A stretch of DNA of 64,000 bases from Acidimicrobiales bacterium (GTDB lineage Bacteria > Actinomycetota > Acidimicrobiia > Acidimicrobiales > Aldehydirespiratoraceae), in assembly GCA_029263175.1 (NCBI GenBank), contig JAJCXZ010000045.1, forward strand, positions 1 through 64,000, in the 5' to 3' direction. Below are positions 1 through 64,000 of the stretch, one piece after another (the first letter of the stretch is position 1; the number at the start of each line of letters is the position of its first letter). The position numbers and the translations under genes are program-made. The notes beneath the pieces are model-generated. The model was not told where the DNA came from and did not search any database. It worked only from the letters and a program-made list of their open reading frames with translations.

Positions 1-1366
1 TGCCACCCGCATTGTCCGCGATAGGGCCGTAGGCGTCGACGGAGACGACGACGCCCGTGGTGGCGAGCATGCCGATGGCCGCGACCGCGATGCCGTAGAT
101 GCCGGCGAACTCGTTGTCGGAGCCCAGGGTCAGCTCACCACCCCAATACGCCACGCCGACACCCACGAGAATCAGGATCACGGAGGCGGCAACAGAGACC
201 ATGCCGGCGCTGATACCGGAGAGAATCGTGGTGGCGGGACCAGTCTCGGTTTGGGCGGCGATCTTCTTGACCGGCGCAAAGTGATCGGAGGTGTAGTACT
301 CGGCGGTCTTGCCGAGCGCCCAGCCGACGACGAGGCCGCCGATCACGGAGATGGCCAGGCCAATGGCGTTGCCATCGGCGGCGTCGGCGATATCGCCGAA
401 CATCCAGAGGGCAACACCGATGGTGCCCACGATGGTTATGGCCATGGCCACGTTGGTGCCCATGTGGAGGGCCTTGCTCAGTGACTTGGAGTCGGTGCTG
501 TCGCCGCCCCTCACGAGGAAGGAGCCGATGATCGAGGCGATCATGCCGACGAACGCGATCGCCATCGGGAACATCAGGAACTCGACGATCCCCGTCTGGC
601 TCGCATCAGCCGCGCTGATACCACCGAGCGCGAAGGCCGTCAGTGCCACGGGGGCGATGATCGAGCCGGCGTACGACTCGAAGAGGTCAGCACCCATACC
701 GGCGACGTCGCCGACGTTGTCGCCGACGTTGTCAGCGATGGTGGCGGGGTTGCGAGGGTCGTCCTCGGGGATCCCGGCTTCGACCTTGCCAACGAGGTCA
801 GCGCCCACGTCGGCGGCTTTGGTGTAGATGCCGCCTCCGACACGGGAGAAGAGGGCAATCGAGCTGGCACCGAGACCGTAGGCGGTGAGGATCTCGAAGG
901 CCTTGTCGACTTCTGCCCAGGTGACGAAGACCAGATAGGTGAGCATGAGGCCGCCGAGGGCCAGGCCCGCAACCGTGAATCCCATGACGGCGCCGCCGCG
1001 GAAGGCGATCGGCAGGGCCTTGCCCGGGCCGTCCTTGGCCGCTTCGGTGGTACGTGCGTTGGCCATGGTGGCCACAGTCATACCGACATAGCCGGCGCCG
1101 CCGGAGAGCACCGCCCCGAGCAGGTAGCTCAGCGCCGCCAGCGGAACAATGACAACCGCCAGAAGGATCATCATCGCCACGACAAACACGGAGACCCAGG
1201 TGTATTCCTGCTTCAGGAAGGCCTTTGCTCCGTTCTGGATCTCCGTCATCAGGAAGACCATGCGGTCATTGCCTGGTGAGGCGGCTTCAACAACCTTGTA
1301 GTAGTAGCCGGCCAAAATGAGCCCGGCGACCGCCGAGATCAAGGCCAAATAGGGGACAGCGCTCAC
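1..1366 (-). CDS. hppA: Membrane-bound pyrophosphatase (H+-PPase), N-terminal part, cut by window edge
   Basis: This is an integral-membrane pyrophosphatase that couples PPi hydrolysis to ion pumping across the cytoplasmic membrane. The GTG start at 1366 is preceded by AGGAG. About 455 residues are visible, with the substrate motif GGGIYTKAADVGADLV near residues 175-190 and the duplicated acidic motif DNVGDNVGD near 210-220, both intact. The last readable segment is the conserved DAYGPIADNAGG. The C-terminus lies outside the window, including the position just after this motif where Lys versus Ala separates K+-independent from K+-dependent pumps, so the subtype cannot be called. It lies 85 bp downstream of the alpha/beta hydrolase gene on the same strand. 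Family assignment is secure. Confidence 0.95.
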   Translation of the reverse strand, partial: MSAVPYLALISAVAGLILAGYYYKVVEAASPGNDRMVFLMTEIQNGAKAFLKQEYTWVSVFVVAMMILLAVVIVPLAALSYLLGAVLSGGAGYVGMTVATMANARTTEAAKDGPGKALPIAFRGGAVMGFTVAGLALGGLMLTYLVFVTWAEVDKAFEILTAYGLGASSIALFSRVGGGIYTKAADVGADLVGKVEAGIPEDDPRNPATIADNVGDNVGDVAGMGADLFESYAGSIIAPVALTAFALGGISAADASQTGIVEFLMFPMAIAFVGMIASIIGSFLVRGGDSTDSKSLSKALHMGTNVAMAITIVGTIGVALWMFGDIADAADGNAIGLAISVIGGLVVGWALGKTAEYYTSDHFAPVKKIAAQTETGPATTILSGISAGMVSVAASVILILVGVGVAYWGGELTLGSDNEFAGIYGIAVAAIGMLATTGVVVSVDAYGPIADNAGG

Positions 1367-1451
1367 AGTTTCTCCTGTCGTTGCGCATTGGAAAAGACCG
1401 GTTGAACGCTACAGACCAGACAAGCTGCCTACAAGCATCCCCGGGTGTTAT

Positions 1452-2210
1452 CTACGAATTGCGCGTTCGGCGGGTATTAAGCCACGCGATGATCTCGTCG
1501 GCCAACACGGCGGCGTGGATCGGATGGCTGAAGAGGTGATCTGCACCCTGGATCGTCACGAGTGTGCCGTCCGTGGCTGCCGCTGCGAGTCGCTTCGTCT
1601 GAGCGGCGCCGACGATGGTGTCGTCGCCGGCGGCGACCACCAGAACCGGAATCGACAGCGCCCCTACCGCCTGGGCGACGTCGTCGGCCTCGAGCTGGTC
1701 GAGGAATGGTCGACCGATCGTGAATGCTCGACCACCGATGGTGACTTCGACCTGGCCGTCAGAGTCAGGAACGGATCCCCGGAACAGATGCTCGACATGT
1801 TCGGTGTCGGCCGGCGCGGCGATCAACACGAGCTCGGACACAGAGTGGAGACGATGCGCCGCCAGCGCTGCGGCTGCCCCGCCCAGACTGTGTCCAACCA
1901 GAAGACACGGTCCGGCGTTTCGTTCGAGCAATGCCACCGCGGCCCGGGTGATATCGCCGACCTCTGTACCGACCGTCGTATCGACGAAGTCACCTTCGCT
2001 TCCGCCGATGCCGGTGAAGTCAAACGTCAGGGTGAGCCATCCGGCCTCGGTCATCCGTCGTGCAAGGCGAGAGACGGTGTGCAGGTCCTTTCCGCACGTG
2101 AAGCAATGAGCAAGCACGGCGGATCCGACAACCGGCCCATCAGGCCGACGGATCAGTCCGGCGAGTCGCGCACCCGCGGCGCCGACGAAGGTCATATTCT
2201 CTGTCTGCAA
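1452..2210 (-). CDS. Alpha/beta hydrolase
   Basis: A 252-residue soluble serine hydrolase fold. The nucleophile elbow GHSLGG has Ser at about residue 108, an acid candidate lies in VVAAGDDTIV (about 190), and the catalytic His candidate lies in GADHLFSHP (about 225). An oxyanion-side HCFTCGKD segment near residue 35 resembles the hydrolase half of bifunctional hydrolase/OsmC proteins, but no OsmC domain follows, so this is a stand-alone version. The substrate is unknown. It diverges from the small GGDEF-like gene across 168 bp and precedes hppA. The fold is certain and the role is not. Confidence 0.85.
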   Translation of the reverse strand: MQTENMTFVGAAGARLAGLIRRPDGPVVGSAVLAHCFTCGKDLHTVSRLARRMTEAGWLTLTFDFTGIGGSEGDFVDTTVGTEVGDITRAAVALLERNAGPCLLVGHSLGGAAAALAAHRLHSVSELVLIAAPADTEHVEHLFRGSVPDSDGQVEVTIGGRAFTIGRPFLDQLEADDVAQAVGALSIPVLVVAAGDDTIVGAAQTKRLAAAATDGTLVTIQGADHLFSHPIHAAVLADEIIAWLNTRRTRNS

Positions 2211-2378
2211 CTGCTGGGACTCCTGGTCAAAACCACGCTACGTGGCCAGTCTCGGCGCTCGGCGTCGATATGCGGTGTCGGTTAGGTGACGATCGCCCAA
2301 AATGGCTGAGGGACCACGTCACATCCACCGACGGAAAGACAACACGAGTTCGAGAAAATCAGCAAGGGAGGTCGTGTC

Positions 2379-2840
2379 ATGTTGTCCATCGGACGTTCAA
2401 ATCATCGCACCGCCCCCGTCACGACCGGCGGGTGGGCGGAGCTTCTCGAGAGTGAGGAGGACTACGCGGCAGCGCAAGGGTTCGGTGCCGGCGTGCTCCT
2501 CGTTCACTTTGCAGGCGAGCTTCTGCGCTTCGTCGCCGAAGATGACCGCGCCATCACCGAATCTGCGATTCTCGCGATCATCGACCGCCACCTGGGCTGG
2601 ACGGATCGCACCGCACCGGTTGCTGCCGGTCGGCTTGGTGTCGTCGTCATCCCCGTCGACGGCGCCCTGGCGCTCAGCCGCCGAGCCCGCGAACTGCATC
2701 GCGACCTCCGGGCCTGTGGACTCGACGTCGATGTGGCCTACTCATTTCGGCGCCGCTCAGGAGGGTTGCAGGCCGCTGCCGCCCGAGCCGATGCTGCGCT
2801 CGACACCGCGCTTTCACGCCGAGCATCCCCACGCCTCTGA
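2379..2840 (+). CDS. Small protein resembling a degenerate GGDEF domain
   Basis: This 153-residue protein starts at an ATG with a strong Shine-Dalgarno (AGGGAGG). It has no signal peptide or membrane segment. Its second half has the order of elements of a GGDEF domain: a beta strand where the GGDEF loop should be (RLGVVVIPVDG), a helix rich in Ala/Arg, another strand, and a terminal Ala/Asp-rich helix like the AD-x-ALY-x-AK end of diguanylate cyclases. The GG(D/E)EF signature itself is absent, so cyclase activity is not expected. A nucleotide-binding or purely structural remnant is possible. The resemblance is by eye and weak. It is transcribed toward the J-domain gene 45 bp downstream. Confidence 0.55.
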   Translation: MLSIGRSNHRTAPVTTGGWAELLESEEDYAAAQGFGAGVLLVHFAGELLRFVAEDDRAITESAILAIIDRHLGWTDRTAPVAAGRLGVVVIPVDGALALSRRARELHRDLRACGLDVDVAYSFRRRSGGLQAAAARADAALDTALSRRASPRL

Positions 2841-2885
2841 TCCCTCGTTTCGCCCATAGCCTCGCGGTCCGCGATGCTGGGGGCG

Positions 2886-3419
2886 ATGGACATCGCCACT
2901 GCGCTCACGGTCCTCGGCCTCGATGGGCGGGCCGAGTGGAGGCAGATCCGCACCGCTCACCGCAATGCAATTCGCCGATCGCACCCGGACACGGGCGGCT
3001 CGACCGATGTCGCCGCCCGGGTGAACGAGGCGTTCGATGTACTTGCGGACGCGACCGACGGCGGGAGCCGCCCCTTGCCGGCACCACCGGCGGCCACGCA
3101 ACCTTCGAAACGGTCTTCGCCGGAGAGTGCACCGACGGTCATGCGAAGCGACTCCCCGACCGAACTCCTCCTCAGCCTTGCCGACGTCGGCCATGACGTC
3201 GGCGCAGTCGTCTTTGTGGATCCGTTGGCAGGGCTACTGGAAATCATCGTCGGCGCCGAACCGGGCGTCGGTCAGCTGACGGTCGCCGTCGGGGAACCAA
3301 CCGACGATGGTGTCAGGGTCAGTTTCACCCTGGAACCCCTCGGCGTCGCCACTCCCCCGCCCATTGGCGAGGTGGTCGACGACCTGTTGCGGCGCCACCG
3401 CGCCCGATCAGCGCGCTGA
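2886..3419 (+). CDS. J-domain (DnaJ-like) protein
   Basis: About 177 residues. The N-terminal 60 residues form a J domain with the diagnostic HPD tripeptide (RRSHPDTGGS, residues 33-35 from this start), which in the family stimulates the ATPase of DnaK-type chaperones. A Pro/Ser/Thr-rich linker follows, then about 90 residues of mixed alpha/beta sequence that I do not recognise. There is no zinc-finger or substrate domain, so it is a class C J protein with an unknown client. An alternative ATG lies four codons upstream at 2874. The stop lies 13 bp before the convergent PfkB gene. Confidence 0.8.
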   Translation: MDIATALTVLGLDGRAEWRQIRTAHRNAIRRSHPDTGGSTDVAARVNEAFDVLADATDGGSRPLPAPPAATQPSKRSSPESAPTVMRSDSPTELLLSLADVGHDVGAVVFVDPLAGLLEIIVGAEPGVGQLTVAVGEPTDDGVRVSFTLEPLGVATPPPIGEVVDDLLRRHRARSAR

Positions 3420-3432
3420 CGTCTCGCGCGGT

Positions 3433-4293
3433 TCAGCTTCGCCGACCAGTTGTCGGGCCCAGTTGGCCGAGGACCCGAGCAGCGACCCGATGGCCGGCAT
3501 GGGACGCAGCCACTCCATCGGCCCCGGTCATGCGGCTCATGACGAACCCGGCGATGAACCCGTCGCCCACGCCGGTGCGATCCCGAATCGACGGGACAGG
3601 GGCTACGGGAACACTCTCCCCGGAGCCCTCCCTCAGGACAAGCGTCGGTCGCGGACCCGCCGTGACGACGGTGAGTCGCGCTCCGGCCAGTGGTTCTCGC
3701 GGCGCACAATCGAGAGCGAGGTGCTCGGCGCGATTCAAGACGACGGCATCCGGTTCCAGCGTGCTCACCAGTTCGCGGAATGCAGGCCCGCCGATCTCTT
3801 CGAGATCGGCGGTGCCGGGAGCACCCAGCGTGATCGCCAACCGCCTCTCGCGAGTGATTGCGAGCATCGAGTCCATTGCCGATGCGAGCGGATCCGCGGC
3901 AAACACCGATGCGGGCAGGAAGACGTGGCTCACGTCGTCGAGTACGTCGTCATCGATCAACGTCACCCGTGAGGAAGCGCCTCGATCGACGAGCCGGCTC
4001 CGGCCGCCCTCGCCCGAAGTGGTGATCGTGACACCGGTGCCTCCGAGGTGGGTCACGCGTGTGCTCACCCCGCGTTGTCGCAGGTCATCGGCGAGTACAT
4101 GCCCGATCGTGTCGTCGCCGGTCTGGCCGACGAATCGCACATCGCCCCCGCCCTCGGCCACGAGAGCTGCGACGTTGGCGCCGCTTCCGCCCCGCAGCCG
4201 AGCGGAACGCACGAGTGTGTCGGCGCCGCGACGCGGCGGCGACACCAGCCGGATCAGTATCTCCTCGACGAGGTCACCGATCGTGAGCAGCAT
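3433..4293 (-). CDS. PfkB-family carbohydrate/nucleoside kinase
   Basis: A 286-residue ribokinase-fold sugar kinase. The N-terminal Gly-rich patch (LRGGSGANVAA) matches PfkB signature 1, and DRTGVGDGFIAGF near residues 238-250 is signature 2, with Asp244 as the catalytic base. The usual GAGD is GVGD here, a mild variation. The substrate cannot be read from sequence (ribose, fructose, 2-keto-3-deoxygluconate and nucleosides are all used in the family). It is the last gene of a minus-strand run after the M23 peptidase and DivIVA-like genes, 8 bp after the latter, so co-transcription is likely though functionally unexplained. Confidence 0.85.
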   Translation of the reverse strand: MLLTIGDLVEEILIRLVSPPRRGADTLVRSARLRGGSGANVAALVAEGGGDVRFVGQTGDDTIGHVLADDLRQRGVSTRVTHLGGTGVTITTSGEGGRSRLVDRGASSRVTLIDDDVLDDVSHVFLPASVFAADPLASAMDSMLAITRERRLAITLGAPGTADLEEIGGPAFRELVSTLEPDAVVLNRAEHLALDCAPREPLAGARLTVVTAGPRPTLVLREGSGESVPVAPVPSIRDRTGVGDGFIAGFVMSRMTGADGVAASHAGHRVAARVLGQLGPTTGRRS

Positions 4294-4301
4294 CGGCGAG
4301 G

Positions 4302-4631
4302 TCAGGACGCGACAGAGTCGCTGCCGCCCGCTGCCAGGGCCGGCTCGCGGAGATCGATGACCGGGACGGCCTCGCCGGCCATCGCCGCCTGGAGCTTCGC
4401 ATCGGTGAGAATGTGCTCGACGGCACGGCGAGTGGCCCGCAACGCCAGATCTTCATCGGCATTGGTGGCCACCGCGAGCTCCTCGGCGAGTCGCTCGATC
4501 TCAGACTCGAGATCGGCCGTGAGCGTCGCGTGCTCGGCCTGGAGACTCGCCACTCGAGCATCGACATCACGTCGGCGATAGCCCAGCAGACGTCGCTTGA
4601 AGTTCAGGGATGTAGTCGCTGTCTTCGCCAT
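4302..4631 (-). CDS. DivIVA-like coiled-coil protein
   Basis: A 109-residue protein with an N-terminal LNFKRRLLGYRRRDVDARV segment typical of DivIVA/Wag31-type domains (the F-x-x-x-x-x-GY-x-x-x-DVD pattern), then a heptad-rich helix (about residues 25-60) and an Ala-rich tail. Family members recognise curved membrane and organise division or polar growth. This one is much shorter than Wag31 and may be an accessory. It starts 10 bp after the M23 peptidase stop on the same strand, which fits a cell-envelope operon. Confidence 0.7.
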   Translation of the reverse strand: MAKTATTSLNFKRRLLGYRRRDVDARVASLQAEHATLTADLESEIERLAEELAVATNADEDLALRATRRAVEHILTDAKLQAAMAGEAVPVIDLREPALAAGGSDSVAS

Positions 4632-4641
4632 ACCGATCAGT

Positions 4642-5811
4642 CTACGGCAGGAAGATCATGGGGTCTCGGGGCACGCCGTTCACCCGAGTCTCGAAATGCA
4701 GATGGGGCCCGGTACTCCAGCCGGTGGATCCTACAGCACCCAACACATCTCCCTGGTCCACGTTGTCGCCGCTTGACACGAAGGTCTCCGACATGTGCGC
4801 GTAGAGCGTGGCAATGCCGTCCACGTGCGCCACGATCACGGCATTGCCGTAGCCGCCCTTCCATCCGGCGAAAATGATCTCGCCTTCCTTGGACGCCCAG
4901 ATTGCATCACCGGTCGAGCCGCCGATGTCGACTCCAGTGTGCTGCCTGACCGTGCCGAAGATCGGGTGGACACGCGGGCCGAACGGCGAGCCGACCCCAC
5001 CGTTCGTCGGCTTGATGAAGCCTTCCACCGAAGGCGCTCCCGGCGCTCCGGGATCGAAACCAAGGGCTTCCTGTTGCTTCTCCTTGATGAGCTCGGTGAA
5101 CTCCGCATCTGCTGTTTCCCATCGCTGGAGTTCGCTGTACCAGCCGTCGATCCGCGCATTGAGTTCGTTCTGGATCTCGACCTGGATGGCCTGGTGTTCC
5201 TCGAGCGTCAACAGTTCGGTCTCGAGAGCCTGCCGCAGGGCGTCGGCCTCGCGGCGGGCGTCCTCACCGGCGATGACGTGTTCTTCTCGTTCCGCCCTCA
5301 GTCGACGCAACTCATCGAGAATGTCGCGCTCGCTGCCCGCGGTGAAGTCCAGCAGCGCCTGGCGAACGGCGGCCTGGTTCGGATCGCCCGAGGCCAGCCA
5401 CGCATCGAGGTCGTCGGTCGTTCCGACGTAGGCCTCGATCGCTCGAACGCGCATCTCGTCGAGAGTGTTGGCGATGTCGAGCTCCGATTGAACGACCATG
5501 CCTTCGCGTGCGTTCACCTCGGCCTCGGCGTCGAGCAACGACTGGCGAGCGCTCTGCACTTCAGACCATTGGGCGTCGATGATCGCCTGGACTTCAGCGA
5601 GAATCTCCGCGATTCGCTCATCTTCTTGTTCGAGGAGATCGATCTGTTCGAGCGCGGCCGCCTGAGCGTCCCGGGCTTCTTCACGCTTCTTGCGGACATC
5701 GCTGATCGTCTCGTCGGCACCGGCAGGCGCGACCAGAGCGAGGACCGCACTCAGCGCGAGGCAGAGGCGTACTCCGAGCCGGAGACGGGGGCGTGAGAGG
5801 AGGGCAGGCAC
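4642..5811 (-). CDS. Secreted M23 (LytM-type) murein endopeptidase with coiled-coil domain
   Basis: A 389-residue exported protein. Residues 1-32 form a signal peptide (Arg-rich n-region, hydrophobic core, APAGA cleavage site). Residues about 33-240 are long heptad-repeat coiled coil, as in EnvC/NlpD-type amidase activators and RipA-like proteins. The C-terminal M23 domain has all zinc ligands: H291-x3-D295 (HTGVD) and HLH at 370-372 (GPHLHFE), plus the YAHM histidine near 339, so it should be an active peptidoglycan endopeptidase. It heads the run M23 / DivIVA-like / PfkB and is divergent from the LCP gene (114 bp between starts), another cell-wall gene. Confidence 0.9.
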   Translation of the reverse strand: MPALLSRPRLRLGVRLCLALSAVLALVAPAGADETISDVRKKREEARDAQAAALEQIDLLEQEDERIAEILAEVQAIIDAQWSEVQSARQSLLDAEAEVNAREGMVVQSELDIANTLDEMRVRAIEAYVGTTDDLDAWLASGDPNQAAVRQALLDFTAGSERDILDELRRLRAEREEHVIAGEDARREADALRQALETELLTLEEHQAIQVEIQNELNARIDGWYSELQRWETADAEFTELIKEKQQEALGFDPGAPGAPSVEGFIKPTNGGVGSPFGPRVHPIFGTVRQHTGVDIGGSTGDAIWASKEGEIIFAGWKGGYGNAVIVAHVDGIATLYAHMSETFVSSGDNVDQGDVLGAVGSTGWSTGPHLHFETRVNGVPRDPMIFLP

Positions 5812-5925
5812 AACAAAGAGACGAGGGTGCGGTTCCGCCCGCCCTGGCTAGCGTAATGAGCATGACGACGCGAGTGGTGGCACTGACGCCCTGTCGACAC
5901 CTGCACGTGCTCAACTGAGCGAGTC

Positions 5926-6966
5926 ATGACGGACCTGCCCCACGACCCTCGCTCGATTCATGTCGGTGCCGAAGGCGTCTCACCGGAGCCGGTCGCCCCC
6001 GCCCACGGGGAGCCGCCTCTCAAGCCCCGCCGCGGATTCCCTCTCGGCAAGCTGGTCCTCGGATTGTTCACCGTGCTTGTCGTCGTGACCATAGTGTTCG
6101 CCGGCATGGCGTGGGGATCGTGGCGCGATGTCGAACGAGTCGAACTCGATGGGGTCATGGTGAGTAGTCCCGGAGGCACGAACTATCTCGTCGTCGGAAC
6201 CGATTCACGCGAGGGCGTGGCGGCCGATACCGAGAACGCCGGTGTGATCTTCGGCGACGGTGTCGCGGGCGAACGAACCGACACGATCGCCGTGCTTCGA
6301 ATCGAGGACGGCGCGGTGAGCCTCCTCGCCATCCCTCGCGACCTCTATCTGCCGATCGACGGTGGCGCGCCCAGCCGGATCAATGCTGCGTTCGCCGTGG
6401 GCGGACCCGCGAGCTTGATTCGCACGGTGCAGGACGAACTCGGCATCGGCATCGATCACTATCTCGAGGTTGACTTTGCCGGATTCCTGGGCCTTGTCGA
6501 TGCCCTCGACGGGATCACCGTCGACTTCCCGTACCCGGCCCGCGATCCCAAGTCGGGTCTGGACATCCCGGTGGCCGGCCCGGTCGAACTCGACAGTTCG
6601 ATGGCGCTCGCCTTCGTCCGGTCGCGCAGCTACACCGAACTCGTGGATGGAGCCGAGCGCAGCGACCCGACCGCTGACCTCGGGCGCGTTCAGCGTCAGC
6701 AACAGTTCCTCGGCGCGCTGTTCGCCGAACTCGGACAGACGATGAATCCGTTCACCTTGCTGGACGCACTCGACGCCGTGGCCGGCAACGTCCGAGTCGA
6801 CACCGAGCTTTCCCTCACTGACGCGGCGCGCCTCGGTCTCGCGGTTCGAGGCTCCACACCGGCCACCGCCACCGTGCCGACCACACCCTCGGTCACCGGG
6901 TCCGGCGCTCAAGTCCTGCTGCTCGATGCCGGCGCCGGCGAGGTGCTCGACGCGTTTCGGGGCTGA
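5926..6966 (+). CDS. LytR-CpsA-Psr (LCP) family cell-wall glycopolymer ligase
   Basis: A 346-residue type II membrane protein. It has a short Pro-rich cytoplasmic tail, one transmembrane helix at about residues 42-63, then an extracellular LCP domain. Family landmarks include the GTDSRE strand, RTDTIAVLRI, IPRDLYLPI and the INAAF helix, which supply the Arg/Asp residues that bind polyprenyl pyrophosphate. LCP enzymes transfer polyprenyl-linked glycopolymers (arabinogalactan or teichoic-type) to peptidoglycan. The C-terminal Thr/Pro-rich segment is not followed by an LytR_C domain. It is divergent from the M23 hydrolase. Confidence 0.9.
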   Translation: MTDLPHDPRSIHVGAEGVSPEPVAPAHGEPPLKPRRGFPLGKLVLGLFTVLVVVTIVFAGMAWGSWRDVERVELDGVMVSSPGGTNYLVVGTDSREGVAADTENAGVIFGDGVAGERTDTIAVLRIEDGAVSLLAIPRDLYLPIDGGAPSRINAAFAVGGPASLIRTVQDELGIGIDHYLEVDFAGFLGLVDALDGITVDFPYPARDPKSGLDIPVAGPVELDSSMALAFVRSRSYTELVDGAERSDPTADLGRVQRQQQFLGALFAELGQTMNPFTLLDALDAVAGNVRVDTELSLTDAARLGLAVRGSTPATATVPTTPSVTGSGAQVLLLDAGAGEVLDAFRG

Positions 6967-6997
6967 CCCCATCGCCGCGGTCGACTACCGTCAGCCG

Positions 6998-8164
6998 ATG
7001 AGCCAGGACATCCCGACAACGCTCGACGCCGTCGACGCCGACTGGCTGACAACCACACTCCGCTCGAACGGCGTCATCGCTGCCGGCACGACCGTGACCT
7101 GCACATCTCAGACGTTGCTGGGCGTGGGAGAAGGATTCATGGGCGAGATCGCACGGGTGAGTCTCCAACACGACGGACCTGACTCCCTGACGTCGGTTAT
7201 CGCCAAGATCCCGACGACGGTCCCGGAGAACCGTGGCGCCGGTCAGATGCTCGGAATCTACGAGCGAGAAGTTCGGGCCTATCTGGATCTGCTGCCGCAC
7301 ATCGATGTGCCGGCCCCGACCGCCTATGTAGCTCTGGTCTCGGACGAGGCCACCGGCGCGGCCGACCTCGCGCGGATGGTGAAGGCGGACCGACTACCGA
7401 TTTGGCTACTTCGCATCTTGGTTCGCCGCGAGCAGAAGGCAGTGGCGGTACCGCCGACGGTCCTGGTTCTGGAGGATCTCGACGATGCGGTTCCCGGCGA
7501 CCAGGTGGCCGGGTGCAGCCCCGAACGTGCGGCTGCGGTCCTGCGAATCGCGGCTCGCCTCCACGGGTCGACCTGGGGGCCACGAGCCCCACAGCGGCAG
7601 CACTGGCTGTCCGGTGGCGATGTGGTGCCACGGCTCTTTCACGCCGCTCATCTCAATTCCCGCAAGGGCTTCATGCGCCAGGCCGAGCCCCGAATGAGCC
7701 CGCACTCGATTCGGGTGCTGAGCGGGGTCACCAGATCGGGGAGGGCGCGGATCACCGATCTACATGCGCAGGCTCCGCGATGCGTCGTCCACGGCGACCT
7801 CCGACTCGACAATCTCTTCTTCGACTCGGAGACCGGGGTCAGGGCCGTGATCGACTGGCAGATTCCCAATCTCGGGCCCGCGGTCCTCGACATCGGCTAC
7901 TTCCTGGTCTCGTCCCTCGACGCCTCCGTCAAGGAGTCGGTCATCGATGACCTACTCGGCGTGTATCACGACGAACTCGTGAGCTCAGGGGTGGCGGACT
8001 ACCCGTTCGCCCGCCTGAAGGCCGACTACATCGAAGGGCTGTTGCTGCTTCTGCACCGGGCCACCTCGTTCGATTCGGTGGAGTTCGGAGAGGAGCGCGG
8101 CCGGGTGCTCCTGGACACTTGGCTCGATCGCTTCGACGCACGGCTGGCCCGCATTCCCGCCTAG
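6998..8164 (+). CDS. Phosphotransferase-fold kinase (APH/EcKinase-like)
   Basis: About 388 residues. The kinase signature CVVHGDLRLDNLFFD (catalytic Asp near residue 265) and the metal-binding AVIDWQ follow at the spacing seen in aminoglycoside-phosphotransferase and ecdysteroid-kinase-like families. Such actinobacterial proteins are often annotated as phosphotransferases, but the substrate is unknown; antibiotic resistance should not be assumed. I use ATG 6998, because an upstream in-frame start at 6926 would overlap the LCP gene by 41 bp. menB starts 10 bp after its stop on the same strand. Confidence 0.8.
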   Translation: MSQDIPTTLDAVDADWLTTTLRSNGVIAAGTTVTCTSQTLLGVGEGFMGEIARVSLQHDGPDSLTSVIAKIPTTVPENRGAGQMLGIYEREVRAYLDLLPHIDVPAPTAYVALVSDEATGAADLARMVKADRLPIWLLRILVRREQKAVAVPPTVLVLEDLDDAVPGDQVAGCSPERAAAVLRIAARLHGSTWGPRAPQRQHWLSGGDVVPRLFHAAHLNSRKGFMRQAEPRMSPHSIRVLSGVTRSGRARITDLHAQAPRCVVHGDLRLDNLFFDSETGVRAVIDWQIPNLGPAVLDIGYFLVSSLDASVKESVIDDLLGVYHDELVSSGVADYPFARLKADYIEGLLLLLHRATSFDSVEFGEERGRVLLDTWLDRFDARLARIPA

Positions 8165-8174
8165 TCTCGGCGCC

Positions 8175-9086
8175 ATGTCAGACCCCTCCATCTCTGAGAT
8201 CTTCGACCCCGCCGTCTGGACCGAGGTCCCCGGCTTCGACCTCACCGACATCACATATCACCGCGCTGTCGACCAGGGCACTGTGCGGATCGCCTTCAAC
8301 CGGCCGGAGGTTCGCAACGCGTTTCGGCCCAACACGGTTGACGAGTTGTACCGAACGCTTGACCACGCTCGTATGTCGAGCGATGTCGGTTGTGTCCTGT
8401 TGACGGGCAACGGTCCGTCAGCGAAGGACGGGGGCTGGGCCTTCTGTAGCGGTGGCGATCAGCGGATTCGCGGCAAGGTCGGCTACCAGTACGCAGACGG
8501 CGAGACAGCCGACACGATTGACCCGGCCCGGGCCGGCCGATTGCACATCCTCGAGGTCCAACGGCTGATCCGCACAATGCCGAAGGTCGTCATTGCCGTC
8601 GTGCCCGGCTGGGCCGTCGGGGGCGGACACAGTCTTCACGTCACGGCGGACCTGACCCTCGCGAGCGAGGAGCACGCCATCTTCAAGCAGACCGACACCG
8701 ACGTGGCCAGCTTTGACGGAGGATTCGGGTCGGCGTATCTCGCTCGCCAGATCGGACAAAAGCGAGCTCGAGAGATCTTCTTCCTCGGCCGCGACTACAG
8801 CGCCGATGAGGCGTTCCAGATGGGCATGGTCAACGCGGTTGTCCCCCACGCTGAGCTCGAGGCAACCGCGTTGAAGTGGGCGCATGAGATCAACGGCAAG
8901 AGCCCGACCGCACAGCGTATGGCCAAGTTCTCCTTCAATCTGATCGATGACGGTCTGATGGGTCAGCAGGTCTTCGCCGGCGAAGCGACACGGCTGGCGT
9001 ACATGACCGACGAAGCAGTCGAGGGGCGCGATGCGTTCCTGGAGAAGCGCACGCCTGATTGGTCCGCCTTCCCCTGGTACTTCTGA
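8175..9086 (+). CDS. menB: 1,4-dihydroxy-2-naphthoyl-CoA synthase
   Basis: A 303-residue crotonase-fold enzyme that cyclises o-succinylbenzoyl-CoA to DHNA-CoA in menaquinone biosynthesis. The hallmarks of MenB rather than generic enoyl-CoA hydratase are visible: the long N-terminal extension, WAFCSGGDQRIRG, the oxyanion-hole segment VVPGWAVGGGHSLH, the KQTDTDVASFDGGFGS loop, and the SPTAQRMAKFSFN and C-terminal RTPDWSAFPWYF segments. No other men gene is nearby, except the possible menaquinone-reductase-like flavoprotein at 11.5 kb. Confidence 0.95.
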   Translation: MSDPSISEIFDPAVWTEVPGFDLTDITYHRAVDQGTVRIAFNRPEVRNAFRPNTVDELYRTLDHARMSSDVGCVLLTGNGPSAKDGGWAFCSGGDQRIRGKVGYQYADGETADTIDPARAGRLHILEVQRLIRTMPKVVIAVVPGWAVGGGHSLHVTADLTLASEEHAIFKQTDTDVASFDGGFGSAYLARQIGQKRAREIFFLGRDYSADEAFQMGMVNAVVPHAELEATALKWAHEINGKSPTAQRMAKFSFNLIDDGLMGQQVFAGEATRLAYMTDEAVEGRDAFLEKRTPDWSAFPWYF

Positions 9087-9099
9087 GCGGTTGCTCGGT

Positions 9100-9753
9100 G
9101 TGAACCTCGACGACCCCGACCTGGCGCTGCGCTTCTGGAAGCCGTTCGACGTCCTCACCGCGTTCACGGACCGTCACGACCGCGCCACGCTCGCCGACTT
9201 TGTCGACGTACCCGGCGTGTATGCCGCGGGCCGACTTGATCGGGACTCCGAGGGACTCTTGGTCCTGACCCGCGGAAAGGCCCTTCGTACGTCACTGATG
9301 GATCCGACGATCGGTCATCCGCGGACCTATCTCGTGCAGGTTGAGGGTGTGCCTTCCGCCGAAGCCTGCCGACGGCTCGAAGATGGCGTCGACCTGTCGG
9401 ACGGTCGCAGTCGGCCGGCACAGATCGAAGTCTTGACCGCGGATCCTTCGCTACCGGAACGGAGCAAGCCGATCCGCGTTCGACAGTCGATCCCCGATTC
9501 ATGGATACGCCTCACCCTGACAGAGGGGAAGAACCGTCAGGTCCGCCGTATGACCGCGGCCGTCGGATTCCCCACTCTTCGCCTTGTTCGTGAAGCAATC
9601 GGGCCCGTCACCCTTGACGGCTTGGCGCAAGGTGAGTGGCAGGCACTCACCGACACCGAACGCGGGGCGCTCGCCGACTCCCTCAGTTCGGCCCGAGACT
9701 CCAGTCGACTGGATCGCGGCCCGCGTCCACGAGGGCGTCGTTGGCGCGGCTGA
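9100..9753 (+). CDS. RluE-type 23S rRNA pseudouridine synthase (RsuA/RluB/E/F family)
   Basis: About 217 residues. The catalytic motif GRLDRDSEGLLVLT has Asp at residue 47, followed by KTYLVQV-like PRTYLVQVEG and the EGKNRQVRRM motif. The N-terminal S4 RNA-binding domain is missing, which is characteristic of RluE rather than RsuA/RluB/RluF. I use GTG 9100 (TTG 9091 is an alternative); the longest frame starts inside menB at 9031 and its extra residues do not look conserved. The 3' end overlaps the convergent ung gene by 71 bp. The C-terminal Ser/Arg-rich tail probably has little structure. Confidence 0.88.
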   Translation: MNLDDPDLALRFWKPFDVLTAFTDRHDRATLADFVDVPGVYAAGRLDRDSEGLLVLTRGKALRTSLMDPTIGHPRTYLVQVEGVPSAEACRRLEDGVDLSDGRSRPAQIEVLTADPSLPERSKPIRVRQSIPDSWIRLTLTEGKNRQVRRMTAAVGFPTLRLVREAIGPVTLDGLAQGEWQALTDTERGALADSLSSARDSSRLDRGPRPRGRRWRG

Positions 9754-10354
9754 AGGGCCGGGTCCCGAAGAAGCCGCGGTGCGCCGAAAGCGGCGACGGG
9801 TGCGGTGACTCGATCACCACGTGGCGACTCTCGTCGATGAACGCCTTCTTCTTGCGAGCCGAGGCGCCCCAGAGGACGAACACAACTCGATCCGTCTTGC
9901 CGTTCACCGCGTGGATGACCTCGTCGGTGAACATTTCCCAGCCCTTCTGTTGGTGGCTGGCTGCTTCGCCCGATCGCACGGTGAGCGACGTGTTGAGCAG
10001 CAGCACCCCCTGTCGGGCCCAGGGCTCGAGATTGCCGCTCGGAGGTATTGCGAGCCCGAGATCCGTTGCCATCTCCTTGTAGATGTTGACGAGCGAAGGC
10101 GGGACGCGGACCCCGTCGCGCACACTGAAGGCCAATCCGTTCGCCTGACCGGGTCCGTGGTACGGGTCCTGGCCGAGAATCAAAACCTTCACGTCTGCGA
10201 ACGGCGTGAGATGCAGGGCCGTGAACACCTCTTCGTCCGGTGGGAACACCTCGTGGGCCGAGCGTTCCTGCGCCACGAACCGCTGCAGCTCGCCCCAATA
10301 CGGCTTCGCGAACTCTGACCGCAGGATCGGGTTCCAGTCAGTCGTCTTCGCCAC
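9683..10354 (-). CDS. ung: Uracil-DNA glycosylase, family 1
   Basis: A 223-residue base-excision-repair enzyme that removes uracil from DNA. Motif 1, GQDPYHG, lies at 61-67 (catalytic Asp63); VPPSLVNIYKEM and NTSLTV follow; motif 3, HPSPLSAHRGFFG, carries the catalytic His near residue 187. Length is normal for the family. It overlaps the rluE-like gene tail to tail. Confidence 0.96.
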   Translation of the reverse strand: MAKTTDWNPILRSEFAKPYWGELQRFVAQERSAHEVFPPDEEVFTALHLTPFADVKVLILGQDPYHGPGQANGLAFSVRDGVRVPPSLVNIYKEMATDLGLAIPPSGNLEPWARQGVLLLNTSLTVRSGEAASHQQKGWEMFTDEVIHAVNGKTDRVVFVLWGASARKKKAFIDESRHVVIESPHPSPLSAHRGFFGTRPFSRANDALVDAGRDPVDWSLGPN

Positions 10355-10388
10355 GGCCAGACCCTAGCCAGTGGCCCACGATGTGGCC

Positions 10389-10649
10389 GTGCTCACGGTG
10401 GACAGTGTTCAGAAGCGGTATGGCGACGTTCATGCGCTTCGGGGCGTGTCTGTCGACATCGAGGCCGGTGAAGTACTGGCTCTCCTGGGTCGAAATGGTG
10501 CAGGCAAGAGCACCCTCCTCTCGCTTGTCGCACCGCTGATCGAACCGGACGCCGGCAGCGTCATGGTCGACGGCCTCGACATCAAACGCGATCGTGCAGC
10601 ACGGCAACCCCGTGGGGATCTCCCGTCACGCCTCAGTATTGAGCGATGA
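10389..10649 (+). pseudogene. Truncated ABC transporter ATPase fragment
   Basis: The frame encodes the first ~80 residues of an ABC ATPase: the A-loop/strand region, Walker A GRNGAGKST and the strand ending SVMVDGLDI. It then stops resembling the family just before the Q-loop. The Q-loop, ABC signature, Walker B and H-loop are all absent, so the product cannot be a working ATPase. The frame ends at TGA 10647-10649, overlapping the ATG of the next small frame. The combination with the permease-like tail that follows suggests a single internal deletion that removed most of both genes. An upstream GTG at 10371 is an alternative start. Confidence 0.75.
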
Positions 10650-10795
10650 AGGGCCACCGTTCGATCTTCCTCGAGGGCGGCGGAGCCGGCGACCTCCTCA
10701 TCTCGACACTGGTGCCGTGCGCCATCGGCGTGGTGGCGTCAGTTCTTGCCGCCGGGCGCTTCCGAGCCGACGAGACGAGAGAGTTCTTCGTCTGA
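10646..10795 (+). pseudogene. Short frame resembling the C-terminal end of an ABC-2 permease
   Basis: A 49-codon frame opening with an ATG that overlaps the preceding TGA. It encodes a Gly-rich GGGAGDLL stretch, one hydrophobic helix (about residues 18-39) and a charged GRFRADE tail. This is how ABC-2 type exporter permeases end, and nothing like the rest of a permease precedes it. I read it as the 3' remnant of the permease that once followed the ATPase. The identification rests on a short segment. A genuine single-helix small membrane protein translated by coupling cannot be excluded. Confidence 0.45.
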
Positions 10796-10843
10796 TCGCA
10801 GGCGGTCCCCATTCAGCCATGGTGGAGATGCGAAACTGCCAAC

Positions 10844-11380
10844 GTGTCTGACATCACCGAGACCGATACGACATGGTTGAGCAACTCTGATCTGGAGACT
10901 GTTCGCGGTCGGGTGCCAATGGTCTATGTGGATGCCGTGCCGGTTCGAGTCGACTCAGCCGGCGAGGTCACCCACGTTGGCCTCCTTCTTCGAGCAATGC
11001 CCGATGGCACGGTCAGCCGAGCGCTCGTGACGGGCCGGGTGATGTTCGGCGAGCGAATCCGCCATGCACTCCTCCGCCACGTCGAAAAGGACCTTGGCCC
11101 ATTCGCGCTGCCGAGATTGCCTGCCAACCCGGCGCCGTTCACCGTCGCCGAGTACTTCCCCGATCCGGGCGTCTCCGGCTTCCATGATCCCCGCCAGCAC
11201 GCCGTCAGCCTCGCCTATGTCGTTCCGATCGATGGTGAACCCGAGCCGGCACACGATGCCCTCGATCTCACATGGGTCACCCCGGAAGAGGCCGACTCCG
11301 ACGAGGTCCGCGCCGAGATGACCGGCGGCCATGATCGCCTGCTGCGCCTCGCGCTCGCCCACACGGGACAGCTCCCCTAG
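10844..11380 (+). CDS. DUF4916 Nudix-fold protein
   Basis: A 178-residue protein of a conserved actinobacterial family (DUF4916). It opens with WLSNSDLETVRGRVPMVYV and contains the family stretches ALVTGRVMFGERIRHALLRH, FTVAEYFPD, FHDPRQHAVSLAYVV and DLTWVTPEEA. The layout is Nudix-like, but the Nudix box GX5EX7REUXEEXGU is not preserved, so hydrolase activity is doubtful. Function is unknown. No signal peptide. It stands alone between the ABC remnant and the flavoprotein gene. Confidence 0.8.
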   Translation: MSDITETDTTWLSNSDLETVRGRVPMVYVDAVPVRVDSAGEVTHVGLLLRAMPDGTVSRALVTGRVMFGERIRHALLRHVEKDLGPFALPRLPANPAPFTVAEYFPDPGVSGFHDPRQHAVSLAYVVPIDGEPEPAHDALDLTWVTPEEADSDEVRAEMTGGHDRLLRLALAHTGQLP

Positions 11381-11461
11381 GACTGTTGCGTGAGTCTCAC
11401 TTGCTTGAGTCACATCGCCCACGTGCGGTGATCGACTCGCGATCGGGCAGGCTGTTCGGAT

Positions 11462-12682
11462 ATGGAGCATCGTGATATCGCCGTGATCGGCGCCGGACCC
11501 GCGGGTGCCGCGGTGGCCATCCAGGCGGCCCGCCACGGCGCACGTGTGGTCGTCTTCGAGAAGGGATCTCGCGGGCGCGACAAGGTCTGTGGCGACGGCC
11601 TCACCCCACGCGCCGTTTCGGCGCTCGATGACCTCGGGATCTCACTCGACGACGCCCATCACATCGACGGGCTCCGCATGATCGCGAACAAGACCGCCCG
11701 AGAGCTCCCGTGGCCGTCCAGCGGTCGCTTTGCCCCCCACGGTGCGGTCTGGCCGCGCCGGCGCCTCGATGCTCACCTCGTGGCGGCGGCGGAGAAGGCC
11801 GGCGCCGAGGTCATCTGGGATACCGAGGCGCTCCCTGTGTTCGACGACCACGGCCGGGTGGTCGGCGTCGAAGCAGGTGGCCGGCGCTGGGCCGCTGCCC
11901 TCACCGTCGCTGCCACCGGTGCCCCTGGTGCGGTCGCCAAGATGCTCGGCAATGGTCGCGTGGAAGGCGAACCCTTCGGGTTGGCCATTCGGACCTATGC
12001 CGAGTCTCCGCGTCATGCCGATCGCCATATCGAGGCCTGCCTCACCCTGAAGGACGAACACGGCACTCCCGTGCCCGGCTACGGCTGGATGTTCCCGGCC
12101 GGCGACGGCACGGTCAACATCGGCGTCGGCGCCCTGTCGACCATGAAGGGCTTCAAGAAGCTCAATCTCAACACCCTTCAGGACAGCTACCGGTCCCTTG
12201 TTCAGGACGATTGGCAGCTCGGTCCTGATCTCGAGAAGCCACGAGCATGGCGACTTCCGATGAGCGCGCAGCGCCGTCATGGAGCCGGTTGGGTGGCGGT
12301 CGGGGACGCCGCCGGTCTGATCAATCCGATGAACGGCGAGGGAATCGACTACGGCCTCGAATCGGGCATGCTGATCGCCGACCTGTTCAGCGCCGATCCC
12401 GCCACCGCTCCCGATGAATACGATCGTCTTCTGGGCGAACGCTTCGACAGCTTCCTTCGTACCGGGCGTCGTTTCTCCTTCTTGGTCGGCCATCCGCTCG
12501 TACTGCGCGCTGGCCTTCGTCTGGCTGTCGGCACCGACGCCATTGCCAACATCACGCTGCAGGTCATGGGCAATCTGGTCGATGCCGATACCCCGGGTGC
12601 GGCCGGTCGGGTGATGCGATTGGCCGACAAGACACTGGCGATCGCCGACCCCTTGCTGCGCCGCACTCGCGCCGCGGCCTGA
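11462..12682 (+). CDS. Geranylgeranyl-reductase-family FAD-dependent oxidoreductase
   Basis: A 406-residue flavoprotein. The N-terminal Rossmann motif GAGPAGAAVA and the following EKGSRGRDKVCGDGLTPRAV segment define the geranylgeranyl reductase family. A second FAD motif, VGDAAGLINPMNGEGIDYGLESG, lies at about 275-300. Family members saturate isoprenoid chains. In actinobacteria the best-known case is MenJ, which reduces one double bond of the menaquinone side chain, and the presence of menB nearby is compatible with that. The substrate is inferred only. It is convergent with the next gene, 3 bp apart. Confidence 0.88.
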   Translation: MEHRDIAVIGAGPAGAAVAIQAARHGARVVVFEKGSRGRDKVCGDGLTPRAVSALDDLGISLDDAHHIDGLRMIANKTARELPWPSSGRFAPHGAVWPRRRLDAHLVAAAEKAGAEVIWDTEALPVFDDHGRVVGVEAGGRRWAAALTVAATGAPGAVAKMLGNGRVEGEPFGLAIRTYAESPRHADRHIEACLTLKDEHGTPVPGYGWMFPAGDGTVNIGVGALSTMKGFKKLNLNTLQDSYRSLVQDDWQLGPDLEKPRAWRLPMSAQRRHGAGWVAVGDAAGLINPMNGEGIDYGLESGMLIADLFSADPATAPDEYDRLLGERFDSFLRTGRRFSFLVGHPLVLRAGLRLAVGTDAIANITLQVMGNLVDADTPGAAGRVMRLADKTLAIADPLLRRTRAAA

Positions 12683-12685
12683 TCG

Positions 12686-13084
12686 CTAGTCGGCCAGCAA
12701 CTCGGAGAGTTCGGCAAGCGACCGCACGATGGTCTCGACAGAACACTCGATCATCAGATTGACGATCTCATCGTCGAATCGACGGCGCCAGTCCGTGTGC
12801 AATCCGATCACCCGCTTCCCGATTCCGATCGCGTAGCCGATCTCCCAGGCTGTCCCGTCATCGGTTGTCAGACCGTTGAGCGATGCAACCATGACATCGC
12901 AGCGGTCGATGCCACCGCGATCGTGTCGATAGATCGCCTCGACGTTGTCCGCCGTCTTGGGCGGATTGTCCCGGTGCGGCAGAAACGTCGCGTAACCCGC
13001 TGCCGCCACCGTGGCTTCCACCTTCTCGATCCACCACCGTTCTCCCTCATCGAACAGCGGACCGGCGACGTAGGCGTAGGGCAT
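12686..13084 (-). CDS. Nucleoside 2-deoxyribosyltransferase-like protein
   Basis: About 132 residues. It has the family opening YAYVAGPLFDEGERWW, a central DRGGIDRCDVMVASLNG strand-loop and DDGTAWEIGYAIGIGKRVIGL, in which Glu of the WEIG motif is the expected nucleophile. Such enzymes exchange or hydrolyse the base of 2'-deoxynucleosides or of NMP/NAD-type substrates. The substrate here is unknown. I chose ATG 13084 because it places the first strand at the N-terminus as in homologues; GTG 13099 adds five residues. Confidence 0.82.
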   Translation of the reverse strand: MPYAYVAGPLFDEGERWWIEKVEATVAAAGYATFLPHRDNPPKTADNVEAIYRHDRGGIDRCDVMVASLNGLTTDDGTAWEIGYAIGIGKRVIGLHTDWRRRFDDEIVNLMIECSVETIVRSLAELSELLAD

Positions 13085-13111
13085 CAGTGATTCTTGCACG
13101 AGTATGCCGAG

Positions 13112-14044
13112 TCAACTGTCGAGGATGCGATGAAGGGTCCGCGCCATCACATCGGCGAGCGGATGGTTTCGAGGCGCGTAGTAGAGCACTCCACCGACTG
13201 CATGTTCGAGCTCGAACGCTCGTGCTCGGAGCCAGGTTGCGTCGTCGGCGTCGACGAGTTGTCGAAAGAGCTCGCGATCTGGTCCGTCGAGCACAGCCCA
13301 GGCGAGGCCGAGATCCTGCGCCGGGTCGGCGTAGCCCGCAGTACCCCAGTCAATGACCGCGGCGAGACGACGATTCATCATCAGGAGGTTGCCGGGAATG
13401 AGATCGCCGTGAACGAACCGAGCATCGACTCGCTCATCGATCGCTTCGGCCGATTCCGCAGCCGCTCGACGGACCGCTGCCACGTCGACCAGGTCTGCGG
13501 CGGCCCACCCCGGATCATCGAGCCAGCCGTCGAGCCGATCCAAGAGATCGCGGAGCGGGCCACCGCGGTCGCCAGGTTTTCGAACGGGAGCCGGCATGCC
13601 GTTCAGCAGTGTCATCTCGTTCACGACGGCGGCGAGAGACCGTGCGAGCTCGGGCATGGCCGGCTCCAGATCAGATCGCGCTGACCAAGCATCGTCGCCC
13701 GCGATCCAGCTGAGGACCGACCAATGAAACGGGAACACTTCAGACGGAGTGCCGTTGTGCTGCACGGTCGGGAGCGTGACCATGGCGGCGAGTCGGCTCT
13801 CCGCCAACCGTGGTAGCAGTTCGATCTCCGTGGCGATACCGGCCTCCGCTCCGGGGATTCGCGGTAGGCGCACCACCAGTCCGGCTTCACCTGGCACTTC
13901 CAGTCGCCACATCGCGTTGCTCGTGCCGGACGTTCGTAGGTAGGTCAGCGGATGAAGGCCCCACTCGGGGCACTGCGAAGCGAGCAGGCATCGGACAGTT
14001 CGTTCCGACGTGTCCACCTCTACGTCGTGGATCTGATGGGTCAC
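13112..14044 (-). CDS. Phosphotransferase family protein (APH fold)
   Basis: A 310-residue kinase-fold protein. RFVHGDLIPGNLLMM carries the catalytic Asp and AVIDWGTAGYADPAQDLG the metal-binding Asp. Similarity is to the macrolide/aminoglycoside phosphotransferase superfamily, which in environmental actinobacteria mostly has unknown small-molecule substrates. It stands 18 bp after the lactone-oxidase-like gene on the same strand and may be part of the same transcript. Resistance function is not implied. Confidence 0.83.
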   Translation of the reverse strand: MTHQIHDVEVDTSERTVRCLLASQCPEWGLHPLTYLRTSGTSNAMWRLEVPGEAGLVVRLPRIPGAEAGIATEIELLPRLAESRLAAMVTLPTVQHNGTPSEVFPFHWSVLSWIAGDDAWSARSDLEPAMPELARSLAAVVNEMTLLNGMPAPVRKPGDRGGPLRDLLDRLDGWLDDPGWAAADLVDVAAVRRAAAESAEAIDERVDARFVHGDLIPGNLLMMNRRLAAVIDWGTAGYADPAQDLGLAWAVLDGPDRELFRQLVDADDATWLRARAFELEHAVGGVLYYAPRNHPLADVMARTLHRILDS

Positions 14045-14062
14045 CCGATGCCACCGATCCGA

Positions 14063-15379
14063 TCAGCCGGGCAAGGGGCCGAACACACGGTCGAGGTAGG
14101 TGTTGCTGAATCGACCGTGGGGATCCGCGTTGGCCCGGGCGGCTTGGAAGCGGTCCCACTCCGGGTAGAGCGCAGCCAGCGATCCGGCCGTCTCGTTGTG
14201 GAGTTTGCCCCAGTGCGGACGACCCCCATGAGCGCGAGCTATCGCGGCGATGTTGGCGAAGTACTCGTCGTGTGATGTGCCGTTGTACACGTGCGCCGCG
14301 ATGTAACCGCTTTCTCGGCCATGAGCAGTGGAGAGGGGAACATCGTCGCCTGCCGTGGTTCGCACCTCGATCGGGAAGATGATCGGCGCAGCCAGTGACC
14401 GGGCCATCGCATTCACCTCTCGCACCGCCTCGGGAATGGCGTCGACGGGCAATGACCATTCGGTCTCGTAGAATTTGACCAACCGCGGCGTGGTGAATAC
14501 GTCGAAGGATCGATCGGTGTACTCGCGTCGTCCACCTCCCGTGGCGATGATCCTGCTCAGCTTCGGCACGGATCGAGGCCAGCGGCGGGCGACTCGGCAA
14601 AGAAGGTCAAAGCCGACGTTTTCCAACAGGAGCTTGTCGCGCGTGTAGCCGAAACGCGAGAGCGGAGCGGGCTCGTCGTCGGTACGGCGGTTGGTCTTCG
14701 TCATCGCTTGATGCGAGCCCGGCAGCATGAAGAACTCGAAGTGGTCGGCGGTGTCGATCCGTTCCCGCCAGTGGTCGAGCACCTCGTCGAGCGGTTCGGG
14801 TTGCTCGATGGCGTGAATTCGAAAGGACGGCACGGTTTGAAGGGTGACGCGCGAAATCACCCCGAGCGCGCCGAGCGACACTCGTGCATTGGCGAAGAGC
14901 TCGGGCTCGTTGCCGGCATCGACATCGTGCGATCCGCCGTCGGCATCAACGATTCGGAGACCCCTGATTTGGGCGCCGAAGCCCGTGAAGGCCAAGCCGG
15001 TTCCGTGGGTGCTCGTGCTGATCGCTCCCGCAATCGACTGCTTGTCGATGTCGCCCATGTTGGCCAGCGCAAGGCCGTGGCGATCCAACTCCCGGTTGAG
15101 CGCCTGAATCGTGATGCCGCCGCCAACGGTGACCCGCCCGGTCGCCGTGTCGACGTGATGCACCTGATCGAGGTCGTGCATGGTGACGTGGATGTCGCCG
15201 GTGACGGCGGCCGCGGTGAAGCTGTGCCCGGCCCCCATGACCCGCAGCTGCCGATCGGTCTGGGTGGCGGACGCAATCACGGCCCCCAACTCGTCCTCAG
15301 ATGCGGGCCGCGCGATTTCCGTGGGCTGGAATCGTTGATTCCCCGCCCAATTGCTGATGTAGGGCCGGCGGGCCATCAC
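14063..15379 (-). CDS. FAD-linked aldonolactone oxidase-like protein (ALO/GULO family)
   Basis: A 438-residue VAO-type flavoprotein. The N-terminal PCMH FAD domain contains VMGAGHSFTAAAVT, where the His of GHS is the usual covalent FAD attachment site, and the HGTG motif (STSTHGTGLAF). The C-terminal ALO domain has the HWGKLH substrate/FAD segment and ends FSNTYLDRVFG. Family members oxidise L-gulono-, L-galactono- or D-arabinono-1,4-lactone or related sugar alcohols; which one is not readable. Its start overlaps the stop of the upstream D-threonine-aldolase-like gene by 4 bp, so the two are translationally coupled. Confidence 0.88.
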   Translation of the reverse strand: MMARRPYISNWAGNQRFQPTEIARPASEDELGAVIASATQTDRQLRVMGAGHSFTAAAVTGDIHVTMHDLDQVHHVDTATGRVTVGGGITIQALNRELDRHGLALANMGDIDKQSIAGAISTSTHGTGLAFTGFGAQIRGLRIVDADGGSHDVDAGNEPELFANARVSLGALGVISRVTLQTVPSFRIHAIEQPEPLDEVLDHWRERIDTADHFEFFMLPGSHQAMTKTNRRTDDEPAPLSRFGYTRDKLLLENVGFDLLCRVARRWPRSVPKLSRIIATGGGRREYTDRSFDVFTTPRLVKFYETEWSLPVDAIPEAVREVNAMARSLAAPIIFPIEVRTTAGDDVPLSTAHGRESGYIAAHVYNGTSHDEYFANIAAIARAHGGRPHWGKLHNETAGSLAALYPEWDRFQAARANADPHGRFSNTYLDRVFGPLPG

Positions 15380-16365
15380 CAGTGCCGGAGATCGATCGGA
15401 AGCCGGTCGATCACCTCAGCGCCTTCCATGAGCCACATTTCCTCGTGGCGAGCCACCGTCGGATCGAGATGGGCGGGGTCGAGCCGGACCCGTTGATCGA
15501 GCTCGAGAGTCACTCCCTCGCCGGCCGTCAACGTGGTGTGCTCGTCGCTGCAATAGAGAACCTCGCCGTCGGCCCACGACGGATTCCCGTGGTCCATTCC
15601 GAGCGCCTTGAGCCCCGCGTTCGCCACAGCCCATCCCTTCGGGTTGAGTGAAAGGATCGAGCACTCGAGGTGAATGGCCTGGCGAAACGGGAGGTCGAGG
15701 CGGGCGTACTGCGTGTCACCGAGAAGGAAGCTGCCGGCTTGAATCTCGTTGGCCCAGGTGTTGGTGTCGTACGTTCCGGTGCCGCCGCCTGAGATGAGCT
15801 CGCCGCCGACCGCCTCGGCCGCCCGCAGTAGATTGCTCATGGAGTGCTGCACCTTGGAGATCCGCTCTCTACGATCGAGCACCATCATCAGGTGCCCTTC
15901 GTAGCCCATCACACCTCTGACGTTCATCCCTGCGGCCCTGGCCTCGTCGGCGAGCCGGCCCGCATCATCGGGGCTGCACCCACATCGGGGTAGACCGACA
16001 TCGACGTCGATCAACACGCTGGTGATGCCTGCTGCCGCGGCACGAGCCACGCCTTCGCTGCTGTCGACTGCCAACGTCACGTTCGCGTCGACGGCAGCCA
16101 GTCGGCGGAGCTGTTCGCGGTCGAGGACCTCATTCGCGAGGAGAAGATCCTCACCCAAACCCGCAGTGGCCATGCCCTCGACCTCGCGCACCGTTGCGCA
16201 GGTGAAGGAGCGATGACCGGCCGCGGCGAGGCGATGAGCGAGCGCCGTGCACTTGAAAGCCTTCACGTGGGGCCGAAGCTTCACCCCCGGAAGCGTGGCG
16301 CCGATGGTGGCGATGTTGTGGTCGAGGTCGGCTCGTTCGATGACCAGAGCAGGAGTTGGGATCAC
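15376..16365 (-). CDS. D-threonine aldolase / DSD1-family PLP-dependent enzyme
   Basis: About 329 residues. An alanine-racemase-type N-terminal barrel has the PLP-lysine motif LRPHVKAFKC (residues 30-39), the GGGTGTYDTN phosphate-binding loop follows, and a C-terminal beta domain contains CSDEHTTL, the metal-site segment of D-threonine aldolase and D-serine dehydratase. The likely substrate is a beta-hydroxy-D-amino acid. I use GTG 16365, which starts right at the conserved IPTPALVIE; the longest frame runs into the ald gene. The 4-bp coupling to the lactone-oxidase-like gene suggests a shared catabolic pathway, otherwise unexplained. Confidence 0.85.
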   Translation of the reverse strand: MIPTPALVIERADLDHNIATIGATLPGVKLRPHVKAFKCTALAHRLAAAGHRSFTCATVREVEGMATAGLGEDLLLANEVLDREQLRRLAAVDANVTLAVDSSEGVARAAAAGITSVLIDVDVGLPRCGCSPDDAGRLADEARAAGMNVRGVMGYEGHLMMVLDRRERISKVQHSMSNLLRAAEAVGGELISGGGTGTYDTNTWANEIQAGSFLLGDTQYARLDLPFRQAIHLECSILSLNPKGWAVANAGLKALGMDHGNPSWADGEVLYCSDEHTTLTAGEGVTLELDQRVRLDPAHLDPTVARHEEMWLMEGAEVIDRLPIDLRHW

Positions 16366-16399
16366 GTTCGAACCGTAGTCCGAACGCGATCCGTGAACC

Positions 16400-17527
16400 T
16401 CAGCCGTAGACGATCTCGAGGGCCCTTTCCGGAGCGACGAACTCGTGGCCCTGGGCCTCGGCAACACGACTCTCCGTGATCATTCCGCCGCAGACGTTGA
16501 GACCACCCAGCAGATGCTGGTCAGCGAGCAACGCATCGCGAGGGCCGCGATCGGCGAGGGAAAGGGCGAACGGAAGCGTTGCGTTGTTCAGCGCGTAGGT
16601 GGAGGTGCGAGGAACGCCACCGGGCATGTTGGCGACGCAATAGTGGACAACGTCGTCGATCACATACGTCGGCTCAGCATGAGTCGTGGCTCGAGAGGTC
16701 TCGAAGCATCCGCCCTGATCGATGGCGACATCGACCAATACGGAGCCGGGCTTCATTGCCTTGACCATCTCGGCGCTCACGAGCTTCGGAGCCGTGGCAC
16801 CTTTCACGAGCACGGCACCAACAACGAGATCAGCGGCGAGCACGGCCTCTTCGAGCGAAGCGGTGGTCGAGTAGACGGTTTCGAGTTCGGCACCAAAGCG
16901 ATGGGCCAGACGCTCGAGGACCTCGAGGCTTCGGTCCAAGACGGTGACCTGAGATCCGAGGCCGATTGCCATCTCGATGGCATTCTCGCCCACGACGCCA
17001 CCACCGATGACAACAGTACGGGCGGAGGGCACACCGGGAACACCGCCGAGCAGGAGGCCGGCGCCGCCATTGAGGGCCTCGAGACAGTGCGCTCCGGCCT
17101 GGATGGACATCCGACCGGCCACCTGCGACATGGGGGCGAGGAGCGGAAGTCCCCCATGCACATCGGTGACCGTTTCGTAGGCGATACACGTGGCACCGCT
17201 CTTGATGAGGTCGTCTGTCTGGGGCACGTCGGGTGCGAGGTGCAGGTAGGTGAACAGTGTCTGGTCGGACGAGAGCATGGCGCGCTCGGGTGCCTGTGGC
17301 TCCTTGACCTTGACGATCATCTCCGCATCGGCCCAGACATCGGCGGCGGTTGCAGCGATACCTGCGCCGGCTTCGACGTAGACGGCATCGGGCGCCCCGA
17401 TACCGGTGCCGGCATCGGTTTCGATGGTGACCTGGTGGCCGTGCGAAACGAGCTCGCGAACTCCTGACGGCGTGAGGCCGACCCGGCGCTCGGCGACCTT
17501 GACTTCTTTCGGGACACCGATGTGCAT
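16400..17527 (-). CDS. ald: Alanine dehydrogenase
   Basis: A 375-residue NAD-dependent enzyme that interconverts L-alanine and pyruvate plus ammonium. It opens MHIGVPKEVKVAERRVGLTP. The catalytic residues are present as K75 (VKVKEPQ) and H96 (YLHLAP), the Rossmann motif is VIGGGVVGENA, and VHYCVANMPGGVPRTST is diagnostic. ATG 17527 is preceded by GGAAGAGGA; in-frame codons further upstream are non-homologous. It is divergent from an Lrp/AsnC regulator, the arrangement seen for ald-aldR in mycobacteria. Confidence 0.95.
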   Translation of the reverse strand: MHIGVPKEVKVAERRVGLTPSGVRELVSHGHQVTIETDAGTGIGAPDAVYVEAGAGIAATAADVWADAEMIVKVKEPQAPERAMLSSDQTLFTYLHLAPDVPQTDDLIKSGATCIAYETVTDVHGGLPLLAPMSQVAGRMSIQAGAHCLEALNGGAGLLLGGVPGVPSARTVVIGGGVVGENAIEMAIGLGSQVTVLDRSLEVLERLAHRFGAELETVYSTTASLEEAVLAADLVVGAVLVKGATAPKLVSAEMVKAMKPGSVLVDVAIDQGGCFETSRATTHAEPTYVIDDVVHYCVANMPGGVPRTSTYALNNATLPFALSLADRGPRDALLADQHLLGGLNVCGGMITESRVAEAQGHEFVAPERALEIVYG

Positions 17528-17616
17528 GGTTTTCGATCCTCTTCCCTGATCCACGATCGTTTCACGCACGGTACGACGAATCTCTAGACCGTTCCTTGCA
17601 CATTCGGTAGCATCAG

Positions 17617-17629
17617 GCACCACGGGTGC
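17617..17629. promoter_or_regulatory. Inverted repeat in the ald / Lrp-regulator intergenic region
   Basis: A perfect GCACC-ACG-GGTGC palindrome lies 8 bp upstream of the regulator ATG within the 109-bp divergent promoter region. Position suggests an autoregulatory operator, but 5-bp arms are short and GC-rich chance is not negligible. Confidence 0.3.
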
Positions 17630-17636
17630 ACTCTTT

Positions 17637-18137
17637 ATGCGCCAGTTTGCCAAACCATCGGAGATTCCTGTGTCCACCGCACCCGACACGATCGATCGCG
17701 CCATACTGGCTGAGCTACAGCGGGACGGTCGTGCCACGCATGCCGCGCTCGCGGAGCTCGTCCACCTGTCCCCCTCGGCCTGTCTTCGCCGGGTGCGACG
17801 GCTGGAGGAGGAGGGCGTGATCTCCGGCTACGTCGCTCGCCTCGATCGGGAAGCCGTCGGCCTCGGCACGACCGTCTTCATCGAGATCTCCCTCAACAGC
17901 CAACACGAGGACCTGCTCGACGAGTTCGAGGAAGCCGTTCGCCAGGTCCCCGAGGTGGTGAGCTGCTACCTGATGGCCGGCAACTCCGACTATCTCGTGA
18001 AGGTCGCAGTCGCTGACGTGGCCGACTACGAGCGCATCCATCGCACCCACATGGCCCGCCTGCCCGGGGTTGCCAACCTTCGATCGAGCTTCGCTCTCCG
18101 AGCGGTGGCTGAAGACGCTCCGGTCGTGGTGCGTTAG
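17637..18137 (+). CDS. Lrp/AsnC-family regulator (AldR-like)
   Basis: A 166-residue feast/famine regulator. An N-terminal winged helix-turn-helix (TIDRAILAELQRDGRATHAALAE...SACLRRVRRLEEEGVISGY, split here by a short loop) occupies about residues 18-75, followed by the ligand-binding RAM domain. Such proteins sense amino acids as octamers. Divergent placement next to ald suggests control of alanine dehydrogenase by alanine or related amino acids, as in mycobacterial AldR; that is inference. ATG 17637 gives a short extra N-terminus, and an internal GTG at 17670 is possible. The tail overlaps the convergent MFS gene by 4 bp. Confidence 0.88.
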   Translation: MRQFAKPSEIPVSTAPDTIDRAILAELQRDGRATHAALAELVHLSPSACLRRVRRLEEEGVISGYVARLDREAVGLGTTVFIEISLNSQHEDLLDEFEEAVRQVPEVVSCYLMAGNSDYLVKVAVADVADYERIHRTHMARLPGVANLRSSFALRAVAEDAPVVVR

Positions 18138-19324
18138 ATGCGCCGCGGCAGGGTCGACGCCGCGAACGCGGTTGCGAGGCAGGCAGCGGCGACCACGAAG
18201 TAGAAGATCCAGAACGGACCCACCAGCAAGACCAGGGCCGCAAGGCCGGGGGCCGCGAACGACGACGTCTCTCGCCATGAGGAGAAGACAGTGGTCATCG
18301 CCACTCGTTCTCTGGCCTTCACGGTCCGCATGAACGGGATGTTGCCCAACACGTCGAGCCACGATGCGCCCCAGGCTCCGCTGACCCAGAAGATCACGCC
18401 AACCGGTCTCGCTTCCCCTATGAGGCCGAGGACGACGAGGGAGGCCGCGATCAGAATGAACCCGGCCATGATCACGAAACGGGTCGATGTCTGATCGGTG
18501 AACCACAGCACGGTCGGGCTCATGATCAGCAGCGCGGCGACCGCGGACACCACTCCCCCGGCGGTCCACGCCGGAAGCCCGGCCTCAACGGTGTACAGCG
18601 GCGCATAGATGAAGAACGATGCCCAGAAGGTGCCGCGAACCAGGGTGATGAGGTAGGCAACGCGCAGGTACCGCTGGCGGAAGTAGCGCGGGATGTTCTG
18701 CAGCGGGTTCGGGGCCTTTGATTTCGGCGTCGACAGCACAGGGTTGGTGCCCATTCGCAGGATCCAGAAGTACGTGAGCGCGGCGAGGGCGCAGAGGATC
18801 GCCAGGGCAAAAGGCAGACGATCGTCCACTTCGGTGTACAAGAGAATCGAGGCCATCGGGCCGATCGCCCAGGCCACTCCGTTGTGCATCATCCGCCGAG
18901 ATTCGTTGCGCCGGAGCTCGCGCCGGTCGATGTAGTCCATGATGAACAGCGACATACAAACCGCAAAGATCGCGGCCTCGGTGGCAACCAGGCCCATCGC
19001 CATCGGAATGAGCGCGCCCACACCGGTCAGTACGATCAGGTTGGCTGCCACAAGGCTCAAGATGCCGAGCGTCACCACCCATCGACGGGCCATCCAGCTT
19101 TCGAGCGTGCCGACGTTGAGCGTGGCGAACAAGGCCACGAACGATCCGGCGAAGTAGGCGAAGGTCACCGCTTCCTTCGAGCCGAGCGTGGCAAATGCCG
19201 CGAGCGGCAGGACCGTGACCGTGACGGAACGCCCGAGGCCCTCGAGCGCGCTCAGCCGCGACAGCGGCCAGCCGTAGTCATCGCGAACAATCTGATGGAT
19301 CGCGTGCGGCCGCTGCAGGAGCAT
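18134..19324 (-). CDS. MFS transporter
   Basis: A 396-residue membrane protein with about 11-12 hydrophobic segments and a short cytoplasmic loop with the charged DYIDRRELRRNESRR stretch after TM5. A typical MFS motif A (G-x-L-a-D-r-x-G-r) is not obvious between TM2 and TM3, so subfamily and substrate are unknown. It lies 6 bp after the YbaK-like gene on the same strand and is convergent with the Lrp regulator. Confidence 0.78.
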   Translation of the reverse strand: MLLQRPHAIHQIVRDDYGWPLSRLSALEGLGRSVTVTVLPLAAFATLGSKEAVTFAYFAGSFVALFATLNVGTLESWMARRWVVTLGILSLVAANLIVLTGVGALIPMAMGLVATEAAIFAVCMSLFIMDYIDRRELRRNESRRMMHNGVAWAIGPMASILLYTEVDDRLPFALAILCALAALTYFWILRMGTNPVLSTPKSKAPNPLQNIPRYFRQRYLRVAYLITLVRGTFWASFFIYAPLYTVEAGLPAWTAGGVVSAVAALLIMSPTVLWFTDQTSTRFVIMAGFILIAASLVVLGLIGEARPVGVIFWVSGAWGASWLDVLGNIPFMRTVKARERVAMTTVFSSWRETSSFAAPGLAALVLLVGPFWIFYFVVAAACLATAFAASTLPRRI

Positions 19325-19330
19325 GCGGCG

Positions 19331-19834
19331 CTACAGCGCAGGCGCGGGAGGTGGTACCCGCTTCGCCAGTCCATCGACCAACTCGCTGCCGGCGATTGCC
19401 AGCAGCGAGGCCGGAGCGCACAGGATCTTACGATCCCTGGACCCACCGCCAACGATGATCCGATCGCGCTCCGCGACGGCAGCGTCGACCCAAACAGGCA
19501 GGTCTGAGGGTAGGCCGAAGGGTGTCACGCCGCCGATCTGCATGCCGCCGCTGCGTTCGATCGTCTCCTCGGCAGCAGCGAACGACGCCTTGCGCGTTCC
19601 GAGCCGCTTCCGTACTACGCCGTTCACGTCGAGTCTGGTCGAGGCGAGCACGAGGCAGCAGGCCATCGGACGGGCCTCCGCCTTGCCGACTACCAGGATC
19701 GCGTTGGCACTGTCGTCGGGCGAGTATCCGTACGCCTGACAGAAGGCGGCGGTGTCGGCGAGTTCGGGGTCACAGGCCACGATCTCGTACTCGACATCGA
19801 GCGCTTCGAGGTGGTCGACAACGGGGTCCATCAA
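19331..19834 (-). CDS. YbaK/EbsC-type aminoacyl-tRNA deacylase
   Basis: A 167-residue single-domain trans-editing protein. Visible family segments are ANAILVVGK, RLDVNGVVRKRLG (with conserved Lys), IGGVTPFGLPSDLPVWVD and the GGGSRDRKI loop. Such proteins hydrolyse mischarged tRNAs such as Cys-tRNAPro or Ala-tRNAPro. Which mischarged tRNA is edited is not readable. It starts 32 bp after the molybdoenzyme gene on the same strand. Confidence 0.85.
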   Translation of the reverse strand: MMDPVVDHLEALDVEYEIVACDPELADTAAFCQAYGYSPDDSANAILVVGKAEARPMACCLVLASTRLDVNGVVRKRLGTRKASFAAAEETIERSGGMQIGGVTPFGLPSDLPVWVDAAVAERDRIIVGGGSRDRKILCAPASLLAIAGSELVDGLAKRVPPPAPAL

Positions 19835-19866
19835 ACTCCTTGCGGAATCCGCAATCGCGGGCCGAC

Positions 19867-22710
19867 TCAGTCGCCCAGGTTGTACATCTCAGCCGACGGC
19901 TTGAGTGGTCGCGCGTACCATAGCGGTCGGCGCAGGCCGCCGGGTCCGGGCGCGGGGCGGGTCTTCGACAGCCAGTCTTTGTACGCCTCGCGACTCTTGG
20001 CTGTGTCGACCACCACGTCGCCGTACTGATCGCCCGCCTCGGCCGGCGTGACCCGCACTCGCTGATGCCAGCACTGCATGCCGGAGATGGGATCGGGCTG
20101 CACCGAGAACGTGAGGTTCTGATGCACCCCGGTGTCGTTCCACCAGATACGACCGGTGTCGTCGTCCTTCGACTTCCACTTCTTGATGCCATCGGTGCGA
20201 CTGAGCTTCCACGACGTGCCGTCCTGGGCGATCTCAGCCTTGCCGGCCCCCCATGAACGAGCCTTGTCTTCGTCGAGCCGCCAGCGACCCATGTGATGAG
20301 AGGCCGCGACGACACCAGGACGGATGCCCTCGGTCCGCCAGGCCTGGATCACGAAGTGCCCAATCCGTGTCGAGATGCGCACAAGGCCGTTGACATCGAT
20401 ACCGAGCTTCTCGGCGTCCAGGGGATGGATCCAGAGCGGGTGGCGGTGGCTCAACTCGCTGAGCCATTTCGAGTTGGCCGAGCGCGTGTGGATCAGCGTG
20501 GGGATACGGAATGTGGGCAGCAGGATCCGCTCGTTGCCCCCGGTGCCATCGGGAGCAGGCTCCATGTCCATGTCCTCGTGGTGTACGTGTGACGGGATCC
20601 ATGTCGGGGTGGCGTACTCAGGCCAGCCCCAGTCCTTGAGCGTCGTCGAGAACAGTTCGAGCTTGCGCGACGGGGTCGGGAAGCCTTCCTTGATCTCGCC
20701 GTCGACCTCGACACCGGGCGAGCCGTCACCGAGCGGAGCCAGGGCGATGTCGTCGAGGCCCGCGGCGGTGCCGTCCCACATGCCAATCGTGCCGGGCTTG
20801 CGAAAGACTCCTTCGTTGTCCTTCTCGCAACCTTCGACTCCTTCCGCCGACACGATCCGCTCGTACGGTGTGATGACGTCGCCGGGGATGGCGTAGGCGC
20901 CAACGTCGCGCATGTACTCGAGTGGTGTCTTGCCGGCCTCAGCGGCCTTCTCCGCCAAACCAGGAACGGATTCGGCGAACATGGTGCCGTAGTACTCGTC
21001 GACACTGATCGGCGTGCCGGGCAACTCATCGGATTCGAACCACTGCCGAATTCCGCGGGCTCCGTCAGGATCGATACGCCACGACAGATCGATCCAGAAC
21101 TCGTTTTCCTCCCAGACCTCGCCCGGATTGAACTCGTGAGTGCGGGTCTCGCGGTTGAGCTCCTCGCCCCGAATCTCCGCATAGCGACGAAAGACCGGCT
21201 GGCGGAAGCCGATCCAGCGACCGGCGTGGGTCTCGAAGCTGGCAACGTCGTGGCGTTCGGTGCCGACGCCCATCGGAAGCACGTAGTCGGCGAACCAGGC
21301 GGTTTCGGACCAGGTCGGGGTGAGCGCCACGTGGCACTTGACCTTCTCCTCGTCCTTGAGCGCTTCGAGCCAGGAGAACCCATCAGGGTTCGTCCAGATG
21401 GGGTTGTAGACCCGGCTGAAGTACACGTCGAGCGTGCCGCGACCCTCGTTCAGAAAGTGAGGCAACAGGATCGACATCTCGTGGTACGAGAGCGGATACT
21501 CCTTCGGCCAGCTCATCTCGTTCCACTCGTGCAGGGCTGGAGCACCCTTGGGCTGGTGGGGCTTGAACTTGTTCCATCCGGTGCCGCTCGTGCCGCCGAC
21601 GGTGGCGACCGAGCCGGTGAGCACGTTCAGGAAGAACAAGCAGCGAGCGGTCTGCCAGCCACCGAGGTTGCCCGCGCCGGCGGCACGCCAGTTGTGGGAG
21701 GCGAACTTGGTGGGATGGGCACCGATGATCTCGGCGATCTCGCGAAGCTGTGTTTCGTCGATGCCGCAGACTTCAGCGGCACGTTCGGGCGTGTACTCGG
21801 CGTACTCGTCGAGCCAGGCCCGCTGCATCGAGTCGATTTCGACGGGCAGGTCGGGTCGAGTCTCGCGGAGGTAGGTCTCCCAATTGACCCAGCGTCGAAC
21901 GAAGTCCTTCTGCCAGGTGCCATTCTCGATGAGCAGCCGGGCGATGGCCAGGAGCATGAACGGCTCGGTCCCGGGCCATGCGGGCAGCCAATGGTCGGCC
22001 TTGGAACCCGTGTTGGACAGGCGCGGGTCGACACAGATGACCGTGGCACCCTTGCCCTGGGCCTCGATGATGCGCTGCGCGTGCGGGTTGAAATAGTGAC
22101 CGGCCTCGAGATGCGATGAGATGAGGAAGATCACCTCGGCGTTGGCGAAGTCCGATGACGGCCGATCGTGGCCCATCCAGCTCTGGTAGCCGATGCGGGC
22201 GTTACTGGAGCAGATGTTGGTATGGCTGTTGTGGCCGTCGACGCCCCATGCCTTGAGCACCCGGTCGGCGTAGCCATCCTCCCCGGGACGACCGACGTGA
22301 TACATGACACCGTCACGACGATCCTCGTCCATGGCAACACCGATGCGCCTGCCGATGTCGTCGAGGGCTTCTTCCCAGCTGACGCGTTCCCACTGGCCGC
22401 CCCCGCGCTCGCCGACACGGCGCATGGGGTGCATGATCCGCTCCGGGTCATAGACCTGGTTGAGCGTGGCGGGGCCTTTGGCACAGTTGCGACCACGGCT
22501 GGCCGGGTGCAAGGGGTTGCCCTCGATCTTGTCGATCTCGCCGGTCTCGTGGTTGACGTGGGCGAGAAGGCCGCAGGCGGCCTCACAATTGAAACAGGTC
22601 GTGGGCACGAGCGTGTGGTGCTCTTCGACCTTGTCGGGCCATGCCTTGGCGTTGAGCGAGGTGTAGTCGTGCCAGTCCTCGTGCGGCGGGTATTGGGTGA
22701 GATCAGTCAT
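19867..22710 (-). CDS. Molybdopterin oxidoreductase catalytic subunit (CISM family, SoeA/PsrA-like)
   Basis: A 947-residue bis-MGD molybdoenzyme. An N-terminal [4Fe-4S] site is formed by C39-x2-C42-x3-C46 and C76 (GRNCAKGP). The Mo ligand is probably Cys167 in HTNICSSNARIG. A C-terminal molydopterin-dinucleotide-binding barrel starts near 740 (LIHTRSANSKWL). There is no twin-arginine signal, so the enzyme should face the cytoplasm, unlike DmsA or PsrA and like SoeA of sulfite dehydrogenase SoeABC. It starts 9 bp after the fused ferredoxin/anchor gene, so the two form one complex. The substrate (sulfite, another sulfur oxyanion, or something else) is not established. Confidence 0.88.
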   Translation of the reverse strand: MTDLTQYPPHEDWHDYTSLNAKAWPDKVEEHHTLVPTTCFNCEAACGLLAHVNHETGEIDKIEGNPLHPASRGRNCAKGPATLNQVYDPERIMHPMRRVGERGGGQWERVSWEEALDDIGRRIGVAMDEDRRDGVMYHVGRPGEDGYADRVLKAWGVDGHNSHTNICSSNARIGYQSWMGHDRPSSDFANAEVIFLISSHLEAGHYFNPHAQRIIEAQGKGATVICVDPRLSNTGSKADHWLPAWPGTEPFMLLAIARLLIENGTWQKDFVRRWVNWETYLRETRPDLPVEIDSMQRAWLDEYAEYTPERAAEVCGIDETQLREIAEIIGAHPTKFASHNWRAAGAGNLGGWQTARCLFFLNVLTGSVATVGGTSGTGWNKFKPHQPKGAPALHEWNEMSWPKEYPLSYHEMSILLPHFLNEGRGTLDVYFSRVYNPIWTNPDGFSWLEALKDEEKVKCHVALTPTWSETAWFADYVLPMGVGTERHDVASFETHAGRWIGFRQPVFRRYAEIRGEELNRETRTHEFNPGEVWEENEFWIDLSWRIDPDGARGIRQWFESDELPGTPISVDEYYGTMFAESVPGLAEKAAEAGKTPLEYMRDVGAYAIPGDVITPYERIVSAEGVEGCEKDNEGVFRKPGTIGMWDGTAAGLDDIALAPLGDGSPGVEVDGEIKEGFPTPSRKLELFSTTLKDWGWPEYATPTWIPSHVHHEDMDMEPAPDGTGGNERILLPTFRIPTLIHTRSANSKWLSELSHRHPLWIHPLDAEKLGIDVNGLVRISTRIGHFVIQAWRTEGIRPGVVAASHHMGRWRLDEDKARSWGAGKAEIAQDGTSWKLSRTDGIKKWKSKDDDTGRIWWNDTGVHQNLTFSVQPDPISGMQCWHQRVRVTPAEAGDQYGDVVVDTAKSREAYKDWLSKTRPAPGPGGLRRPLWYARPLKPSAEMYNLGD

Positions 22711-22719
22711 CAGTCACTC

Positions 22720-24231
22720 TCAGGACAGCGGGACGGATTGGCCGGCACGGACGAACGAGTCTTCATACGCCCACATGCCTATGAGGGCGGCGAGGCCGGC
22801 GACCGCCGGGAGCCCCGGGCCGGAGGCGACCGACAGGGAAATGATCACCAGCGCACCGGGGATCAGGAGGCCGAGCACAACCCCGATGAAGAACTTCTTG
22901 CGGTATTCGCCCTTTGTCATCTGGAAGATCGCAGCCTCGACGTGGGGCGTGCCCTTCGAGGTGACCTCGACCCAGACGAGCCCTCCGGTGGCGATGGCGC
23001 CACCGAGGAGCGTCCAGCGGATGGCATCGACTTCTGGGACGGCCATGAACAGATCAGCAATGGCGTAGGTCGCGCCGCCGGCAGTGACCGTTTGAGCCAG
23101 CAGCGTCGGGAGCAACAACGGCGTCTGCCACAGGTCGCGGCCTTCGCACTGGCCGAACAGGAATGCGGTGTAGCCGGCAGTTCCGGCCGCAAAGAACGCG
23201 GTGGGGATGGCGACGATCTCGATGAGGCCCGAGGACCCGGTGAGGCCACCGATCCACCAGAGCGCCATCAGGAGCGCAAAACCCATGAGGATGTACGCGC
23301 CCTTCACCAGCCAGGACTCCCATGAGCCCTTGGTGATCAGATAGTGGAAGCGTCCCGGTTGTTTGAGATCGGTGACGAGGAGTACACCGGTGAGGCCGAG
23401 GAATACACCGGCGATGATCGGCGGCACCACGCCGACTGCCGCTTGCTCACCGGAGTGCCCCATCAGCACGAGCATGGCGGCCACGAGCATGACCCCGGCG
23501 GCGATGGCCTTGGTGACGAGATAACCCGACACCTTTTCCTTCCAGGTCATCTGGTGAGACGTGGTGTAGGTGGTGCGGGCCACGACGCCGTGCGTGTCGG
23601 GCGGAAGCGTCGGGTGACCGGGTGTTTGATCTGCCCAGATCAATCCGTCGGCGGCGATCGCCGTGCGCAACGGGTTGAGCGATGCTTGATCCGCGCCCCG
23701 GTAGTACACCTTGGGGTTGGTGCCTTGCTCCGGCGCCCGGACGGCGACGTCGTCGCGGGCGATGATCTTGGTTGCTGCGTTGTTCGGATCATCGAGGTCG
23801 GCGACCTTGATGGCGTGTGTGGGGCAGACCACGACGCATGACGGCTCGAGGCCGACCTCCACGCGGTGGTTGCAGAAGTTGCACTTGTTGGCCGTGTTGG
23901 TGGCCGGGTTGATGTAGAGCGCGTCGTACGGGCACGCGTTCATGCAGCCCTTGCAGCCGATGCAGTTGTCGTCGTTGAAGTCGACTACGCCGTTGTCAGC
24001 CCGGAACAAGGCGTTGGTCGGGCAGATCGACATACACGGTGCGTCGTCGCATTGGTTGCAGCGCATCACCGAGAAGTGCCGACTCACGTTCGGGAACGAT
24101 CCGGTCTCGATGTACTTCACCCAGGTGCGGTTCACGCCAAGTGGCACATCGTGCTCGCTCTTGCACGCCACCGTGCACGCGTGGCAACCGATACATGAGT
24201 CGCTGTCGAGAAGGAATCCAAGCCTGGTCAT
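22720..24231 (-). CDS. Fused four-cluster ferredoxin and NrfD/DmsC-type membrane anchor
   Basis: A 503-residue fusion. Residues 1 to ~195 are a DmsB/NrfC-type electron-transfer module with sixteen cysteines in four groups (CIGCHACTVAC; CNQCDDAPCMSIC; CIGCKGCMNAC; CNFC...PSCVVVC). After a linker (~195-235), about eight hydrophobic segments form an NrfD/DmsC-like quinone-interacting anchor. In characterised CISM enzymes these are separate B and C subunits. Electrons should pass from the Mo subunit through the clusters to or from the quinone pool. It is the first gene of the two-gene operon. Confidence 0.88.
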   Translation of the reverse strand: MTRLGFLLDSDSCIGCHACTVACKSEHDVPLGVNRTWVKYIETGSFPNVSRHFSVMRCNQCDDAPCMSICPTNALFRADNGVVDFNDDNCIGCKGCMNACPYDALYINPATNTANKCNFCNHRVEVGLEPSCVVVCPTHAIKVADLDDPNNAATKIIARDDVAVRAPEQGTNPKVYYRGADQASLNPLRTAIAADGLIWADQTPGHPTLPPDTHGVVARTTYTTSHQMTWKEKVSGYLVTKAIAAGVMLVAAMLVLMGHSGEQAAVGVVPPIIAGVFLGLTGVLLVTDLKQPGRFHYLITKGSWESWLVKGAYILMGFALLMALWWIGGLTGSSGLIEIVAIPTAFFAAGTAGYTAFLFGQCEGRDLWQTPLLLPTLLAQTVTAGGATYAIADLFMAVPEVDAIRWTLLGGAIATGGLVWVEVTSKGTPHVEAAIFQMTKGEYRKKFFIGVVLGLLIPGALVIISLSVASGPGLPAVAGLAALIGMWAYEDSFVRAGQSVPLS

Positions 24232-24314
24232 GTAGCTGCTGCCCTCATAGACGTTCCTGCCATTCGAAACCCTGCCCCTTTGGAGATCACGCCACCGGGC
24301 ATTTGTACGGACTT

Positions 24315-24343
24315 ATTGTGGAGCCTGGGGGGCGATAGCGCAA
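24315..24343 (-). promoter_or_regulatory. Possible promoter of the molybdoenzyme operon
   Basis: On the minus strand TTGCGC and CACAAT are separated by 17 bp, about 85 bp upstream of the fused ferredoxin/anchor start. Match to sigma-70 consensus is only moderate. Confidence 0.3.
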
Positions 24344-24363
24344 CGTTAGACGATCACGCCAAT

Positions 24364-24382
24364 CTGTTAGATGTCCTAACAG
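24364..24382. promoter_or_regulatory. Perfect 7-5-7 palindrome upstream of the molybdoenzyme operon
   Basis: CTGTTAG-ATGTC-CTAACAG is a perfect inverted repeat between the EamA stop (24391) and the molybdoenzyme operon. Its size and arm length suit a dimeric regulator. It would be centred about 65 bp upstream of the transcription start if the promoter at 24315-24343 is right. A stem-loop after the EamA gene is the alternative; no U-tract follows on that strand. Confidence 0.4.
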
Positions 24383-24390
24383 GGATCTTC

Positions 24391-25230
24391 TCAGCCCGCG
24401 GCGATCATTGCAGTCGCCCCCATGGCGAGGACGAAACCCCCGAGTTGGAGTCGCGTCAACTTCTCGTGCAATACCGTCCGAGCCAGGATCACCGTGGCCA
24501 CCGGGTACAGGCTCGAAAGCACTGCGACCACCGTCAACGAACCACGCTCGGTGGCGTAGAGGAAGAGTGCGTTGGAGATGGTGTCGGCGAGAGCGACGCC
24601 GAACACCCAACGAAGGGCGATCGGATCGCGAGGCCAGATCTGCTTTCGCCGGACGAGGAAGCCAAACAGGAGCACAGGAGCAGTCAGCATCCGGGCGCCC
24701 GCGATCGGCCACGGGGCGGAGGCGGGGTCGCTGTGGTCGAGCAGGATGAACATGAAGCCGAACCCCGCGCCGGCGATCAGCGACTCAACGATGGTCCGGG
24801 TCGTGACCGGTGTGTCCGAGTCGTCCGGGGACCAGGACACCAGGCCGATCGCAACCAGGGCGACGAGAACGCCGATCCACGCAAGGCCGGCCAGTTCGTC
24901 GCCGTCGACAAACGTCCCCCAAAGCGCCGGAACGGCCGCGGAGGTGATCGCAGTAAGAGCGCCGACAACCCCCATGGGCCCGCGAGCCAGTCCGCGGTAA
25001 AGCAACCCGAGCCCAATGATGCCTGAGGCACCGGCGATCGCCCCCCACCCGAGGTCCTCGAGTCGGAACTGGTCGGCAATGGCCAGCGAGATGGCGAAGA
25101 TCCCGATGCCGCCGACGATGTGAGCGCACAGCAGGACTTGGGCGACCCGAATGCGTTTTGTGGCCATACCCCCGAAAAAGTCGCCGGTCCCGAACAAAAG
25201 GGCCGTGAGCAGGCTGAGAATGATCGCCAC
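24391..25230 (-). CDS. EamA/DMT-family transporter
   Basis: A 279-residue protein with ten predicted transmembrane helices arranged as two EamA repeats, joined around the short hydrophilic SWSPDDSDTPVTTRT segment. Drug/metabolite transporters of this type export amino acids, nucleobases or other metabolites; the substrate is unknown. GTG start at 25230. Its upstream neighbour is an MFS gene on the same strand, with a long inverted repeat between them. Confidence 0.82.
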   Translation of the reverse strand: MAIILSLLTALLFGTGDFFGGMATKRIRVAQVLLCAHIVGGIGIFAISLAIADQFRLEDLGWGAIAGASGIIGLGLLYRGLARGPMGVVGALTAITSAAVPALWGTFVDGDELAGLAWIGVLVALVAIGLVSWSPDDSDTPVTTRTIVESLIAGAGFGFMFILLDHSDPASAPWPIAGARMLTAPVLLFGFLVRRKQIWPRDPIALRWVFGVALADTISNALFLYATERGSLTVVAVLSSLYPVATVILARTVLHEKLTRLQLGGFVLAMGATAMIAAG

Positions 25231-25250
25231 GGTCAGAGGCTAGAACCCCC

Positions 25251-25313
25251 ACCGTCGAACTCGTGCAACCACGTCGTTCCTGTCGTGATCTCCTTGCACG
25301 AGTTCAGGACGGT
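25251..25313. repeat. Long inverted repeat spanning an MFS stop codon
   Basis: Arms ACCGTC-GAACTCGTGCAA (25251-25268) and TTGCACGAGTTC-AG-GACGGT (25294-25313) pair over 12 perfect bp plus 6 more bp after a 2-nt bulge, around a 25-nt loop that itself holds CACG/CGTG. The right arm includes the MFS stop codon. No U-run follows on either strand. Confidence 0.65.
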
Positions 25314-26557
25314 TTGGCTCGCACTTCTTCGAAGCGGTCGATGTCTCGAAGCGAAGGGAACCACTTCCACCAGATGGCTACAACGGCGAGCGTGCCGACG
25401 CCTCCAAAAAGAATGGCGCCAACCAGGCCGAAGACAGCTGCCGTCAGACCGCTCTCGGCCGCTCCCAACTCGTTTGATGCCCCGATGAAGACTCGTTCGA
25501 CGGCCATGACCCGACCGCGCATGACCTCTGGTGTGGCCAAGGGCACGAGAGTCGACCGGATGAACACTGAGATCGAGTCGGCCGATGACGCGACCAGAAG
25601 GGCCGCAAAGACGATCACGTACGAGTCGACGAGCCCAATGACGATCGTCATGACACCGAAGATCGCGATCACCGTGAGCAGGGTTCGCCCGACCCGCCGA
25701 CGGACCGGCCGGACCGAAAGGATGAGCGCGGTGGTACCCGCCCCGATCCCGGTCGCCGCGCGTAGCCAGCCGAGGCCAACGGCGCCCACGCCGAGTCGGT
25801 CCTCGGCAATGGCCGGGAGCAGGGCGATGATCCCGCCGAAGAGCACGGCGAAGAGATCGAGCGAGATCGCCCCGAAGACAACGGGTTGGCGGCGCATGAA
25901 TTGCAGACCTTCGCGAGCGTCGCGCAGCGCTTGCATCCCGCCTCGGGTATTGAGCCGGCGGGTGTTCGGCCGCGGAATGATGAGAAGAATCGGGATGGCG
26001 AGCGCGAGCGCAACAACCGCGGCGAGGTAGGGAAGCGCCGGATCGGCGACGAAGATGAAGCCCATCGCAACAGGCCCGGCGATGAAGCCGGACTGGAACG
26101 CCACCGAGCGCAATGCCATCACCCGTTCGAGGTTCTCCGATGTGGCGAGATCGATCGGCAACGACTGACCGGACGGCGACGCAAACGAACGAGCGACGCC
26201 GAAGAGGCCTACGAGCAGGAAGATCGGACCGACCGATGTCGGGTCCGACGAGATGTAGACGAAGAGTCCCAGGGAGCACAGAAGCTCGCCGCCGAGGCTG
26301 ATCGCGTACACATGTCGACGGTCGAAACGGTCGGCGGCGGCACCCGAGAACGGCACCAGGAGCGCCACCGGCAGAAACTCGGCCAGCCCGAGTAGGCCGA
26401 GATCGAGTTCGCGCCCGGTCATGTCGAAGACCTGCTTGCCCACGACCGTGATCTGGCCAACGATGGCAAACCCCGAGAGGAAGAACGACAAGAAGAGACC
26501 GCGCAGCGACCAGGGAATCGATCGATCGGGCGCAGCTACCGCGGAGTCAGGTGGCAC
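25304..26557 (-). CDS. MFS transporter (MFS_3-like exporter)
   Basis: A 417-residue, 12-helix major facilitator. The loop after TM2 has FSGAAADRFDRRHVY, a motif A variant, and the second half repeats a charged turn (RPVRRRVGR). The overall pattern resembles the MFS_3 or enterobactin-exporter-like group of efflux carriers. The substrate is unknown. GTG start at 26557 overlaps the 3' end of the LLM oxidoreductase gene by 11 bp, suggesting coupled expression. Confidence 0.82.
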   Translation of the reverse strand: MPPDSAVAAPDRSIPWSLRGLFLSFFLSGFAIVGQITVVGKQVFDMTGRELDLGLLGLAEFLPVALLVPFSGAAADRFDRRHVYAISLGGELLCSLGLFVYISSDPTSVGPIFLLVGLFGVARSFASPSGQSLPIDLATSENLERVMALRSVAFQSGFIAGPVAMGFIFVADPALPYLAAVVALALAIPILLIIPRPNTRRLNTRGGMQALRDAREGLQFMRRQPVVFGAISLDLFAVLFGGIIALLPAIAEDRLGVGAVGLGWLRAATGIGAGTTALILSVRPVRRRVGRTLLTVIAIFGVMTIVIGLVDSYVIVFAALLVASSADSISVFIRSTLVPLATPEVMRGRVMAVERVFIGASNELGAAESGLTAAVFGLVGAILFGGVGTLAVVAIWWKWFPSLRDIDRFEEVRAKPS

Positions 26558-27425
26558 GGAGTGGCTGGATCACCTGTTCGGCGAATCGGTGAACATGCTC
26601 CACCGTGGGCGGATGCCCGAAGTCCATGGTGAAGTGCTGAAGGCCATTGACCACGAGATTGCCCAGCCGCTCCAGCAACTCCTGGCTCTCGGCATCGCTC
26701 GTCGGCAGCGCTGTCTCGATGGTGGTGCCGAGCTCGATGTCGCCGGCTTCCCGGCCGGCGTCGGTCGCGCTGTCGTGGACGATCCCGACCTTTCGCTTCC
26801 AGTCTTCCTCGCCGCGAAACGCCGAGTTCCACAAGTCGGCCTGACGCCCCACAAGCGGGAGTCCGACCTTCTCCCCTGCTGCTCCGATACAGATCGGCGG
26901 AACAACGTCGGGCAGCGGCGGCGCGGCCGCATCGTCGATCGAGTAGTAGGTGCCATCGAAGGAAGGATGGTCCTCGGTCCACATCAAGCGACAGATCTGG
27001 ATGACTTCTTCGAGCTGGGCGAATCGCACCGAGGGCTTCGGGAAGTCATAGCCATAGGCGGCGTACTCGTCGCCGCGCCAGCCGGCTCCGATGCCCAGGA
27101 TGAAGCGCCCGCCGGAGAGCGTTTGCAGTGTGGCCGCCATCTTCGCGGTGAGGGCAGGCGGACGATACCCGTGACCGAGCACGTGGTGACAGAGCATCAC
27201 GTCGGGGAACTTGGCCGCGAGCCAGGTGAGAGTGGTCCACGCCTCGAGGAAGGGATCGGTACGGGCGTCGAAGCCGTAGAAGTGATCGGCGATCCACAGC
27301 GAATCGAAATACTGAAGTGCCTCGGGAAGGATGTGTCGTTCCTGGTAGAGGACGATCGACTCGTGGCCACTCCATTGGTTTCCGATCACCGGGGACAACC
27401 AGCCGAACTTCAGATCCTGAGACAT
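26547..27425 (-). CDS. LLM-class (F420-dependent type) oxidoreductase
   Basis: A 292-residue bacterial-luciferase-like TIM-barrel protein. Characteristic segments are FDSLWIADHF, LGHGYRPPALTAKMAATL with the non-prolyl cis-peptide region before it (CHHVLG), LSGGRFILGIGAGWRGDEY, and VPPICIGAAGEKVGLPLV. In actinobacteria such proteins usually bind F420; use of FMN cannot be excluded. The substrate is unknown. It lies upstream of and overlaps the MFS gene. Confidence 0.87.
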   Translation of the reverse strand: MSQDLKFGWLSPVIGNQWSGHESIVLYQERHILPEALQYFDSLWIADHFYGFDARTDPFLEAWTTLTWLAAKFPDVMLCHHVLGHGYRPPALTAKMAATLQTLSGGRFILGIGAGWRGDEYAAYGYDFPKPSVRFAQLEEVIQICRLMWTEDHPSFDGTYYSIDDAAAPPLPDVVPPICIGAAGEKVGLPLVGRQADLWNSAFRGEEDWKRKVGIVHDSATDAGREAGDIELGTTIETALPTSDAESQELLERLGNLVVNGLQHFTMDFGHPPTVEHVHRFAEQVIQPLRAT

Positions 27426-27516
27426 GGCCAGAAACCTAGGGTGCTGACGGCCCGAGCGCTCAGCTCATGGCACCATTTGCTCATCGGCACCATTGCCGCC
27501 GAAGACAGGAGCGAGC

Positions 27517-28542
27517 GTGCGGATCTTCGCCACCACAGGCCATCACGATCACCATTGCATCGAACTCGACGAGGGCGAGTTGGTGCCCAGCTGGGAAGGG
27601 CCGGATCGAGGCGACATCGTCGACGCCGAGCTTCAGACCCGTGGCTTCACCGACGTTCGTCTGCCGGGCGCCTTCGACCGCGCGCTCGTCGAGCAGATCC
27701 ACGCTCCGGACTACCTGGAGTTCCTGGAGACGGCCCACACGCGTTGGGTCGCCGCCGGCAAAGCCGGGGCGTGCGCGATGTCGAACGGATGGCCTGCTCG
27801 CCGGATGCGACACATTCGCCCCAACGGGATCGTGGCCCAGCTCGGCTACTACAGCTTCGCGGCTGACTGCTCGATTGCGGAAGGCACATGGTCGGCCGTG
27901 GTCGATGCGGCACGGTCGGCGGATGCTGCCGCACAGCATGTCGCCGCCGGCGCGGACTCCGCTTTCGCGCGCTGTCGACCGCCTGGGCATCACGCGTCGC
28001 GAGACCAATTCGGCGGCTACTGCTACCTGAACAACGCCGCGATTGCCGCTGAACGCCTGCGCCAGAGCGGCGTCGATCACGTGGCGGTGCTCGACGTGGA
28101 CTATCACCACGGCAACGGCACGCAAGACATCTTCTACCACCGCGGCGATGTCTCCTTCTGCTCGATCCATGCCGATCCAAAAGTCGAGTTTCCCTACTTC
28201 CTGGGCCACGGCGACGAGGAAGGCATCGCCGCGGGAGCAGGCGCCAATCTGAACCTGCCGCTCCCCCACGGGACGGAGCCGGACGCGTGGTTCGCCGCGC
28301 TCGAGACATCGTTGCAATGGATCAGTACGCGTGGCGCCGAGGCCGTCGTCGTCTCGCTCGGAGTCGACACCTTCGTCGGCGATCCCATCTCCGAGTTCCG
28401 ACTGATCGCCGAGGATTTCACCCGCCTCGGGCGACGACTTGTCGCGATGAATCGACCAACCGTGTTCGTGATGGAGGGCGGCTATGCCACCGAAGCTCTC
28501 GGCACCAACATGGTGAACGTGCTGGAGGCCTACCTCGGCTGA
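27517..28542 (+). CDS. Histone-deacetylase-family protein, acetylpolyamine amidohydrolase type
   Basis: A 341-residue zinc amidohydrolase. The active-site groups of the arginase/deacetylase fold are complete: RPPGHHAS (His-His pair near 157-158), DVDYHHGNGTQDIF (zinc Asp and His near 195), and the distal Asp in SLGVDTFVGDP. This arrangement and length match acetylpolyamine amidohydrolases (AphA type) better than AcuC; the likely role is deacetylation of acetylated polyamines. The start is GTG 27517 with AGGAG five bases before it. It is divergent from the LLM gene and convergent with hisC, 8 bp apart. Confidence 0.88.
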   Translation: MRIFATTGHHDHHCIELDEGELVPSWEGPDRGDIVDAELQTRGFTDVRLPGAFDRALVEQIHAPDYLEFLETAHTRWVAAGKAGACAMSNGWPARRMRHIRPNGIVAQLGYYSFAADCSIAEGTWSAVVDAARSADAAAQHVAAGADSAFARCRPPGHHASRDQFGGYCYLNNAAIAAERLRQSGVDHVAVLDVDYHHGNGTQDIFYHRGDVSFCSIHADPKVEFPYFLGHGDEEGIAAGAGANLNLPLPHGTEPDAWFAALETSLQWISTRGAEAVVVSLGVDTFVGDPISEFRLIAEDFTRLGRRLVAMNRPTVFVMEGGYATEALGTNMVNVLEAYLG

Positions 28543-28550
28543 CCCTCCGA

Positions 28551-29633
28551 TCAGCTCGTAACGTCGGCGAAGGTGGCCAGGAAACGATCGTTCTCCTCGG
28601 GCGAGCCGATGGTGACACGGATGCCCTCCCCGCTGAAGGGCCGGACAACGACGCCCCGCTGCTCGAGCGCCAACGCCACTTCGTCCGTGCGCTCCCCGAT
28701 GGGAAGCCACACGAAGTTGCCCTGCGGATCGGGGAAGTCCGCGCCGAGGTCCCGGAGTCCATCGACGACTCGCGATCGCTCGGCCAGCAGGGAGTCAACC
28801 AAGATCTGGATCTCGTCCAGCGAGTCGAGCGCAGCGATTGCGCCGACCTGCGCGAGAAAGTTGACGGAGAAGGCCAGGAGCACTTTGTCGAGCTGCTCGA
28901 TGACACCGGGGTCAGCCACCGCGTAACCAGTGCGAAGACCGGCGAGACCGTAAGCCTTCGAGAAGGTGCGGGTCACGACCACGTTGGGGAATCGACCGAT
29001 GAGATCTTGAACGGGGTCGCCCAGAGACGGATCGCTGAACTCCCGATATGCCTCGTCCACGACCACCAGCACATCGGTGGGGACGTTGTTCATGAACGAG
29101 GCGATCTCGGCGGTCGAGAGCGCCAACCCCGTTGGGTTGTTTGGTGTCGCAAGCATGATGGCTTTGGTCTTCGGCCCGATGGCGCCCGCGACGGTGCCGA
29201 GGTCGATCCGGTGATCTTCGGTCAACGGAACAGTGACGAGGTCGCCCCCGGTCAACGCCACGAAGATCGGATACGCCTCGAACGAGCGCCACGGGGTGAC
29301 GACTTCATCGCCCGCCTCGACGTAGGCGACACAGACTTGTTGCAGGAGTCCTGATGAACCACAGCCGACTGCGATGCAATCAGCCTCGACCCCGAGCCAC
29401 CCGGCCAGCTTCGATCGAAGCGCGGCCGCACCGTGGTCGCTGTAGCGGTTCACTCCGGCAGCAGCGTCCTGGATCGCCTTCAGCACCGAGGCCGGTGGTG
29501 AATAGGGGTTCTCGTTGCTGGCGAGCTTGATGGCATCGGTGATGCCGTGTTCCGCTTCCGCCTGCTTGGCTCCCTTTCCCGGCCGATACGCCGCGAGACC
29601 GCTGACAACCGGTCGAACTCGTCCAACACCCAT
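28551..29633 (-). CDS. hisC: Histidinol-phosphate aminotransferase
   Basis: A 360-residue class I/II PLP aminotransferase of histidine biosynthesis. Visible motifs are KLASNENPYSPP, the cofactor stretch ATPNNPTGL, DEAYREFSD and the PLP-lysine motif RTFSKAYGLAGLRTGY; it ends with the GIRVTIGSPEENDRFL segment typical of HisC. ATG 29633 has GAGGAG upstream; the longer frame would run into the neighbouring gene. No other his gene is in the window, so a role with another aromatic substrate (HisC-like) is possible. Confidence 0.85.
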   Translation of the reverse strand: MGVGRVRPVVSGLAAYRPGKGAKQAEAEHGITDAIKLASNENPYSPPASVLKAIQDAAAGVNRYSDHGAAALRSKLAGWLGVEADCIAVGCGSSGLLQQVCVAYVEAGDEVVTPWRSFEAYPIFVALTGGDLVTVPLTEDHRIDLGTVAGAIGPKTKAIMLATPNNPTGLALSTAEIASFMNNVPTDVLVVVDEAYREFSDPSLGDPVQDLIGRFPNVVVTRTFSKAYGLAGLRTGYAVADPGVIEQLDKVLLAFSVNFLAQVGAIAALDSLDEIQILVDSLLAERSRVVDGLRDLGADFPDPQGNFVWLPIGERTDEVALALEQRGVVVRPFSGEGIRVTIGSPEENDRFLATFADVTS

Positions 29634-29689
29634 GTCTTGCTCCTCGTAAACGGCTGCTCCGGGCGACACGACACTATGGCGCATTCGCC

Positions 29690-30487
29690 TCAGCGGCGAT
29701 GCGGAGAACCAGCGCGCCCGACGAGTGCCCACACTCGATGTTCCATCGGCACGATCTCGCCGGGGAAGTCACGGGCGAGTAAACCGGCCAGGGCATCGTC
29801 GAATCCCTGGCGGGCCGACTCGTCGAGCGTGGTTATTCCGGCCGACGCCCGAATCCGGCCCCGCCATCCTTCGGGCGTGTAGGGCACCACCACATCGAAG
29901 CTGAAGGTCTCGATCTCTCTGAAACCAGCGGCTTGGATCGCCGGAGCCCACATCGGCCACATCCCGTAGCCGCCGCCGAGGGCCCAGTTGGGGTTGTGCT
30001 CGTTGATCAGGCGTTCCGTTGCCTCGACTGCGTTGCCCGGCAGGGGGATCCAATCGAAGTAGCAGACGGCCAGCGCGCCGCCGGGCTTGAGTATCCGGTG
30101 AGCCTCCGCCGCGGCAGCGGCCTCGTCGAACCAATGCCAACACTGACCGGCGGTCACAGCATCGGCGAAACTGTCCTGGAGGCCGGTCTCCTCGGCGCTC
30201 ACCGCCCGAAGATCCAGCGTCACTCCGTCGGTGGCCGCAAGCGCGGCCGCACTCGCGAGCATTCGTTCATCCGGATCGATGCCGATGACATCCACCGCCT
30301 TGGCCGCGAACTGACGAGCCAGGGTGCCGGTGCCGGTGCCGAGATCGACCAGACACTGACCGGGTGTTCCCACCCCGAATGCCTCCAGCCGGCGCACGAG
30401 TTCTGGTGGAAAGCCGGCCCGATGCGTTGCGTAGTCGCCGGCCGCGTTTCCAAAGCCGGTCGGATCGATCTGACCGTCGGCACTCAT
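29690..30487 (-). CDS. Class I SAM-dependent methyltransferase
   Basis: A 265-residue protein. Motif I is LVDLGTGTGTLAR (residues about 46-58), followed by the acidic DVIGIDPDERML and the post-motif AGQCWHWFD. It is similar to the UbiE/tellurite-type Methyltransf_11 group. The substrate is unknown. It lies 15 bp downstream of the FAD oxidoreductase gene on the same strand. Confidence 0.83.
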   Translation of the reverse strand: MSADGQIDPTGFGNAAGDYATHRAGFPPELVRRLEAFGVGTPGQCLVDLGTGTGTLARQFAAKAVDVIGIDPDERMLASAAALAATDGVTLDLRAVSAEETGLQDSFADAVTAGQCWHWFDEAAAAAEAHRILKPGGALAVCYFDWIPLPGNAVEATERLINEHNPNWALGGGYGMWPMWAPAIQAAGFREIETFSFDVVVPYTPEGWRGRIRASAGITTLDESARQGFDDALAGLLARDFPGEIVPMEHRVWALVGRAGSPHRR

Positions 30488-30502
30488 ACCGGGGCTGACC
30501 GG

Positions 30503-31825
30503 TCAGCCATGCACGGACATCGAAGAGTCAGGATTGATCTCGCGATTGCGGCTGAAAAAGCCGATGTTCATCTTCGTGCCGGTGTAGCGGCCAGTGGAAA
30601 TGACGGGATCGTTGTCGTGGTCGTGACCACCCTCGACCGCTTCGATCAGGTCGGCCATGAGCTGGCCCGCGACACCGGCGTTCTTGTACTGGTTGCCGCT
30701 GGTGCCGATGGCGACGTAGAAACCGTCGAGATCGGTGCGGTCGTAGATCGGGATCCAGTCGTCGGAGACGTCGTAGAGATCGACGATGCCCTTCTTCTCG
30801 TGGGGCACGCCGAGCGAGGGCATCCGTCGGTTCGCCCGAAGGACCTGCGCCTCCCATTGGGCCTCGCTGATCGACCGGTCGTAGTCGTCGGGATCGACGT
30901 ACTCGCGTGGATCACAGACGGGATCACCACTGCCCACGAGAATGTGGTTGCCGACCTCGGGGCGGAAATAGATGCCGAGATCGTCATCGGCGGCGACAAC
31001 GCCGTTGGCCTCGAAGTCGAAGCCTTCCGGTGACGGCACATGGTGGACTTCGTGGCGCAGGGCCTTGGTCTTGATGTTCATCGAGTCGTAGACGTCGGCC
31101 ATCTGATTGATGATCATCGAGTGCGGGCCCGCGACGTTCACGACGACCGGCGCAGTGGGCGTGCGGCCGTCAGCCAGGGTCACGCCGCTCACGCGACCCT
31201 CGGTCTTGTTGATGCCCGTCACCTGGGCGTTGAACCAGAACTCGGCCCCTCTCGCCTCGGCGCCGCGCTGGAGGTTGTGACACGACAGCTGCGGGTCGCT
31301 GACGTAGCCGCCCTCTCCTGTGAAGTATCCGCCGGTCATCTGGCCGTGGGCGTCGTCCCAAAAACCGTCGTCGTCGGGGCGTCGGGGCGGACCGTAGAGG
31401 CCCTGATCAACAATCGGCAGCCGCTCCGCGAGTTCTTCGCTGCTCCATGTGTCGTAGGCGATTCCGCACTTGTCCCATACCTTCTTGACCTTCTCGGTGT
31501 GGCTGTCCTCGTCGTCAGTGCGAACGAGGAGCTGGCCGACCTGGTGGTAGTCGATCAGGCCCTTCTCGTCGTCGGTGCCGATGTAGTTGGCCCAGTCCGG
31601 CCAGTAGTGGTAGCCCTCCCACGCAAGCATCACGCCATCGACCGTCGAGTATGAGAAGCGGACGATTGCACACGAATTGATCGTGGATCCCGCGCCCGCC
31701 GAAGCTGCCTTGTCGATGGTGAGGGTACGCCAGCCGCGGCCGGAGAGTTCGTGGGCAACGGCGCCACCGATGACACCAGCACCGATGATGATGGCGTCGT
31801 AGTCGTGGGAGGACGGGTCAGTCAT
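30503..31825 (-). CDS. FAD-dependent oxidoreductase, DAO/sarcosine-oxidase-like
   Basis: A 440-residue flavoprotein with an N-terminal dinucleotide-binding motif GAGVIGGAVAHELS (about 16-29) and the C-terminal FAD segment YVAIGTSGNQYKNAGVAGQLMADL. A D-amino-acid/dimethylglycine/sarcosine-oxidase-type fold is indicated; an N-methylated or D-amino substrate is likely but unproven. No glycine-cleavage T domain is fused, unlike dimethylglycine dehydrogenase. It is divergent from the frameshifted flavodoxin-like gene, 81 bp apart. Confidence 0.83.
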   Translation of the reverse strand: MTDPSSHDYDAIIIGAGVIGGAVAHELSGRGWRTLTIDKAASAGAGSTINSCAIVRFSYSTVDGVMLAWEGYHYWPDWANYIGTDDEKGLIDYHQVGQLLVRTDDEDSHTEKVKKVWDKCGIAYDTWSSEELAERLPIVDQGLYGPPRRPDDDGFWDDAHGQMTGGYFTGEGGYVSDPQLSCHNLQRGAEARGAEFWFNAQVTGINKTEGRVSGVTLADGRTPTAPVVVNVAGPHSMIINQMADVYDSMNIKTKALRHEVHHVPSPEGFDFEANGVVAADDDLGIYFRPEVGNHILVGSGDPVCDPREYVDPDDYDRSISEAQWEAQVLRANRRMPSLGVPHEKKGIVDLYDVSDDWIPIYDRTDLDGFYVAIGTSGNQYKNAGVAGQLMADLIEAVEGGHDHDNDPVISTGRYTGTKMNIGFFSRNREINPDSSMSVHG

Positions 31826-31906
31826 TTCGGCATCGTACTCATCGGGTTGGGATTGTCGAGGCCCTGGGTCCGAGCGGGTGAATCGGGTCGACTACGTTGT
31901 CCCGTC

Positions 31907-32360
31907 ATGGCTGTGCTGCTGGTCGTGCACCACTCCCCGGGGCGGGCCCTCGGCGCGATGTTGGCGCAGGTCCTGGCCGGCGCCAGGACGACCGACGTTG
32001 ATGGCGTCGAGGTTCGTCCCATGGCGGCGCTGGAGGCAAACGCGGCGATGGTGCACGCTGCCGACGCAGTCATTCTGGGGACGCCGGCCAACCTCGGCTA
32101 TATGAGCGGTGCACTGAAACACTTCTTCGACACCTCCTACAACGAGTGTCTCGGCCGGACCAACTCGATGCCCTACGGCCCTTTTTGTTCACGGCGAGTC
32201 CGATACCGCGGGGGCGATCCTCGCGGTTGAGAAGATCACCACCGGTCTCAATTGGAGGCTCGCTCAGCCACCCGTGTCGTCCATCGGTGAACCGGATCCC
32301 GCAGCACTCGCGGCCTCCTGGGAACTCGGAGCGTCAATCGCCGCCGGCGTGATGCCGTAG
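31907..32360 (+). pseudogene. Flavodoxin-family protein gene with one frameshift
   Basis: Read from ATG 31907, the first 91 codons encode a flavodoxin/NADPH-FMN-reductase-like start: VVHHSP phosphate loop, AVILGTPANLGYMSG and LKHFFDTSYNECLG. At CCCTTTTT (32179-32186) the reading frame is lost. Removing one base restores GLFVHGESDTAGA and a further 55 conserved-looking codons to TAG 32358-32360, giving ~150 residues, a normal length. A one-base insertion in the homopolymer, either real or a sequencing artefact, is the simplest reading. Confidence 0.72.
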
Positions 32361-32365
32361 CAACC

Positions 32366-33472
32366 TCACTGGGCGATGGCTTGCTCGATGTCGGACCAGA
32401 TGTCCTCGACCGCTTCGATGCCGACACTCATCCGCAGCAGGCCGGGAGGCAGGTGTTCCTGGCCAGGAGTGGCAGCGCGACGTTCGATCGTGCTCTCGAC
32501 GCCACCGAGGCTGGTGGCATGTTCGACGAGCTGCATCCGTTCGCACGCTCGGTCGGCGGCGGCAGCGTCGACGAGGTCGAAGCTGATCATGGAGCCGAAG
32601 CCGTCGAGCTGCTGAGCGGCGAGTTCATGGCCCGGGTGTTCGGCCAAGCCCGGATACCGAGTGGCGACCACCGCCGGATGGGCCTGTAACCGTGTCGCCA
32701 GTTCAAATGCATTGGCTTCAGCGGTGCGCAACCGAACGGCGAGCGTGCGAATACCGCGTGTGGCGAGAAAGACTTCCATCGTGCCGGGCGTTGCGCCCTG
32801 AAGGATTCGTGACGTGCGGATCTGCGCGGTGAGATCGCCCGACCGTGTCACCGCGAGACCACACAGGAGATCCGAATGGCCGCCGATGTACTTCGTGGCG
32901 GAGTGCACCACGACGTCGGCGCCGCGCTCGAGCGGCCGCTGGTTGAGGGGGGTGGCAAAGGTGTTGTCGACCGCGACGAGTGTGTCACTGTCGCGGGCGG
33001 CTTCACAGATCCCGGCGACGTCGCCGATGGCGAGCAGAGGGTTGGATGGCGACTCGAGCCACAACATCGCGGCTGAGTCGATCGCGGCGATCCAGCCGGC
33101 GGTGTCCTCGGCCGCGAGCTGCCGCACCGTCCAGCGTCCTTGCACTGCACCCCTTGCCAGGAGGGTGGCCACACCCTGGTAGCAGTCCGCCGGATAGACG
33201 ATTTCGCCGCCCACCGGGACGAGCTCGATCGCGGCCGCGATGGCAGCCATGCCGGAGGAGAACGCCGTGGCCTCGCCGCCCTCGAGCCCCGCCACGATCG
33301 TCTCCAAGGACTCCCAGGTCGGTGAGCCCTCGTTGCGGGCGTAGCCCCGATCGGCGCCGTGTCGAAACGTCGACGCGGCCACGAGAGGCGCGTTCAGGGG
33401 TTCTCCGGCGGCTTCGGGTCGACCGGCAGAGACGAGCCAGGTCTCGGCTTCGAGCTTCTCAGGATCACGCAT
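32366..33472 (-). CDS. Cystathionine gamma-synthase/lyase-type PLP enzyme
   Basis: A 368-residue member of the Cys/Met metabolism PLP family. Segments are YARNEGSPTWESLE, FSSGMAAIAA, the PLP-binding ESPSNPLLAIGD, the Schiff-base lysine in SATKYIGGHSD and ATSLGGVESTIERR near the end. The branch (synthase, gamma-lyase, O-acetylhomoserine sulfhydrylase) is not resolvable by eye. ATG 33472 starts divergently from the AMP-ligase region. It is convergent with the flavodoxin-like gene, 5 bp apart. Confidence 0.86.
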   Translation of the reverse strand: MRDPEKLEAETWLVSAGRPEAAGEPLNAPLVAASTFRHGADRGYARNEGSPTWESLETIVAGLEGGEATAFSSGMAAIAAAIELVPVGGEIVYPADCYQGVATLLARGAVQGRWTVRQLAAEDTAGWIAAIDSAAMLWLESPSNPLLAIGDVAGICEAARDSDTLVAVDNTFATPLNQRPLERGADVVVHSATKYIGGHSDLLCGLAVTRSGDLTAQIRTSRILQGATPGTMEVFLATRGIRTLAVRLRTAEANAFELATRLQAHPAVVATRYPGLAEHPGHELAAQQLDGFGSMISFDLVDAAAADRACERMQLVEHATSLGGVESTIERRAATPGQEHLPPGLLRMSVGIEAVEDIWSDIEQAIAQ

Positions 33473-33524
33473 GGTGCCCGGACTGTATCGGCCCGGGCTC
33501 GTCGGCATGCCAGACTTCGCGGCG

Positions 33525-35033
33525 ATGACCGACCGCCCCGACATCGATCACGAGACCGGCCTCGTTCGGCGGACGCCTCCGCGTCGGTATCCGTTCGGGC
33601 CATCGTCGGTCGCGGCCGTGCTCGAGACGGGAGTACGCCACCATCCAGACCGGGTCGCACTGGTCGACGGCCACCGCTCGTGGTCATACCGAGAACTTGA
33701 TCAGGAGGTAGGGGGTCTTGCCGCGGCAATCGCGAGGACCGGCGCTGCGGGTGACGTGATCGCCTGGACGCTGCCCAACTCCGCTGAACTCGTGATCGGC
33801 TTTCTGGCCACACTCCGATCCGGTCGGGTCTGGTTCGGGCTGAACCCCCGAATCTCCGCCGACGCGCGACGGAGGCTTGTTCGGCGCGGCGACGCCACGC
33901 ATCTGGTCGAGACCGGGTCCGACTGGCTGCCTGACACCCATGCACAGACGCGGCCGACGGCGCTGGCCATCGACCCTCACGCGCCGGCGGCGATGGCGGC
34001 GACATCGGGTTCCACGGGCGAGCCGAAGCTGGTGGTGCATTCCCAGCATGGGCTGCTGTGGCCGGGTCTCGCCAGCACCGAAACAGAGCCCATCGAAGGC
34101 GATGATCGAACGCTTTGTGCCCTCCCGTTGACGACCCTGACCCTGATGGTTCTCGGTCCGCTCACGTCGTTGCTCCGCGGCGGTACTGCAGTGGTCAGTT
34201 CCGACTCGACGCCTGCCGGCCTGTTGCGTGTGATCGAAGAACACCACGTGACGCGGCTTGTCGCTGTTCCGACCCTGCTGCACGATTTGGCCGAGGAACT
34301 CGGGGAGGGCGGAGCTGACCGGCCACTGACGCTCCGGTCGGTGCTGGTCGGTGGGGCCGGCACAACCCCAGAGTTGCGCGAACGGTTCGAGACCGCCATC
34401 GGGATACGGCCGGTTCTCAGTTATGGGCTCTCCGAGACCCCCACCGGGGTGGCTCGCACCGACGCCGCGCATCCTCACTCGGCGATCGCCATGCCTCCCG
34501 TCCGGATCTCGATCCTCGACGACGACCTCCGCGAGCTGCCCCGAGGCACCACCGGCCGCATCCGGATCGGACCGGTCATGGAAGGACACTGGGCCGGCAC
34601 CTGGCAACCGATGCTCGGCTATTGGCGGCAACCCGACGCGACCGCTGCAGTCCTGCATGGCGATGGTCTACTGACCGACGACCTCGGTCGTCTCGACCAG
34701 GCTGGTCGTCTCCGCGTCGTCGGCCGCATGAACGACGTGATCGTACGCGGTGGCACCAATGTCATGCCGGTGGAGGTGGAGTCCGCGCTGCTCAGGCATC
34801 CGGCCGTGCGGGAGGTGTCGGTTGTCGGCGTACCCGACCCCCGGCTGGGCGAGCGAATTGCTGCCGCAGTTGTGGTCGATGATCCCCTGCTCGACCCCGA
34901 ATCACTTCGCATGCATGCCCGTTCCGTGCTGACCGGCGATCGTGTCCCGTCCGAGATCCGGATCGTGGACGCACTCCCCCGCAGTGCCCTTGGAAAGGTG
35001 ATCCGTCCTGACGTTGTCGGGCTGTTCGTCTGA
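33525..35033 (+). CDS. AMP-dependent acyl-CoA synthetase/ligase
   Basis: About 502 residues of the ANL superfamily. The adenylation motifs are all visible: A3 loop AATSGSTGEPKLVVHS, A5 YGLSETPTG, A7 LTDDLGRLD, A8 hinge RMNDVIVRGGTNV and the A10 catalytic lysine in PRSALGKVIRPD. It activates a carboxylate as acyl-AMP and then probably transfers it to CoA; chain type is unknown. ATG 33525 is preferred because an upstream ATG at 33471 would coincide with the start codon of the divergent CGS-type gene. Confidence 0.86.
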   Translation: MTDRPDIDHETGLVRRTPPRRYPFGPSSVAAVLETGVRHHPDRVALVDGHRSWSYRELDQEVGGLAAAIARTGAAGDVIAWTLPNSAELVIGFLATLRSGRVWFGLNPRISADARRRLVRRGDATHLVETGSDWLPDTHAQTRPTALAIDPHAPAAMAATSGSTGEPKLVVHSQHGLLWPGLASTETEPIEGDDRTLCALPLTTLTLMVLGPLTSLLRGGTAVVSSDSTPAGLLRVIEEHHVTRLVAVPTLLHDLAEELGEGGADRPLTLRSVLVGGAGTTPELRERFETAIGIRPVLSYGLSETPTGVARTDAAHPHSAIAMPPVRISILDDDLRELPRGTTGRIRIGPVMEGHWAGTWQPMLGYWRQPDATAAVLHGDGLLTDDLGRLDQAGRLRVVGRMNDVIVRGGTNVMPVEVESALLRHPAVREVSVVGVPDPRLGERIAAAVVVDDPLLDPESLRMHARSVLTGDRVPSEIRIVDALPRSALGKVIRPDVVGLFV

Positions 35034-35070
35034 TCCGAGCTCTCCAAGAGCCGTGCGGTAAGGTCCGGAC

Positions 35071-35754
35071 ATGGGCGAACTAGTTGATCTCGACGGCAGT
35101 GGCGGCGCACGGGGATACGTGGCGATTCCCCAATCGGGAAGCGGTCCCGGTGTGCTGGTGCTACAGGAATGGTGGGGGCTGAACCCTCAGATCAAGGGTG
35201 TTGCCGACATGCTGGCCACCAAGGGGTTCGTGGCCATGGCGCCTGATCTCTACCGCGGTGAACTGGCCGGCCATGATGAGATGGACAAGGCCGGTCACCT
35301 CATGACCACACTGCCACCGGAGCGTGCCGTCGGCGACATGAGTGCAGCGGTGGACTTTCTCCTCGCTCACGAGGCCACGACTGGTGAGGGGATCGGCGCC
35401 ATCGGCTTCTGTATGGGCGGCCTGATGACCTTCATGGTTGCGGCAACCAGGGGTGATGCCGTGAAAGCGGCCGTGCCGTTCTATGGCTATCCCGCCGGCG
35501 GGGAGCCCGATTGGAGTGGACTGACCGCCGTCGTTCGTGGTCACTTCGCCGAGAACGACGAGCACTTCCCCTCCGACGGCGCCCGCGACATGGAGCGGCG
35601 TCTACGAGAGATGGGCAAGGACGTCCAGATCTCGTTCCACAACGCCGCCCATGCGTTCATGAATGAAGAGGACCCGTTCGGCATCTACGACCAGGGCCTC
35701 GCCGGCGAGCTCTGGCCCCAGGTGATCGACTTCCTCCACGCCGAACTGGGCTAG
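35071..35754 (+). CDS. Dienelactone hydrolase family protein
   Basis: A 227-residue alpha/beta hydrolase with the cysteine nucleophile of this family (GAIGFCMGG, Cys114), an acid in FAENDEHF and a His in NAAHAFMN. Homologues hydrolyse dienelactone in chloroaromatic degradation, but most bacterial copies have unknown substrates. It is 14 bp upstream of the MFS gene of the arsenical cassette on the same strand. Confidence 0.88.
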   Translation: MGELVDLDGSGGARGYVAIPQSGSGPGVLVLQEWWGLNPQIKGVADMLATKGFVAMAPDLYRGELAGHDEMDKAGHLMTTLPPERAVGDMSAAVDFLLAHEATTGEGIGAIGFCMGGLMTFMVAATRGDAVKAAVPFYGYPAGGEPDWSGLTAVVRGHFAENDEHFPSDGARDMERRLREMGKDVQISFHNAAHAFMNEEDPFGIYDQGLAGELWPQVIDFLHAELG

Positions 35755-35768
35755 ATCCGCCGATCCTG

Positions 35769-36977
35769 ATGGACGCGGCGCTCGACTCTCGTCGCGGATG
35801 GATCATCGCGGTTGCCGCCGCGTCCGGCATGTTCGCCGTCTTCGGCGTGGGCTACAGCTTTGGCGCGTTCTTCAACTCCATGAGCGAGGAGTTCGACACG
35901 TCGGCCTCGGCCACCGCACTCGTGTTCTCGATCACGATCTCGCTGTCCTTTGTGCTGGGGCTCTGGACCGGGCGCTGGAGTGATCGTGTCGGTCCAAAGC
36001 CGGTCATGCGCACCGCGGCAGCGTCGTTGACGATCGGCCTCCTGCTGACCGCGGCCGTTCCCAACCTCTGGCTCGGTTACCTCACCTACGGCGTCGGGGT
36101 CGGGTTCGCCATCTCGTGCGCCTACGTGCCCATGGTTGCCACTGTCAGCGGATGGTTCGAAGCGCGACGGGCTTCGGCCCTGGGCTTGGCCGTTGCCGGG
36201 ATCGGTTTGGGGACGCTCGTCGGCTCTCCGGCGGCGGCGCGTTTGATCGACGCCACATCGTGGCGGAAGACCTACGTCATCTTCGCCCTGTTCGGAGGGG
36301 TTGTGCTCACCCTGGCCAGCTTCGTCGTTGAACGCGGCCCTGCCGCAGTCATGTCACCGAAACCTCAGTCGCTGCGGAAACTCCTCGGCCGGCGCGAGTT
36401 CACGATCCTGTATGTCTCCACCATCTTCACGTCCCTGGGGTTGTTCGTACCCTTCGTCTTTCTCGCCGACTATGCCGAGGATCACGGCATCTCCGATGTG
36501 AAAGCCGCGGCCCTCGTCGGGATAATCGGTGGTGTCAGCGTCATCAGCAGGCTCGGCCTCGGCGGCCTCGCGGATCAGCTGGGCAGCGTCCGGCTCTACG
36601 TCGCGAGCTTCCTGCTGATGGCGGTCGGGCATTGGACCTGGCTCATGGCCGGCTCCTCGTACGCCGTGCTGGTCGGCTACACCGTGCTTCTCGGACTGGG
36701 ATACGGCGGATTCATTGCCCTCTCCCCCGCTGTGCTCGCCGACCGCTTCGGCGTGGTCGGGCTCGGTGGTGTCCTGGGCACGCTCTATACCGCCGCAGGA
36801 ATCGGGGCCTTTGTCAGCCCGCCCCTCGCCGGTTGGATTGTCGACCAGTCGAGCTACACCCCCGCCGTGATTTACGCAGCGTCCTGCGCCACCGCGGGAT
36901 TCGTGACGCTGTTGCTCATACTCCGCGTCGGCACGCATCGGCCGGTGTCGATGGAACCAGTATCATCGAGTCCATGA
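35769..36977 (+). CDS. MFS transporter, monocarboxylate/OFA-like, in an arsR-arsI-like cassette
   Basis: A 402-residue, 12-helix major facilitator. It opens with RRGWIIAVAAASGMF and has TGRWSDRVGPKPVM between TM2 and TM3, plus SRLGLGGLADQLG in the second half, as in MCT/oxalate-formate antiporter-like carriers. Its stop codon overlaps the ATG of the arsR-like gene by 4 bp (ATGA), a strong sign of translational coupling. An export role for an arsenical or other metal-linked compound is inferred from context only. Confidence 0.83.
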   Translation: MDAALDSRRGWIIAVAAASGMFAVFGVGYSFGAFFNSMSEEFDTSASATALVFSITISLSFVLGLWTGRWSDRVGPKPVMRTAAASLTIGLLLTAAVPNLWLGYLTYGVGVGFAISCAYVPMVATVSGWFEARRASALGLAVAGIGLGTLVGSPAAARLIDATSWRKTYVIFALFGGVVLTLASFVVERGPAAVMSPKPQSLRKLLGRREFTILYVSTIFTSLGLFVPFVFLADYAEDHGISDVKAAALVGIIGGVSVISRLGLGGLADQLGSVRLYVASFLLMAVGHWTWLMAGSSYAVLVGYTVLLGLGYGGFIALSPAVLADRFGVVGLGGVLGTLYTAAGIGAFVSPPLAGWIVDQSSYTPAVIYAASCATAGFVTLLLILRVGTHRPVSMEPVSSSP

Positions 36978-37282
36978 GCGAGATCTGCTGTTCGCCACTT
37001 CTCTCCTCCCCACTGGGTGACGATGATGCCGTCGAGCTCGCGTCCGTGCTGAAGGCGCTTGCCGATCCGGTCCGTCTCAAGCTCGTGAGTGTCATCGCAG
37101 CGAACGGTGAAGGTTGCGCCTGTGACTTCCCCGCTATCACCGGCAAGTCACAGCCGACCGTCAGCCATCACCTTTCCCAGCTGGTCAAGGCCGGAATCCT
37201 CGAACGTGAACAACGGGGCAAGTGGGCGTGGTTTCGCGTCGATGCCGATCGGCTGGCGTCAGTTCGCAACGTGCTCAGCTAG
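36974..37282 (+). CDS. ArsR-family metalloregulator
   Basis: A 102-residue winged-helix repressor. The helix-turn-helix is GKSQPTVSHHLSQLVKAGILE. Cysteines C5-C6 near the N-terminus and C48/C50 (GEGCACDF) match the layout of the Corynebacterium ArsR1 site, where an N-terminal vicinal pair and one cysteine after the DPVRL helix bind As(III). The E. coli type ELCVCDL site is absent. It is coupled to the MFS gene upstream and lies 8 bp before the arsI-like gene. It should derepress the cassette when it binds metalloid. Confidence 0.87.
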   Translation: MSEICCSPLLSSPLGDDDAVELASVLKALADPVRLKLVSVIAANGEGCACDFPAITGKSQPTVSHHLSQLVKAGILEREQRGKWAWFRVDADRLASVRNVLS

Positions 37283-37290
37283 GGGCCGAA

Positions 37291-37695
37291 ATGAAGCGTA
37301 TGCATGTTGGCCTCAAGGTCGACGACATCGACAAAGCCGTGGACTTCTACTCGCGTCTGTTCGCAGCCGATCCGACGATCGTCCGACCCGACTACGCGAA
37401 GTGGATGCTCGATGATCCCCGCCTGAACTTCTCGGTGGATCTTCACGGCGACGGTCCGGTTGGATCAGCGCACTATGGGATCCAGGCAGAAACAGCTGAA
37501 GAGCTCGAGGAGATGCGTCGCCGTCTCGACGCCGCCGATTTCGCGCGCCGCGACCAGAACGATCTGATCTGTGGCTATCAGCTCCAGCACAAATCATGGG
37601 TGGAGGATCCCGCCGGTGTTTCCTGGGAATCGTTCTTCACGGAGGGCGTTTCCGGCGATGGCTACGGCTGCGACGGGTCAACCGACTCGCACTGA
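37291..37695 (+). CDS. ArsI/CadI-family glyoxalase-fold protein
   Basis: A 134-residue vicinal-oxygen-chelate protein. It opens MHVGLKVDDIDKAVDFYSRLF and has the family stretch PDYAKWMLDDPRLNFSV and WVEDPAGVSWESFFTEG. ArsI is a C-As lyase that demethylates trivalent organoarsenicals; CadI is its cadmium-inducible relative. In typical members the substrate thiol pair is CCYA; here the corresponding stretch reads ICGYQ, so only one of the two cysteines is kept. Function may therefore differ. ATG 37291 is chosen because it sits right at the first beta strand. Confidence 0.8.
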   Translation: MKRMHVGLKVDDIDKAVDFYSRLFAADPTIVRPDYAKWMLDDPRLNFSVDLHGDGPVGSAHYGIQAETAEELEEMRRRLDAADFARRDQNDLICGYQLQHKSWVEDPAGVSWESFFTEGVSGDGYGCDGSTDSH

Positions 37696-37738
37696 TCACG
37701 CCACCCTCGTACGCTGAGGGCCGGCCAGAGGAGCAATC

Positions 37739-38554
37739 ATGACTGATACCCAGGACCCCACGGAGATGGCGAAGGGTGTCGACTCGAGTGGCGATCAGTT
37801 CCGCCTGCCGACTCCCGACGTCATCGAGGACGTCGAGGCTGTTCGCAAGGACCGCAAACAGCGGCTTGCCGCCGGTCTGCGGATCTTGGGGCGCCTTCAC
37901 CTTGCCGAGGGTGTCGCCGGCCATGTCACGGTTCGTGACCCTGAGTTCACCGACCATTTCTGGGTGAACCCGTTCGGGCACAACTTCAAGTTGATGACGG
38001 TGTCGGATCTCATCCTCGTGAACCACGACGGCGAGGTCGTCGAGGGTGACCGTCCGGTCAATGCCGCGGCATTCGCAATCCACTCACAGCTTCACAAGGC
38101 CCGCCCCGATGTCGTGGCGGCGGCTCACACCCACGCGATGTACGGCCGCACGTTCTCAACGCTGGGAAAGCCACTCAAGATGATCACCCAGGATGCCACC
38201 GCGTTCTACAACGACGTGGCCCTCTGCAGCGTGGGGAGCGGCGCTGTTGTGGTGGACCTCGAGATCGGACGCCAGATGGCCGAAGCGCTCGGTCACCGCA
38301 AGGCGCTCATCCACCAGAATCACGGTCACATCACCTGTGGTGGCAGCGTCGACGCCGCTGTTTGGTGGTACGTCGCTCTCGAGCGCTGCATGCAGAGCCA
38401 ACTCGTTGCCGAGGCCGCCGGAACTCCCATCGAGATTCCGACCGATCTGTGCGAGTCGGGCTACAAGGCGCAGGGACATGACCTCGCCGGCTGGTTCCAG
38501 TTCCAGCCGTGGTGGGACGAACTCATGCGTGACGATCCCGGTTTCCTCGACTGA
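37739..38554 (+). CDS. Class II aldolase/adducin-family protein
   Basis: A 271-residue protein of the fuculose-1-phosphate-aldolase/adducin fold. Zinc ligands are visible in AAHTHAMYGR (His-x-His) and HQNHGHITCGG. The first half has HVTVRDPEFTDHFWVNPFG in place of the SGNIS-like phosphate loop, as in the branch without sugar-phosphate substrates. Substrate unknown. AGAGGAG-like bases (GAGGAG) precede the ATG. Confidence 0.85.
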   Translation: MTDTQDPTEMAKGVDSSGDQFRLPTPDVIEDVEAVRKDRKQRLAAGLRILGRLHLAEGVAGHVTVRDPEFTDHFWVNPFGHNFKLMTVSDLILVNHDGEVVEGDRPVNAAAFAIHSQLHKARPDVVAAAHTHAMYGRTFSTLGKPLKMITQDATAFYNDVALCSVGSGAVVVDLEIGRQMAEALGHRKALIHQNHGHITCGGSVDAAVWWYVALERCMQSQLVAEAAGTPIEIPTDLCESGYKAQGHDLAGWFQFQPWWDELMRDDPGFLD

Positions 38555-38574
38555 GCTGTCGCGCCGCGGGCAAC

Positions 38575-39168
38575 TCAGGGCAGGATTCGGTCCAGGACCT
38601 TCGCAACGCAGGCATCAAGCGGCTCGCTGGTGTCTATACGCAGTTCTGGATCGACGGGAGCCTCGTAGGGCGCTGAGATACCGCTGAACTCGGGGATCTC
38701 TCCGGCCCGGGCCTTCTCGTAGAGACCCTTCACGTCGCGCCGTTCACAGACCTCGAGTGGCGTGTCGACGAACACTTCGACGAACCGGCCCTCAGGATGC
38801 AGCGCCCGGACCTGGTCCCGGTCGGCCTGATAGGGCGAGATGAAGGCGGTGAGGACGATCATCCCGGAGTCCTGGAACAGACGGCAAACCTCGCCGATCC
38901 GCCGGATGTTCTCCGTGCGGTCTTCCGGTGAGAATCCGAGGTCACGGTTGAGACCGAATCGAACATTGTCGCCGTCGAGCACATAGGCCATCGCTCCCTG
39001 GTCGATCAGCGCCTCTTCGACGGCGAACGCAAGCGTCGACTTGCCCGAGCCGGACAATCCGGTGAACCAGACGGTGATGCTCGAGTGCCCGAGCAGAGCC
39101 GCTCGCTGTCCGCCGGAGACCCGTCCCTCCGCGCGAACGATGTTCTCGGACACGGGACCGTCAGCCAC
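38575..39168 (-). CDS. cysC: Adenylylsulfate (APS) kinase, stand-alone
   Basis: A 197-residue enzyme that phosphorylates APS to PAPS. Walker [36 protein letters not shown], the [12 protein letters not shown] motif and [13 protein letters not shown] are all typical. GTG start at 39168 overlaps the 3' end of the cysN-cysC fusion gene by 8 bp. This is the second APS kinase domain in the operon and the better conserved one. Confidence 0.92.
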
Positions 39169-41080
39169 GAAGGAATCCCCGCGCCTGCATCACGGCCACG
39201 ATGCGATCGACACACTCGTCCACGCTCTGGCGAGACGTGTCCAGCTGGAGATCCATGTCGGTCGGACGATCGTACTCCGCGCTCACGCCAGGGAATCCGG
39301 CGATCTCTCCCCGATCAGCGGCTTCGTACATGCCGTTCGGGTCTCGGTCTCGACAGACGGCAATCGGAGTGTCGACGAACACCTCGACATAACGATCGTC
39401 TCCCAGCAGCGCTCTTGCTCGGTTGCGAACCTCGCCGTCGGGCGCCACCAACGCGGCGATCGCAATCAGGCCCTGAGTGTTGACGAGGCGAGCAACCTCG
39501 GAGACGCGGCGGAGGTTCTCCGATCTGTCTTGGGCGCTGAACCCAAGATCTCGGCTGATGCCCATGCGAACGTTTTCGCCGTCGAGACGAATGCTCACCT
39601 TGCCCCGGTCGAACAGCTCGCGCTCCAGCGCAGTGGCCAATGTGGATTTCCCCGCCGCGGTCAGGCCGGTGATCAAAACGGTGCACGGCTGTTGGCCGAA
39701 CCGAATCGATCGTTCCGTCCGATCAATCCCGGAATGCTGGCGGATCAGGCCCGAATCCGGCGTCTGATCCCATGCCGAGGATTCGGCGACGATCATGGCG
39801 GCTCCGACCGTGGCGTTCGACAGGCGGTCAACCAGGATGAAGGATCCGGTCGTGCGGTTGCTTGCGTAGGGATCGAACAGGAGCTCGCGATCAGACGTGA
39901 CCGCGCAGAGCGCGATGTCGTTGAGGTTGAGCTGCGGCGCTTCCTCTTCGTCGAGTGTGTTGATGTCGACGCGGTGGCGGATCGCCGAGATCGAGGCATT
40001 ACTCGTGCCATTGGAAGACTGCAGAAGGTACTGATGACCCGGTTCGGCCGGCTGCTCGCCCATCCAGACGACCATCGCCTCGACCTCGTGCGCCCGGAGT
40101 GGTTCTGTGCCGGTACCCACCAGCAGGTCGCCCCGGCTCGCATCGATCTCGTCGGCCAACGTGAGCGTGACGGCTCGACCGGGTCCGACCACATCGAGAT
40201 CACCGTCGAAAGTCACGATTCGTTCAACGGTCGAGCTCACACCCGAAGGCAACGAAACGATCTCGTCGCCCGGTCGAACGGTGCCGGATGCGATCGTGCC
40301 GGCGAAGCCTCGGAAGCCGAGATCGGGTCGCACAACCATCTGGACCGGCATACGGAAGTTGTCGAGATCGACCCCAACCTCGACATCAACGGTCTCCAGG
40401 TGTTCCATCAACGGCCGTCCGTCGAACCATCCCAGGTTCTCCCCCTCGTCGACCACGTTGTCACCGAGAAGCGCTGACATCGGCAAGAAGTACGGGTCGC
40501 CGAGATCGAGGCTCTTGCTGAAATCACGGTAGCTCCCGCAGATCGCGTCGAAACGGGACTCGTCCCAGTCGACGAGGTCCATCTTGTTGACGGCGACGAC
40601 CACATTGCGAATGCCGAGCAGGCTGGCAATGAAGCTGTGGCGCTTCGTCTGAGCCATGACGCCGTGGCGAGCATCGATCAAGATGATGGCCAGCTGGCAC
40701 GTTGACGCACCGGTGACCATGTTGCGGGTGTACTGCTCGTGGCCGGGCGTGTCGGCGATGATGAACTTGCGGCGTGCAGTGGAGAAATAGCGGTAGGCAA
40801 CATCGATGGTGATGCCCTGTTCGCGCTCGGACTTGAGGCCATCCATCAACAGCGCGAGGTCGACCGCTTCACCGGCATGGCCCGTGGTGGTCGAGTCGAC
40901 CTCCAGGGTGGCCAGTGTGTCCTCGTAGATCATCTTCGAGTCGTGGAGCAGCCGGCCGATGAGTGTCGATTTGCCGTCATCGACGCTGCCGCAGGTGAGA
41001 AACCGAAGCAGATCCTTGCGCTCATGCTCGGAGAGGTAGGCCTCGATGTCGGTGGCGATGAGTTCGCTCTGATGACTCAC
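39161..41080 (-). CDS. cysNC: Bifunctional sulfate adenylyltransferase subunit 1 / APS kinase
   Basis: A 639-residue fusion. The N-terminal ~430 residues are the CysN GTPase ([28 protein letters not shown]) that drives ATP sulfurylase. Residues ~455-639 are an APS kinase domain with Walker [10 protein letters not shown] and [17 protein letters not shown]. In this domain the FISPY-type loop is replaced by [13 protein letters not shown], so kinase activity may be altered. GTG start shares one base with the cysD stop, so the two subunits are translationally coupled. Confidence 0.92.
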
Positions 41081-42006
41081 TAGAAGTACCCTTCGCGCTT
41101 CTTCTCCTCCATGGAGCCCGACTGGTCATAGTCGATGACACGTCCCTCGCGTTCGGAGCGGGTGGCGAGCAACATCTCCTGGATGATCTCCGGCAATGTG
41201 TCGGCCGTCGACTCGACCGCACCCGAGAGCGGATAGCAGCCGAGCGTGCGGAAACGCACGGATCGCATCTCGGGCTCTTCGCCCGGTTCGAACCGAAAGC
41301 GGTCGTCATCGACCATGATCAGTGTGCCCTCGCGCTCCACGACGGGGCGAACGGCTGAGTAGTACAGCGGCACGATCGGGATCTCCTCGAGATGGATGTA
41401 CTGCCAGACATCGAGTTCGGTCCAGTTGCTGATCGGGAAGACCCTGATGGATTCCCCCTTGTTGACCCGCCCGTTGTAGAGGCTCCACAGTTCCGGGCGC
41501 TGGTTTTTCGGATCCCAGCGGTGGAACTTGTCGCGAAAGCTGAAAACGCGCTCCTTCGCCCGCGACTTCTCCTCGTCACGACGGGCGCCCCCGAACGCGG
41601 CGTCGTAACCGCCCGCGTCGAGCGCTTGCTTGAGCGCCTGGGTCTTCATGATGTCGGTGTAGTTCTTCGAGCCGTGATCGAAGGGGTTGATACCTTGCGC
41701 CACGCCGTCGGGATTGGTGTGAGCGAGGATCTCGAGGTCGAGTTCATCCGCCATGCGTTGGCGGAACTCGATCATCTCCCGGAACTTCCATGTCGTGTCG
41801 ACGTGGAGAAGCGGAAATGGAATCCTCCCGGGAGCGAAGGCCTTACGGGCGAGGTGCAGCAGAACCGAGGAGTCCTTGCCGATCGAGTAGAGCATCACGG
41901 GCCGCTCGAACTGCGCCACCACCTCACGAATGATGTGGATGCTCTCCGACTCGAGTTGGCGAAGATGGGTGAGGCGAAGCTCTGGCGGGAGCGTTGTCGT
42001 CGACAT
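41080..42006 (-). CDS. cysD: Sulfate adenylyltransferase subunit 2
   Basis: A 308-residue PP-loop ATP pyrophosphatase-type subunit that forms APS from sulfate and ATP together with CysN. The PP-loop is [18 protein letters not shown], with [27 protein letters not shown] and [18 protein letters not shown] 42006 gives the normal length; the longer frame adds 48 unrelated residues. First gene of cysD-cysNC-cysC, with 73 bp upstream to the MFS gene. Confidence 0.95.
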
Positions 42007-42048
42007 CGCGACAAGCCTACGACGGGAGTCCCATCGCTCACGAACAAT

Positions 42049-42064
42049 TGGGTCCGACGACCCA
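42049..42064 (-). terminator. Possible hairpin terminator after the DHA2 transporter gene
   Basis: On the minus strand a 6-bp stem TGGGTC/GACCCA with a 4-nt loop begins 16 nt after the MFS stop and is followed by ATTGTT. The T-run is poor, so this may instead be part of the cysD leader. Confidence 0.3.
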
Positions 42065-42079
42065 TGCCGCTCTGGTCCT

Positions 42080-43504
42080 CTACACGGATTGACGGGTAGC
42101 CGCCACGTCCCCATCGCGAACGAACGTTGCGATGAGCACCGCCGGAGCAATCATCAGACCGGCCACGAGGAACGCAGCCTGATAGGCGGCGAGTCCACCG
42201 CTGCCCGAATCCGGACCGACCCCTCCGAGCGGCGCAAGCGCGGCCAGAGCAGTCGCCGTGATGGCGACGCCGATGGCGGTCGAGGCTTGACGCTGCGTGT
42301 TGAACAGCGATGCGGCCCGGGCCAGGTCGATGCTCTCGACCCGTACATAGATCGCCGACTGCAGCGCGAGGAATACGGATCCGAGGAACAGTCCGCGAAC
42401 GAACATCGCTCCACCGATCGCGGGGAGGGGCGTGTTTTCACCGACGAAGTAGAACAGAAGCGTGGTGATGGCCGCCCCGAGGGTTCCGCCGATCAGCATC
42501 CGGCGAGGCCCGACCTGTTGGTACATCCGACCGCCGATCAGGTTGGAGAACAACAGCACACCGATCGGCATCGGCGACGATGTCAAACCGGCCTCGAGGG
42601 CCGAGTAGCCGCGGAAACGTTGGAGGTACAGCGTGAGCATGAAGATCTGCGACACGAACCCCATGTAGAGGAACACGCCGATCAGATTGCAGGTGCGGAA
42701 GAGGCGCTCACCGAGGAGCCTGAGCGCCAGCACCGGGGCCGCGACCCGCCGTTCGACGAGAACCAGCGCGCTGAGTGCAGCGATGCTGATGAGGCCGGGG
42801 ATCAGGACTCGACCCGACAGCCAGCCGACATCGGGGCCCGATGACAGCGCATAGACACCGAGGGCAAGCCCTCCGCTGCTCAGCAGCAGCCCCGGCACGT
42901 CCAACCGCCCCGGATCCTTCGTCTCGTCGGGGTTGAGCCACAAGATGCCGAGGACCAGGGCGAGCGCTCCGATGGGCAGATTGATGAAGAAGATCGCCCG
43001 CCAGCTCACTGTTTCGATCAAGAGTCCACCAACCGTCGGGCCGATTGCCGGGGCGACGACGGCCACGCTCAGCACCGTGTTGGCCGCCTTGGCCCGTTCC
43101 TTCAGCGGGTAGGCGCGATACAGCATGGCCGAACCGACCGGCGTGATCAGGCCGGCCCCGAGGCCCTGTGCGATGCGGGCGGCGACCAGTTGATCCAGCG
43201 AGTTGGCCGAACCGCAGGCGACAGAGGCGAGGGTGAAGATCACGATTGCAGTGAGGAACACGCGTTTGGCGCCAAACCGGTCGGCGAACCAACCCGCCGC
43301 CGGAATCGCCGCCGCGAGCGTCAACCCGAAGCCGACGATCACCCACTCGACATCGGTGACGTCGACACCGAACTCGTCGGCGAGCGACGGCAGCGCCACG
43401 TTCACGACGGTCGAGTCGAGAATCTGGATGAAGAGTCCGGCGATGTAGACCGCAGTGACGGCGATCTTGTATTCCGGACGGCGCATCCGGATGACCGTAG
43501 CCAC
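42080..43504 (-). CDS. DHA2-family (14-TM) multidrug MFS transporter
   Basis: A 474-residue exporter with about fourteen hydrophobic segments. DHA2 markers include [17 protein letters not shown] in TM1, [13 protein letters not shown] (motif A) after TM2, and the [19 protein letters not shown] and [19 protein letters not shown]-like motif C region (here [14 protein letters not shown]). GTG start at 43504; ATG 43486 is equally plausible. Substrate unknown. It lies upstream of cysD on the same strand but with no obvious functional link. Confidence 0.88.
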
Positions 43505-43598
43505 TGAATCGGGTCGGCCCGTAGCCGACGTCGCCGGTCCTGTTCCCAGCTGACCCGAGCCATTGCCGTCGTGGAGCAGTGATCGTCAATCGATCGCC

Positions 43599-45251
43599 CT
43601 AGCCGTTCTTGGCCGGCGCCCGATACACCACGGTTCTGTCAGGTGGCAGTGGTTCATGGCCGAGAATCATGTCAGCCGCCTTCTCCGCGATCATCATCGT
43701 TGGGGCATAGATGTTGCCATTGCTGACGATCGGCATGACCGACGCGTCCACAACACGGAGACCCTCGGTGCCATGAACACGCATGGTCAACGGGTCGATG
43801 ACTGCCATGTCGTCGACACCCATCTTTGTGGTGCATGACGGATGGAGCGCGGTCTCGGCATCGCGGGCAACCCAGTCGAGGATCTCTTCGTCGGTTTCCA
43901 CCGATGGACCCGGCGACACCTCACCGCCGTTGTAGCGATCGAACGCGGGCTGGTTGAGGACGTGCCTGGCGGTACGGACGGCCTCGATCCATTCGCGGCG
44001 ATCGTTGCCCGTCGACAGGTAGTTGAACTGCACGGCCGGGTGCTTCCGAGGATCGGTGGACGTGATCTTGACCGATCCACGGACATCGGAGTACATGGGC
44101 CCGATATGCACCTGGTAGCCGTGGCCACCCTCTGGTGCCGATCCGTCGTAGCGGATGGCGATCGGCAGGAAGTGGAACATCAGGTTCGGATAGTCGACCT
44201 CATCGTTGCTACGAACGAACGCGCCGGCTTCGAAATGATTCGTGGCGGCCGGGCCACGACGGAAGAGCCACTGGAGACCGATGATCGGCATCCGCCACTT
44301 CGCCAGGTACGGCTGCATGGAGACGGGCTCCTTGCAGGTGTATTGGATGTAGACCTCGAGATGGTCCTGCAGGTTGGCCCCGACTCCAGGAAGGTCGACG
44401 ACAGGATCGATCCCCAATGACTGAAGGTGTTCGGTCTCGCCGATGCCCGATAGCTGGAGAAGTTGCGGCGAGTTGAACGCTCCGCCACAGCTGATGATCT
44501 CGGCACCTTTGACGGTGTGGGTCCGACGGCCCCGCCGGTATTCCACGCCCACGGCCCGGTTGCCTTCGAACAAGATCTTGTTGGCCTGAGCGAGGGTGCG
44601 AAGCGTAAGGTTCTTTCGCTTCAGCACCGGGTGCAGGTACGCCCGTGCGGCGCTGAGCCGTCGGCCGCGCACCATGTTCTTGTCGAAGGCCGCAAACCCC
44701 TCTTGGCGGAATCCGTTGACATCGTCGGTTCGCTCGAATCCCGCTTGGGGTCCTGCTTCGAGCCAGGCACCGAACAGCGGGTTCGTGGCGGGACCCGTCT
44801 CGAGTCGTAGCGGGCCCTCGTCGCCCCGCCAGTCATCACCGCCGACGAGGCGGTTCTCCATGCGCTTGAAGTAGGGCAGGCAGTGGGCGTAGTCCCACGT
44901 TTCCATGCCGGGTTCCGCCGCCCACTTGTCGTAGTCCATCGGGTTGCCCCGTTGGAAGATCATGCCGTTGATACTCGATGACCCACCGAGCACCTTTCCC
45001 CGAGCGTGATACACCCGGCGGCCGCCCATGAACGGCTCGGGTTCCGACTCGTACTTCCAGTCATAGAACCGGCTGCCGATCGGATACGTGAGCGCGGCGG
45101 GCATGTGGATGAACACGTCCCAGCGCCAGTCCTTGCGTCCGGCTTCGAGTACCAGAACCTCGTTGTTCGGGTCGGCACTCAGCCGATTGGCGAGGGCGCA
45201 GCCCGCCGAACCACCCCCGATGATGATGTAGTCCCACTGCTTGTCAGCCAC
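43599..45251 (-). CDS. GMC-family oxidoreductase (choline-dehydrogenase-like)
   Basis: A 550-residue FAD enzyme. The ADP-binding motif [14 protein letters not shown] is at residues 12-25, GMC signature 1 region is [18 protein letters not shown], signature 2 is [15 protein letters not shown], and the C-terminal active-site HPSCTTKMG is followed by [14 protein letters not shown]. It oxidises a primary alcohol; choline dehydrogenase similarity is evident but substrate is not settled. GTG start with GGGGGAG upstream. A 269-bp gap separates it from the ZIP gene upstream. Confidence 0.88.
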
Positions 45252-45303
45252 GAGTGCTCCCCCTAGCTGCGAAGGCTAGCGATGTCACGCGGTTGTAGAC
45301 CCG

Positions 45304-45324
45304 GCCGGTGATGCTTTCACCGGC
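45304..45324. repeat. Hairpin in the leader of the GMC oxidoreductase gene
   Basis: GCCGGTGA and TCACCGGC form a perfect 8-bp stem around a 5-nt loop within the 269-bp gap 45252-45520. No T-run follows, so a classical terminator is unlikely. I see no coding region or recognised riboswitch in the rest of this gap. Confidence 0.45.
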
Positions 45325-45520
45325 GGCTCTCGTGGGAAGTTGAGGGTTGCGGTCTCCTGTGGGGCCAGGCGGCGCATGCGTGTCGGGCTGGCCCTGCTCG
45401 GGCCATGATCGACGACGGTCTACGGACTGCACCCGGCAATCCGGCTGGTCAGTTTGCAGCCCGATTCGGCCCCATCGCTGGCCGACACCCCGGCCAGTAC
45501 TTCGAAGACTCAGACAGTCA

Positions 45521-46348
45521 TTAGTGGCCGTGGGAGAGATCGAATACCCGATCGATAGCGACAAAAACAACGGCGAAGAGCAGGGCGCCGAGGACCACCA
45601 TGGCCACGGAGCGCCGCCCGGTATCCGGGTTGTGGATCGCCGGGAGCGTGTCGACTGTGGCCACATAGACGAACGTGCCGGCCGAGAACAGTAAGGCGAG
45701 TGCGATCCACCGCTCGCTGGCCTCATCGAGAAGCAGGTAAGTGACGAGGATCGCGGCAGGGGTCGAGAGCGCGAAGGCGATGACTCCCAGCGCCACTCGA
45801 CCGCGGTCGACGGTCTCGTGCAGGGCGAAGAGGCCCAAGCTGAATGCGGCCGGCACCCGATGGATGACAACCGCCACGGCGACGAGTACACCGAACGCTG
45901 CCTCACCCGATAGAGCAGCAGCGCCGATGGCGAGTCCGTCGGCCATTGCGTGAACGGAGAGCCCCGCGGCGACCACACCCATTGATGAGGGATGGTGAAC
46001 GTGGCCGTGCCCGTGACCCTCGGCATGATCGTGGTGTTCCTCGTGGATGTCGTGGCCGACGCCGAAACCTTCGAGGACGAGCATCAGCGAGAAGCCGGCG
46101 AGTATTGCTGCCCCGAGAATCACCGGAGCGTCAGTGAAACCGGAGCCGTGGCCCGCGGTGGCCAGGTCGAATCCCTCGGGAATCACCACGAGGAGGGCGG
46201 AGGCCAGGAGCAGGCCGGCAGAGACGCCGGTGATGTCGTGGAGCCGTTCGTCAGAGAGGCGGGGCGCGAACCAGCGAGGTCCGAAGCCTCCCAAGAGCGA
46301 GAGCACAAAGACTGCGCCGGCGACGGCGACGGTTTCCATCGGCGTCAC
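45521..46348 (-). CDS. ZIP-family divalent metal transporter
   Basis: A 275-residue membrane protein with about eight helices and a His-rich cytoplasmic loop after TM3 (HDIHEEHHDHAEGHGHGHVHH, split by the Glu/Asp residues). TM4 carries HAMADGLAIG and TM5 carries HRVPAAFSLG. In ZIPs these helices hold the binuclear metal site; the usual HKxPE of TM5 is HRVPAA, so one acidic ligand is replaced by Ala. Zinc or another divalent cation is likely. It starts 12 bp after the biotin carrier gene. Confidence 0.85.
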   Translation of the reverse strand: MTPMETVAVAGAVFVLSLLGGFGPRWFAPRLSDERLHDITGVSAGLLLASALLVVIPEGFDLATAGHGSGFTDAPVILGAAILAGFSLMLVLEGFGVGHDIHEEHHDHAEGHGHGHVHHPSSMGVVAAGLSVHAMADGLAIGAAALSGEAAFGVLVAVAVVIHRVPAAFSLGLFALHETVDRGRVALGVIAFALSTPAAILVTYLLLDEASERWIALALLFSAGTFVYVATVDTLPAIHNPDTGRRSVAMVVLGALLFAVVFVAIDRVFDLSHGH

Positions 46349-46360
46349 GCTATCGAGGGA

Positions 46361-46576
46361 CTAGGCGATGGTTGCGAGCGTGTCGCCCTCACTCACGGAA
46401 TCGCCCTCGCTCACCGACAGGCTCTCGATGGTGCCGTCGTCGTCGGCCTCGACGGGGATCTCCATCTTCATCGACTCGAGGATCATCACCACGTCCCCGA
46501 TCTCGACCGTGTCCCCCACGGCCTTCTCGATCTTCCACACGGTGCCGACGACCGGACTCTCTACGGGATTGGACAT
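46361..46576 (-). CDS. Biotin carboxyl carrier (biotinyl/lipoyl-domain) protein
   Basis: A 71-residue single biotinyl domain. The motif ILESMKMEIPVEAD has the biotin-accepting Lys37 in MKM. It lies 8 bp after the carboxyltransferase gene, so the two should work in one acyl-CoA carboxylase, biotin carrying CO2 from a biotin carboxylase to the acyl-CoA. No biotin carboxylase gene is in the window. Confidence 0.93.
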   Translation of the reverse strand: MSNPVESPVVGTVWKIEKAVGDTVEIGDVVMILESMKMEIPVEADDDGTIESLSVSEGDSVSEGDTLATIA

Positions 46577-46584
46577 ATCGCTCC

Positions 46585-48183
46585 TCAGGGTCGATACGGC
46601 GACGACGCCGTGTCGCGGTCACGTAGCGGCGCGACCAGATTGGCAAACTCGCACAGCAGTGGCCGTGTGCGAGCGGGGTCGACGATCTCCTCGACGAGGA
46701 AAGCGTCCGCTGTACGGAACGGATTGCGGACTTGATTCAGCCGATCGGTGATCTCCTCGAGCAAAGCGTCAGGGTCGTCGCTCGCCTCGAGTTCGCGGGT
46801 GTACGCAGCCTCGACTCCGCCCTCGACTGGTAGCGAGCCCCAGTCTCCGGAGGGCCAGGCGTAGCGGTGCTGCCAGCGATGGGCATTGCTGTGTCCCGCT
46901 CCGGCCACACCGAAGACCTTGCGGACCAGGACCGAGCACCACGGGATCGTCGACTGATAGATAGCGGCCAGCGCATGCGAACCGTGGCGGATCGCTGCCG
47001 CTGCCTCGTTGTCCGAGCCGATCACGAAGCCGGGATTGTCGACAAGATGCACCACCGGAAGTCGGAACGTTTCGGCCAAGTCGACGAAGCGGGTCGCCTT
47101 CTGGGCCGTGGCCGTGGTCCAGCCACCGCCGTAGTGATACGAGTCCCCGGCCATCAGGGCCACCGGCCACCCATCGAGTCGGGCCAGGCCGGTGATGAGC
47201 GAACGGCCGTGAAAGCGGCCCATCTCGAAGAACGAACCCTCATCGACGACCGACTCGATGATCGGACGCATCTTGTAGACCTTGCGGCGATCACGCGGAA
47301 TCGCGACTCGCAACTCGGGTGCCGTGCGCTCGGGATCGTCCGCGGGCTCGATCCGGGGCGGGAGTTCGCCGACGCGGGAGGGCAAGTACGACAGGAAGCG
47401 GCGGGCAGCCGCAAACGCCTCGTCCTCACTCTTGACCTCGACGTCGATCGCTCCATTGCGGGTGTGGACCCTGCTCCCACCGAGCGACTCTTTCGTGACC
47501 TGCTCACCACCAAGACGATTGACCACGACAGGGCCGGCGACGAAGAGCTGGCTCAGACCCTCGATCATGACGGAGAAGTGGCTGGTCACCGCTCTCGCCG
47601 CGCCCAGCCCCGCCACCGGCCCGAGACAGAGGCTCACCACTGGAACTCGCGAGAGGTTGGCCACGACGTGATCCCACGCCGGGTTCGCAGGCACGTACGT
47701 GCGGAGCCCTCGGCCGTACCCACCATTGGGACCAGCGTCGTGCTCAGGGTCGAGTGTTTTGACCGAGCCTCCGCCCCCGGTGCCATCGAGGAGCCGCACG
47801 ATCGGCAAACCGAGCTCCCCTGCCATTGCCTCGGCTGCGATCTGTTTCTCGACGATCGACGCGTCGGCGGCACCGCCACGAACCGTGAAGTCGTCGCCCG
47901 CGATCACGACGGGTCGGGAATCGATCGTGGCGCGACCGAAAACGAAGTTCGCCGGGCTGAACGTGATCAACTCACCGTGCTCGTCGTATGTGGCGGTTCC
48001 GGCCGTTTTGCCGATCTCATGGAACGAGCCCGCGTCGATCAACTTCTCGATTCGCTGGCGAACATCGAGTTTTCCTCGACCATGTTGACGCGAAACCTTC
48101 TCAGTGCCGCCCATCTCCTCGGCGAGTGCCTCTCGCCGCGACAGCTCTTCGAGCTCAGGTTCCCAGGACTCGGGTTCGCTCAT
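46585..48183 (-). CDS. Acyl-CoA carboxylase carboxyltransferase subunit
   Basis: A 532-residue crotonase-fold beta subunit of the propionyl/methylcrotonyl/geranyl-CoA carboxylase group. Landmarks are HGRGKLDVRQRIEKLID at the N-terminus, VIAGDDFTVRGGAAD, LLDGTGGGGSV, VAGLGAARAV and the second-domain LVDNPGFVIGSDNEAAAAIRHG. Substrate CoA ester is not readable. It is preceded by an aminotransferase gene (41 bp) and followed by the biotin carrier and a ZIP transporter in one direction. Confidence 0.88.
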   Translation of the reverse strand: MSEPESWEPELEELSRREALAEEMGGTEKVSRQHGRGKLDVRQRIEKLIDAGSFHEIGKTAGTATYDEHGELITFSPANFVFGRATIDSRPVVIAGDDFTVRGGAADASIVEKQIAAEAMAGELGLPIVRLLDGTGGGGSVKTLDPEHDAGPNGGYGRGLRTYVPANPAWDHVVANLSRVPVVSLCLGPVAGLGAARAVTSHFSVMIEGLSQLFVAGPVVVNRLGGEQVTKESLGGSRVHTRNGAIDVEVKSEDEAFAAARRFLSYLPSRVGELPPRIEPADDPERTAPELRVAIPRDRRKVYKMRPIIESVVDEGSFFEMGRFHGRSLITGLARLDGWPVALMAGDSYHYGGGWTTATAQKATRFVDLAETFRLPVVHLVDNPGFVIGSDNEAAAAIRHGSHALAAIYQSTIPWCSVLVRKVFGVAGAGHSNAHRWQHRYAWPSGDWGSLPVEGGVEAAYTRELEASDDPDALLEEITDRLNQVRNPFRTADAFLVEEIVDPARTRPLLCEFANLVAPLRDRDTASSPYRP

Positions 48184-48224
48184 TCAGACCCCACCCTTCT
48201 CATTCATCAATCGCGTCTGAGACG

Positions 48225-49418
48225 TCAGTCGCGGTTCAGCGCGTCGCCGATCGAAGCCGAAGCCGCAGCGATACCGGAGCTTCCCATGGGTGCCGCCATC
48301 GAACTCAATGCTGCTTCGACGGTGGCCAGCGTGCCCAGGATCATCGGCGGGTTGTGCCACCCCATGTGTCCGATCCGAAACGTGCGGTCAGGCATCGTCA
48401 CCATCCCGATACCGAGGGTGAGACCGGCTTGCTCAGCGCATCGGCGACGGAGCTCGGTGGCATCAATGTCGCCCGTCTGCACGGTGGTGACGGCATTCGA
48501 TCGGTGCGCGGGGCTGGCGATGTTGAGCGACAGGCCGCCCGGCGTCGCCCATGCCGACACGGCGGCGCGGACCGCATCGGCATGCGCCTGATGCCGAGCC
48601 CACACCGCATCGAGGCCCCCCTCGTCGTCGATGAGCCCGAGGGCAGCATCCAACGCGTGGAGATGAGCGACCGGTGGTGTACCGGAGAAGATCTCGTAGA
48701 ACATCTGGGGATCGATCCGCTTCGACCAGTCGAGATAGCTGACTCGTGGCCGATCCGGGTCCATGGCCGAGATGGCCCGCTCCCCCGCCCACACGAAGCC
48801 GAGGCCGGGCGGGCACATGAGACCCTTCTGGGATGCGCCGACGGTGAGGTCGACCCCCCACTCGTCCATCTCGTATCGGTCACAACCAAGGGATGCGATG
48901 CAATCCACCATCAGTAGGGCCGGGTGATCGGCGGCATCGATCGCGGCACGCAACGCGGGGATGTCGTTGTGCACCGAGCTGCTCGTGTCGACATGAGAGA
49001 CGAGGATCGCCTTGATCGACTTCGCAGTGTCGTCGCGTAGCCGTGCTTCGAGCGCAGCGGGGTCGACTGGAGTCTGGAAGTCGCCGGGAAGCACCTCGAC
49101 GTCGACGCCGGCCAGCTCTGCCGCTACTCCCCAGAAGACGGCAAACCGACCAGATTCGAGAGCGAGCACCTTTTCACCGGGCGCCATGGTGTTCGCGATG
49201 GCCATCTGCCATGCGCCGTGACCGTTGGACGCGACGACGAACGCACGGCCCGAGGTGCGAGCGATGCCAGGCAGCCGCTCCAGCAAGCCGAAGGCGAGGT
49301 CAACGAGGGGTCCACCATAGATATCGGGCATGGGACGGGCCATCGCCGCGCGCACCGCGTCCGGAAGAATCGATGGGCCCGGTATCGCGATCATTGGAGT
49401 CCCTTGACTCAAGTCCAT
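48225..49418 (-). CDS. Class V aminotransferase (alanine-glyoxylate / serine-pyruvate type)
   Basis: A 397-residue PLP enzyme. It opens IPGPSILPDAVRAAM, has the cofactor segment ASNGHGAWQMAI, HVDTSSSVHND, VDCIASLGCDRYEMDEW and the Schiff-base lysine in GASQKGLMCPPGLGF, then the FRIGHMGWHN C-terminal motif. Likely donors are Ser or Ala and acceptor glyoxylate or pyruvate. ATG 49418 has GGGAG upstream. First gene of the run aminotransferase / carboxyltransferase / biotin carrier / ZIP. Confidence 0.88.
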   Translation of the reverse strand: MDLSQGTPMIAIPGPSILPDAVRAAMARPMPDIYGGPLVDLAFGLLERLPGIARTSGRAFVVASNGHGAWQMAIANTMAPGEKVLALESGRFAVFWGVAAELAGVDVEVLPGDFQTPVDPAALEARLRDDTAKSIKAILVSHVDTSSSVHNDIPALRAAIDAADHPALLMVDCIASLGCDRYEMDEWGVDLTVGASQKGLMCPPGLGFVWAGERAISAMDPDRPRVSYLDWSKRIDPQMFYEIFSGTPPVAHLHALDAALGLIDDEGGLDAVWARHQAHADAVRAAVSAWATPGGLSLNIASPAHRSNAVTTVQTGDIDATELRRRCAEQAGLTLGIGMVTMPDRTFRIGHMGWHNPPMILGTLATVEAALSSMAAPMGSSGIAAASASIGDALNRD

Positions 49419-49509
49419 TGTTGTCTCCCGTTTCCTCGTCTCGCAGTCGGCATGCACTGTAGAGCGACCGAGTCTGTTGGCTACGTTTCGGCGCGACAAC
49501 GAGCAGCCG

Positions 49510-50100
49510 CTACGCGATCGGGTTCTTGTACGTGTCGAGGTAGGTGATCTCGCTGACCGGAGGCCGCTCTGCGGGCTTGAAGTCGGTGCCCTTGGTGTAG
49601 GCGACCGGCAGCAAGCCGGCTTGCGACATGTGTCCGGGAATTCCGAGCAGTTCAGCGGCCTCTTGCTCGAGGCCGAGATGGATGGTGGTCAGGACGCTGC
49701 CGAGCCCACGACTGCGCAGCGCCAGTTGGAAGCTCCTCATCGCGGGGATGATCGATCCCATGAGACCGGCTGCGGCGTTGGTGAGGTTGGCGCCGCCGGG
49801 GGCGTTCTCCAAGGCATCCTCCATCCGGCCGATGATCAACGGGATCACCATCACAGGCACATCCTGAAGGTTCTGGGCGAGATAGTTCGCCGAGCCCATG
49901 ACTCGACCGCTTTGGGTCGCGCCGTCGGTCGCGGCCGCCGCTGCGGCCAGGTATTCACCGCCGGCGCGTCGGTAGATGTCAGCCAACACCGCCTTCTTCT
50001 CGGCGTCCCGTATCACCATCCAGCGCCAACCCTGTCGGTTCGACCCTGTGGGCGCCTGCACGGCGAGTTGGAGACATTCGAGCAGTACGGCGTCGGGCAC
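49510..50100 (-). CDS. Nitroreductase-family flavoprotein with unresolved start
   Basis: A 196-residue FMN protein from GTG 50100: LQLAVQAPTGSNRQGWRWMVI is the FMN/substrate segment and SRGLGSVLTTIHLG the second flavin contact. The family N-terminus is clearly present upstream in the same frame (TDALLSTTRAVRKRLDFDRE) but between the GTG and the preceding TGA (50170-50172) there is no ATG, GTG or TTG. Thus either translation starts at GTG 50100 with a shortened protein, or an unusual start, indel or read-through supplies the first helix. It is the last gene after the selenoprotein and its partner. Confidence 0.8.
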   Translation of the reverse strand: MPDAVLLECLQLAVQAPTGSNRQGWRWMVIRDAEKKAVLADIYRRAGGEYLAAAAAATDGATQSGRVMGSANYLAQNLQDVPVMVIPLIIGRMEDALENAPGGANLTNAAAGLMGSIIPAMRSFQLALRSRGLGSVLTTIHLGLEQEAAELLGIPGHMSQAGLLPVAYTKGTDFKPAERPPVSEITYLDTYKNPIA

Positions 50101-50169
50101 CTCGCGGTCGAAGTCGAGGCGTTTTCGTACCGCACGGGTGGTGGAGAGAAGCGCGTCGGTCCGGCAGCC

Positions 50170-51180
50170 TCAGTACCAGGGGACCTCGCACGCCTGCCCC
50201 ACGTCCACCACGACGCTGACCGCTCGGTTTCGATGAGCACCGGCGCACCAGGTTGGGAACGTGAACGAGTAGAGCCCCGCTCCCCCGGCGGCCACCAGTA
50301 GGACATCATCGGCGGACGCGAACGACTGCCGGCCGTCTCGTGTCCTGGCCCGCGCTGCGATGTGCTCGCCGATCGACTGGCGATCGTGGCCGGCAGCGGC
50401 CAGCTCCGCGGTTTGTTCCGGGGTGATCGCCACCACCGCCTGCCCCCGGCCGAGCCAGGCGTTGTTCGTGCCGTGAGCGCAGACGGAGTCGGCCAATCCG
50501 TCCAGAAGGCGGGTGGGCGATGTGGGGTCGTCGGCGTCGGCTTGATGCGCAACGGAGTGCGGGGCCTCTGTGCCGATCACGGTGACCACCGACTGCTCCG
50601 GATCGAACCCGCGGCTGGCGTGAAGCGGCGTGAACGGGCTGTGTTCCTCGTCCTCGCCCATGCACTGGCCGAACTTGCCGCCGTGGCCGAGCAGCGTCAT
50701 GTCCGACGAGCCGGGACGAGCACCGCCAATGTTGATCATTGCCAGGCGCAGGGCTCGTCCGATGCTGGCATTGGCCCGGTGACCAGGGCCGAGGGCCCCG
50801 AAACCGGCCGCAACGCCGCAGAGATGCCGTGCTGGACCGTTCACGATGATCAGCGGCGCAGTGCCGAAGGTGGTGGCCTGCATCTCCGTCAGATCGAATT
50901 CGGGTTCCATGACGGCCCGCGCCGCTGCCAGCACGATCGGCATGTGGTCCGGGAGACAACCAGCCATGACTGCCGCGCCGGCGAGCTTCTCCACGGTGCA
51001 AACCCCCTGGAGCGGGCCCATGGTGCCAAGTGCGGCATCACCGTCCACGCCGGCTGCGAGCACCATTCGGTCGACCCGGCTCGGCGTCGGCACGACGACC
51101 GGAAGGCCATCGGTGCACCCCAAACGGTGGAGCTCCTCGACCGCGTCGAACTCGGAGTCGGCACGCAGGGTGTGGCTCAC
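50170..51180 (-). CDS. Conserved protein of unknown function, partner of the UGSC selenoprotein
   Basis: A 336-residue soluble protein without signal peptide. It begins with a short helix then CTDGLPVVVPTPSRVDRMV, and has GTMGPLQGVCTVEKLAGAAV, MPIVLAAARAV, ATTFGTAPLIIVNGPARH, the Gly-rich GAGFGALGPGHRANASIGRA-like stretch, and NIGGARPGSSDM. I do not recognise an enzyme family; it looks like a conserved partner of UGSC proteins, from memory only. GTG 51180 overlaps the selenoprotein stop by 4 bp, so the two are translationally coupled. The nitroreductase frame continues directly beyond its TGA. Confidence 0.75.
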   Translation of the reverse strand: MSHTLRADSEFDAVEELHRLGCTDGLPVVVPTPSRVDRMVLAAGVDGDAALGTMGPLQGVCTVEKLAGAAVMAGCLPDHMPIVLAAARAVMEPEFDLTEMQATTFGTAPLIIVNGPARHLCGVAAGFGALGPGHRANASIGRALRLAMINIGGARPGSSDMTLLGHGGKFGQCMGEDEEHSPFTPLHASRGFDPEQSVVTVIGTEAPHSVAHQADADDPTSPTRLLDGLADSVCAHGTNNAWLGRGQAVVAITPEQTAELAAAGHDRQSIGEHIAARARTRDGRQSFASADDVLLVAAGGAGLYSFTFPTWCAGAHRNRAVSVVVDVGQACEVPWY

Positions 51181-51710
51181 CGGGGGCTGCCCTCGAGAGC
51201 CGCGAGCACCTCAGCGGCGACCTTCTCGGCGACCCGGCGCATGTTCTCGACACCCGTGCCGGCCACCGGATGAGGCAGCTGGACCCGTGGAATGCCGGGC
51301 ATACCGAACGCCGAGGCGACGAAGTCGCCCTGCGGCCAGAACTCTTCGGTGACCAGTGCGACAGCCGGGAGCCCTCGGTTGGCTGCATTCAGTCCGTCAC
51401 GCACGGTGCCGGTGGTGCAGCTCCCTCAATGCCCGTAGGCGGCCACGACTGCTTGGCACTCTCCGACAATCGTGTCGAGCATCGTGTCGTCGGCGATGGC
51501 GGACGCATTTCCCTTGTCGTACCGGGAGTACCGGAGCTCTGGTCGCAGCGCTCGCATGGCTCCCTCCACCTGATCGAGAAAAGCGACCGAATCCGAGAAG
51601 CCATTGGCCAGCAGGCCGACGGTCGCAGCACCGGAAAGGTCAGCGCTCAGCTCGTACGGGACTGCGACCGTCTCCGGTTCACCGCGGGGATCCAGGAACT
51701 CGATGGTCAT
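51177..51710 (-). CDS. UGSC-family selenoprotein (TGA 51426-51428 read as selenocysteine)
   Basis: Read through one in-frame TGA, this gene encodes 177 residues. The first 94 (TIEFLDPRG...VVAAYGH) and the last 82 (RDGLNAANRGLPAVALVTEEF...) belong together: the junction reads AYGH-U-GSCTTGTVRDG, i.e. Sec95-Gly-Ser-Cys98, the motif after which the UGSC (seleno)protein family is named. A Cys/Sec redox pair with a small loop suggests a thiol-based reaction; function is unknown for the family as far as I know. A SECIS-type hairpin follows the TGA. The gene lies 26 bp after hutH and overlaps its partner gene. Split into two fragments by ordinary annotation. Confidence 0.87.
51382..51421 (-). promoter_or_regulatory. 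Putative bacterial SECIS element of the UGSC selenoprotein gene
   Basis: Starting 5 nt after the UGA, outer stem GCUGCA/UGCAGC encloses an inner CCGU/ACGG stem with apical loop GCGUG. The loop begins 24 nt after the UGA and opens with G, within the usual range for SelB-bound elements. It is hand-folded only. Confidence 0.6.
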
Positions 51711-51717
51711 GGTTCGA

Positions 51718-51745
51718 CAGTAGCGCGAGCCGAGAATCAGTCCAG
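51718..51745 (-). promoter_or_regulatory. Possible internal promoter for the UGSC gene
   Basis: On the minus strand TGGACT and TACTGT are 16 bp apart at the end of hutH, with TACTGT only 7 nt before the ATG at 51710. No Shine-Dalgarno is visible, so a leaderless mRNA would be implied. Weak evidence. Confidence 0.25.
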
Positions 51746-53284
51746 GACGACGCCGAGCTGGGCCAGCGCTACCGCCGGTCGATCCTCCCGAAGGATCTCC
51801 TCCGCGGCCGCGAGCTCCGGCGCGAGATAGCGATCGGGACCGACCCCGTCGACCTCGGTGCGGAGAACCGAGATGGCAGCACCGGTGGACGGGCCCGGTG
51901 CCAGCGGGGCACGCAGCTCTGTCGCTCTGGCGGCGATGACGTACTCGACCGCGAGTATTCGCCGCACGTTGTCGATCACCTTGCGGAGCTTGCGAACCGA
52001 GGCCCAGGCCATCGACACATGGTCTTCTTGCATGCCCGACGTGGGCAGAGAGTCCACCGACGCAGGAGCAGCAAGGCGCTTGTTCTCCGACGCCATGGCT
52101 GCCGCGGTGTAGTGCCCGATCATCAAGCCGCTGTCGACGCCTGCCTCGGCGGCGAGGAACGGAGGCAATCCGTGGCTGCGCGTCTTGTCGAGCATTCGGT
52201 CCATTCGCCGTTCTGCGATCGCACCGACTTCAGCCAGAGCGATGGCGAGGAAGTCACCGGCGAAGCCCAGCGGGGCCCCGTGGAAGTTGCCGCACGACTC
52301 CACCCGACCGTCGGCCAGAACCATCGGATTGTCGATCGCGGAGGCGAGTTCGAATCCCGCGACGCGGCGCACATGGTCGAGCGTGTCGCGAGCGGCTCCA
52401 TGGACGGCCGGCGTGCACCGAACCGAGTAGGCGTCCTGGACTCTCGAATCGTCCGTCTTGTGGCTGGCCACGATCGGCGAGCCGTTCAGCAGCATCCGGA
52501 GGTTGGAGGCACTGACTGCCTGCCCGGGCTGAGGTCGAAGCGCCTGAAGGTCGGCCGCGAACGGACCGTCGGTGGCCAAAAGGCCCTCCACGGTGAGCGC
52601 GGTGACCATGTCGGCCTGCTGGAGCAATCGTTGTGAGTCGTCAATGGCGAGGCAGAGCATGCCAAGGATGGCGTCGGTGCCGTTGGTGACGGCGAGACCT
52701 TCCTTTTCGACGAGGGAGAGCGGTGCGAGGCCTGCAGCCTCGAGTGCTTCCGCGGCGGGGCGCCAGGCATCGGCGTAGAAGACCTTGCCCTCGCCGAGGA
52801 GGGCCAGCGCGCCGTGGGCAAGTGGCGCAAGGTCGCCGCTGGCTCCGAGCGAGCCGTACTCCGGCACCATCGGCGTGATGCCGGCATTGAGCAGGTCGAT
52901 CATGGCCTGAGCCACGAGGGGTCGGGCCCCGCTCGCGCCAAGCGCCAACGTGCGGGCGCGCAGAAAAATCATGGAGCGGACGACCTCGTGCTCGACTGGG
53001 TCTCCCATGCCCGCGGCGTGGGAGCGCACAAGCGCAGTCTGGAGGTCGCGGCGCCGCTCGGGCGGAATGGACACGTTGGCAAGCGCTCCGAAGCCCGTGG
53101 AGATGCCGTACTTGGGCTCGCCCTCGGCGAGCCGATCGACGACCGCTCGAGAGCGTGCCATCCGTTCGACGGCGGCCTCCGTCAGCGACACAGACGCGCC
53201 ATCGCGTGCGACCGCCACGACATCGGCGATGGTGACACCCGGTCCATCGAGGTGAACGTGGGGGGATGCGGAAGGGACGCTCAT
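51737..53284 (-). CDS. hutH: Histidine ammonia-lyase
   Basis: A 515-residue MIO enzyme that deaminates L-histidine to urocanate, the first step of histidine use. The Ala148-Ser149-Gly150 triad that cyclises to MIO lies in GSLGASGDLAPLAHG; YGISTGFGALANV and EKEGLAVTNGTDA are further HAL motifs. A related lyase such as ergothionase is possible in this fold, but the hutU, hutF and hutI genes across the divergent promoter favour HutH. Its start overlaps the iclR-type regulator stop by 4 bp. Confidence 0.92.
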   Translation of the reverse strand: MSVPSASPHVHLDGPGVTIADVVAVARDGASVSLTEAAVERMARSRAVVDRLAEGEPKYGISTGFGALANVSIPPERRRDLQTALVRSHAAGMGDPVEHEVVRSMIFLRARTLALGASGARPLVAQAMIDLLNAGITPMVPEYGSLGASGDLAPLAHGALALLGEGKVFYADAWRPAAEALEAAGLAPLSLVEKEGLAVTNGTDAILGMLCLAIDDSQRLLQQADMVTALTVEGLLATDGPFAADLQALRPQPGQAVSASNLRMLLNGSPIVASHKTDDSRVQDAYSVRCTPAVHGAARDTLDHVRRVAGFELASAIDNPMVLADGRVESCGNFHGAPLGFAGDFLAIALAEVGAIAERRMDRMLDKTRSHGLPPFLAAEAGVDSGLMIGHYTAAAMASENKRLAAPASVDSLPTSGMQEDHVSMAWASVRKLRKVIDNVRRILAVEYVIAARATELRAPLAPGPSTGAAISVLRTEVDGVGPDRYLAPELAAAEEILREDRPAVALAQLGVVLD

Positions 53285-53973
53285 GAGGCCGCCTCTTCGT
53301 TGTTGAGTCCGAGGTCCTGCGCGATCGCGTGAACCACGCCGACCAGCTCCCGTTCGATCTGTGTTGTCGTCTTCGCCACAAACCGGTGTGACGGGCCGAC
53401 GACGGAGACGGCGACGCCGAGCGCACCGGTGCCTGAGATGGCGAGAGACATCGCCGTGATGTCGGCTTCGACGGCGCCTGTTCGAGTGGCGGTGACACCG
53501 GCATTTGCAAACGCCTCGCCGGCCGCGCTTCCTTCAAGCGGCACGTTCTGGCCGACCCATCCCACGTGGCGGATTGCCCGCGAGCTCTCGGCGCACGCGA
53601 CGTAGGTCGCCACCTTTCCATCGAGTACGACGAGGTAGCTCGACTCGCCCGTCGCCAGCGCGAGGGCGTCGAGATGAGGCTGGGCCACGGTGACCAGTCG
53701 GCCCAACGGGCCGGCCTCGTGCAGTGTGGCCGAGATGCGTAGCAAGGTCGGCCCCGCGGAGAAGACGCCCGACCCGTCGCGCTCGAGATACCCGCGAGCT
53801 TCGAGGGCGCGAAGATGCCGCAGAGCCGTAGTCGGTGTGAGGTGGGCCGCTGCTGCGGCCGAGGCGAGGTTGCATCCGCCCGCGTCCAAGACGATCTCCA
53901 GGAGATCGAGCACTCGTCCGATCGACCGTGGCACCGGATCTCCCTGGTCCCCCAACTTCGTCAGTTCTTTCAT
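53281..53973 (-). CDS. IclR-family regulator of the hut operons
   Basis: About 230 residues. The N-terminal winged helix ([15 protein letters not shown]...[20 protein letters not shown]) is followed by an IclR effector domain ([32 protein letters not shown]). I chose ATG 53973, which has GAGGAC before it; an ATG at 54006 would sit inside a palindrome that looks like the operator. It is first in the hutH direction and divergent from hutU, so it probably controls both operons in response to urocanate or another intermediate (inference). Confidence 0.87.
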
Positions 53974-53987
53974 CTGTCCTCGAGGCG

Positions 53988-54008
53988 AGGTGTCATCTAG
54001 TGACATCT
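53988..54008. promoter_or_regulatory. Palindromic operator candidate between iclR/hutH and hutU
   Basis: TGTCA-TCTAG-TGACA (53991-54005) extends to a 21-bp imperfect palindrome with one G.T mismatch. It lies between the two divergent start regions, 15 bp downstream of the chosen regulator start and just upstream of the TTGACA box of hutU. A good candidate for the IclR protein site. Confidence 0.5.
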
Positions 54009-54019
54009 CTTGTTGCGTG

Positions 54020-54049
54020 TTGACAACGTACGGGACGGATGCACACACT
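54020..54049 (+). promoter_or_regulatory. Candidate promoter of hutU, leaderless
   Basis: A perfect TTGACA (54020-54025) is followed 18 bp later by CACACT, 7 bp before the hutU ATG at 54056. No Shine-Dalgarno precedes the ATG, which fits a leaderless transcript. The -10 match is weak. Confidence 0.4.
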
Positions 54050-54055
54050 GCAAGC

Positions 54056-55732
54056 ATGAGCACTCTCGATGTTGGAACACCGGAGGTCGGGGTCTCGGCG
54101 CCTCGCGGCACGGACCTGAACTGCGTCTCATGGCCCCAAGAAGCGGCCTACCGGATGCTGCAGAACAACCTCGATCCCGAGGTCGCGGAGAACCCGGATC
54201 AGCTTGTGGTCTACGGCGGCACCGGCCGCGCGGCGCGTTCATGGGATGCCTATCGAGCCATGCTCTCCACGCTCAGGACGCTCCAGAACGACGAGACGAT
54301 GCTCGTCCAGTCGGGCAAGCCCGTCGGCGTGCTGCGCACCCACGAGTGGGCCCCTCGAGTGCTCATCGCCAACTCGAATCTGGTCCCCGATTGGGCCAAC
54401 TGGGACGAATTCCGGCGCCTCGAGCATCAGGGTCTCACGATGTACGGCCAGATGACCGCCGGTTCATGGATCTACATCGGCACGCAGGGAATCCTGCAGG
54501 GCACCTACGAGTGTTTCGCGGAGATCGGGCGCAAGCGTTTCGGCGGGACACTGGCCGGCACCCTGACGATCACGGCCGGTGCGGGTGGTATGGGTGGCGC
54601 CCAGCCCCTGGCCGTCACCATGAACGATGGCGTCGCGCTCGTGATCGATGTCGACCAGCACATGCTCCAACGCCGTGTCGATCACCGCTACCTCGATGAG
54701 ATCGCGCCGGACTACGCCTCTGCCATTGCCCGGGTCACCGAGGCGAAACGGCTCCGCAAGCCGCTCTCGGTGGGGCTGCTCGGCAACGCAGCCGATCTGG
54801 TCCCCCGACTTCTCGCCGACGGCATCGAAGCTGACATCGTCACCGACCAGACAAGCGCCCACGACCCGCTCAGCTACATGCCGAACGACATTTCGGCCGA
54901 AGCCGCGGCCGAGCTGAAGGACAGCGATCCCCAGGAGTTCACCAGGCGTGCCCGCGGAGCAATGGCGGCGCACTGCCAAGCCATGGTCGGCTTCATGGAT
55001 GCCGGTGCCGAAGTCTTCGACTACGGCAACAGCCTGCGCGCCGAGGCGAGACTTGGCGGCTACGACCGCGCGTTCGACTATCCCGGATTCCTACCTGCCT
55101 ACATCAGGCCGCTCTTCTGCGAAGGGCTCGGGCCGTTCCGCTGGGTGGCGCTCTCGGGGGATCCTGCCGACATCGCCGCCACCGACCGCGCCGTGCTCGA
55201 GGAGTTCCCCGAGAACGAGGGCCTCGCCCGCTGGATCCGGCTCGCCGGTGAGCGAGTGGCATTCCAGGGACTCCCCGCCCGCATCTGCTGGCTCGGCTAC
55301 GGCGAACGTCATCGTCTGGGGCTCCGGTTCAACGAGATGGTCAGGTCCGGCGAGCTGAAGGCACCGGTCGTGATCGGCCGCGATCATCTCGACTCGGGGT
55401 CGGTTGCGTCGCCCTACCGGGAGACGGAGGACATGCTCGATGGCTCGGACGCGATAGCCGATTGGCCGCTCCTCAACGGGTTGGTCAACACCTGCTCGGG
55501 CGCAACCTGGGTCAGCATCCACCACGGCGGCGGCGTCGGAATCGGCCGTTCGATCCACGCCGGCCAGGTCAGCGTCGCCGACGGCACCGACCTCGCCGCC
55601 CAGAAGCTCGAACGGGTGCTCACCAACGATCCCGCCATGGGCGTCATCCGCCATGTCGATGCCGGTTATGAACGGGCCCGCGATGTGGCCGAGGAACGAG
55701 GTGTTCGGGTGCCGATGGCCCCAGAATCATGA
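54056..55732 (+). CDS. hutU: Urocanate hydratase
   Basis: A 558-residue NAD-containing hydratase that converts urocanate to imidazolonepropionate. Recognisable segments are [64 protein letters not shown] (NAD-binding Gly-rich loop), the conserved [12 protein letters not shown] and the C-terminal [19 protein letters not shown]. Length and motifs are standard. First gene of hutU-pdf-hutF-hutI-oxygenase; its stop overlaps the next start by 4 bp. Confidence 0.95.
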
Positions 55733-56298
55733 CCGTTCGCCCGATTCTCTCGATCGGCCATCCCGTGCTGCGAGAAGTCGCCGCCGAGGTAGTCGTTGAG
55801 GACATTCCCGGTGGCGAGGTTCAGAGCCTGGTCGACGATCTGATCGAGACCATGCGTGAGGCAGGTGGGGCCGGTCTGGCAGCAAACCAGATCGGCGTAC
55901 CCCGGCGGATCGTCGTGATGGAGGTCGGCGAGAACCCTCGATACCCCTACAAGCCACGGTTGCCGCTGACGGTGGCGATCAACCCGATCATCACGCCACT
56001 CGACGAGGAGACGGTCGTGATCAACGAGGGTTGTCTCTCGCTGCCGTTGCGTGGCGATGTCCGCCGCAACGTCAACATCCGAGTCGACTACGTCGATCGT
56101 GACGGCCTCGCGCACAGCGAAACGAAGCGGGGCCTCACGGCTGGGACCTGGCAGCATGAGGTCGATCACCTCGACGGTGTCCTGATCACCGACCGAGCCG
56201 CTCCCCAGTCGCTCTCCACCTGGACCGAGTTCGAAGCTCACCATCGAGATGCCTTCATCGAACGGATCACGGCATTCGTCGCCCGAGTCGGTTCGTGA
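55729..56298 (+). CDS. Peptide-deformylase-family protein inside the hut operon (candidate HutG substitute)
   Basis: A 189-residue PDF fold. All three family motifs are intact: GAGLAANQ (47-54), EGCLSLP (Cys102) and HEVDH (143-147), so a metal site of Cys and two His is expected. Canonical PDFs remove formyl from Met at nascent chains. Here the gene is coupled by 4-bp overlaps to both hutU and hutF, where HutG, the N-formylglutamate deformylase, is normally needed and no HutG is present. A role in cleaving N-formyl-L-glutamate is therefore proposed (inference). It could alternatively be an ordinary def gene. Confidence 0.88.
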
Positions 56299-57635
56299 CT
56301 CGCTACCACTGTGAGCATGCGCTGATCGGCAGCGGTGTCGAGCACGACGTCGAGGTAATGGTCCATCAGGGTCGTATCTCGACCATCACCACCGACGCGG
56401 CGCCAGCCGCCGATGCCAAACGATTGAAGGGCTTCACCATTCCGGGCATGGCCAACGCGCACAGCCACGCATTCCACCGTGCGCTTCGATCGCGGACCCA
56501 GGCCAACCGAGGCACCTTCTGGACGTGGCGCGAGCTCATGTATCGCGCCGCGGAGCGGCTCACGCCCGAGAACTACCATCGGCTCGCCCGAGCGACCTTC
56601 GGCGAGATGGCGATGGCGGGGATCACTGCCGTCGGCGAGTTTCACTACGTGCATCACCAGCCTGACGGGACGGGCTACGACGATCCCAATGCCATGGGCA
56701 CCGCGCTCCTCGCCGCGGCAGCCGAAGCAGGTATACGGATCACCTTGCTGGACACGCTCTACCTCCACGGCGGCCTCGATGCCAACGGCTACAACGACCC
56801 CACGGGAGCACAGAGCCGCTACACCGACGGTGCTGCCGATGCGTGGGTTGATCGAATTGATGGCCTTGACCCGGCTCCGGGTCAACTCATCGGAGCGGCT
56901 GTGCATTCGGTTCGAGCTGTGGATCCGGATTCGCTTGCGGTTGTTGCCGGCTGGACCGATGCCACCGGCGCGCCGATCCATGCCCATGTCTCCGAGCAGG
57001 TCGCCGAGAACGACCAATGCGTTGCCCACCACGGCTGCTCCCCTATCGAGCTCCTCCATTCCCGCGGACTGCTCCGGTCGAGTTTCAGTGCCGTACATGC
57101 GACTCACCTCAGCGCCATCGACGTTCGTCTCCTGCACGAGTCAGGGTCGACGGTGTGTATGTGCCCGACCACCGAGCGCGACCTCGGCGACGGCGTCGGG
57201 CCCACCCGAGCGTTCGCGAACGCGGAGATCCCCATCACTCTCGGCTCTGATTCCCACGCGGTGATCGACCACTTCGAAGAGGCGCGAGCCGTGGAACTCG
57301 ACGAGCGTCTCGTGAGTAGAGAACGCGGGATCCATTCCTCCGCCGCCCTCATGCAGATGGCCACCACAGCGGGTCATCGAAGCCTCGGTTGGCGCGACGC
57401 CGGCACGATCGCGGTTGGCGGACGGGCTGATCTCGTGACGGTCGCGCTCGACAGCATTCGCACCGCAGGTGCAGATCCGAGCGACCCGCTGTCCACGGCC
57501 ATTTTCTCTGCTGGCGCCGCTGATGTTCGATCGGTGGTGGTCGACGGGCGGATGATCGTCGACGATCATCAGCATCTGACACTCGATGTCGCCAGGGAAC
57601 TCGACACCGCAATCACCGACCTCATGGAGGGCTGA
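56295..57635 (+). CDS. hutF: Formimidoylglutamate deiminase
   Basis: A 446-residue amidohydrolase-fold enzyme that converts N-formimidoyl-L-glutamate to N-formyl-L-glutamate and ammonia. NAHSHAFHRALRSR gives the metal His-x-His, VSEQVAEND a further ligand region and SGSTVCMCPTTERDLGDGVGP is diagnostic of HutF. The presence of HutF rather than HutE/HutG formiminoglutamase defines the five-step pathway that requires a deformylase. GTG 56295 overlaps the PDF-like stop. Confidence 0.93.
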   Translation: MTRYHCEHALIGSGVEHDVEVMVHQGRISTITTDAAPAADAKRLKGFTIPGMANAHSHAFHRALRSRTQANRGTFWTWRELMYRAAERLTPENYHRLARATFGEMAMAGITAVGEFHYVHHQPDGTGYDDPNAMGTALLAAAAEAGIRITLLDTLYLHGGLDANGYNDPTGAQSRYTDGAADAWVDRIDGLDPAPGQLIGAAVHSVRAVDPDSLAVVAGWTDATGAPIHAHVSEQVAENDQCVAHHGCSPIELLHSRGLLRSSFSAVHATHLSAIDVRLLHESGSTVCMCPTTERDLGDGVGPTRAFANAEIPITLGSDSHAVIDHFEEARAVELDERLVSRERGIHSSAALMQMATTAGHRSLGWRDAGTIAVGGRADLVTVALDSIRTAGADPSDPLSTAIFSAGAADVRSVVVDGRMIVDDHQHLTLDVARELDTAITDLMEG

Positions 57636-57638
57636 CCC

Positions 57639-58811
57639 ATGGCACTCGCTCACTCGCTTGTCGTCGACAACATCGGTTCGCTGATCACCAACGATCCGAC
57701 CGTCGGCGAAGGTCCGCTCGGAATCCTCAGGAACGCTGCGGTGGTGATCACCGACGGCGATGTCGAGTTCGTGGGCCCGGCAGGTGCGACGGCCGACGAA
57801 CGTATCGACGCCGAAGGCGCGTGCGTGCTCCCCGGGTTCGTCGACTCCCACACCCATCTCGTCTTTGCCGGCGACCGGGCCGAGGAGTTCACCGCACGGA
57901 TGGCCGGCCAGCCCTATGACGGCGGAGGCATCCGGGTCACCACCGACGCCACCCGGGCAACCGACACCAGCGAACTCGACCGCCTCGTGCGCCTCCGCCT
58001 ACACGAGGCTCATTGGGCCGGCACAACCACGATCGAGATCAAGTCCGGCTACGGACTCAACGTGGCCGATGAGGCTCGGTCCCTCGAGATCGCGAAGCGC
58101 CACACCACCGAGACGACCTTCCTTGGCGCTCATCTGTTGCCCAGTGAGTATGAAGGCCGCGCCGACGACTACATCGATCTCGTCTGCACCGAGATGCTCG
58201 ACGCATCTCGTCCTCACGCAAAGTGGATCGACGCGTTCTGCGAAACCGGCGCGTTCGATGAAGAGCAATGCCGAGCGGTGCTCGAAGCGGGAGAGGCGGC
58301 GGGGCTCGGTATGCGACTGCACGGCAACCAGCTCGGCACTGGGCCGGGCGTGCAGCTCGCCGTCGAGTGCGGCTGTGCATCCGTCGATCACTGCACACAT
58401 CTCACTGATGGCGACGTCGATGCGCTCGCGGGCAGCGACACCGTCGCGACGTTCCTACCCGCGGCCGACTTCTCGACTCGCCAGCCCTACCCCGATGCCC
58501 GACGGGTGATCGACGCGGGTGCCACCGTCGCCATCGCGTCGAACTGCAACCCCGGCTCGTCGTACACGACGTCGATGTCGTTCTGCATCGCCATCGCGGT
58601 CCGGGAGATGAGAATGACGATCGATGAGGCGATACAGGCGGTCACCACGGGGGGAGCAGCTGCACTGCAACGTGACGATGTGGGTCACCTCTCCCCCGGT
58701 GCGGCCGGCCATCTCGTGATTCTCGATGCGCCTTCGCATCACCACCTTGCGTACCGTCCGGGGGTACCGCTCATTCGCCACACGATCGGTCCGCTGGGTT
58801 CGGAGTCCTGA
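57639..58811 (+). CDS. hutI: Imidazolonepropionase
   Basis: A 390-residue amidohydrolase that opens imidazolonepropionate to N-formimidoylglutamate. [18 protein letters not shown] gives the metal site, followed by [22 protein letters not shown] and [12 protein letters not shown] near the C-terminus, all typical of HutI. It starts 3 bp after hutF and ends 2 bp before the oxygenase gene, so the operon order is hutU-pdf-hutF-hutI-oxygenase. Confidence 0.95.
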
Positions 58812-58813
58812 CC

Positions 58814-59590
58814 ATGACCACAGCCCATATCGACTCGGGCACTCACCCGATCGATGATCCTGACTACGCGGCCGAATGCAAGGATGAACTCGACGCGGCA
58901 GGAGCGTTGGTGCTCCCCGGATTCTTCACTGAAGAGGCGGTCAAGGCGGTGGTCCGCGAATCCGCTCATCGCGAGGCGGAGGCGTTCTACGCCGACTCGA
59001 CACACAACGTCTATCTCACCCCGAGCGATGATTCGCTCACTGGAGATCACGCATTCAACCGACAGGTGGCGAGCAGCAAGGGCCTGCTGGCCGACGACCA
59101 GGTGCCGGCGGACTCGCCGCTGCGCGACGTCTACGACGACACCACGTTCCGGAGCTTTCTCTGCGATGTTCTGGGCATCGAGGCGATCTACCCGTACGCC
59201 GACAACCTCTCATCGATCAACGTGCATTTCGCCGCGGCCGGGCGCGAGTTGGGGTGGCACTTCGACAACTCGTCGTTCGCTGTCACCATGCTCCTCCAGG
59301 CCCCCGAAGCCGGTGGCGAATTCGAGTACGTGGCCGGCGTGCGCGATTCCGACGGAGGCGACGAGGGGTACGAGCGAGTCGTTTCGATCCTTGAGGAGGT
59401 CGAGCCGGTCGAGGTCCTCGAGTTCGAACCCGGCGCGCTCGTGTTGTTCCGCGGACGCGATGCGATCCATCGGGTGACTCCTACTCGGGGGGACACGACG
59501 CGAATGCTCGTGGTCTTCGCGTTCAACGATGCGCCCGGTGTTGCGCTCTCGGAATCGGCGCTCGAGACGTTCTACGGCCGCATCAGCTGA
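58814..59590 (+). CDS. 2-oxoglutarate/Fe(II)-dependent oxygenase (HalD/BesD-like fold, hydroxylase type)
   Basis: A 258-residue cupin-type oxygenase. The facial triad is H149-x-D151 (GWHFDNS) and H219 (DAIHRVTP), with Arg230 as the 2-oxoglutarate anchor. The sequence style (LLQAPEAGGEFEYV, GALVLFRGRDAIHRV) resembles the HalD/BesD amino-acid halogenase group, but halogenases have Gly or Ala at the Asp position, so hydroxylation is expected. Its position at the end of the hut operon suggests a histidine-related or amino-acid substrate; this is inference. Confidence 0.85.
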   Translation: MTTAHIDSGTHPIDDPDYAAECKDELDAAGALVLPGFFTEEAVKAVVRESAHREAEAFYADSTHNVYLTPSDDSLTGDHAFNRQVASSKGLLADDQVPADSPLRDVYDDTTFRSFLCDVLGIEAIYPYADNLSSINVHFAAAGRELGWHFDNSSFAVTMLLQAPEAGGEFEYVAGVRDSDGGDEGYERVVSILEEVEPVEVLEFEPGALVLFRGRDAIHRVTPTRGDTTRMLVVFAFNDAPGVALSESALETFYGRIS

Positions 59591-59909
59591 AGGAAAGCGC
59601 CACGGCCACGATCAGGGCCACCGCACAGAAGAGCACCGTCAGCGCCCCGATCAGGCGGGTGAGCTCCACCTGCGGAACAGCCGGGGCCGGAGTCGCCGGA
59701 CTGTGCAACTCATCGTCGTGTCGTCCCGCCCAGAAGAGCAGCAGGCCACCAGCCACGGTTTCTGCGATTCCGAACACGCCGACGGAGAAGTGGACCTCTG
59801 CGGCGCCGTAGCGAGCAAGCACAACGCCCGCCACCATCATGGAGACCGCCGTGCGCTCCCATGCCAGCGCCGTTCGTTCGTGCTGAAGCCCTCCACCGAT
59901 GCTGTTCAT
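59583..59909 (-). CDS. DUF202/YidH-like membrane protein
   Basis: A 108-residue protein with three hydrophobic segments and the DUF202 opening GLQHERTALAWERTAVSMM. Function of the family is poorly known. ATG 59909 starts right at the conserved LQHERTALAWER; the longer frame is unrelated. It follows a second DUF202 gene by 37 bp. Its end overlaps the convergent oxygenase gene by 8 bp. Confidence 0.8.
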   Translation of the reverse strand: MNSIGGGLQHERTALAWERTAVSMMVAGVVLARYGAAEVHFSVGVFGIAETVAGGLLLFWAGRHDDELHSPATPAPAVPQVELTRLIGALTVLFCAVALIVAVALSFS

Positions 59910-59946
59910 CGGCCGGGGTCCGGCTTCGCCTGCGCCAGGGCCCACG

Positions 59947-60306
59947 TCAGATGGTCTCGACCACAAAGAGCACCGCCGCGACAACACCGACGACAGCGGT
60001 GCCGGCCGCCATGAATTGGGGCAGCCGGGACGGAGGCAGCGGTTCGCCGAGGCGCATGGCCGCCTCATTCAGGGCCCAGCGACGGTATGCCGTTGCCGCG
60101 GTGGCAATACTCAGCGCCAGCAACAAGATGCCCAGAACATGCGAGCCGAAGAAGTCGGGAATGAGACTGACCGCGCCAAGACCACCCGCTGCGAGCGCCA
60201 GCGAAGTGCGGACCCACGCCAGAAATGTGCGTTCGTTGGCGAGCGTGAAGCGATAGTCGGGCTCCTGGCCGACACGTCGCGGATCTGGTGGAAGAAGACG
60301 ACTCAC
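59947..60306 (-). CDS. DUF202/YidH-like membrane protein, larger paralogue
   Basis: About 119 residues with the typical DPRRVGQEPDYRFTLANERTFLAWVRTSLAL opening (interrupted by small loops) and three transmembrane helices. Paired DUF202 genes of this kind are common in actinobacteria; role unknown. GTG 60306 is chosen near the conserved RLLPPDPRR; an earlier in-frame start at 60345 is possible. Divergent from the PNPOx-like gene. Confidence 0.78.
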   Translation of the reverse strand: MSRLLPPDPRRVGQEPDYRFTLANERTFLAWVRTSLALAAGGLGAVSLIPDFFGSHVLGILLLALSIATAATAYRRWALNEAAMRLGEPLPPSRLPQFMAAGTAVVGVVAAVLFVVETI

Positions 60307-60367
60307 GGCACCGACGGTAGCGGTCGATACCGTGCCGCGGATCACAACGGCCGTCTATCGTCGTGGC

Positions 60368-60907
60368 ATGGATCGTCTCACCCCCAAGCAGATCGAATTC
60401 GTCCGGGCTCAACCCATGTTCTTCGTGGCAACGGCAGGAGCTGCCGGCCGAGTCAATGTCTCGCCGAAGGGCATGGACTCCCTCCGCGTTCTCGACCCGC
60501 ATCGGGTGGCATGGCTGAACCTGACCGGCAGCGGGAACGAGTCGGCTGCGCATGTCGCCGAGAACGGGCGAATGACCTTGATGTTCATGTCCATCGGGGA
60601 ACAGGCCCTCATCCTGCGCATCTACGGCACGGCTCGGGCGGTTCACGCCCGTGACGACGATTGGGACGAATTGATCACACTGTTCCCGCCCATGGCCGGG
60701 TCGCGGCAGGTCTTCGAGCTCGCGATCGACGAGGTGACGTCGTCCTGTGGCAGCGGGGTGCCGGTGATGACGGTTGAGGCCGATCGAGGCTCCATCGACC
60801 TCGAACCATTCTGGGCTGCCAAGACCAAGGAAGAACTCGACGACTACTGGAGGCTCAAGAACACCACCAGCATCGACGGCTATCCGACGAGGCTCTTGGC
60901 TGACTAG
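60368..60907 (+). CDS. Pyridoxamine-5'-phosphate-oxidase-fold flavin-binding protein
   Basis: A 179-residue split-barrel protein of the PNPOx-like superfamily: FVRAQPMFFVATAGAAGRVNVSPKG at the start and RMTLMFMSIGEQALILRIYGTARAV in the barrel. Flavin or F420 binding and reduction of a small molecule are typical; substrate unknown. ATG 60368 is at the conserved LTPKQIEFV. It precedes the GrdB-like selenoprotein by 87 bp. Confidence 0.83.
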   Translation: MDRLTPKQIEFVRAQPMFFVATAGAAGRVNVSPKGMDSLRVLDPHRVAWLNLTGSGNESAAHVAENGRMTLMFMSIGEQALILRIYGTARAVHARDDDWDELITLFPPMAGSRQVFELAIDEVTSSCGSGVPVMTVEADRGSIDLEPFWAAKTKEELDDYWRLKNTTSIDGYPTRLLAD

Positions 60908-60994
60908 GAGGCGGGTCCGACACCGACTGAGATTGCGGCACCTCAGGCTCCGCCGTCTACGTTTGATGGACCGACACGCAAAGGGGACCCCAAA

Positions 60995-62140
60995 GTGTCC
61001 GACCGCGACCTCAAGGCGATGACCGCCGACATCGAGACTCCGGTCTTCGAGACAACGGCATTCACCATCCCGCCCCCGCTCTCGGAGGCCACCGTTGCGA
61101 TTGTCACCACCTCCTCGCTCCACCATCCGGACCAGGATGACTTCGCGCCCGCCGACACGGGCTATCGCATCCTCGACGGAAGCCGCCGGGACTATGTGAC
61201 CGGCCACTGGAGCCCGAACTTCGATTCCGTCGGCTTTGCCTACGACATGAACACGGTCTTCCCGCTGGACCGCCTCGACGACCTCGCGGCAAAGGGAGTC
61301 ATCGGCAAGGTTGCCGATCAGCATCTCTCATACGCCGGCAACCAGTTCGAACTCAGCGCGGTCCGTATCGACAGCGGTCCGGCCGGCGGCCGCTGGCTCA
61401 AGGACCGGGGTGTCGACGTCGTGCTCCTCACCCCCGTTTGACCCCTCTGCACGCGTACCGTGAGTACGCTCGCCCACGTCTTCGAGGCCGAAGGTCTCGC
61501 CACCATCGCACTCGGTTCGATGCGCAACCAGATCGAACACACGGCGCCGCCGCGGGGTCTCTTCTGCGACTTCCCACTTGGTCGTCCCCTCGGTGTCCCG
61601 GGCGATGCCGAGTTCCAGCACGGAGTTCTCGCCGTGGCCTTTGATCTCCTCGACTCGCCCGAACCGGTCGTCGCCGAGTACTCCGTGAGTATCGAAGATG
61701 ACGAATCCGACGTCGTGGCCTGCACCCTCCCGCCCCGTCATGATCCGGATGCCCACCCGGCTGTCGACGAAGCTCGCGGGTTGCGCAACGCGTACGACCG
61801 GGGCGTCGAGCTCACCGGCAATCGGGCCGGAACCGGCCGCGTAGTCGATGCCGACGGTGTTCCCGACGCAATCGAAGCATTCATCCGCGTGGCCGAAGGG
61901 ACCCCGTGGAAGGTGGCCGGAATTCCCGGCAATCCCGCTCGGGTCAGTCAAGACATTCGCGGCTACTACGAGACCGCCGCATTGGCGATGATCGACCATG
62001 CTCCTTCCGCGTGGGCCGGCACGCGCTGGTTCCTCGACAAAACGGAAACGGGCAAGGCGATTCTTGCGGCCCGATCCGCCATGCGCGATTCGGGCGCCAA
62101 ACACGGCCACTGGTTCTACTTGGCTCCTGGCGACCGCTAG
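60995..62140 (+). CDS. GrdB/PrdB-like selenoprotein with U-x-x-C motif (TGA 61439-61441 read as selenocysteine)
   Basis: Read through one in-frame TGA this encodes 381 residues of the glycine/sarcosine/betaine/D-proline reductase selenoprotein B family. Before the TGA: VAIVTTSSLHHPDQ, YDMNTVFPLDRL, KVADQHLSYAGNQ and DVVLLTPV. Across it: TPV-U149-PLC152-TRTV, a U-x-x-C redox motif. After it: EAEGLATIALGSM and LFCDFPLGRPLG. Both halves are in the same frame and neither is a complete domain alone. Known GrdB/PrdB reductively cleave C-N bonds in clostridia; this stand-alone actinobacterial version has no GrdA/E or PrdA beside it. GTG start with AAAGGGGA. A hairpin follows the TGA. Confidence 0.88.
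61453..61469 (+). promoter_or_regulatory. Putative bacterial SECIS element of the GrdB-like selenoprotein gene
   Basis: A perfect 6-bp stem GCGUAC/GUACGC with loop CGUGA starts 11 nt after the UGA, so the loop begins 18 nt after it. Spacing is nearly that of E. coli fdhF, and G is at loop position 2. Hand-folded only. Confidence 0.65.
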
Positions 62141-62152
62141 ACGAACGCCACG

Positions 62153-63046
62153 ATGAAGATCACCCACGAGAGTTCTGTCACCCCCGACCAGATCGACCAC
62201 CTCGGTCACATGAACGTGCGCTTCTACGGGGTCAACGCTCGTGCCGGCACAACTGCCCTTCTGGCCGGCTTCGGCAGAGCGATCGACGACACTCGCCTGG
62301 TCGACATCTACACGCGCCACTTCGCCGAGCAGATGGCAGGTGCCGCGCTCGAAGTCCGCACTGCCGTGCTCGACGCGAGTTCAGCCCGGATCACGCTCTA
62401 TCACGAGTTGTTCAACGTTGCGACCGATGCCGTTGCGGCAACGTTCGTGCATGGGGTCGCTCCGACGTCCGCACCCTTTGCCCCCGAGCTCGTCGCCGGC
62501 CTGAGGGCCGACGCCATCAGCCTTCCCGCGAGTGGCGCCCCACGGTCGATCTCGCTCGACACCGATCTGCTGGGCGCGTCACCGACCCTGCCGCAGGCCG
62601 TCGAGCGCGGCCTGGTTGTGCGACTCCCCCGCCAGATCGGGGCGGACGAGTGCGACCCATCCGGCGCTCATCTCGACTCGTGTCTGAGCTCGATGAGTTG
62701 GCTTGGGCTTCGACCCGATGGCCAGGCTTCGGAGCCCGCGCTCGTCGACGGCCCCAATGGCGAGAAGATGGGCTTCGCAGCCATGGAGAACCGCGTCGTT
62801 GTCAACCGGCGTGTCCGCCTCGGCGCCACGATCCAAACGTTCGAGGCCGTCGTCGCCATCGCCGACAAGGCCACCCATCGTGTGCAGTGGGTTTACGATC
62901 TCGACCGTGGCGATCTCCTGCACGCTCAGGAATCGGTGAGTGTCGCCTTCGACACCGTCGCCCGGCGGGCAATGAGTATTCCCGCGTCGATAAGGGCGGA
63001 GGACGAGAAGCGGCTTGCTCCCGAATACCTGCCGGTGCGTTCTTGA
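62153..63046 (+). CDS. Double-hotdog acyl-CoA thioesterase-like protein
   Basis: A 297-residue protein. The first half has VTPDQIDHLGHMNVRFYGVNARAGT, the Asp and HMN-type motif of 4HBT hotdog thioesterases; a second hotdog-like half follows (GADECDPSGAHLDSC...ALVDGPNGEKMGFAAMEN). The substrate is unknown. It lies 12 bp after the GrdB-like selenoprotein on the same strand, so co-expression is likely, and 127 bp before the MFS gene. Confidence 0.8.
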   Translation: MKITHESSVTPDQIDHLGHMNVRFYGVNARAGTTALLAGFGRAIDDTRLVDIYTRHFAEQMAGAALEVRTAVLDASSARITLYHELFNVATDAVAATFVHGVAPTSAPFAPELVAGLRADAISLPASGAPRSISLDTDLLGASPTLPQAVERGLVVRLPRQIGADECDPSGAHLDSCLSSMSWLGLRPDGQASEPALVDGPNGEKMGFAAMENRVVVNRRVRLGATIQTFEAVVAIADKATHRVQWVYDLDRGDLLHAQESVSVAFDTVARRAMSIPASIRAEDEKRLAPEYLPVRS

Positions 63047-63173
63047 ACACGCCGCTGGTGACAGAGTCCCACTGGGACCGCCCCGGTCAGCAGGCGCGAA
63101 GTCGCGTCACCCAGGATCTCCTGCTCACCTCCGTACAAGACGTCGCAAACCGAGGACAAAGGACGAGCAAGCG

Positions 63174-64000
63174 ATGACCCCACGGCTCGGTCTTCGAGAG
63201 AACCTCGCTCAATTCTCCCTGCTGGTCGGCGTCAACGCCCTCGTCGGCGGAATGATCGGCCAGGAGCGAACGATCCTCCCTCTCTTGGCCGAGGAGGAAT
63301 TCGGACTGACCGCGTTCACCGCAACCCTCACCTTCATCGCCGCATTCGGCATCGTGAAGGCCGCCACCAACTACTTCGCCGGCACGCTCTCGGATCGGCA
63401 CGGACGAAAGCCGGTCCTGATCGCCGGGTGGGTCATCGGCGTACCGGTCCCGCTCATGCTGATCTGGGCGCCGACGTGGGGATGGGTGATCGCTGCCAAC
63501 GTGCTCCTCGGCATCAATCAGGGCCTCGCATGGTCGACGACCGTGATCATGAAGATCGACCTTGCCGGGCCCGATCGGCGCGGTCTGGCCATGGGCTTGA
63601 ACGAAGCCGCCGGCTATGGCGCGGTCGCGGCAACGGCTCTTGCGACGGGCTACATAGCGGAACAGTGGGGATTGCGACCTGAACCCTTCTTCCTCGGACT
63701 CGCCTACGCCGGGCTTGGGTTGGGAATCTCGGTGCTTTTTGTTCGCGAAACCCGCAGCCATGTGGAGGTGGAGGCCGCTGTCCACACGGCATCGCATGCC
63801 GACTTTCGAGAGAACCTGACTGGCCGCGAGATCTTCTCTCTCACCAGCTTTCGCGAACCCGCACTCTCGGCGGCCTCGCAAGCTGGTCTCGTCAACAACC
63901 TCAACGACGGACTGGCTTGGGGGCTCTTCCCGATCTTCTTTGCCGCGGCCGATCTCCCTGTCTCCCAGATCGGCATCCTGGCGGCCATCTACCCAGCAGT
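63174..64000 (+). CDS. MFS transporter, cut by window edge
   Basis: 275 codons are visible from ATG 63174; the C-terminal half is outside the window. Six helices of the first bundle are clear, with motif A FAGTLSDRHGRKPVLIAG after TM2 and a long hydrophilic loop before the second bundle. Substrate unknown. It may belong to the same transcript as the GrdB-like and thioesterase genes. Confidence 0.85.
   Translation, partial: MTPRLGLRENLAQFSLLVGVNALVGGMIGQERTILPLLAEEEFGLTAFTATLTFIAAFGIVKAATNYFAGTLSDRHGRKPVLIAGWVIGVPVPLMLIWAPTWGWVIAANVLLGINQGLAWSTTVIMKIDLAGPDRRGLAMGLNEAAGYGAVAATALATGYIAEQWGLRPEPFFLGLAYAGLGLGISVLFVRETRSHVEVEAAVHTASHADFRENLTGREIFSLTSFREPALSAASQAGLVNNLNDGLAWGLFPIFFAAADLPVSQIGILAAIYPA

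What the first reader, a model, noticed from the sequence alone, without database searches (positions are those of the whole stretch)
51177..51710. UGSC-family selenoprotein hidden as two short frames
Two adjacent minus-strand frames are in register across one TGA (51426-51428) and together give AYGH-U-GSCTTGTVRDG. Both sides look conserved, the cysteine three residues on gives a Sec/Cys redox pair, and a SECIS-like hairpin follows. The UGSC (seleno)protein family is known by name from microbial selenoproteome surveys, but its reaction is not. Finding it directly downstream of hutH and coupled to a conserved unknown gene gives a first functional context.
Basis: partly seen in the sequence, partly recalled or inferred. 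Interest (0 to 1): 0.92.

Follow-up and report, generated by a model that had tools for sequence, protein, structure and literature searches.

The report
Selenocysteine enzyme with constant gene partner
Two short open frames are really one gene for a selenium-containing protein of a known but functionally blank family, and comparison across genomes shows it almost always travels with one unnamed partner gene and resembles the selenium site of glycine/proline reductases, which makes its chemistry testable.

Summary
At 51177-51710 (-) one 177-residue UGSC-family protein (PF24696, E 6.6e-41) is split by an in-frame TGA at 51426-51428. Sec decoding is well supported. The genome has tRNA-Sec, selA, selB and selD. 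About 58 orthologues (47-68% identity) keep the TGA. Cys (CGSC) homologues exist in named bacteria and archaea, and a compact hairpin after the TGA shows compensatory changes.

The 'hut' context is not conserved: none of 19 orthologous loci has hutH within about 8 kb. What is conserved is the next gene (50170-51180, no Pfam family): 100 of 103 UGSC genes have it on the same strand within 1.5 kb, and it is present in 20/20 UGSC genomes and 0/20 without.

The UGSC profile matches the Sec domain of the glycine/sarcosine/betaine reductase B family, Sec on Sec (hhalign E 1.4e-7, probability 94%). The AlphaFold2 model is flavodoxin-like, unlike the thioredoxin-like fold proposed in the literature. 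In five genera trxB and/or trxA lie beside the pair.

Best reading: the catalytic subunit of a two-subunit, thioredoxin-driven Sec enzyme. Mechanism and substrate are inferred. The family is known; pairing and GrdB kinship were not in the papers read.

The parts
51177..51710 (-). UGSC-family selenoprotein gene, 177 residues, ATG start, TGA stop
   Evidence: PF24696 E 6.6e-41 over 5-173; orthologues with the TGA
51426..51428 (-). in-frame TGA read as Sec95; Cys (TGY) in CGSC homologues
51390..51417 (-). SECIS-like hairpin; inner stem 51394-51412, loop about 51401-51405
   Evidence: pair counts with slid controls in window clade and other clades
50170..51180 (-). near-obligate partner gene, 336 aa, GTG start overlapping the UGSC stop (GTGA); no Pfam or NCBIfam hit; invariant AGC (Cys75), D24-G25, R142, E176
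   Evidence: adjacency 100/103, co-occurrence 20/20 vs 0/20, conservation, model pLDDT 86.8
51737..53284 (-). hutH, 26 nt upstream; local context only
   Evidence: TIGR01225 over cut-off; not conserved beside orthologues
49510..50100 (-). nitroreductase-family flavoprotein downstream in the same direction
   Evidence: PF00881; not conserved beside orthologues
48225..49499 (-). class V aminotransferase, BhcA-like
   Evidence: not conserved beside orthologues

Best explanation
51177-51710 encodes the catalytic subunit of a two-subunit selenoenzyme. The TGA at 51426-51428 is decoded as selenocysteine by SelB and tRNA-Sec with the hairpin just downstream (strongly supported). Sec95 sits at the end of strand 3 and the start of helix 3 of a flavodoxin-like alpha/beta domain, with Cys98 in the first turn (model). 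The domain is a distant relative of the Sec domain of the B subunits of glycine/sarcosine/betaine reductase (shown by profile), and it works with the protein of the next gene (strongly inferred). Inferred chemistry: the partner binds or activates a small catabolic substrate, probably a carboxylic acid or CoA-linked compound; the Sec95 selenolate attacks it; Cys98 resolves the intermediate as a Se-S bond; thioredoxin and thioredoxin reductase regenerate the selenolate. Substrate and exact reaction are unknown; different paralogues probably serve different substrates.
For: Sec: Pfam match across the TGA; tRNA-Sec, selA and selB, selD; TGA-bearing orthologues; CGSC homologues in Actinomycetota, Pseudomonadota, Myxococcota, Binatota and archaea; covarying hairpin; UGSC and tRNA-Sec co-occur over 198 genomes (84 of 95 vs 31 of 103, Fisher p 1.6e-17). 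Pairing: 100 of 103 genes adjacent, median gap 29 nt; 20/20 versus 0/20 genomes, often equal copy number, e.g. 10 and 10 in one genome; seen in haloarchaea and proteobacteria too. GrdB kinship: hhalign E 1.4e-7, probability 94%, Sec aligned on Sec; score 51.7 on match columns against a maximum of 22.3 in 100 column shuffles and 34.9 in block shuffles; canonical GrdB alone E 2e-5; reversed, partner and Trx controls negative. Fold: pLDDT 92.5, flavodoxin-like relatives. Thioredoxin: trxB-trxA-partner-UGSC in Arthrobacter and a Nocardioidaceae MAG, trxA-partner-UGSC in Nonomuraea, trxB near the pair in Yinghuangia and Variovorax. The glycine reductase reaction uses thioredoxin (PMC10298544).
Against: No direct PF07355 match to UGSC. 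The genome lacks the pyruvoyl subunit family of these reductases, and the partner shows no relation to it. The partner's fold has no confident solved relative. Trx genes are adjacent in only a minority of loci and not in the window clade. No substrate is implied by a conserved neighbour. Eight genomes with TGA-type UGSC lack a detected tRNA-Sec (mostly fragmented assemblies).
Confidence: 0.58

Rival explanations
1. UGSC is a general thiol-disulfide oxidoreductase of thioredoxin-like fold, as the GOS selenoproteome paper suggested; the UxxC pair simply exchanges electrons with protein or small disulfides and the partner is its redox client.
For: UxxC motif; [quoted passage not shown] trxA/trxB beside some loci.
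Against: Model is five beta-alpha units with flavodoxin/CheY-like matches; no profile relation to the operon thioredoxins but one to GrdB; a strict 1:1 partner and catabolic neighbours suggest a specific substrate.
Confidence: 0.2
2. Sec95 is a nucleophile in a non-redox reaction (lyase, hydratase or transfer), and the partner, whose model weakly recalls two-subunit fumarases, carries the substrate site.
For: Foldseek top hit for the partner is a two-subunit fumarate hydratase, but E 4.7e-3 and TM about 0.3; neighbours handle acids and CoA esters.
Against: Conserved second Cys three residues on and Trx/TrxR neighbours point to a redox cycle; the fold match is weak.
Confidence: 0.13
3. The protein is a dedicated step of histidine degradation, because it follows hutH in the window.
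For: 26 nt after hutH, same strand; divergent hutU, hutF and hutI nearby.
Against: hutH absent around 19 of 19 orthologous loci; many genomes carry several paralogue pairs elsewhere.
Confidence: 0.06
4. The TGA is a true stop or a sequencing error and the gene is broken.
For: Only that mechanical gene callers would split it.
Against: TGA conserved in about 58 orthologues and in a paralogue in the same genome; sel machinery present; hairpin covaries.
Confidence: 0.02

Closest known systems
UGSC-containing (seleno)protein family (PF24696; NCBIfam NF041046)
   Same: Full-length match, UGSC motif, TGA with bacterial-type hairpin; one of the commonest selenoprotein families in marine and freshwater metagenomes (PMC2398784)
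   Different: Window clade has GH-U and T-G-T-V-R instead of the commoner G/A-D-U and S-C/W-S-V/L-H; it lies before its partner, whereas 57 of 100 pairs have the partner first; below the NF041046 cut-off (96.9 vs 125 bits)
Glycine/sarcosine/betaine reductase subunit B and GOS 'PrdB' selenoproteins (PF07355)
   Same: Sec followed by Cys at +3 in the GrdB-like set; profile homology in the Sec domain; thioredoxin link
   Different: UGSC covers only the Sec domain; no pyruvoyl subunit in the genome; partner unrelated to GrdE/PrdA by profile; present in organisms carrying many aerobic-type catabolic genes
Thioredoxin-fold selenoproteins (UxxC)
   Same: UxxC at a helix start
   Different: Model has flavodoxin-like order of elements; no profile match to operon thioredoxins

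Membership tests
Bacterial selenoprotein | in-frame TGA with conserved protein on both sides | tested here: met
Bacterial selenoprotein | Cys homologues at the TGA position | tested here: met
   CGSC in 20 named loci and in several genomes of the order
Bacterial selenoprotein | SECIS-like hairpin downstream of UGA with compensatory changes | tested here: met
   modest in the window clade, strong in other clades
Bacterial selenoprotein | selA, selB, tRNA-Sec, selD in the genome | tested here: met
Bacterial selenoprotein | selenium in the purified protein | not testable with these tools
   needs 75Se or mass spectrometry
UGSC family (PF24696) | score over Pfam gathering cut-off | tested here: met
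   140.7 vs 25 bits
UGSC NCBIfam equivalog NF041046 | score over curated cut-off | tested here: not met
   96.9 vs 125 bits, with C written for U; filed in the broad Pfam family only
GrdB/PrdB (PF07355) | direct match to PF07355 | tested here: not met
   no hit up to E 10
GrdB/PrdB (PF07355) | homologous Sec domain by profile comparison | tested here: met
   E 1.4e-7, Sec on Sec, with shuffled and reversed controls
GrdB/PrdB (PF07355) | pyruvoyl partner subunit (PF09338) | tested here: not met
   absent from the genome; partner unrelated by profile
Thioredoxin-like fold | thioredoxin topology | tested here: inconclusive
   model flavodoxin-like; no thioredoxin among listed matches, which is not an exclusion
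Histidine utilisation enzyme | conserved linkage to hut genes | tested here: not met
   hutH, hutU and hutF near 0 of 19 orthologous loci

The most novel reading that the evidence does not exclude
UGSC plus its unnamed partner form a new class of thioredoxin-driven selenium (or sulfur) enzymes that cleave or reduce small catabolic acids without a pyruvoyl group, spread over Actinomycetota, Pseudomonadota and haloarchaea, descended from the same Sec domain as glycine reductase B and diversified into up to ten paralogue pairs per genome.
Probability: 0.38. Interest if true: 0.78.

Novelty: new member of a known kind. Interest (0 to 1): 0.56.

Why it matters
[quoted passage not shown] A near-obligate partner, kinship with the glycine reductase Sec domain, and thioredoxin genes beside some copies turn 'unknown redox protein' into a concrete, testable two-subunit enzyme. 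CGSC versions in cultured Actinomycetes and haloarchaea allow work without Sec insertion.

Tried and rejected
Hut-pathway role: rejected as a general function. Rfam SECIS families: no gathering-score match in the window. Partner as a GrdE/PrdA pyruvoyl subunit or GrdB N-terminal half: no profile relation. Partner-UGSC gene fusion in L019: my script suggested it, but reading the frame showed a TGA stop between the genes, so it is withdrawn; the fusion reported in PMC2398784 (UGSC/Unknown_1) may involve this partner but its supplement was not readable here. PDB sequence searches for UGSC, partner and GrdB-like profiles gave nothing significant. Partner fold searches gave only weak matches (fumarase, chorismate mutase/YjgF-like, cyclic amide hydrolase). 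Clustering of neighbours found no recurring neighbour beyond the partner, only common catabolic genes (acyl-CoA dehydrogenase, SDR, amidohydrolase, enoyl-CoA hydratase). First hhalign comparisons with small alignments were weak (probability 7-22%) and became significant only with deeper alignments.

Full report
Observation. Reading 51177-51710 (-) with TGA as Sec gives one 177-residue protein, U95-G-S-C98, with the TGA at exactly 51426-51428. It matches Pfam UGSC over nearly its whole length, and the two halves match the two halves of the profile on their own. The two short frames are therefore one gene.

Is the TGA decoded? Seven lines agree. (1) The genome carries tRNA-Sec, selA and selB in one operon and selD, itself with one in-frame TGA. 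(2) A second UGSC gene with one TGA is in the same genome. (3) About 58 orthologues at 47-68% identity in the order carry the TGA. (4) Paralogous clades carry it too. (5) Homologues with Cys at the same place exist in Nonomuraea, Conexibacter, Embleya, Streptomyces, Pseudonocardia, Natronomonas, Methanobrevibacter, a Burkholderiales MAG and others; the search pattern asked for Cys, so this shows that they exist, not how common they are. (6) A hairpin starts about 11-16 nt after the TGA; in other clades its stem changes from C-G to G-C and from G-C to A-T in compensated pairs, and in the window clade one inner pair changes from C-G to T-A. (7) Over 198 genomes UGSC and tRNA-Sec co-occur far beyond chance (84 of 95 with UGSC versus 31 of 103 without). 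Relatedness of genomes was not corrected for in that test.

Context. hutH lies 26 nt upstream and the window holds a hut cluster (hutU, a deformylase-family gene, hutF, hutI). In 19 orthologous loci read over 11-17 kb, no hutH, hutU or hutF is present, while the gene at 50170-51180 is always next to UGSC. The hut link is thus local. The partner is near-universal: 100 of 103 UGSC genes have it within 1.5 kb on the same strand, median gap 29 nt (two loci are repeats of the same gene; of the three exceptions one is at a contig end, one has a partner about 4 kb away, and one is Methanobrevibacter). In 40 genomes the partner is in 20 of 20 with UGSC and 0 of 20 chosen as lacking it (one of the latter, G018, had a weak Pfam-profile UGSC match). 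Copy numbers often agree, for example 10 and 10 in G012. The partner has no Pfam or NCBIfam match. Cys75 in an AGC motif, D24-G25, R142 and E176 are invariant in 56 sequences.

Kinship. A profile of 102 UGSC sequences aligned to 18 GrdB-family sequences gives hhalign E 1.4e-7, probability 94%, placing Sec on Sec and running to the C-terminus. On match columns the score is 51.7, against a mean of 13 and a maximum of 22 for 100 column shuffles, 35 at most for block shuffles, and 15 reversed; four canonical GrdB sequences alone give E 2e-5. The operon thioredoxins give nothing. PF07355 itself does not hit UGSC, so this is homology of the Sec domain, not membership.

Fold. The model (pLDDT 92.5, pTM 0.86) has five beta-alpha units, with Sec95 between strand 3 and helix 3. 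Matches are flavodoxins, azoreductases, CheY-like and other Rossmann-like proteins. This does not support the thioredoxin-like fold suggested earlier (PMC2398784). These matches show a common arrangement, not a function. The partner model (pLDDT 86.8) has only weak matches.

Mechanism. In annotated records the pair sits with transport and breakdown of acids and CoA esters: tripartite tricarboxylate transporter binding proteins, CoA transferases, isocitrate lyase/PEP mutase family, HMG-CoA lyase, amidohydrolases. In Arthrobacter the order is trxB-trxA-partner-UGSC; the same order is seen in a Nocardioidaceae MAG, trxA-partner-UGSC in Nonomuraea, and trxB nearby in Yinghuangia and Variovorax. 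Glycine reductase is thioredoxin-dependent, and its chemistry couples cleavage of a Se-C bond to a Se-S bond (PMC10298544). I infer the same type of cycle here: selenolate attack, resolution by Cys98, reduction by thioredoxin, with the partner in the substrate-binding role that GrdE/PrdA play elsewhere. The genome has no PF09338 protein, so a pyruvoyl group of that kind is not available.

Verdict. A genuine member of the broad Pfam UGSC family, misread by ordinary gene calling. The window clade is distinctive (GHUGSCTTGTVRD, UGSC before partner). The family-level findings (partner, GrdB kinship, flavodoxin-like model, thioredoxin neighbours) were not found in the papers I could read, and the library is partial. 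Shown: sequence, conservation, linkage, profile kinship. Inferred: complex formation, electron donor, chemistry, substrate class.

Noticed in passing
window 60995-62140 (+), TGA 61439-61441: A second selenoprotein in the window: GrdB/'PrdB'-like, PF07355 C-terminal part, motif PVUPLC, 381 aa when read through, also split into two frames by TGA; three more PF07355 matches lie elsewhere in the genome.
   Followed up: partly
window 55729-56298 (+): A peptide-deformylase family gene sits between hutU and hutF, where one might expect an N-formylglutamate deformylase (hutG); it may have been recruited for that step. Presence of hutG elsewhere was not checked.
   Followed up: no
L167 7387-7956 (Paracoccus ferrooxidans plasmid pFER4): UGSC with in-frame TGA annotated as two hypothetical proteins, next to its partner and near selB: the same hidden-gene error in a public record.
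   Followed up: partly
L154 (own genome, C3:15979-16917): selD of this genome contains an in-frame TGA, so selenophosphate synthetase is probably itself a selenoprotein.
   Followed up: no
G012, several contigs: One genome of the order carries ten UGSC and ten partner genes, suggesting substrate diversification.
   Followed up: no
L151 6028-6477 (Methanobrevibacter): A CGSC homologue without the partner in the 10 kb held, the clearest exception to the pairing.
   Followed up: no
G119, G047: Fairly complete genomes (95-96%) with TGA-type UGSC but no tRNA-Sec found at the strict setting.
   Followed up: no

Follow-up and report, generated by a model that had tools for sequence, protein, structure and literature searches.

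A long PrdB-related protein with a probable UGA-encoded selenocysteine in an Acidimicrobiales bacterium

PrdB-type selenoproteins have been known from seawater since 2005. According to the PrdB sections of two metagenome surveys, they are abundant in the Sargasso Sea, with 42 selenocysteine (Sec) forms (2005, PMC1088965), and in the GOS data 235 Sec and 110 Cys forms were counted (2008, PMC2398784), which put them with the most frequent selenoproteins in counts from seawater. D-proline reductase appears under TIGR04483 in a 2026 review (PMC13188914). FarB, a GrdB-type protein of Cloacibacillus, has been proposed to cleave the C-F bond of fluoroacetate (PMC10838667). We analyzed a gene of this superfamily in a stretch of 64,000 nucleotides (the window; contig JAJCXZ010000045.1, assembly GCA_029263175.1, Aldehydirespiratoraceae). 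The long stand-alone form that it encodes is a variant of the known seawater proteins. We found no description of this form, or of its missing partner, in the literature covered, with most subscription journals outside that coverage.

The in-frame TGA and the hairpin behind it

The features of the locus are as follows.

60980..60986, + strand, AAAGGGG, likely ribosome-binding site judged from sequence, 8 nt before the GTG
60995..62140, + strand, selenoprotein coding sequence, GTG start, TGA as Sec, TAG stop, 381 aa
61016..61639, + strand, PrdB-like alpha/beta domain, residues 8-215 (TIGR04483, 102 bits; AlphaFold2 pLDDT 91.7)
61439..61441, + strand, in-frame TGA, probable Sec149 of UPLC, site conserved as TGA in relatives
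61448..61450, + strand, Cys152, invariant (120/120 sequences), presumed resolving Cys of U-x-x-C
61453..61469, + strand, SECIS-like hairpin, stem 61453-61458/61464-61469, loop 61459-61463
61700..62137, + strand, C-terminal helical domain, about residues 236-381 (~145 residues), no Pfam match
61721..61723, + strand, Cys243, invariant (120/120 sequences), entry to the C-terminal domain, absent in PrdB
62153..63046, + strand, 4HBT_2 double-hotdog thioesterase, 12 nt after the stop, probably in one transcript with the selenoprotein gene, adjacent to it only in the 4 same-genus genomes

The window sequence holds the GTG start at 60995, a single TGA at 61439-61441 and the TAG stop at 62138-62140 in one frame, and readthrough gives a product of 381 aa with U149 in the context TPV-U-PLC-TRT. 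An earlier, sequence-only reading of the window had reported an in-frame TGA at the U-x-x-C position and a perfect 6-bp hairpin 11 nt after it (GCGTAC-CGTGA-GTACGC), and both were found at the coordinates listed above. No further candidates for TGA readthrough were detected in the window with filters that also miss the gene at 60995-62140, and this negative carries no weight.

We observed TGA at the identical codon in 80/80 best relatives from named public genomes. In a pooled set TGA stood at 149/150 sites and TGC (Cys) at 1/150; some of these loci are one genome taken from two collections, and the independent sites are somewhat fewer. The lone TGC form has a continuous frame of 429 aa with the motif CPMC and belongs to a different actinobacterial family. 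When the gene was compared with three same-genus genomes, synonymous changes outnumbered non-synonymous ones upstream of the TGA as well as downstream (e.g. 53 vs 13 and 90 vs 24 codons, respectively). As judged from these codons, purifying selection persists 3' of the TGA.

The hairpin was analyzed at the level of both codons and base pairs. Among 121 fourfold sites of 114 aligned genes, those with the lowest entropy were codons 153, 154, 155 and 156, that is the hairpin region (constraint in this region vs the rest, p = 1.6e-4). Standard pairs occupied 99.2% of hairpin pair cells in 44 diverse sequences. There were 21 double-sided changes: at one pair U-A is replaced by C-G in 18 sequences, at another A-U by G-C in 3; kinship of the sequences inflates these counts, and the pattern is nonetheless clear. 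The observed pairing and double changes were reached by 0 of 500 shuffles, and slid versions of the hairpin scored far lower. A search of the window against Rfam gave no RNA family match. Covariation and synonymous constraint mark the hairpin as a SECIS-like element under selection.

The machinery for Sec insertion is present in the same genome: SelA (386 bits), SelB directly behind it on one contig, SelD (355 bits) and tRNA-Sec (64 bits, threshold 47). SelD itself (C3:15979-16917 of this genome, G000; locus L205) contains one in-frame TGA and is probably a selenoprotein too. Relatives of the window protein were detected in 48 of 100 related genomes, nearly all matches with one TGA. They occurred in 47/80 SelA-positive and 1/20 SelA-negative genomes (Fisher p = 8e-6), and the lone SelA-negative carrier is an incomplete genome (84%).

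Since TGA is kept at 149/150 sites, the hairpin shows constraint and compensatory changes, the Sec machinery is present and the codons beyond the TGA remain under purifying selection, the codon at 61439-61441 is very probably read as Sec149. The TGA might instead be a genuine stop or an error of sequencing, leaving two proteins or a pseudogene. We give this almost no credence, as it is already contradicted by the same four observations and by the existence of a continuous Cys version.

Family, architecture and partner subunits

The protein had been described from its sequence as GrdB/PrdB-like, and membership of the superfamily was retained: PF07355 (GRDB) matched residues 28-146 with 25.7 bits, above its gathering cut-off of 22. 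The narrower names did not hold. TIGR04483 (PrdB) gave 102 bits, below its NCBIfam equivalog cut-off of 300. TIGR01918 (36.1 bits, cut-off 65.45) and TIGR01917 (30.2 bits, cut-off 602.2) were not passed either, and the GrdB-type models gave 30-37 bits, each under its cut-off. The same five models were matched by 22/22 members of the family alignment. We also aligned the protein with two annotated PrdB proteins, from Peptoclostridium and Terrisporobacter. The first 220 residues can be aligned, but this protein has UPxC at the place of the PrdB motif UGTC, and PrdB ends earlier, so that the C-terminal 145 residues are foreign to it. By these comparisons the selenoprotein belongs to the GrdB/PrdB superfamily and is clearly nearer PrdB than GrdB; it is PrdB-related, yet neither PrdB nor GrdB.

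AlphaFold2 gave a confident two-part model (pLDDT 91.7), consisting of an alpha/beta domain and a helical C-terminal part. In this model Sec149 lies in the alpha/beta domain, where a helix begins behind a strand. The C-terminal domain, for which no Pfam match was found, is predicted to fold by itself as well (pLDDT 88.2). H71, S73, D77, H110, C152 and C243 never vary in 120 long sequences, and U149 is present in 119/120. There are also shorter relatives that lack the C-terminal domain, among them Cys forms carried by alphaproteobacterial plasmids.

No sequence relative of the protein or its profile was found in the PDB, and Foldseek returned nothing significant, either for the whole model or for the C-terminal domain. 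The best scores of a second structural aligner were Z 7.8 for the whole model (129 residues, 3.7 A) and Z 3.5 for the C-terminal domain (93 residues, 4.7 A). Both are within the range of common arrangements, and we infer no fold relationship from them. The structural matches listed were generic Rossmann and periplasmic-binding folds with Z below 8.

The sequence-only reading had seen no Stickland reductase partners near the gene. This was borne out and could be extended genome-wide for two families: neither PF09338, the pyruvoyl partner of PrdA/GrdE type, nor GrdA (PF04723) was found in any of nine carrier genomes (the own genome, 97% complete, and eight others), within the limits of incomplete assemblies. 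As positive controls, the same searches find both families on clostridial plasmids, with PF09338 in both plasmid controls. On the Peptoclostridium acidaminophilum plasmid, the PF09338 match (record 258999-260039) lies directly upstream of the annotated PrdB (L201:7971-8684) and is missing from the gene table.

Gene neighbourhoods, paralogues and rival functions

The sequence-only reading had pointed to a thioesterase and an MFS carrier near the gene. The thioesterase is the neighbour just downstream in all four same-genus genomes, and it was found in none of the other loci; the MFS gene of the window was not found beside the selenoprotein gene in the other three same-genus genomes. This setting is thus limited to the genus or less and does not define the selenoprotein family. 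Oxygenase genes occur near the window gene and several of its relatives.

Upstream in the window (51737-58811) lies an apparent histidine-utilisation set with ammonia-lyase-like, urocanase (profile-checked) and amidohydrolase-type genes, and a peptide-deformylase-like ORF (55729-56298) inside it. A link of the selenoprotein to these genes was dropped, as it holds only within the genus. Between them and the selenoprotein gene, in all four same-genus genomes, stands a 2OG-Fe(II) oxygenase (58814-59590 in the window) with HalD (halogenase D, 60 bits) as its best Pfam match.

Other clades have settings of their own. Gene calls from ORF similarity are noisy in these GC-rich loci, and we relied on no cluster that tblastn did not confirm. 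Fifteen loci of a marine acidimicrobial clade (L105:8273-18687 and 14 similar ones) share a set of genes on a single strand for an SDR, the selenoprotein, an MFS transporter and a fused indolepyruvate-type oxidoreductase, and most of them also have EamA, a PhyH-type dioxygenase, cystathionine beta-synthase and cystathionine gamma-synthase/lyase. In another clade the gene directly upstream encodes an enoyl-CoA hydratase, and beyond it come a divergent acyl-CoA synthetase and a sulfatase. No neighbour is common to all clades. The settings are fixed within clades and different between them, which would be easier to reconcile with a reductase that has adapted to several substrates than with a single pathway.

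All characterised relatives act in complexes. The selenoprotein could therefore be part of a multi-subunit reductase like D-proline reductase, with a second subunit unrelated to PrdA/GrdE, encoded elsewhere or by the clade-fixed neighbours (the thioesterase in the genus, the enoyl-CoA hydratase upstream, or the SDR/EamA/MFS/indolepyruvate oxidoreductase group). We consider this quite unlikely, given the genome-wide absence of PF09338 in nine carriers and the lack of any neighbour shared by all clades. Some relatives have a GST-like gene, P450s and oxygenases beside them and others acyl-CoA genes, as might be expected of a selenol-dependent transferase, isomerase or detoxification enzyme that works by nucleophilic catalysis without net reduction. 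Such an enzyme is very improbable: Cys152 is invariant in 120/120 sequences, as expected for a redox cycle and not for simple nucleophilic catalysis.

The own genome encodes four further relatives, 33-48% identical, each with exactly one in-frame TGA (C102:1049-2197, C50:26573-27667, C111:49942-50595 and C49:75916-76515). Two of the four are apparently short forms without the C-terminal domain. A fatty acid hydroxylase and a pirin are among the neighbours of these paralogues. In a tree made by a quick method, with arbitrary rooting and labels from record titles, gammaproteobacterial sequences fall into three separate supported clades among the acidimicrobial ones, and Binatia stand beside one of these clades. 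This pattern suggests horizontal transfer of the selenoprotein gene. A scan of viral contigs revealed no relative.

The protein adenylyltransferase SelO is encoded directly next to a PrdB-like gene in two places, in a gammaproteobacterium with the Sec form (L116:11152-12672) and on a Roseomonas plasmid with the Cys form (L203:5803-7275), and one fragment lies further off. This adjacency, the variable neighbourhoods, the UxxC redox motif and the classing of PrdB among thiol-dependent redox proteins in the survey sections on it (PMC1088965, PMC2398784) would agree with a general thiol/selenol oxidoreductase or peroxide reducer, in which UxxC reduces disulfides or peroxides and there is no dedicated carbon substrate. 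We regard this function as unlikely. The homology is to a substrate-reducing subunit, transport and catabolic genes adjoin the selenoprotein in two conserved clusters, and several paralogues per genome suggest several substrates. No thioredoxin-family structure was among the matches listed, which is not decisive.

Proposed reaction and comparison with known systems

On balance we favour, by a modest degree of belief, a single-chain, PrdB-related Sec-Cys reductase, in which UGA 149 is read as Sec by way of the hairpin and which turns over a small electrophilic metabolite with no pyruvoyl group involved. Its chemistry, substrate class and electron donor are proposed as follows. UGA 149 would be decoded as Sec with the help of the hairpin directly 3' of it, and one chain would combine the alpha/beta domain, with the Sec149-Cys152 pair at a helix start, and the helical C-terminal domain with Cys243. 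The selenolate of Sec149 may attack an electrophilic carbon or heteroatom of the metabolite, probably beside a carbonyl or thioester, and a leaving group would depart. Cys152 would then attack the selenium-bound intermediate, giving the product and an Se-S bond, which a cellular thiol system could reduce back, perhaps via Cys243. Unlike D-proline or glycine reductase, the enzyme would have no pyruvoyl subunit to activate an amine; activation would therefore have to come from the substrate itself or from the protein's own residues, for which the invariant His71, Ser73, Asp77 and His110 are candidates.

The precedent of FarB suggests that the substrates of the GrdB-type superfamily extend beyond amino acids; FarB nevertheless keeps an E-type subunit. 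No precedent for single-chain reduction was thus found in the superfamily, and the neighbours, which differ between clades, give no consistent pointer to the substrate; both points weigh against the reductase that we favour. More tentatively, single-chain selenoenzymes of marine, probably aerobic bacteria might cleave C-X bonds reductively without a pyruvoyl subunit, possibly on acyl-CoA-type or activated carbonyl substrates, a generalization that we hold as doubtful.

We observed the Sec coding capacity and its conservation, the domain architecture, the invariant residues and the absence of the known partners. The absent partner, the protein's own architecture and invariant residues, and the several divergent paralogues per genome turn an old PrdB annotation into a testable enzyme family. 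The PrdB-type selenoproteins of seawater owe their name to an anaerobic enzyme of clostridia, the partner of which is absent here, and an annotation that treats UGA as a stop would truncate and hide such genes.

Several described systems can be compared with this locus. The 'Proline reductase PrdB' proteins of marine metagenomes are likewise UxxC selenoproteins of marine bacteria; the PrdB sections of both surveys (PMC1088965, PMC2398784) describe them without organism, domain architecture or partner test, and the comparison is one of motif and habitat. FarB (PMC10838667) is likewise a GrdB relative, with proposed cleavage of a non-amine C-X bond and an MFS transporter encoded with it, but it comes from anaerobic Synergistota and has the E-type partner FarE. 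In Alphaproteobacteria, Roseomonas and Haematobacter plasmids encode a 'glycine/sarcosine/betaine reductase selenoprotein B family protein' that is also stand-alone (31-33% identity) and has CPxC at the same motif position, but it uses Cys instead of Sec, has about 305 aa and lacks the long C-terminal domain. Protein B of glycine, sarcosine and betaine reductase (GrdB/GrdF/GrdH; TIGR01918, PF07355) has the UxxC motif, and residues 28-175 are homologous to GrdB in its C-terminal part; here the N-terminal half is missing, and no GrdE or GrdA was found in the genome. PrdB of clostridial D-proline reductase (TIGR04483) is homologous over residues 8-215 and likewise has Sec three residues ahead of Cys, with UGA and the downstream sequence read as Sec. 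It differs in having UGTC and about 240 aa, in contrast to UPxC (UPLC) and 381 aa here, where an extra helical domain with the invariant Cys243 is present and no PrdA-type protein (PF09338) was found in the genome.
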